IMG/VR virus record: IMGVR_UViG_3300028394_001927
Span: 1-22,758 of that record
Length of the DNA: 22,758 nt
Strand: one strand, 5' to 3'
Origin: a virus
The notes below the pieces were generated by a model, which saw only the letters and a list, made by a program, of their open reading frames with translations, did no database searches and was not told the DNA's origin. Shown here piece by piece: positions 1 to 22,758 of the stretch. Position numbers and translations under genes: made by a program. Every line of letters starts with the position of its first letter. The first letter of the stretch is position 1.

Positions 1-49
1 ATGCGCCGGTGGCGATGATGGAGCTGATTAATATGTAGGTGATGATCAT
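1..49 (-). CDS. start of a gene leaving the window (hydrophobic N-terminus)
   Basis: ATG at 49 opens a frame of 16 codons to the window edge, reading MIITYILISSIIATGA. The segment is strongly hydrophobic, as in a signal peptide or membrane anchor. The leader is AT-rich (CAAATAAAA before ATG). Too short to assign. Confidence 0.4.
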   Translation of the reverse strand, partial: MIITYILISSIIATGA

Positions 50-64
50 TTTTATTTGTAGGTT

Positions 65-89
65 AGGTGCCGAGGAATCCTCGGCACCT
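65..89. repeat. perfect 12-bp-arm palindrome
   Basis: AGGTGCCGAGGA and its exact complement flank a single central A. The hairpin sits one base past the T-tract of the terminator at 91-117, giving two stem-loops in tandem before the next gene start at 49. It could act as a second terminator stem, an RNA-stability element, or a protein-binding site. No T-tract follows in either direction at full strength. Confidence 0.6.
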
Positions 90-90
90 C

Positions 91-117
91 AAAACCCACT
101 CCCTTGTGAGGAGTGGG
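91..117 (-). terminator. rho-independent terminator
   Basis: On the minus strand an 8-bp perfect stem CCCACTCC/GGAGTGGG (117-110 with 102-95) with a 7-base loop is followed at once by TTTT (94-91). It lies 26 bases past the stop of the gene ending at 143. Confidence 0.65.
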
Positions 118-142
118 TGAGGGTGAGAGAATTGAGGGATGC

Positions 143-616
143 TTAGTGGAGGACGACTGGACCGTCGTGGACGGCGTCCCACTGCTCGTCGGTGAGGTCG
201 CATTGGTTGCCGACGGCGATCATAGTGGCTTCGATGCTGTTGCCTTGGCCCGGCCCGTTGGTGCTGATGCGGAGGTCGGAGTCGGGGGTGACGATTTGCC
301 AGAGTTCGTCTTCTGCCAGGACGGTGTCCTTAAAGCCGGGGAAGCCGTTGCCAGCCTCGTAAATGGTCGCCTGTATCGTCTCGACCAAGTCGGCGCGGTA
401 GAGGTCGTCCTCCACCGTGCATTGGTCGCGGTTGAAGGCGGCCTCGACCGATGCGACGATTTCTTCAGTAGTGCCAGTGAGGACGGCTCCAGCTCGGCGA
501 CAGATATAGGCTGCATCGCAACCACCACTGCTAATGGTGGTGATGACTTCGTTGTTAAGGGAGAATGTGCAGACTGACCCGCTGTCCTTGATGCTGATGA
601 CGATGGTTGATTTCAT
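143..616 (-). CDS. hypothetical protein
   Basis: 157 residues from ATG 616, preferred over an upstream in-frame codon because an A-rich leader with GAGGAAAA and AAAGAAAG precedes it. Soluble and acidic, with Cys residues at intervals (VCTFSL, GGCDAAYICRRAG, DQCTVED, NQCDLTDEQ) and a mixed alpha/beta pattern; SVEAAFNRDQCTVEDDLYRADLVETIQATIYEAG looks helical. No family recognised. It follows the regulator and candidate operator, and a terminator lies 26 bases beyond its stop, so it may form a single-gene unit, possibly an accessory (moron-like) gene. Confidence 0.6.
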   Translation of the reverse strand: MKSTIVISIKDSGSVCTFSLNNEVITTISSGGCDAAYICRRAGAVLTGTTEEIVASVEAAFNRDQCTVEDDLYRADLVETIQATIYEAGNGFPGFKDTVLAEDELWQIVTPDSDLRISTNGPGQGNSIEATMIAVGNQCDLTDEQWDAVHDGPVVLH

Positions 617-757
617 TGGTATTTGCTTTCTTTGTTTGTTTTTCCTCGGCGTGAATCGCTTTGGTGAAATCAATGTGACGCAGACCATTCCACTGGTCAA
701 CATTTATTTTTAATTATTTTTCAGAAACACCCATTTGCCTAGGGAAAACGCTCTGAA
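617..757 (-). promoter_or_regulatory. intergenic region with candidate promoter and operator
   Basis: 141 AT-rich bases without a gene. On the minus strand TTGACC (700-695) is followed after 17 bases by CACATT (677-672), a weak -35/-10 pair. The perfect 5-bp dyad GACCA/TGGTC with a 6-base spacer (683-698) overlaps the -35 and spacer, as an operator would. A 6-bp inverted repeat GAATTA/TAATTC (755-771) lies across the preceding stop. The leader near the ATG is A-rich with AAAGAAAG. Confidence 0.35.
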
Positions 758-1024
758 TTATTTTTTAATTCCTGCTTTTTTGCCTGTTTTTTTCGGCGAA
801 AAATCGTGCTCAACATGGATCAGATGCAAAATTCTTGCGTGATATTTGCGGTTGCACCTTCTCCCTCGCTTAAACCACTCATGCACAGCACTATAGCTGG
901 TGCCGAGATGCTCGGCGATGCGCGACATAGCACCGCGCTGGATCGTGCCAGTCTCGCTCGTAAGTCTCTCTCTCAGTAGTGCTATGAGCCTCGGTCCATC
1001 GCTTGTTCGTGGTGTGTATGCCAT
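758..1024 (-). CDS. small helix-turn-helix DNA-binding protein
   Basis: 88 residues. Residues about 31-56 (GAMSRIAEHLGTSYSAVHEWFKRGR) form a canonical helix-turn-helix in which the second helix begins at SYSAVHEW. The C-terminal part is strongly basic (PKKTGKKAGIKK). This fits a Cro/XRE- or YdaS-like regulator. The leader has a GGGAG about 13 bases before the ATG, unlike the G-poor leaders of the structural genes. It lies just before a spacer that contains a candidate operator, so control of the downstream gene is plausible. Repressor or activator cannot be told. Confidence 0.7.
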   Translation of the reverse strand: MAYTPRTSDGPRLIALLRERLTSETGTIQRGAMSRIAEHLGTSYSAVHEWFKRGRRCNRKYHARILHLIHVEHDFSPKKTGKKAGIKK

Positions 1025-1078
1025 GCATCACTCTCTCCCACTCTCTCTGGTCTGTCGTCTTTTATTTTTAAATTCTCG

Positions 1079-1738
1079 TCACAAGAGCCTAATGGAGACC
1101 TGATTAGGACTAGTCCAGTTCTCTCGGTAGGCTGGCTCTGTGATGTGGTGGTATCTGTCACGCACAGCCGACGCAATGATGCTTGGTGCGCTGTTGATTG
1201 TTAGGACATTCTTTGCCCGGCGGATGTATTCGACCAGGTGCGGAATGGACGGAACCGGCGTCAGTCCGTGGACCGCTTCGCCAAGCACGATGATAGGATC
1301 GTCCGGCCATCGGTTCTGTGCGGTAGCGATGACCAGCTCGCGAGGATACTGGGTCGGGTTCGAGTACCCGACAGGAAAGACCAGCGTGGATGCAGATACC
1401 GACTCGGGTACGTCAATGTTTGGAGCTGGAGCCAGTCTAATTGTTCGGTCCACGTCGTTGAACCGCCCATAAACAAAATCAAACAGCCTGCAGCCAGACC
1501 GTTGCCACTCATCAAATCGATTAGGCCAGACTTGCAAATTAACAGCCTCGTCGTAGTTGCTGCGCCTGTTTTCGGCAAGCGTCGGCGTCGCGTAGTCCAC
1601 CAGCTCAAACAGAGAGTGGTATTTCTCCTCGCACTCGTAGTCCACCGACCAGCCGAGAGAGTGGTAGTGGTAGGCTATTGGCAGTGTGTGCACAATGTCG
1701 CCGAGCCGAAAGTGGTTGATGATTAGCAGATTTGGCAT
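1079..1738 (-). CDS. GT9-like (heptosyltransferase-type) glycosyltransferase, short
   Basis: 219 residues. LIINHFRLGDIVHTLPIAYHY (5-25) matches the start of family 9 enzymes, where GD(I/V)VHTLP lies at the acceptor side of the first Rossmann fold. A later segment (LVEYIRRAKNVLTINSAPSIIASAVR, 168-193) resembles the C-terminal nucleotide-sugar domain, but the usual Asp-Ser-Gly-x-x-His is reduced to Asn-Ser-Ala-Pro. Typical heptosyltransferases have about 320-350 residues, so this is a shortened version, with the donor domain compacted or degraded. Found at the end of the late operon it may alter host surface sugars or a virion glycan begun by the other glycosyltransferase. Activity is uncertain. 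Confidence 0.65.
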   Translation of the reverse strand: MPNLLIINHFRLGDIVHTLPIAYHYHSLGWSVDYECEEKYHSLFELVDYATPTLAENRRSNYDEAVNLQVWPNRFDEWQRSGCRLFDFVYGRFNDVDRTIRLAPAPNIDVPESVSASTLVFPVGYSNPTQYPRELVIATAQNRWPDDPIIVLGEAVHGLTPVPSIPHLVEYIRRAKNVLTINSAPSIIASAVRDRYHHITEPAYRENWTSPNQVSIRLL

Positions 1739-1806
1739 TTGAAACCCATAGTTAGGATGTTGTCTGTCTCGTAGCCGTCAGGGATGGGATAGGGGTAGTC
1801 AGTCAT
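1723..1806 (-). CDS. 27-residue open frame with CxxC ending
   Basis: ATG at 1806, TAA ending at 1723, product begins MTDYPYPIPDGYE and ends FKCQIC. The start region (plus 1797-1815) is identical over 19 bases to that of the large glycosyltransferase at 15298, and both peptides begin Met-Thr-Asp. It overlaps the start of the next gene (ATG 1738) by 16 bases, so it may be a coupling leader peptide or the truncated start of a lost glycosyltransferase gene. Confidence 0.4.
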   Translation of the reverse strand: MTDYPYPIPDGYETDNILTMGFKCQIC

Positions 1807-1846
1807 AGGTGCTCACCATTAAGCACATGGCGTCAAATGTCGCCCA

Positions 1847-1948
1847 CTATTCTTTCATCGCTCGGGTGATAATCGCAGCCGCCACCAGCATGCATAAGCA
1901 CCAGACCGTAGCCACTCCCAGAGAGTCTTTTAGAGCGTCAGGCATCAT
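1847..1948 (-). CDS. 33-residue single-span membrane peptide
   Basis: Starts at ATG 1948, overlapping the endolysin stop as ATGA, and ends in TAG at 1847. The peptide has an acidic-basic start (MMPDALKDSL), one hydrophobic segment (GVATVWCLCMLVAAAIITRA, about 11-30) and ends MKE. The coupling and clean membrane profile argue that it is real. It could modulate holin timing or anchor another lysis protein; no homologue is known to me. Confidence 0.55.
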   Translation of the reverse strand: MMPDALKDSLGVATVWCLCMLVAAAIITRAMKE

Positions 1949-2538
1949 GCCGGTTGGAGCTCGTAGCCGGTACGCGATAAGCCTGGGAAAAAGGTGTAGC
2001 AGAACCGATGCTCCTCCACTCCACCAGTTTTCGGATCTGCGTTGATGCCGAATGCTTTAGCCAGCGCAATCGACGCTTCGCCAAGGTGGCTGCGCGGTCC
2101 GAAATCACCCACGATGCACTCGATCTCTCGACCAGTCTCTGAGTCATGCACGACAGCACGACAGCCGAGCACGATGCCAGCCGCCTGCATGCGCCAGTGG
2201 TTTGGCAGGACGATGAACATCTCTGTGGCCGAGTCCAAATACCGAGCTGGATCGGTAATTGCCAGACCCTCTCTCTGGTAGCTGGTCGTGCTGATGTAGT
2301 AGCCGGGCGCAGGATCGCCAGCGTGCTGGACGACAGGCCTGCCAGCGACCGTGACGATGCCCCACCAGTTGCCTTCGTGGCCAGCATTGGCAAGGTAGTC
2401 GAGTGGATCGGTGCCGGGTGGGCCGTAAGCTCCTCGGCCAGAGCCGTCGTGACCGTTGGCACCGTCAGCATCGATGCTCATGCCAGCGAGGAAAGTGTAT
2501 GAGCCGTCAGAGTTTAGCTTTGGAAGTGGTTCAGTCAT
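1945..2538 (-). CDS. GH75 (chitosanase family)-like endolysin
   Basis: 197 residues. DADGA near residue 23 and CIVGDFGPRSHLGEASIALAKAFG (141-164) match the pattern of glycoside hydrolase family 75, in which an Asp and a Glu in the GD..GP..GEAS region act in catalysis; here Asp145 and Glu154. The MFIVLPNHWRM-GIVLGCRAVV strand region also fits. GH75 enzymes cleave beta-1,4-linked glucosamine polymers; as a phage lysis protein it would probably attack the glycan strands of peptidoglycan. There is no signal peptide, so it would need the holin. The gene is coupled by ATGA both upstream and downstream. Family call rests on remembered motifs; peptidoglycan as substrate is inference. Confidence 0.7.
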   Translation of the reverse strand: MTEPLPKLNSDGSYTFLAGMSIDADGANGHDGSGRGAYGPPGTDPLDYLANAGHEGNWWGIVTVAGRPVVQHAGDPAPGYYISTTSYQREGLAITDPARYLDSATEMFIVLPNHWRMQAAGIVLGCRAVVHDSETGREIECIVGDFGPRSHLGEASIALAKAFGINADPKTGGVEEHRFCYTFFPGLSRTGYELQPA

Positions 2539-2837
2539 GAGTCTTTCGGGTTGAGCTTGTCTATGACATATCCAGCGACTCCGGTCGAGCCCTTCGTGAA
2601 GCCGAGATAGCCTAGGACAATCGAGCCGATCAGACCGTACCGACACAAAGCTAGTTGCGTAAACGACTGGATCTGAGCGGCGTTGTCGAGAGTGTAGAGT
2701 GTGGCAACATCAGACCAGTGGACAATCCAGACCACATACAGACCACCGATCGTCACCCATAGCGTGCGACTTAAGAAGATGGACAGCACGACGACGATCA
2801 GTGCCAGCGTCTGACGGATCGCAGAGCGGAGAGTCAT
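2535..2837 (-). CDS. small multi-span membrane protein, second holin candidate
   Basis: 100 residues, basic N-terminus (MTLRSAIRQT), membrane segments at about 9-22, 24-40 and 66-80, and a hydrophilic tail (VIDKLNPKDS). A class I holin-like protein of three spans would fit, though the first two segments are barely separated. ATGA joins it to the preceding gene and its stop is joined by ATGA to the endolysin start, so it is directly ahead of the hydrolase, the usual holin place. Upstream in-frame ATGs fall in the preceding gene. Confidence 0.62.
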   Translation of the reverse strand: MTLRSAIRQTLALIVVVLSIFLSRTLWVTIGGLYVVWIVHWSDVATLYTLDNAAQIQSFTQLALCRYGLIGSIVLGYLGFTKGSTGVAGYVIDKLNPKDS

Positions 2838-3322
2838 AGCAAAAGCCTTGCGAGCCAGTAGCCTGCAGGAATCGCAGCGACTGGCAGTAGAAATCCGTAG
2901 GGCGGTGGCAGGATCGATGTCAGGCGCAAACAGACGATGCACAGAAGACCGGCACCGAGCCAGCCGAGCAGGTTGCCGCGATGGTCTGCCAGCCTCTGAG
3001 CCTTGACTGCGTCAGCCTTCGCTCCGGCGGCGATCCTTGTCTGCTCATCGGCTTGTGCCTGCAAGTTGCGGATGTCCTGATCGACCTTGAGCAGTTGACT
3101 CTGGCTGTGCATCAGTGCGTCGGTCGCATTGGTCAGACTCGCCTGGACTCGGGCCTCGCTGGCAATTGCTCGGTCAGCGGTCGCGATCGCATCTGCGGTC
3201 AGTGCTCGCAAATGCTTGATCGTCAGCACGATCTCTTCCTTGCTGATCTTGCTCAGCTCGTCGTCGGTGATCTGAGCGCAGACCGAAGACGCTGACAGCC
3301 AGATGATTGCTAGCCATCTCAT
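2834..3322 (-). CDS. secreted coiled-coil protein with C-terminal membrane segments
   Basis: 162 residues, start ATG 3322 chosen by ATGA overlap with the lipoprotein stop. Residues 1-16 look like a cleavable signal peptide (cleavage after SVCA). Residues about 20-113 are a long charged coiled coil (ELSKISKEEIVLTIKHLRAL through AKADAVKAQRLADHRG). Two membrane segments follow (118-134 and 142-161) and the protein ends in ARLLL. It pairs with the neighbouring lipoprotein as a potential spanin, but the membrane anchor is at the C-terminus, the reverse of classical Rz. Could also be an unrelated membrane or holin-regulatory protein. Confidence 0.65.
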   Translation of the reverse strand: MRWLAIIWLSASSVCAQITDDELSKISKEEIVLTIKHLRALTADAIATADRAIASEARVQASLTNATDALMHSQSQLLKVDQDIRNLQAQADEQTRIAAGAKADAVKAQRLADHRGNLLGWLGAGLLCIVCLRLTSILPPPYGFLLPVAAIPAGYWLARLLL

Positions 3323-3579
3323 CGTTGAAACTCCAGCCACTTGAGGATCAAGACTGATTTCGCATCGACTCGATCTTGAGCGGTGCGGATCTTCTGGATG
3401 TCGATGATCGTGCCTTTGCTCTCGTCGATTGCTGACCGCACAGCGACGCTGGCTGATGCTGTGCTAGCCTTGGCTTGAGCGACCGAGACGACTGCTGGCA
3501 AAGGCTTTGGACATGGAGTCTGGCAGGCGCAGAGCGTGACCAGAGACAGCAGAAGTAGACTATTTTTTAAGGTCGTCAT
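3319..3579 (-). CDS. Rz1-like outer-membrane lipoprotein (o-spanin candidate)
   Basis: 86 residues. A short basic start (MTTLKNS) and a Leu-rich core end in a lipobox LCAC with Cys19 as the likely lipidated residue. The mature part opens Pro-rich (PCPKPLPAVV), as in Rz1, and continues as an Ala/Ser/Lys helix (SVAQAKASTASASVAVRSAIDESKG). Spanins disrupt the outer membrane in the last step of lysis in diderm hosts, so this supports a Gram-negative-type host. It is not embedded within an Rz gene but lies just before the coiled-coil gene, joined by ATGA at 3322-3319. Function inferred from layout. Confidence 0.65.
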   Translation of the reverse strand: MTTLKNSLLLLSLVTLCACQTPCPKPLPAVVSVAQAKASTASASVAVRSAIDESKGTIIDIQKIRTAQDRVDAKSVLILKWLEFQR

Positions 3580-3808
3580 CGGTCTGTTTAAAAATCACAC
3601 CTTCCCATTTTCGAGTCTGCCAGTTGTGGTAGATGCGCTGGCAGAGGCTGATAAACATTGCCAGCGATGCCAGACAGCCAAGGATCATCCCAGCCGTTTT
3701 TGCGATGCTATCAATCTCCTCGTGCATCGAGGAGATGACTGCCACCCAGCTCCCGGCAATGCCGACTGAGCCGCGCCAGAGGTCACCGAAGATCTCGTTG
3801 CGGAGCAT
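3560..3808 (-). CDS. holin-like membrane protein
   Basis: 82 residues with two predicted membrane segments (about 13-28, GSVGIAGSWVAVISSM, and 39-57, AGMILGCLASLAMFISLCQ) joined by an acidic loop (HEEIDSIAK), and a charged C-terminus (KQTDDDLKK). This size and shape fit class II holins, which form the membrane lesions that trigger lysis. It starts the lysis cluster, coupled to the previous gene by TAATG and overlapping the lipoprotein gene by 20 bases. The first segment is only weakly hydrophobic. Another small membrane protein (2837-2535) could instead be the holin. Confidence 0.6.
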   Translation of the reverse strand: MLRNEIFGDLWRGSVGIAGSWVAVISSMHEEIDSIAKTAGMILGCLASLAMFISLCQRIYHNWQTRKWEGVIFKQTDDDLKK

Positions 3809-4119
3809 TAGACAGGAGTCGTAATCGGAGGCGTTGGGAAGAGCGCGTTAAACTCGGTGGGAGTCGTCACAGTTACGCCGTCGAGCAGGTCGGCGACCTC
3901 CTGAGCTGCAGCAATTTGCGCGTCGTAGGCTGACTGGCTGGCGACTCCCGAGCGTAGGTAATTGGCTAGCATGGTCACTCCGTAATCCTCTGCGCTGACT
4001 GGGTTTGGCTCGCCGTCTACGAGCGGTTGCCAGCCTCCTGAGCGTGCGAAGAGGAGCGTGGCGGCGTCTCGTTGTTCCTCGGTCAGGAAGGCAACATTGA
4101 TGGTGATAGTGGTGGACAT
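3808..4119 (-). CDS. hypothetical protein downstream of fibre (possible fibre chaperone)
   Basis: 103 residues, start ATG 4119 seven bases after the fibre stop. Thr-rich N-terminal strand (MSTTITINVAFLTEEQRDAA), then a helix, and a Thr/Pro-rich C-terminus (TVTTPTEFNALFPTPPITTPV). No recognised family. Size and place behind the fibre match small fibre-assembly or tip-attachment proteins. Its TAA overlaps the next ATG (TAATG), coupling it to the lysis genes. Upstream in-frame codons lie inside the fibre gene and are less likely starts. Confidence 0.68.
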   Translation of the reverse strand: MSTTITINVAFLTEEQRDAATLLFARSGGWQPLVDGEPNPVSAEDYGVTMLANYLRSGVASQSAYDAQIAAAQEVADLLDGVTVTTPTEFNALFPTPPITTPV

Positions 4120-4126
4120 AAGTGGT

Positions 4127-6067
4127 TTATACGGAGGTGATTGTTTCCCACGCGGTCGTGTAGACTCTGAGTTTTGCAAGCGTGGTGTCGTAGTAGAGCA
4201 TTCCTGCCGAGAGGCTTGTCGTTGGTGCGGTAGACCACGAGGGGATGATGACCTTGTCGAGAGTGTCGCGTCCGAGCTTGATCGCGTTGTCGGACTGGCA
4301 TCGCGAATCGCTCCCAATAGCAGTGCGGTAATTGCCTGTCGCGGAGGTCGTTGATGTATTCTGCCCTAGCATGGTATTGTTGCTGCCAGTCGTGAATCCT
4401 ACTCCCAGAAGACCGCCGATGGTGTCCGTTGATGCTCCAGAGTACTCGCCAATAAAAGTGTTCTTGCTCCCAGAAGTGCAAGTCCATGAACTGTTTGAGC
4501 CGAGGCCAGTGTTTTTTGCGCCCGTGGCGTAGTAGAGGGACTGATGACCAATTGCAGTGCAGTCACCATTGGCAGTAATATACCTCAAAGCCGCCACCCC
4601 CATTGCAACATTTTGACTGCCAGCGTTTATTCCAACTCCCGCCGAGTTGCCAATGAGCATATTGCTGCTGCCACTCGAGATGAAATATCCACTCTGATCA
4701 CCAAGACAAGTGTTGTTTGAGCCACTCGTGAGTGAAGTTAAACTATCTCTCCCTAAGCTAACATTTCCCGATCCGAGTGTTCCCGATGTTTTTCCTGCTG
4801 CCGATCCAACGAAGAGATTATTACTGCCGTAGGTGTGCAGTAGTCGCGTCCCCGCCTGCGTAATCTGCCCCGCCGTCGCGGTGGTCGCAACGAGGTCAAG
4901 GAGCGTGCCGACGAAGAGCTTTTTGCTCACCGCCGCTCCGCCTGTGACTGTTAGAGTTCCGCCTACGGTCGAACTGGTTGCGTCAGTGTCGAGGGTCAGG
5001 TTGACAGCCTGCGAGAATGTCTGAGCCGCCGTAAATGTCTGCTCCACAGACAATCCCGCAAGGGTCGTCGAGGTGATTGGGAGCGTAAGCGTCGGCGTGC
5101 CGAGTGCGCCCGTCGGCGGAGTAATAAGGATTGTTCCGCTCGTCGCATTGCCGAGCGTAATTGTGCCGAGCGTCCCGCTCGCGCCGAGGGTGATTGTCGA
5201 GGAGTAAGCTGGGGTTGTCAGCGTGCCTGCGCTCGTCAGCACGCGCCCACTCGCAACCGCCGCCAGTGCAGTAGGTGTTGCCCCTGCCCCACCGCCCACG
5301 ACCAACGCGCCTGCTCCCATTACTACGCTTGATGCCCATGCGGAAGTGCTCGAAAAATAAACAAGGCCGCCGCTTGTCCCTGCCACTGTCAGCGCGAGCG
5401 TACCTGAAGTCGTAACTGGCGAGCCACCCACCGAGACAATCCCGCCAGTAAATGACTGCCCCACACTCGTTACTCCTCCAGAAGGCTTAGCCACCCAGCT
5501 ACCCACCCCGGCGCCGTCGGTTTGGAGGATATAAGTGCTCGTGCCATCGTCCACTGGCATCGCAAAGGTTTTGTGGACAGTGAATGTCTGTCCAGAGTCC
5601 ACGATCAGCGTCCCACTCGCCGCCGTTGGCGTTGTCCCTTCTAGGGTGTAATCGGGCAGAATCGTGCAGGTGATTGCTGGGAGGGTGGCAATCAGATTGA
5701 CTGTGTCGCGAATCGAAAACGCTGCGTAATTGCTCACCGCAGTGACAGTCAATAGCCACGCTCGCAACTCGTCCGAGTCGAGGAGCAGGGTGAACGTATA
5801 AACTGTTGTGGTGGTTGAGCCAGTCTTGACGCCTGTGGTCGTCTGACAGAGGTAATCGCCTGCGGTATCGTTGATCGGTTTGATCCCACAAATGAACTGC
5901 GGAGCGGTCAGTTCGATGACCACTCCAGACCGCACAAATTGCACTGCAAATGCGATGGAGTCTGACTGCCCTAGAACCAGATTAGGTTGCCTAGCAATCC
6001 CCCCGGCGGCACTCGTCCAGAGGAGCAGGTCAAGGTCGTAGTAAAGCGGGATGGTGATGGATGCCAT
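4127..6067 (-). CDS. receptor-binding tail fibre with YadA-head-like repeats
   Basis: 646 residues. Residues 1-140 form a beta-sandwich-like attachment domain (LVLGQSDSIAFAVQFVRSG), resembling BppU-type N-termini. Residues about 195-410 are low-complexity Gly/Thr/Ala beta-repeat shaft (GTITLGNATSGTILITPPTGALG). Residues 414-590 hold about ten repeats of the form GSNNTxxGxxAG, spaced mostly 17 residues apart, the Hep_Hag pattern of trimeric adhesin heads, which folds as a left-handed trimeric beta-roll. The last about 40 residues (LSAGMLYYDTTLAKLRVYTTAWETITS) are the common tip found on many phage fibres. Role: host recognition. The leader before the ATG has no G for about 29 bases. Confidence 0.87.
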   Translation of the reverse strand: MASITIPLYYDLDLLLWTSAAGGIARQPNLVLGQSDSIAFAVQFVRSGVVIELTAPQFICGIKPINDTAGDYLCQTTTGVKTGSTTTTVYTFTLLLDSDELRAWLLTVTAVSNYAAFSIRDTVNLIATLPAITCTILPDYTLEGTTPTAASGTLIVDSGQTFTVHKTFAMPVDDGTSTYILQTDGAGVGSWVAKPSGGVTSVGQSFTGGIVSVGGSPVTTSGTLALTVAGTSGGLVYFSSTSAWASSVVMGAGALVVGGGAGATPTALAAVASGRVLTSAGTLTTPAYSSTITLGASGTLGTITLGNATSGTILITPPTGALGTPTLTLPITSTTLAGLSVEQTFTAAQTFSQAVNLTLDTDATSSTVGGTLTVTGGAAVSKKLFVGTLLDLVATTATAGQITQAGTRLLHTYGSNNLFVGSAAGKTSGTLGSGNVSLGRDSLTSLTSGSNNTCLGDQSGYFISSGSSNMLIGNSAGVGINAGSQNVAMGVAALRYITANGDCTAIGHQSLYYATGAKNTGLGSNSSWTCTSGSKNTFIGEYSGASTDTIGGLLGVGFTTGSNNTMLGQNTSTTSATGNYRTAIGSDSRCQSDNAIKLGRDTLDKVIIPSWSTAPTTSLSAGMLYYDTTLAKLRVYTTAWETITSV

Positions 6068-6108
6068 TGGTAATTAGGGTAGAGGAGTTGAGAAGTTAGG
6101 CAAGCGGG

Positions 6109-6924
6109 TTAGGTCTCGATCTGAATGCTCGTTATCAGGTATCCGCTGAAAACGGAGTCGTAGTCGTAAAACGCTGTGTGCTGGTAGTTTAGTGCCCACT
6201 CCAGCTTTGCGGTCATGTAAATCTGGTCAGTCTCGCAGACTCCAACCATTGCCAGCGCGTTGTTGTAGCCAGCATACTCTCCCTCGGTCAGAGAGAAATT
6301 TGTGCCTGCCCATCCTCCGCTTGTCGTCTTGCCATCGCTCCCTGTGTAGGTGCGCGTCTTTGTGATCTGCGTCCCGCCGCCTCCGAATATCCACGCGGTC
6401 ATGTTGTCGTTCTCCCAGCTCGCGATAAATTCCTGCGGTGATCTGCCCGGCTCGCTGGAGTTTTTGCAGAATTGGTTGAACTCTGCTGGAGAGGAGTTTG
6501 GGCGAAAGATTGGTCTGATGCGCTCGTTGCCAGTACCAGTACTCACTCCATCCTCAAATGTTTCCCATGGCACCAGGAACTCAACTGTCCTGTGATCGTT
6601 GCGAAGAGTCGTAGTCCTCGCCCCTGCGCTCTGGTTTTTGATGTAGAGGTTGAACCTGCACTGCCAGCAACAGCATCCTCTGTTTGCCACCCAAAACTTG
6701 TCGTAGTCACTCGGCGCGTCGTGCTTGATCTGGTATGCGGTTGGGTGTTCTCGCGTCCATCCGTAGTCGTTGGATTTCACATTATCCCCATTCCACACTT
6801 TTGTGTAGACCGTTCCGTTGACCGTGTCGGTAACGGTTGACGTGGCATAAAACTCCATCGCAATAGTCATCAGCGTCCACGGCTTTTTGCTGTCTTTCTC
6901 CGCTGTGCATCCCAGTAGGCTCAT
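6109..6924 (-). CDS. hypothetical tail-associated protein with Cys cluster
   Basis: 271 residues if started at 6924, chosen because it forms TAATG with the previous stop. The next residues SLLGCTAEKDSK resemble a lipobox with little signal peptide; an in-frame ATG twelve codons upstream would add a basic, hydrophobic leader and make a plausible lipoprotein signal, but would overlap the previous gene by 37 bases. A cluster of four cysteines (NRGCCCWQC, about residues 81-89) could bind a metal. The rest is aromatic, Asn/Gly/Thr-rich and beta-like, ending in YDSVFSGYLITSIQIET. Position between minor tail and fibre genes suggests a tail-tip protein. Family not recognised. Confidence 0.7.
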   Translation of the reverse strand: MSLLGCTAEKDSKKPWTLMTIAMEFYATSTVTDTVNGTVYTKVWNGDNVKSNDYGWTREHPTAYQIKHDAPSDYDKFWVANRGCCCWQCRFNLYIKNQSAGARTTTLRNDHRTVEFLVPWETFEDGVSTGTGNERIRPIFRPNSSPAEFNQFCKNSSEPGRSPQEFIASWENDNMTAWIFGGGGTQITKTRTYTGSDGKTTSGGWAGTNFSLTEGEYAGYNNALAMVGVCETDQIYMTAKLEWALNYQHTAFYDYDSVFSGYLITSIQIET

Positions 6925-8282
6925 TAGCTCAAGACATACAAATGCTCGTCGCCACCGCACAGCTCGTAGGTCTGTGAGCCGCGCACATTTTGCGGATCGA
7001 CGATGCCGACATAGGCCAGACCATTGGACAGACCAGGGGAGATGTTGGCGATCTTGACGTAGAGCGCACCAGTGGTGCTGGTCGGCGGGTTGATGCCACT
7101 GGTCACCGCGTAACTCACTCCAGTAATGGAGCCTGCGCTGTTTACATTGACCTGAAGGTAGACGACTCGGTCACCAGTCGTCACCGACAGCGTCGGCACT
7201 GGTATCGCATCGATGCGCGTCCCGCCGAGCGTCGGCACGCTGGCACCAGGGGCGGCCTCGGCGTTCTCGCCGAAGGTGCCGTTGTAGGCTGAGAATCTGG
7301 CAGTGGTGCCGGTGGTCACGTCGTAGATGTTCAGTGGCAACGGACCGCCGACGGTGGCGATCAATGCCTCGGGCTGAATGCTTAGGCAGTAGCCACGAGC
7401 GTCGAACGACATTGAGCGAGAGAATAGCTTGGTCGAGCCACCGCTGGTCGTAGCTCGCACCACACTCCCGCTGACTCCCAGACTCTGGTTGTTGCCGACA
7501 GCGGTCAGCGGTGGTCTGTCTCGGTGCCAGAGATCGATCCACGGACCGCTGACATAGCCAGCAGAGATCGCGTCACCGCTCCCGCCCCAAGGTCCAGTCG
7601 TGCCGTTTGGACCGCTGTAGCTGGACGCATACCGGCATGTGCCAAGCTCATACTGATACTGGTATGCGCCTGGACCAACTCCCAACGCCATCTCGGGCGC
7701 AATAGTCACCAGCACGCCACGTTTATCGAAGATTGGTGTGCGCTGGTAGTATTGATAAACGCCTCCACCAGACTGCGATACAAAGGTCCTAGTGCCACTC
7801 ACCGGCGTAATGGAGTAGTAGCCGTCCACCGCACGCACAAACGGCCCTACAACGCCATAGCACGGCGATTCTGAGACGGTAGCGGTGCGGATGACTCGCT
7901 CACGGTGCCAAGTGTCCAGCGCAGCCGACGCCTGAGAAAAGCCTGTGGGGATGTTGCCGTAGTTGGTCGGCACAATGGACGGCGAGTCGGTCACGCCTCC
8001 CCACGGTCCGTAAGTGCCTCCTCCACCTGTGGCTGTAGTCACCGACGCGCCGAAGTGACAGGACGCCAACACATAAGGGTTGCTGTAGTCGCCAGCCACA
8101 TACTTGTCGCCGAGTGCCTCAATGGCTGTTCCGCCACCTCCGCGCTTGACTCGGATGCCGAGCCCGGCGACTGGCGTGGACTCCTCCACATATCGCACCA
8201 GGGCATTCAGCTTTGTGGCTGTGACCTCGTCAGAGAAAGGACGCCCCCCCTCAAAGACTGGCAATATTTTGTCCTGTGCCAT
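6924..8282 (-). CDS. minor tail protein with internal duplication
   Basis: 452 residues. The N-terminus (LPVFEGGRPFSDEVTATKLNALVRYVEE) is a short module that resembles the starts of minor tail proteins in other phages, from memory. Residues about 92-200 and 230-307 are diverged copies: GPWGG, then TWHRER or LWHRDR, then a Val-Arg-Ala strand, then FDKRG or FDARG, ending in PEMAL or PEALI. The C-terminus is beta-rich and includes a repeated Thr/Ser linker. The stop overlaps the next start as TAATG. Likely part of the tail tip or a side fibre; no enzyme motif seen. Confidence 0.75.
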   Translation of the reverse strand: MAQDKILPVFEGGRPFSDEVTATKLNALVRYVEESTPVAGLGIRVKRGGGGTAIEALGDKYVAGDYSNPYVLASCHFGASVTTATGGGGTYGPWGGVTDSPSIVPTNYGNIPTGFSQASAALDTWHRERVIRTATVSESPCYGVVGPFVRAVDGYYSITPVSGTRTFVSQSGGGVYQYYQRTPIFDKRGVLVTIAPEMALGVGPGAYQYQYELGTCRYASSYSGPNGTTGPWGGSGDAISAGYVSGPWIDLWHRDRPPLTAVGNNQSLGVSGSVVRATTSGGSTKLFSRSMSFDARGYCLSIQPEALIATVGGPLPLNIYDVTTGTTARFSAYNGTFGENAEAAPGASVPTLGGTRIDAIPVPTLSVTTGDRVVYLQVNVNSAGSITGVSYAVTSGINPPTSTTGALYVKIANISPGLSNGLAYVGIVDPQNVRGSQTYELCGGDEHLYVLS

Positions 8283-8285
8283 CGC

Positions 8286-8654
8286 TTAGGCTTCGACGGC
8301 GCGGACAATAATGTTGGCGGCAGCGGTATTGGCTTTGGCGTGGATGGTTGCACCTTGGTTGTAGGCAATCATCAGTCCGCCGGGCGCACCGCTGACGGCG
8401 GCGAGTCGGATCTGGTAGGTCGTGCCGTTAAAGCCGATATCGACATAGTTCGTCGGGTCGATGTTCTGGAGCATGTAGACGCCGACGGTGCCGATGTCAC
8501 CGAAGCTGATCACCTCGTCTGTGGTCCCGATGTTCTGGATGAGATCGCAGTATTTCACGCCGGTAACGTCTTGCGTCACGTTGCATTGAGTCGAGAGTGC
8601 TGCGCTGGATTTTGCGTAGTTGAGCTGTGCGGAGAAGGAGAGTTCTGAGGCCAT
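8286..8654 (-). CDS. small beta-rich tail protein
   Basis: 122 residues, no recognised family. Predicted beta-rich, with VISFGDIGTVGVYMLQNIDPTNYVDIGF and YQIRLAAVSGAPGGLMIAYNQGATIHAKA resembling a jelly-roll or beta-sandwich seen in small tail-tip or head-fibre proteins. The leader contains CTCAACAACC before the ATG and only one G, like other structural genes here. Three bases separate its stop from the next start. Likely virion component. Confidence 0.7.
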   Translation of the reverse strand: MASELSFSAQLNYAKSSAALSTQCNVTQDVTGVKYCDLIQNIGTTDEVISFGDIGTVGVYMLQNIDPTNYVDIGFNGTTYQIRLAAVSGAPGGLMIAYNQGATIHAKANTAAANIIVRAVEA

Positions 8655-8666
8655 AGGTTGTTGAGT

Positions 8667-9506
8667 TTAAGCGTTTGGACCGGCGAGCGTTTTGTCGGCG
8701 TCGGTCAGCGTCTGTGGTGATGCTGGGTTGAGTGGTTTCGTGTAAATGTTTGGGTTCCAAAAAGCCGGTCCGCTCATCTGCCAGTCCTCGGTCACGCTGA
8801 TCACCGATGCCTGTTTCTTCCACGACATCGCGGTCTTGAGCCAGTTTCGGTTGGTCGATGGCTGGTTGGGGATAGTCGGCGCGGCGTATCCCACGTCCGA
8901 GTAATCGCTAGGAATGGTGCCTTGGATGTAGGTCACCCGGTAACTTCCGCCGTAGTTAAGGTAGGAGTCAAATCCACGCCGCTTTAGCTTGTAGAGCAGT
9001 CGTCCTGCCTGCGTGGACTTGCTGGGCGCAGGTGGGCCGATAAGCGCGGGATCGACCGCCGGTGCAAAGGTCGAGAGCGCAGAGTACTCAATGTTGTTTT
9101 CGATAGCGTTGTTGATCGCGGCCAACTCGTTGGGCACGACTGCCGGTGACTCTGGCGGGTAGGAGAATTTCGGATGCGTCTCGATGGGCTCGCTCGATGT
9201 GGTGGCGTTGAACTCATACTGCGCCATGCCTTTAGGGTTGCTGATTCCCACGCCTTTGTAGATCGCTTTGACCGTCATGATGTCTCCGGCCTCACGGTTG
9301 GCTGAGCACTCGTAGAGCGACAGGGCGGAGATGGTCGGGTGCTTGGCACCGAGTGCAGGCATGGACGACAGACCGAAGCCGATGGCACTGGTCTTGTAAG
9401 TGACAGTGGCGGTGGCGGTGCCGTCGTTGCTGATGGCGATGTCGTAGCCGTCAGGCTGGGTGATCTTGGCAGCTAATGTTGCACTGCCGATGGTTGATGT
9501 GCTCAT
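8667..9506 (-). CDS. minor/distal tail protein, unrecognised family
   Basis: 279 residues directly after the tape measure gene (TAAATG junction), the place of distal tail or tail-tip proteins. N-terminal half is beta-rich with Thr/Ser/Ala strands (GYDIAISNDGTATATVTYKT), followed by a Pro-rich linker (FSYPPESPAVVPNE) and an aromatic C-terminal part with several Trp (NRNWLKTAMSWKKQ, VTEDWQMSGPAFWNPN). No signal peptide or catalytic motif is visible. A structural role at the tail tip is likely from position only. Confidence 0.72.
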   Translation of the reverse strand: MSTSTIGSATLAAKITQPDGYDIAISNDGTATATVTYKTSAIGFGLSSMPALGAKHPTISALSLYECSANREAGDIMTVKAIYKGVGISNPKGMAQYEFNATTSSEPIETHPKFSYPPESPAVVPNELAAINNAIENNIEYSALSTFAPAVDPALIGPPAPSKSTQAGRLLYKLKRRGFDSYLNYGGSYRVTYIQGTIPSDYSDVGYAAPTIPNQPSTNRNWLKTAMSWKKQASVISVTEDWQMSGPAFWNPNIYTKPLNPASPQTLTDADKTLAGPNA

Positions 9507-11096
9507 TTAGTCGGCCAGTTTGAGGTATTGGTTTTTGGGCAAGGTGTTCACAGCGATCTCTTTCTGGACTTCTAGCTGGAGGTTGGCGGCCCGGTTCATT
9601 TTCTGCATCTCCTTTGCCTCCGCGCTGAGCGTGTTTTGAATATAGCCACCGCCACCGCCGATCTTTGCCATAGAGCTGGAGATGGTCGAGTAGCCACCTG
9701 ACGACTCTAGTGCCGAGTAGTTGAGCGGCGTCGGCTTGGAGTCGCCAGCAAGCACCTTGGCAAACATCGCCTTACCTTCTGCATCGGCTTGACCTTCCAG
9801 CACCTTGCTTTTTGCTCTCAACGACTCAACGCCTTCATTGCCAGTAATTACGCTGATTGCTTTTGCAAAGTCTTCGCCAGCCTTGCCAAATGCGGCTCCT
9901 CCTTTGGCAATTTGCTCCCCGCCTGCGGCAATGTCTTTCAGCCCACCGCCTGCCTGGATGCTTGGAACATAGGATGCCGATGCAACTCTTTGCTCATACG
10001 TCATGTCTGTTTCACCTTCACCACCTCTTGCGTAAGTGTAGCGACTTCTGGCGGCATAGTAACGAGCCCTATCAGGCGCAACTTCTTTATCAATTTGCTC
10101 TGTAGTGAACCCCTTTTTCTTCAGTAAAGGAATCAAAGCCTCAAGCTCAACTTGAATCTTGTTCATCTCTGCCAATGATGTATTGGCCGTGGTGTTTTGC
10201 TCCGTTCCATGAATTTGACTCATGGAGAACTGCTTTCTTGCCCACACGTGCTGAGTTGTGCCCTCAGTCAACAAATTTGCCGCAGCTTGAGCCCCTTGGA
10301 CAATGTAGCCCTTCAGAATCTTGCCTAACCCAATGAAGATGTCCTGCGCCCCGGCAAACATGTCGACCGCTTTGGGCCCACCAAAGACATCTTTCATGCT
10401 CTTGAATTTCTCAGCCAGATAATTCCACGAGTCGTTGAAGGCCAGCTTCATGCGGATCGCCAGAATCTGAAAGATCGTGCCGTTCTGGATGCCGCCAACA
10501 AGGATCTCGACGCCACTACGGATCGCCGAGCCGAACCTTTTGCCGAAGTCGCTGAGTTGGATAGTGTTGTTGAGCAGGATAATGGCGGCGCGGAGTGGAT
10601 CGACGAACTCCGCTGTCATACTCATGAAGAAGGTTTTTACCTTGCTGGAGATGCTCTGAATCGTATTCCACACCAGCATCAGTTGCTGACTCGACTTGGT
10701 CAGCGCGTCGGCCTGTCCGCCGTAGTCTTTGCTGGCTTGAGCCAGAGCACTACCGGCACCGCCAGCGTTCAGAAATAGCGACGAAAACGGCTTGCCACTA
10801 GCTACCAGCTTATCGATGGCTCCCTGCGCCTCTCCGGCTGCCAGTCCGCTGTTCTCCAACGCTTTCTGCATGAGGAACATCTTGCCCGGATCGATGTGGC
10901 CCATGCGTGCAGATACTCGCCCGATTTCATTGCCGAAGTTGACCGCCTCCTTCACTCCCTCGATGAAGAAATCCGCCACCTTGTAGCTGGCAAAGGCTGC
11001 GCCCAACGCCACAAGTGCGCCTGTTGCCGCCTTGATCGCGGTGTTGAATCCGCTGGCGTCTAGGTCGAGAAATCCGACTGCCTTAGCTCCGGCCAT
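9507..11096 (-). CDS. tape measure protein
   Basis: 529 residues, rich in Ala, Gly, Lys and long helices, directly after the chaperone region. Sets tail length and is ejected with the DNA. An N-terminal hydrophobic segment (ALVALGAAFASYKVADFFIEGV, about 26-47) and others in the middle (FVDPLRAAIILLNNTI, FGSAIRSGVEILVGGI) could insert in the host membrane. Gly-rich stretches (AGGGLKDIAAGGEQIAKGGAAFG) lie in the C-terminal third. At the usual about 0.15 nm per residue the tail would be near 80 nm, short for a siphophage. The leader is G-free for about 17 bases (CCACTCTCTAATTT before ATG). TAA abuts the next ATG (TAAATG). Confidence 0.85.
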   Translation of the reverse strand: MAGAKAVGFLDLDASGFNTAIKAATGALVALGAAFASYKVADFFIEGVKEAVNFGNEIGRVSARMGHIDPGKMFLMQKALENSGLAAGEAQGAIDKLVASGKPFSSLFLNAGGAGSALAQASKDYGGQADALTKSSQQLMLVWNTIQSISSKVKTFFMSMTAEFVDPLRAAIILLNNTIQLSDFGKRFGSAIRSGVEILVGGIQNGTIFQILAIRMKLAFNDSWNYLAEKFKSMKDVFGGPKAVDMFAGAQDIFIGLGKILKGYIVQGAQAAANLLTEGTTQHVWARKQFSMSQIHGTEQNTTANTSLAEMNKIQVELEALIPLLKKKGFTTEQIDKEVAPDRARYYAARSRYTYARGGEGETDMTYEQRVASASYVPSIQAGGGLKDIAAGGEQIAKGGAAFGKAGEDFAKAISVITGNEGVESLRAKSKVLEGQADAEGKAMFAKVLAGDSKPTPLNYSALESSGGYSTISSSMAKIGGGGGYIQNTLSAEAKEMQKMNRAANLQLEVQKEIAVNTLPKNQYLKLAD

Positions 11097-11111
11097 AAAT
11101 TAGAGAGTGGT

Positions 11112-11567
11112 TCATGCGTTAAATTCCTTGGCGATTTCGTCCATCATCCTCTGCATCTTGGCAGCAAACTCACCGCGCAACTGATCGGCGGCGATGACTG
11201 ATGGAGAGTATTTTGCGTCCTGTGACTGAGCGTAGCCGATGCTGTCCTGAATCCACAGGCGGATGTGGTTCTTGGGCGCATCAAATTTCCAGAACCGCCA
11301 GCCTCGAGCAAACAGTCCGATAGCCTTGATGCGTCGGGCCAGCTCCTGAGCGGCGGTCTTGGCTTTGCCCCTGCGCTTGATGCGGTTGCCTAGCACCTGA
11401 GCCTCGGCGGTGATGATGGCTGGCGTTGGCATGTGCTCCCGAGCCACTCGGCGCGTGCGATTCACGAAGAATCGTCCGTGCTTTTTCATCATGATCTTGC
11501 CCTTTTTCTTTTGGAGTTTTTCCATCTTCTCCAGAGCTCGATTGATTGCGCTGCCGTCAAATCTCAT
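11112..11567 (-). CDS. hypothetical basic tail protein
   Basis: 151 residues with a very basic N-terminal half (MEKLQKKKGKIMMKKHGRFF, then NRTRRVAREHM and NRIKRRGKAKTAAQ). The C-terminal part is helical (FAAKMQRMMDEIAKEF). It starts within the stop of the GT-like extension (ATGA) and ends 15 bases before the tape measure start. A minor tail or tape-measure-associated role fits the place, and HK97 gp10-like proteins share the basic helical start, but similarity is too weak to claim. Confidence 0.65.
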   Translation of the reverse strand: MRFDGSAINRALEKMEKLQKKKGKIMMKKHGRFFVNRTRRVAREHMPTPAIITAEAQVLGNRIKRRGKAKTAAQELARRIKAIGLFARGWRFWKFDAPKNHIRLWIQDSIGYAQSQDAKYSPSVIAADQLRGEFAAKMQRMMDEIAKEFNA

Positions 11568-12159
11568 AGGTTGTGGAACTCAGGTGGAAAGAATCGGTCG
11601 TCAGTGTGGGCAGGTTTTGTTGCCATATTGTGCATCCGCATTAGGGAATGACAATAGGCGTTGCCACGAGCCACCGGCAACTCCCACAGGATGAAGTGTT
11701 CCGACCATCGAAAGTACCGTGCAATCATCGCAACGTAAGCCGCGCACGGTGACGGCTCGATTAGTTTGGGTCGCTCTCAAAGTCGCCTCCAGTTTCCTTC
11801 ATTGGGTCGGTGTTTGGCACGGCTCGACCACTCTCGCTGTGCGTCAGGATCGATGCGATCAAGGCGGCGGCCTCGTCGGCGTCGTGAATGGTGTACTTGA
11901 CCTGGTTGATCCAGGCGAAGACTGCCGAGTCGAATGTCTCGGGCTTGCGTCGGGCGCGGATCAACTCGCGCTCTGGGCACAGGCATCCGTAGATGAATGT
12001 CGGCAGGTCGATGAACTCCGGATCTGATAGGTTGACCAGTCCCAAGATGCACGCCCGACGAGCGTAGCTAAGTGGCTGGATGGTAATGCCCTTAAACTCA
12101 AATTCCCGAAGGTATTCTTCGTCAAGGTCGAGTGCGGATGTGGATAGTGGTTTGGTCAT
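11564..12159 (-). CDS. tail assembly chaperone, -1 frameshift form (GT-like)
   Basis: Predicted 198-residue fusion: 132 residues in frame 0, then a -1 slip at CCCAAAC (11770-11764) and 66 more residues read from CTA (11764-11762) to a TGA at 11566-11564. The extension is aromatic and Trp-rich (IARYFRWSEHFILWELPVARG) and has no start codon near its beginning, so it can only be made in full by frameshifting. Its stop overlaps the next gene's ATG as ATGA. In lambda, the GT form bridges the tape measure and tube protein and is made in a small, fixed share of translations. The slip heptamer fits the X-XXY-YYZ rule with zero-frame codons CCA and AAC. Confidence 0.82.
11761..12159 (-). CDS. tail assembly chaperone, short form (G-like)
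   Basis: 132 residues, acidic, mainly helical. It lies just ahead of the tape measure region, where siphophages encode the G chaperone that coats the tape measure during tail assembly. The start (EEYLREFEFKGITIQPLSYARRACILGLVN) looks like the compact fold of these proteins. The last sense codons GAC-CCA-AAC form a CCCAAAC slippery heptamer immediately before the TAA stop, and an open -1 frame continues for 66 codons, so this is the unshifted product of a G/GT pair. Its start overlaps the preceding stop as ATGA. Function comes from position plus the frameshift signal, a hallmark of this gene class. Confidence 0.8.
   Translation of the reverse strand: MTKPLSTSALDLDEEYLREFEFKGITIQPLSYARRACILGLVNLSDPEFIDLPTFIYGCLCPERELIRARRKPETFDSAVFAWINQVKYTIHDADEAAALIASILTHSESGRAVPNTDPMKETGGDFESDPN
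11764..11770 (-). promoter_or_regulatory. programmed -1 ribosomal frameshift site
   Basis: CCCAAAC on the minus strand, in the phase C-CCA-AAC, directly followed by the zero-frame stop TAA. Slipping back one base pairs the two tRNAs with CCC and AAA and avoids the stop. The adjacent stop may help the ribosome pause. I see no obvious long stem just downstream. Confidence 0.82.
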
Positions 12160-12569
12160 AGCATGGCTTTCATTCTGGACTTAAGTCGGTTGCTGGCTTT
12201 TTCACCGATTAAGATCGTCTTCTCTCCGTGCTGAATCACTCGCAACGGCTTTACGTTTTTGCGAATCCAGCCGAGGAGCACCTCGCGGTTTTCCAGCACG
12301 CCCTTCATCCAATAGAGCGGATGCTCAGTCGGAAGGCTGAATGACTCCCAGTCTCGGGCCTTTGCGTATGCTGTGACGGCCTCCTGCGCCTTCTCTTGCA
12401 GTCCATCGTCAGTCACATCGAACCAAAAGGAAAACGCCTCGCGTCGGTTGCCGGTGTTGTCCGTCGAGACGATGCAGGTGATCGGCTCGGCTTTGCGAAT
12501 GGGAATGCCTAGAGCGAGCAGGATCGCCGCCAGCTTAATGTCGGTGACAAAGATGTGCTTTTCTTGCAT
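12156..12569 (-). CDS. hypothetical tail-region protein
   Basis: 137 residues, soluble, mixed alpha/beta, with a basic C-terminus (LIGEKASNRLKSRMKAML). I do not recognise a family. It opens with a helix containing LAAILLALGIPIRKAEPI and contains FSFWFDVTDDGLQEKAQEAVTAYAKARDW. It sits between the tube gene and the frameshifted chaperone gene and overlaps the latter by ATGA, so it is probably made along with tail assembly proteins. An accessory chaperone is possible, but nothing in the sequence proves it. Confidence 0.65.
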   Translation of the reverse strand: MQEKHIFVTDIKLAAILLALGIPIRKAEPITCIVSTDNTGNRREAFSFWFDVTDDGLQEKAQEAVTAYAKARDWESFSLPTEHPLYWMKGVLENREVLLGWIRKNVKPLRVIQHGEKTILIGEKASNRLKSRMKAML

Positions 12570-12592
12570 GGGGATAAGTCATAAGTGGTTGA

Positions 12593-12961
12593 TTACGAGG
12601 TAATCAGCGGATACTGAGTGGCATTGATGGATATCTTTTTGAACTCGGTGTTGCCCTTGCTAACATCGACGTCATCAACGACGATCAGCCCTTGAGTGAC
12701 TCCGTTGCTGGTCGCGGTATTGGCTAGGGTCAGAGCCACGCCAGGCGCGGCAGCTCCGAGTCCGCTGGAGCCAGTCAGCACGCCAGCTACGGAGAATGTC
12801 TGGGTTGCGTTATAGAAGGCCACAGCGACAAATTCGCCAGACTCGTTACGGACCTGATTTTTTTCTCGCGTGGTTTTTGCGCTGACGCTTTGCGCGATGA
12901 TTCCGCTTTCGGTAGACAGTCCCCAGATGACTCCGGCAGATCCAATAGTTGTTACGGGCAT
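12593..12961 (-). CDS. probable tail tube protein
   Basis: 122 residues, beta-rich, Gly/Ala/Thr/Val composition. Position between the terminator-like gene and the chaperone pair is that of the major tail protein. The SVSAKTTREKNQVRNESGEFVAVAFYNATQTFSVAGVL segment suggests the extended loop and beta-hairpin shared by tube-forming proteins. It is short for a siphophage tube protein (often 150-250 residues), so it would be a minimal version without an added Ig domain. The G-poor leader (12962-13000) resembles those before capsid and fibre genes, in keeping with high expression. No sequence motif makes this certain. Confidence 0.6.
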   Translation of the reverse strand: MPVTTIGSAGVIWGLSTESGIIAQSVSAKTTREKNQVRNESGEFVAVAFYNATQTFSVAGVLTGSSGLGAAAPGVALTLANTATSNGVTQGLIVVDDVDVSKGNTEFKKISINATQYPLITS

Positions 12962-13025
12962 AATTTTAGAAGGTTAGGTAGTTGCTGATAAGGTGATGGA
13001 TAAGGCAAACAATGCAAGAGGGTTG

Positions 13026-13463
13026 CTAGCCGTCCGACGGCATACAATGCAGAGTAAACTCCACCTCGTAGCAGTAGGCTTTGTGCTCGCCATCGATGAC
13101 CATCGATCCGGTCGAAGGCTCAAAGCCGTGGCAGTGGAATCCAGAGACAGTTGAGAGCGTCACCGCCGGAGTGGCATAGGCGAAATTGTTGATGGCGTTG
13201 ACCACGTCGGTGCGCTGGTTGGTCGAGGTCTCTTTGACGTGAGAGCGAAAGATCAGGCGCACCGGCACTTTAAAGATGCCAATGCCTGGACCGATCACCT
13301 CCTCGTAAGACTCCGCATGCACAATGATGTAGGGCATCGGCTCTTTGATCACGTCCTCGTCGGAAATGTAGATCTGGTTTTTGCAAACTGTGCCAGCAAC
13401 GGCGGTCAAGAGCTTGGTGTAGATCGCGTTCTCGGCGGCCACTAAGACAGAGTTCGTGATCAT
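13026..13463 (-). CDS. tail terminator-like protein
   Basis: 145 residues, alpha/beta layout: an N-terminal helix (ITNSVLVAAENAIYTKLLTAVAG), a strand with MPYIIVHAESYEEVIG, a strand FKVPVRLIFRSHV, a central helix (NQRTDVVNAINNFAYA) and C-terminal strands ending in YEVEFTLHC. This is the arrangement of gpU/gp17-type tail terminators, which cap the tube and bind the neck. It lies just before the tail tube gene, the usual place. The previous gene stops three bases upstream and its last codons provide a GGGAG that could act as ribosome-binding site. Assignment from order and fold pattern. Confidence 0.62.
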   Translation of the reverse strand: MITNSVLVAAENAIYTKLLTAVAGTVCKNQIYISDEDVIKEPMPYIIVHAESYEEVIGPGIGIFKVPVRLIFRSHVKETSTNQRTDVVNAINNFAYATPAVTLSTVSGFHCHGFEPSTGSMVIDGEHKAYCYEVEFTLHCMPSDG

Positions 13464-13466
13464 AAA

Positions 13467-13820
13467 TTAGGCTCCCTTCACTCGAACGATTAGTTCGTTG
13501 CCGTCCGCACTGGTCGTCGTCGAAATGACCAGTTTTTTGCGGTTGATCGGCGTGCCGTTTGGTCCGTTGGGATCGACGTCTTGAATGTAGATCGTTGCGC
13601 CTGGCTCAATCGATGGTAGGTCAGAAATCAGAAAGTGGACACCTTGCCCCATGTTGATCATGGGTCCACCAAAGTCGTCCTGCTCGTCTTCCTGACTGTC
13701 TTCCAGAAGCACCGTGTAGGTGGTCGTAATGCCGTTTTCGATGATGATCGCGGTGCGCTGGATATCGTAGGCAAAGACGCCTGCCAGATCCACTTTCATC
13801 GCGTCGGTTAAAGCACTCAT
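13467..13820 (-). CDS. head-tail joining / neck protein
   Basis: 117-residue protein coupled by ATGA to the glycosyltransferase. Predicted beta-rich with an acidic loop (LLEDSQEDEQDDFGGP, about residues 38-53) and a conserved-looking GATIYIQDVDPNGPNG turn. Size and place, between the head genes and the terminator-like protein, fit a head-tail attachment protein such as lambda gpFII or a stopper of the SPP1 gp16 kind. The N-terminal MSALTDAMKVDLAGVF helix fits those families, where the helix docks on the connector ring. No decisive motif, so the role is inferred from order. Confidence 0.6.
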   Translation of the reverse strand: MSALTDAMKVDLAGVFAYDIQRTAIIIENGITTTYTVLLEDSQEDEQDDFGGPMINMGQGVHFLISDLPSIEPGATIYIQDVDPNGPNGTPINRKKLVISTTTSADGNELIVRVKGA

Positions 13821-15298
13821 GGTGTGAGCGTATTGCCTTCGTTCGGACTGTCAACTGGCGTGGGCGATTCGCCGATGATCAGTGGCGAAAGATCCAGTCC
13901 AAAGTCCTTGATCGGCGTTGGGCTGGTGACGGCTGATAGGTCGATGAGCTTGGCCAGCGCGGCGTCCCACGACTGACCAGGAATGATGCGGGAGTGGGTC
14001 GGGATGATAACCTTGCCTCGGGCCATTGACTCGACTGTGGGATGCTCGGCGGTCGGCTCCACCCAATGCCGGAAGCCACGAAACTTGCCGCGGGAAAAGG
14101 TTGAGCCCTCGGGCACCTTGAAAATGAACTCCACTTTGTCCGCTCGCTGAGCTGTGGTCAGCCACCACTCTCTCGAGCGCAGTCCGAACATTGCGGTGGC
14201 GTCGGCGTCGTCGTAGATGATGGAGAAATTAACACCGTCCTCGCCGTGATAGAGACGCTCAAACTCATCGATGTCTCCACCAGCTAGTCGCAAACATTGC
14301 GCGTAGAGCTCGCTCCCTCGCCAGCTGTACCAGAGGTTGTTTAGGCTCCAGTAATGTCGCTTCGGACGTGGCATGCCGTAAAGCAGAGTGGCGAGCTGTA
14401 ATGCCTTCTCCACGTCATCCTCCACGATGGCGTAGGAGCAGAGCAACGCCAACGCCTCCCGGCGGTCTGGCATGACGGTAAAGGCTTCAGCCGCCAGCAC
14501 TTTGGACAGCGGTCCGTCTTCGGCTTGGGCAAGGTTCAGCAGGATCTCGTATCGCTCCAGCGTGTCGATCTTGGGCGATGCCAGCGCGGCTCGTCCGTAG
14601 GTTTTGGCTAGTGCCATTTCTTGCCCCTCAAACGCCTCCTGGTGAAGGTAGAAGTAGTTTCGGCTACATTGCTCTATCTCTCGTCCAAGGATGCGCCTGT
14701 TGCGCTCCCTGCCTCCGTGCTTGGTGGGCATTGGTCGGTGCAGGAAAGTGGCGGCTGGCAGTTGCCGATAGGTGATATCGTTGGCGAAGGAAAGTTGCTC
14801 GTGGAGCGGATAGATCCACCGAGACTCGACCGACGCCTTGACGAGTCGCTCGCGGATGACCTGCTGTTGCACCACGACCTCGCCCCGCACGTTGTATGGG
14901 CAGAGGTAAATATCCGCGGTGCCTTCGGCGGCGGCTGAGCGCAGAGCTTCGACGGCACCTTCCTCAAGCATATCGTCGCAGTCTGCCCACATAAGGTACT
15001 GAGCACCAGTCGCTCGGGCGGTCGTCCATGACAGCTCTCTTGCTCTGGAGAATGAATCGACGTGGGGCCAGTCTTTAGCCTGGGGATCGTTCTGGTAGGT
15101 AAGGATCTGGTGTGGCAAGTCCAGCTCTCGACAGACGGTGCGGATCACTTCGTCGCTCAGATCTTGTTCCTGCGCTCCGATGGCGATCACAAAGACCGCA
15201 GAGTCTACGGCAGGCCGAAAGGCGCGGATGAATCGCTCGATCACGTCGGCTTCGTTGCCGACGATACAGGCCAGACAAATTAAGGGTGAGTCAGTCAT
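13817..15298 (-). CDS. family 2-like glycosyltransferase with helical repeat region
   Basis: 493 residues. The first 120 form a GT-A type fold: LACIVGNEADVIERFI (residues 9-24) matches the opening strand and helix of family 2 enzymes, and FSRARELSWTTARATGAQYLMWADCDDML gives the nucleotide-sugar-binding DxD as Asp106-Cys107-Asp108. Residues about 215-350 are helical and TPR-like. The last 130 residues are an unrecognised domain (FSIIYDDADATAMFGLRSREWW). The gene sits between capsid and neck genes, where lambda has no such enzyme, behind a terminator, yet its stop overlaps the next start as ATGA. It may glycosylate a virion protein or a host surface glycan; substrate is unknown. Its start region shares 19 bases with the small frame at 1806. 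Confidence 0.82.
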   Translation of the reverse strand: MTDSPLICLACIVGNEADVIERFIRAFRPAVDSAVFVIAIGAQEQDLSDEVIRTVCRELDLPHQILTYQNDPQAKDWPHVDSFSRARELSWTTARATGAQYLMWADCDDMLEEGAVEALRSAAAEGTADIYLCPYNVRGEVVVQQQVIRERLVKASVESRWIYPLHEQLSFANDITYRQLPAATFLHRPMPTKHGGRERNRRILGREIEQCSRNYFYLHQEAFEGQEMALAKTYGRAALASPKIDTLERYEILLNLAQAEDGPLSKVLAAEAFTVMPDRREALALLCSYAIVEDDVEKALQLATLLYGMPRPKRHYWSLNNLWYSWRGSELYAQCLRLAGGDIDEFERLYHGEDGVNFSIIYDDADATAMFGLRSREWWLTTAQRADKVEFIFKVPEGSTFSRGKFRGFRHWVEPTAEHPTVESMARGKVIIPTHSRIIPGQSWDAALAKLIDLSAVTSPTPIKDFGLDLSPLIIGESPTPVDSPNEGNTLTP

Positions 15299-15351
15299 AG
15301 GTGCTCAATGTAGTGCAGTTGCGGAAAAAGATCGTCTGAAAAATACGCAAC

Positions 15352-15386
15352 AAAAAGGCCCACTCACCATTGCTGGCAAGTGGGCC
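15352..15386 (-). terminator. rho-independent terminator after the capsid gene
   Basis: On the minus strand an 8-bp perfect stem GGCCCACT/AGTGGGCC (15386-15379 with 15364-15357) closes on an inner 3-bp CCA/TGG stem, then runs directly into TTTTT (15356-15352) and further T-rich sequence. It lies 21 bases past the capsid stop and before the glycosyltransferase. It probably attenuates rather than ends late transcription, because tail genes follow in the same direction. Confidence 0.8.
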
Positions 15387-15407
15387 GAATTGTTGCCGAC
15401 TCAGCTA

Positions 15408-16379
15408 CTAGGCGTAGCTGGTCGTGATAAGGACACCAGCGGTGTTGTCGATGATCTTCTCTGCGACGTTCTGGCGGACGCGCATGATGTTCGACCGACG
15501 CTCATCAGAGCGATAGGTCTCAGGCGTGAATAAGCCGGTGGTGTCCTTGGACCATTGGATCGTCCGTCCAAATCCACCAGCGGTATACTCGCCGCCCTGC
15601 ACGTTGCCGACAAGGATGTAGGCATCAGACCAGACGAAGCCACCAGCAAACGTCTGCCCTTTGTTGGCGGTGTTCTTTGGTGCCTTGCCGACGTAGAGCG
15701 TCTCCACGCCAAGAGCTTGCGCGATGTCTTGCTCGCTTGGCAAAGCGCGTTGGTTGGCTCCACGAGGCACAACGCCGTAGATCTGATTCTGCATCAGCTG
15801 TGCACGGCGCAGGCGGTTGAACACGTTCTGCGACATGATCACCGCGTTGGCAATGCAGCCTTGCTTGAGGAGGGTGGTTTTTGCGGTGTCTACGTCACTT
15901 GCTGGATCGGTAGTGGCAACTGCGCCGGTGGTATAGGCGGCAACTGGCGTGATTGCCGTTGCGCTCCAGCTTGCAGTCGCAAGTAGCAAGTTTGCCACAC
16001 GAGCCTCGTAGGAGATCCTCAGCTGACGCTCCAAGAGCATCGCCTCGGTCGCTTCCAAGTTCATGAAGCGGTTCACTTCAGCTTCGTAGCTGTCGTCCAC
16101 AATCGACTCCAACCCATACTCTTGCGTGTCGTAGGTGTCGGTCGAGAAGGCACGGTTGACGCGAGCGTAGCCGTTGCCTTGCTCGCGTGGTTGCGCGTCA
16201 GCATTGAGGAGTTCGGCGGCGGCGAGGTTCGCCTTCATGTAGATTCCGCGCCGGGCATCTTCGGGTTTCACAGGCAGAACCTGATCAGCGATGAAGAGCT
16301 TGTTGAAGTCTGAGTTTGCCTGTTGCACCAGCGCGTAGATGTCCGCCCGTGGTGTCGCTTGTCCATTCGTGTAAGCCAT
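15408..16379 (-). CDS. major capsid protein, lambda gpE family
   Basis: Forms the icosahedral head shell. 323 residues, near lambda gpE (341). The C-terminus carries the family signature: a basic TYRSDERRSNIMRVRQN segment, then EKIIDNTAGVLITTSY, matching the Phage_cap_E ending. The VDDSYEAEVNRFMNLEATEAMLLERQLRISYEARVANLL region fits the spine helix and its preceding acidic loop, and DIAQALGVETLYVGKA fits the A-domain. The leader (16380-16420) is pyrimidine-rich with two tandem copies of an 8-base CTCCTCAA unit and only one G. The TAG stop is followed by a strong terminator hairpin (15386-15357). No protease cleavage site can be read with confidence. Confidence 0.93.
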   Translation of the reverse strand: MAYTNGQATPRADIYALVQQANSDFNKLFIADQVLPVKPEDARRGIYMKANLAAAELLNADAQPREQGNGYARVNRAFSTDTYDTQEYGLESIVDDSYEAEVNRFMNLEATEAMLLERQLRISYEARVANLLLATASWSATAITPVAAYTTGAVATTDPASDVDTAKTTLLKQGCIANAVIMSQNVFNRLRRAQLMQNQIYGVVPRGANQRALPSEQDIAQALGVETLYVGKAPKNTANKGQTFAGGFVWSDAYILVGNVQGGEYTAGGFGRTIQWSKDTTGLFTPETYRSDERRSNIMRVRQNVAEKIIDNTAGVLITTSYA

Positions 16380-16417
16380 AAGTCGTTAAAAAGTAAAGGG
16401 TTGAGGAGTTGAGGAGA

Positions 16418-16786
16418 TTAGAGTTTGCCGATGAATTCGACGATGATTCCGGCGGAAGCAACGCCAGCCTGGAGACCAGCAACTGCGGTCGGCCAAGTGG
16501 TGGCGGTGCGGGTACCGATATAGCCGCCGGTGATCACCGCGTACTCGGTGCCTGGAGTAATCGCGGTGCCAGAGACCTGCGCCATAAAGGTGCCAGGAGC
16601 AGTCCAGAGTTTGACGCCACCGTAGCCAGCGTCGGCAATGTCCTGTTGGAGCACGCCAATGCCTTGAGTGACACCGCCAGCGGCGGCTTTGATCGTGCCG
16701 TCCGACTGGACGTCAACGACGAGGTAAGCTGAGATGGCTCCAGAAGCCTGAAAGGTTCGGAACCCGAGATCGTTTTGCGTAGACAT
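16418..16786 (-). CDS. head decoration (capsid cement) protein
   Basis: 122-residue protein between the protease/scaffold and the major capsid gene, the position of lambda gpD. The sequence is Gly/Ala/Thr-rich and predicted mostly beta, with the layout of DUF2190-type capsid cement proteins: AYLVVDVQSDGTIKAAAGGVTQGIGVLQQDIA, then VKLWTAPGTFMAQVSGTAITPGTEYAVITGGYI and a closing IIVEFIGKL. Such trimers bind expanded heads and stabilise the packaged DNA. The leader before the ATG (16787-16821) has no G for about 35 bases and repeats CAACTC, with no ribosome-binding site of the usual kind. It is separated from the protease stop region and capsid gene by short gaps. Confidence 0.78.
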   Translation of the reverse strand: MSTQNDLGFRTFQASGAISAYLVVDVQSDGTIKAAAGGVTQGIGVLQQDIADAGYGGVKLWTAPGTFMAQVSGTAITPGTEYAVITGGYIGTRTATTWPTAVAGLQAGVASAGIIVEFIGKL

Positions 16787-16823
16787 AGTTTAGAGAGAGT
16801 TGAGTTGGTTGAAGTTGAGTGGA

Positions 16824-17339
16824 TTACCGGACGTTGCGGGACTCCGCATATTCCGTGCTGAAGTTTTTGATGCAGTGAATCATTGCTGCGTTTTTGTCGC
16901 CATCGAAACGCTTGGTCTCGGTCTCGACGATTTGGGCAAAGGTCTTTTTGCCAGCGAGTGGCATGGCTGATCCACCAGCGGGAATGACAACGCCGAGCTT
17001 GGATGCAAACGCCTTAATGGCGAGAGTTGCGCCCATTTCGGCGGCCTTCTTCATCGCATCTTTCAAGTCAGCTTCTTGTTTGGCTTCCTCGTCGGTATCG
17101 ATGTCGATCTCCAGCTCTTGCACTCCTTTTGCTTTCGGCGGCACATTTGGATCGGTGATGTTGGGTTCGGTGCCGGGATCGGTGTCGTTAATTTGTGCGT
17201 CGTCAAAAGCCTTTTTGAAAGCCTTGTACTCCGTCATGTGATTCGCAAACTCCTCCGCCAATTTGGCTAAGGTCTGAGCGGTATCAGCCATGTCGGTCGT
17301 CGGTGATTTTGGAGAGTCGGTTGGTGTGTCGGTTGCCAT
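16824..17339 (-). CDS. candidate nested scaffold protein (in-frame internal start)
   Basis: In-frame ATG at codon 304 of the protease gene would give a 171-residue protein containing only the acidic, helical C-terminal region (LAKLAEEFANHMTEYKAFKKAF, then a Glu/Asp-rich linker and DLKDAMKKAAEMGATLAIKAF). The about 40 bases before this ATG contain only one G and include CTCAACC and CTAA, like the leaders of the capsid and decoration genes. Lambda makes Nu3 scaffold by the same kind of nested initiation within gene C. No Shine-Dalgarno sequence is present. This is an inference from layout and base composition. Confidence 0.45.
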   Translation of the reverse strand: MATDTPTDSPKSPTTDMADTAQTLAKLAEEFANHMTEYKAFKKAFDDAQINDTDPGTEPNITDPNVPPKAKGVQELEIDIDTDEEAKQEADLKDAMKKAAEMGATLAIKAFASKLGVVIPAGGSAMPLAGKKTFAQIVETETKRFDGDKNAAMIHCIKNFSTEYAESRNVR

Positions 17340-18248
17340 AATGTTTGTGCTTAGTGATTTGGTTTTAGGTGATGGTTGAGATTCGTCAATGGGGTAAATG
17401 GCTGAATAGAATAAAGATTTATTGGCTGCGGGATCGCTGACCAGTGATGCGGTGATGACCTCGTCGCACCTTGCTACACAAGCATTTGCGACCTCCACGT
17501 CCACTCCGGTGAACTCCAGAGAGATACCAATGTGCGTAGGATTCTTGCGAGCAATCTCAAAGATTTTAGCGGACTCTTCTTCGCTCTCGTAAATGTGCAG
17601 GTCAGCGCAGACTCGCCCATTCTCCAGAACAAAGTTGTCCACGTAGCCAGCGGTCGAAAACACTCCGCTCCCGTGGTCGGCCTTGACCTTGACGCTCCCT
17701 TTTTCAAGACAGGATTTATAGACCTGCGCCAGCGTGGTCTGATCCACATACATCTGTCTGCCAAAGTCGTCCTTGTGCCCCTTAGCTTCGCCGACAGAGA
17801 TCAGGGAGACGCGGTGGATGCAGTTGTTGGACTCGTCTACGAGTGCCGACGTGGACTGGCTGTCGTTGCTTTGGAATGTAGAAAGAAATGTTGGCATGGT
17901 GTGACTTGTAAGTTTTTCGCCTGACTGAATCTTTTCTGACTGCCGATCAAACCAGTCTCGAGCTGGCTGCGGATCGAGTGGGTTAATGCCCCATAAATAA
18001 TGTGCGACGGCACCGGCACCGGGCCACTCCTTGTCGTCGGCGTTGCTGTTTTTGCCAGCGTCCAGATCGACCTTGTGCCGAGCTCCCCAGGCACTAGCCT
18101 TAATAATCTTCTCGTCGCTGACTTCGCCCGAGGCCATGCGCCTGGCGGCGTCCTTGGTGCCTTCGGTCAGACCGTCGCCACCTTCTCCGGCGCGAAGAAA
18201 TTCCAGTCCGCGCTTGGCGGCGTTGATGATGTATTCCGGCGGTTTCAT
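16824..18248 (-). CDS. prohead protease fused to scaffold domain
   Basis: 474 residues in three parts. Residues 1-110 form a helical module (AAKRGLEFLRAG, GLTEGTKDAARRMASGE, HYLWGINP) that I recall near phage head-protease genes; its role is unknown. Residues about 120-290 resemble the HK97/herpes assemblin-type prohead protease: His192 in KADHGS and Ser243 in IGISLEF fit the catalytic His and Ser, and ITASLVSDPA follows. From about 304 the protein is acidic and coiled-coil-like, as expected for a scaffold consumed during maturation. ATGA overlap couples it to the portal. An internal in-frame ATG at 17339, preceded by a G-poor stretch, may start a separate scaffold, as with Nu3 inside lambda C. 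The catalytic assignment is inferred from motif spacing. Confidence 0.82.
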   Translation of the reverse strand: MKPPEYIINAAKRGLEFLRAGEGGDGLTEGTKDAARRMASGEVSDEKIIKASAWGARHKVDLDAGKNSNADDKEWPGAGAVAHYLWGINPLDPQPARDWFDRQSEKIQSGEKLTSHTMPTFLSTFQSNDSQSTSALVDESNNCIHRVSLISVGEAKGHKDDFGRQMYVDQTTLAQVYKSCLEKGSVKVKADHGSGVFSTAGYVDNFVLENGRVCADLHIYESEEESAKIFEIARKNPTHIGISLEFTGVDVEVANACVARCDEVITASLVSDPAANKSLFYSAIYPIDESQPSPKTKSLSTNIMATDTPTDSPKSPTTDMADTAQTLAKLAEEFANHMTEYKAFKKAFDDAQINDTDPGTEPNITDPNVPPKAKGVQELEIDIDTDEEAKQEADLKDAMKKAAEMGATLAIKAFASKLGVVIPAGGSAMPLAGKKTFAQIVETETKRFDGDKNAAMIHCIKNFSTEYAESRNVR

Positions 18249-20041
18249 TTGTCCTTCTGTAGTCCTTGAAGGTGCGACTCGACCTCCTTAAGCAACTGCG
18301 CCCGAGTCTTGTCGCCGTCGTAAATTGCGTAAGCCGCTGCGATGGCTTGGTTGCGGGGGATCTTGTCCATGAGCAGGCTGACCAACTCGCGCAGGGTGGC
18401 AGCGCGTAAATCCTCGGCATCGATCTTAACGTCAAACTCGTTGACCATTCGCGCCGATGCTTCTGTCGTGGTGGCGTCGGGCTCGGTGCCGGGAGTAGGT
18501 GCCACGGTCGATACTGACTCGCTCTGAGAAATGTTGGTCGGCTTGGCCATGCCAGATCCGAATACTTCCTCGACGGTAAAGCCTTCGGCGGCGGCTTTGT
18601 CCCGCTTGATCTTTGCCCACCGCACCATGTCGCTGGCGACCTTCTCGGGATCTTGTGCGTCCTCGGTCCAGTAGTTGAGTGGGTTAAGCAGTCCGCTCTG
18701 GAACAGCGAAACATTGGCTGACGACTCGCGCCCGATGTCGGGCTGGGGATGCGGTCGGTAACACCACCGACCACGACAAATCTTGTCGGCAGAGCTGACA
18801 GGAAAGATGCCTTTGGCAATAGCGTCCATCAAGGCGGCGTCCTTCATTCGATGCGCCAGCGGTGACAGCACTCGTTGTCCCCTGGTGAACTCGGCCTTGG
18901 CTTGCTCGCTCTCCAGTCGGCTCGAGACGCCACCTAGGTTAGTGGCGTCGAGGCCGAACGAATACGGCAGGTTGTAGCTCATGCAGGTCATCTTGAGGAG
19001 CATGGTCATCAAGTATTGCGACTCGGGACCGGGCGAAGATGTGTCGGCAAATTTGATGTCCTGCCCGGCGGTCAGGTGATTGATCTGACCGAACTGAATG
19101 TCCTGCGCCATCGCTGATTGCTGGTTGTCAAATTGGCTCGATGCGTAGCCGTCCATCGCGCCAATGCCAGCGGTCGCGCCGGTGCTGTTGGTGAAGATGG
19201 TCAATGCACTGGCGAGCTTCGCTTTGCCCTTCGTGAACTCAATCATCTCGTAGAGATCGCGCAGGTTAGCGACGGCGGCGTCCAGCTTGCTCACTCCACG
19301 ATAGGCGTCCAGTTGCATGGCGTCCATGTAGTGGACGAATTGCGACGCTGGCACATCGATGGGATCGGTATACTGACCAGCCGCCATGCCACGTTTAAAA
19401 ACTCGGTAGGCGACTGGCTGACCGTGATCGCCAATCAGCACACCGCTGACGTAATCCTCGCTGACAATGTTTTGATAAACGCCGCCGAGGCGGTCTGGCT
19501 CAATGGCTTGCAGGCGAAAAGGTAACTGAATCAGTTCGTCAGGCGACATCGACGGATCACTGCCGGGGCGAGTAAACACCCATCCGTAGTCTCCGCCACG
19601 ATTCATGCCCAAGACACCGAACTCGAGCAGTCGGAAAAAGTCGGCTCGATTTGCGTGATCGCATTTTGGGAACCACTCGTGGTTGAGCCACTCCTCAACC
19701 GCCGCATCCAGCATGGTGTCGCCGGTCTGCGCGTGGTAGCCTTGCGGAGCCACATACATTGCGTATTTGCGGTTGAGCGTTTTCGCTGGCGCAAAGTTAT
19801 TCTCTAGATCGGTGGCTTCGCGAAGCAGTTGGAGCCGGTCGCGCTGGACCTGAAAAGAGTTGGGCGCAATCTGTGCTGGTGCGTTCTCGCGACGGTTGGT
19901 GAAGCTGGCGCCGTCGTATTTAAACTCATGGAGCAGACGCTTGGCGGCCATGCGACGCACACCTGCCATTGGCGCAATCGCGTTGATCGCTCGGTCGAGG
20001 AAGTTGGGAGCGAGTGGGTTGGATGGTGAGTGTGCGGCCAT
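18245..20041 (-). CDS. portal protein, lambda family
   Basis: Dodecameric portal through which DNA enters the head. At 598 residues it is a little longer than lambda gpB (533). Lambda-type landmarks are visible: the QAIEPDRLG segment, then GVLIGDHGQPVAYRVFKRG, then FVHYMDAMQLDAYRGVSKL, followed by a long helical stem (NLRDLYEMIEFTKGKAKLA) and a Gln/Ser-rich loop region. The C-terminal about 90 residues are acidic, rich in Thr and Glu, and end in basic helices (LLKEVESHLQGLQKDK). The stop overlaps the protease start as ATGA. It sits between the gpW-like gene and the protease, as in lambda. Confidence is high from order and motifs together. Confidence 0.92.
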   Translation of the reverse strand: MAAHSPSNPLAPNFLDRAINAIAPMAGVRRMAAKRLLHEFKYDGASFTNRRENAPAQIAPNSFQVQRDRLQLLREATDLENNFAPAKTLNRKYAMYVAPQGYHAQTGDTMLDAAVEEWLNHEWFPKCDHANRADFFRLLEFGVLGMNRGGDYGWVFTRPGSDPSMSPDELIQLPFRLQAIEPDRLGGVYQNIVSEDYVSGVLIGDHGQPVAYRVFKRGMAAGQYTDPIDVPASQFVHYMDAMQLDAYRGVSKLDAAVANLRDLYEMIEFTKGKAKLASALTIFTNSTGATAGIGAMDGYASSQFDNQQSAMAQDIQFGQINHLTAGQDIKFADTSSPGPESQYLMTMLLKMTCMSYNLPYSFGLDATNLGGVSSRLESEQAKAEFTRGQRVLSPLAHRMKDAALMDAIAKGIFPVSSADKICRGRWCYRPHPQPDIGRESSANVSLFQSGLLNPLNYWTEDAQDPEKVASDMVRWAKIKRDKAAAEGFTVEEVFGSGMAKPTNISQSESVSTVAPTPGTEPDATTTEASARMVNEFDVKIDAEDLRAATLRELVSLLMDKIPRNQAIAAAYAIYDGDKTRAQLLKEVESHLQGLQKDK

Positions 20042-20049
20042 TGGTCAGT

Positions 20050-20316
20050 CTATTGGTTTGCGGTTCCTCGCCCGATCGATCGGTTGAAGTTTGCTCGCAC
20101 GTTCATTGTCCGCGCACCGCTCAATAGTCCAGCGGCATAGTTGCATTCTTGGATCAGGTCTTGAGCACTCTCCAGCGATGGGAAGCTGAAAGAGCGTCCT
20201 GCAATGGAGTAACTTACGCCACGCACCGAGCTTGCAATTATGCAGGTCACGGCGGCGGTTCTGATTTCGGTGAGTTCGGTTGACGAGAGTCCTACGAGTG
20301 TTCCTTTGACGGCCAT
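20050..20316 (-). CDS. gpW-like head-tail joining protein
   Basis: Small 88-residue protein between large terminase and portal, exactly where lambda gpW lies. Family members bind the portal vertex after packaging and let the tail-joining proteins attach. The sequence has an N-terminal helical segment (STELTEIRTAAVTCIIASSVRG), a short beta-like stretch (VSYSIAGRSFSFPSL) and a second helix (ESAQDLIQECNYAAGLL), matching the helix-hairpin-helix layout of gpW. It is somewhat longer than lambda gpW (68 residues) and has a basic, Asn/Arg-rich tail. A 27-base gap separates it from terL and 8 bases from the portal start. Assignment comes from position, size and secondary-structure pattern. Confidence 0.8.
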   Translation of the reverse strand: MAVKGTLVGLSSTELTEIRTAAVTCIIASSVRGVSYSIAGRSFSFPSLESAQDLIQECNYAAGLLSGARTMNVRANFNRSIGRGTANQ

Positions 20317-20343
20317 ATGACCTATGCATAGTCGATATCCGCA

Positions 20344-22218
20344 TTAGGGCAAGAGGGTTGCGGGTTCCGGTGGCGGTCCGTCATTCGTCAGGTCAGCCGG
20401 ATCGGCTGTAGCAAACAGCACTCGACGAATGCGCTGGTCGAGTAGTGCGCTGACCAAGCTCATCTGGTCGCAGTCGAGCAGATGGTTCGCTTTGCCTTTG
20501 CTGACCGTCCATAGCCATTTCTTCTGACCGGCCTTATCGACCTCCTGCCGCTTAAACTCGACGCTGGTCTGCTTCTGATACTCATTGCTGACGTTTTGCG
20601 GCGCGGTGAATCGGTAGGCACTCATGCCTCCGCGCATGCGGTGGTACATGTTTTTAATCGGTTGCTGGCACCAGAAAAAGTAGCGAGCCTGGCGAACCTT
20701 GCCACCTTGCCCGATGCCGACGTGACCTACGTTGACCGAGCTGAACGGATATTTGCGGACGATGCGTTGACCGTTAAATTCTTCGTGGTGAGGAAAGTCT
20801 CGGCGGTTGGTCGAGTCTCCCCACAGTCCTTGCCAGCCGTAGCGGACGCACACCTCTTGGACTGCCGACGTATCAAAGGCGATGTCCACCAGCGTCCTTC
20901 CAGGCTCCACGCCGAGCTCGATGCGGAGCTCCTCCAACTCCTCCCATGTGGTGATGCGTCCCTCGTCAATGATGCGGGATTCGGTCGGCCCATAGGCACG
21001 GCAGACGTACCAGCGGTGCGCTCCCTCGCCTTTACTCGCTCGCCCGGCTTGGTTGTCGATGGTTAAGAATCGTCCGATCTCTCCGTCGAAGATCTCGCGC
21101 TTGAGGTAGTTGCCTTTAATGCGGTCGAACTCGACGCTCGTCTCAGCGTCACTCGGCGACTCGTCCCACGCCAAGGCCCGACGCTTCTGGATGTAGTCGC
21201 GGAGTGGTTCGATGGCACCTTGCTTTGCCGCCGCGCTGGCCTTGAGCTTCTCCATGACCATTGCGCCCAGCTCAAAGTAATGGACGCTGACAGCCTCCCA
21301 GTGGAATGACCGGTGATGCGCTGGAGCGTTCGGGTTGGTCACCTCGTATCGACCGAGGCCAGCCTGCCGACGTCGCGAGATCTCGTCAGGCGGCCAGTCC
21401 ACTCCGCAGTGCTGGCAGTTGTAGCGCACCAACGGCAGGATCTTCGACCAGACGAATTCGCCTGTCTCGGTGATCGTCTCCTCGGTGCGCGGGAACTTGA
21501 GGCGATCCTTGTCGTCGGTGAGTCGTTGGAACTGGTTGCAGGTCGGGCACGGAACCGTCCACTCCTCGCAGGTGCCGTTGTTGAAGGATGCGTCCGACTC
21601 GTCGCCAAGGATACTGCCGGTGGAGAGCGTCAGGATCTTGTTGTTGCGGACGCCTTCGACGCGCTTTTCAAAGGCGGACATGATGCCAGGCCGGTACATG
21701 TGTGGCTCGTCCATTGTTAGGTAGCGGACGCGCTTGGACTGCGCGTTGCTTAAGTTTGCGCCGACGCAGTAGAAGGACATGCTCGGCAGGACGATCTTCT
21801 GGACTCGTTGCTTGTGGCGGTCGCTCGGGAGCTTTTTGGCAAGGAACTCGTTCTCCTTAAGCATTGGCCCGATGCGATCCTCGAGCCAATCGGCGGCGTC
21901 GGGATCTGACTGCGCCACCATGTAGTACATGCCCGGCTCTGAGTCGATGCACCAAGCTAAGTGGATCTCGCCGATCAGCGACTTGGCAGAGCCAGCCGGT
22001 CCGCGCACGTCCACTCGGCGAATGGTCGAGTCGCTCATGGCTCGCAGTGGTTCGATCAACCACGGTGACTCCTCGGCCACATACATGGGATAGCGAGTGG
22101 ACTGCGGGAGCCTAAGCACGCCGTCGTATTTCTCGACCATTGATCCGTCGAATTTTTCTGGCACCGCCCACTCGGCGACCTGCGCCAGCCACCGTTTGTC
22201 TTCTTCAATGGTCGCCAT
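20344..22218 (-). CDS. terL: terminase large subunit, GpA family
   Basis: ATPase and endonuclease that cuts concatemeric DNA and pumps it into proheads. The 624-residue product is close to lambda gpA (641). Walker A is GPAGSAKS (about residues 73-80), Walker B is YLTMDE (166-171) and a coupling-type LSTGS follows. Two CxxC pairs (about 224-227 and 268-271) form the zinc-ribbon-like insert typical of GpA terminases. VDIAFDTSAVQEV in the C-terminal half fits the first acidic strand of the RNase H-like nuclease. The start at 22218 is preferred over upstream in-frame codons because it forms TAATG with the terS stop. GpA-type enzymes usually act on cos ends (family knowledge), so cohesive-end packaging is likely but not shown here. 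Confidence 0.95.
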   Translation of the reverse strand: MATIEEDKRWLAQVAEWAVPEKFDGSMVEKYDGVLRLPQSTRYPMYVAEESPWLIEPLRAMSDSTIRRVDVRGPAGSAKSLIGEIHLAWCIDSEPGMYYMVAQSDPDAADWLEDRIGPMLKENEFLAKKLPSDRHKQRVQKIVLPSMSFYCVGANLSNAQSKRVRYLTMDEPHMYRPGIMSAFEKRVEGVRNNKILTLSTGSILGDESDASFNNGTCEEWTVPCPTCNQFQRLTDDKDRLKFPRTEETITETGEFVWSKILPLVRYNCQHCGVDWPPDEISRRRQAGLGRYEVTNPNAPAHHRSFHWEAVSVHYFELGAMVMEKLKASAAAKQGAIEPLRDYIQKRRALAWDESPSDAETSVEFDRIKGNYLKREIFDGEIGRFLTIDNQAGRASKGEGAHRWYVCRAYGPTESRIIDEGRITTWEELEELRIELGVEPGRTLVDIAFDTSAVQEVCVRYGWQGLWGDSTNRRDFPHHEEFNGQRIVRKYPFSSVNVGHVGIGQGGKVRQARYFFWCQQPIKNMYHRMRGGMSAYRFTAPQNVSNEYQKQTSVEFKRQEVDKAGQKKWLWTVSKGKANHLLDCDQMSLVSALLDQRIRRVLFATADPADLTNDGPPPEPATLLP

Positions 22219-22676
22219 TATTTCGCGTATTGCCCGAGGTAGAGTTTTACCTCTTTGGCAATGGAGTTGTAGATGCCTCGGTCGAGTGACTGGTCGAGGA
22301 TCTCGAAGATCTTGGTCAGGTGCGTCGTCCATTCGGTCTTGACCAAGTCACGGTCGATGACTCGCTCCTTGGCCTTGTCTAGCTCGAGCTCAGCCTTGAG
22401 CGTTTGAGCTGCGAGTTTGCGCGATTCCATCTCGGCGTCAGTGACTTCGCTATTCATTGTCGGCGCAACTCCGGCAGGTAATGGGTTGTCCTTGAGCCAC
22501 TCGAGCAGGTCCACTCGATAGATTCTCCCACAGCGAAAGCCGACACAGCCACCGGCCTTTGCTCGCTTGATCTCGGCAAGTGGGATCTCGAGAATTTTCG
22601 ATGCGCTGGTCATCGCGTCGAAGCTCGGGACAATTCTTTTGTTTTTATTCAGCCGCGCTGAAGTTTTCTTTGTCAT
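22218..22676 (-). CDS. terS: terminase small subunit (gpNu1-like)
   Basis: Predicted DNA-recognition subunit of the packaging motor, 152 residues. The N-terminal third contains a helix-turn-helix-like segment followed by GFRCGRIYRVDLLEWL, the pattern of an excisionase/Nu1-type winged helix in which the last strand and helix end in a tryptophan-bearing motif. The centre is a charged helix (KLAAQTLKAELELDKAKERVIDR) suited to oligomerisation. The start is chosen as ATG at 22676, because an upstream frame ends in ATGA there; a TTG four codons earlier is possible. Its TAA stop overlaps the large terminase ATG by one base (TAATG), so the two subunits are probably translationally coupled. Assignment rests on the fold pattern and on position directly before the large subunit. 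Confidence 0.8.
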   Translation of the reverse strand: MTKKTSARLNKNKRIVPSFDAMTSASKILEIPLAEIKRAKAGGCVGFRCGRIYRVDLLEWLKDNPLPAGVAPTMNSEVTDAEMESRKLAAQTLKAELELDKAKERVIDRDLVKTEWTTHLTKIFEILDQSLDRGIYNSIAKEVKLYLGQYAK

Positions 22677-22758
22677 TGGATGTTGCAATTATGATTCTTT
22701 CGTAAGTGAGACGCCAGCCGGGATGCCCCATGAGAAAACGTCGCAACCACGCTGACCC
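22673..22758 (-). other. possible 3' end of a gene upstream of terS (frame unresolved)
   Basis: Two minus-strand frames enter from the window edge and stop next to the small terminase start. One ends in TGA at 22675-22673, overlapping the terS ATG as ATGA, the coupling used widely in this operon. The other ends in TAA at 22691-22689, directly before a TTG. Fewer than 30 codons are visible in either, so I cannot say which is coding or what it encodes. A cos site would be expected near here for a GpA-type terminase, but none can be identified. Confidence 0.25.

Follow-up and report, generated by a model that had tools for sequence, protein, structure and literature searches.

A conserved gene pair ahead of the tape measure gene of an uncultured phage is probably expressed by programmed -1 frameshifting as a G/G-T tail-assembly chaperone pair

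The classical tail-assembly chaperone pair made by programmed frameshifting is gpG/gpGT of phage lambda, in which a short gene ahead of the tape measure gene undergoes a -1 shift near its 3' end, at the heptamer GGGAAAG, and thereby acquires a C-terminal extension read in the new frame (PMC5009743). In Burkholderia phage KL1, gp18/gp19 carries GGGAAAC right before the stop codon and is followed by a small intervening gene and the tape measure gene (PMC3483164). Heptamers have also been described in the Caulobacter phages phiCbK (AAAAAAC) and Colossus (GGGAAAC) (PMC3556154), and A AAC as the second codon of the slip site was reported for the archaeal virus HCTV-1 as well. The locus described here shares the anatomy of the lambda pair but has CCCAAAC in place of GGGAAAG, no detectable sequence relation to the lambda proteins, a 151-aa gene between the pair and the tape measure gene, and an extension (T) with higher conservation than the zero-frame part (G). 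The gene layout matches that of KL1, but the T part of KL1 is 122 aa long, and G and T of KL1 show no sequence similarity to the present family (hhalign probability 0.1-0.3%). phiCbK and Colossus likewise have a chaperone pair with A AAC as the second codon in phages of bacteria, but they belong to another phage group, and the cultured-phage collection contained no convincing match to the family.

The analysed stretch of DNA (the window), an IMG/VR virus record of 22.8 kb, has matches to a portal of the lambda family, a terminase of the GpA type and a major head protein. The zero-frame gene G, presumed to be the short tail-assembly chaperone, lies on the minus strand (11764..12159) and encodes 132 aa from ATG 12159 to a TAA stop. 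Its 3' end reads GAC CCA AAC TAA, such that the slippery heptamer C CCA AAC (11764..11770, minus) comprises the final two sense codons in X XXY YYZ phase and the stop codon (11761..11763, minus) follows immediately. The -1-frame extension T (11564..11764, minus) consists of 66 codons and TGA 11566-11564 and contains the motif RWSEHFILWELP; its first codon, CTA, takes the last base of the heptamer. As the -1 frame is open only from TGA 11779-11777, about three codons ahead of the heptamer, the two frames overlap by a few codons. The TGA of T and the start codon of the next gene (ATG 11567) overlap in an ATGA. The phased heptamer, the adjoining TAA and the 66-codon open frame ending in this overlap had all been noticed in a sequence-only reading of the window, and each was borne out. 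Among the 6542 codon pairs in 24 ORFs of the window, 14 (0.2%) carry an in-phase heptamer, and G alone has one within its last ten codons. Given this anatomy and these counts, the observation is exact and a chance origin is unlikely.

We are highly confident, from the sequence features and comparisons described here, that the locus encodes two tail-assembly chaperones produced through programmed -1 frameshifting. The majority of ribosomes would decode C CCA AAC and terminate at TAA, yielding G (132 aa), while a minority would slip one base back onto CCC AAA and continue through CTA ATC GAG for 66 codons to yield G-T (198 aa), probably aided by a downstream hairpin. By analogy with lambda, G would coat the tape measure protein and the few G-T subunits would recruit the major tail protein, both chaperones being absent from the virion. 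In E. coli constructs, A AAC is less prone to shift than A AAG (PMC5009743), so the shift efficiency may be low.

The sequence-only reading had proposed aligning related phages, with loss of the heptamer or stops in the -1 frame counting against it. Relatives were fetched from IMG/VR by the protein sequence of the extension and never by the heptamer; successive searches with the fusion sequence, an alignment of the extension and a third query yielded 8, 17 and 80 loci. At each of the 80 loci, the extension is encoded in the -1 frame relative to an upstream ORF; the junction carries an in-phase X XXY YYZ heptamer, usually CCCAAAC or GGGAAAC, at 79 of them. Both the heptamer and the -1 arrangement persist down to 32-40% identity, and homologues of G were found in L003, L004, L012 and L015 as well as in more distant relatives. 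The heptamer and its frame relation are thus conserved in homologues, and the interpretation as a G/GT-like frameshift gained support. When loci were collapsed at 85% nucleotide identity, leaving out L103, L104 and L112, the 31 clusters comprised 17 with CCCAAAC, 11 with GGGAAAC, and one each with CCCAAAA, GGGAAAG and GGGAAAA; X XXA AAC heptamers thus account for 28 of 31. L112 (2806-3228) is the sole IMG/VR relative with a distant heptamer, A AAA AAG located 72 nt upstream of the conserved T match, which yields a long linker before the conserved T region.

In most loci the zero-frame stop is the very next codon after the heptamer, so termination pausing could take part. This placement would suit a fusion formed by a slip of tRNAs in the E and P sites while the stop codon occupies the A site, instead of classical simultaneous slippage in the P and A sites. 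The E/P-site route would yield the same protein and be indistinguishable by sequence, but the stop lies 1-6 codons further on in L004, L015 and others. Transcriptional slippage is another conceivable route to the fusion; it usually requires a homopolymer longer than that in CCCAAA, which counts against it. Taken together, we consider these other slip routes improbable, and classical P/A-site slippage remains the preferred mechanism.

T matches were also present in 10 of 388 sampled genomes of Verrucomicrobiota, the phylum of the Chthoniobacter MAG. Eight of these ten relatives have the -1 arrangement, one (G236) has an in-frame G-T fusion, and one (G306) has an orphan T; heptamers in the more distant ones include AAAAAAG, AAAAAAC, GGGAAAG and CCCAAAC. 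These matches point to Verrucomicrobiota as the host phylum of the family, an indication at the level of the family and not of the window's own host. In G236, a single 214-residue ORF devoid of a heptamer comprises both a G-like and a T-like part (L119 8387-9028, minus; G236:C21:30386-31027); it is located in a tail module that looks complete and includes a tape-measure-like gene, judged by position and by eye. The N-terminal part of this fusion matches the zero frame of G001 and the C-terminal part its -1 frame, which speaks for one polypeptide encoded across both frames. The fusion is also an exception that bypasses frameshifting. An uninterrupted ORF in one bacterial relative is what would be expected if a single-base sequencing or assembly error had split one G-T gene, but an equivalent break, at a heptamer of the same kind, recurs at 79 loci from metagenomes (31 clusters at 85% identity) as well as in bacterial genomes, which leaves an error hardly credible.

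The T-like domain of G306 (L036 / L120, G306:C26:618-788) has GGGAAAC and no G upstream; it adjoins a host dapB-like gene on the opposite strand and looks like a prophage remnant. Two explanations for the use of A AAC were considered in the bacterial genomes and are not supported. One was that a host tRNA-Lys(CUU) makes A AAG non-slippery: ARAGORN found this tRNA in G025, G070, G150, G217 and G329, of which G217 and G329 have an AAAAAAG junction, and found none in the CCCAAAC genomes G001 and G186. The other was that tRNA-Asn had lost its queuosine; 56 of 59 genomes encode Tgt.

Purifying selection acts on the extension at the protein level. Pairwise dN/dS of T in the -1 frame was 0.04 for L008/L009, 0.09 for L017/L019 and L018/L021, and 0.16-0.34 for other pairs, several of these values resting on near-saturated synonymous sites. 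Sixteen residues of T are invariant across 15 loci. Identity to more distant loci is 35-43% for the extension and 14-23% for the zero-frame part, so the extension is the better conserved of the two. It had been claimed from the sequence that the extension lacks an early start codon; this did not hold to the letter, since codon 13 is an in-frame ATG (11728), but this ATG has no Shine-Dalgarno-like sequence. T might therefore be imagined as a separate gene translated by re-initiation past the G stop, for example from this ATG, with the heptamer being incidental. The same ATG is found in L002, and ATG, GTG or TTG occurs at codons 10-14 in several relatives, but no start codon ahead of the conserved T motif is itself conserved, and L012 has none. 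Moreover, conservation begins at the first codon past the heptamer and thus includes the residues ahead of the ATG, and re-initiation explains neither the conserved heptamer nor the G-T fusion of G236. We regard re-initiation as very improbable compared with frameshifting.

Covarying hairpins in the relatives point to a downstream RNA structure as a putative stimulator of frameshifting. In the window, the predicted hairpin 3' of the heptamer (11716..11750, minus) is formed by 11750-11744 (ACCGTGC) and 11722-11716 (GCACGGT). Across ten sequences of the window's own clade, 100% of the cells are paired, with 5 double-changed cells vs 1.5, and the pair 11749-11717 changes in a compensatory manner among close relatives (C-G, U-A, G-C); support for this hairpin is moderate because it comes from essentially one covarying pair. 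Judged on the window sequence by itself, the fold lacks significance (z -1.1). A second clade (L005, L007-L009, L017-L021 and L027) has a hairpin beginning 7 nt past the heptamer, in which 91% of the cells are paired vs 40-49% when the partner is slid, with 12 double-changed cells vs 3.3 in shuffles and four pair types at the column pair 20-45. The window's clade cannot form this second-clade hairpin; its own predicted hairpin is in a shifted register. A Shine-Dalgarno-like stimulator upstream of the slip site was seen by eye in L015 and is not conserved.

The gene order around the pair fits a tail module. The 529-aa protein encoded at 9507..11096 (minus) was confirmed as the tape measure protein by profile and by alignment to relatives: it is 46% identical over 235 aa to its counterpart in L012 and matches that of L027 with an hhalign probability of 99.7%, and the L027 protein matches PHROG tape-measure families (phrog_9483 at 2.7e-23). 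The G/T pair therefore precedes the tape measure gene with one gene in between. This intervening gene (11112..11567, minus), which overlaps the T stop, encodes a 151-aa tail protein with 37% identity to its counterpart at the equivalent place in L003 and no match in Pfam and PHROG searches. The position ahead of the tape measure noted in the sequence-only reading was thus correct as to order but not as to adjacency. Directly upstream of G, a 137-aa gene (12156..12569, minus) overlaps the G start in an ATGA, and its counterpart occupies the same place in the relatives read. Next comes a 122-aa protein (12593..12961, minus) with no convincing family match, a candidate major tail protein by position only; with this assignment, the pair is placed between the major tail protein and the tape measure. 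Within the head-tail module, the window also encodes a 493-aa glycosyltransferase-2-like protein (13817-15298, minus; recognized by eye from CIVGNEADVIERFIRAF...), and counterparts lie at the equivalent place in L003 (2511-4298), L004 (2292-4031) and L012 (2229-3995).

No convincing match to G or T emerged from Pfam, PHROGs, NCBIfam, PDB sequences or cultured phages, and PDB fold searches gave nothing useful. The AF2 models of G and T had pLDDT values of 78 and 74, respectively; the Foldseek hits comprised a single unnamed phage protein (E 6e-4) and, weakly (E 0.8-5), proteins that bear the name tail assembly chaperone. We infer a chaperone function for the pair on the grounds of its gene order and frame arrangement. 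The family is new at the protein level but falls within a well-known mechanism, because A AAC was already reported for KL1, phiCbK, Colossus and HCTV-1.

These results assign a likely function to a gene pair that has remained unmodelled in many uncultured phage contigs, including a -1-frame ORF of the kind that gene callers tend to drop, and they place a lambda-type device in Verrucomicrobiota-linked phages, few phages of this phylum having been studied. The T motif (GWSEHFILWELP) can be used as a marker of the tail module in such phages, and the natural fusion allows testing whether a ratio of G to G-T is always needed. A broader proposition, which we hold only tentatively and think rather unlikely, is that this is a large chaperone family of Verrucomicrobiota phages and prophages relying almost only on A AAC, with at least one lineage (G236) using a plain fusion. 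If so, the hosts or the hairpins would make tRNA-Asn slip well, and G236 would need some other means of setting the ratio of G to G-T, or would leave it unset.
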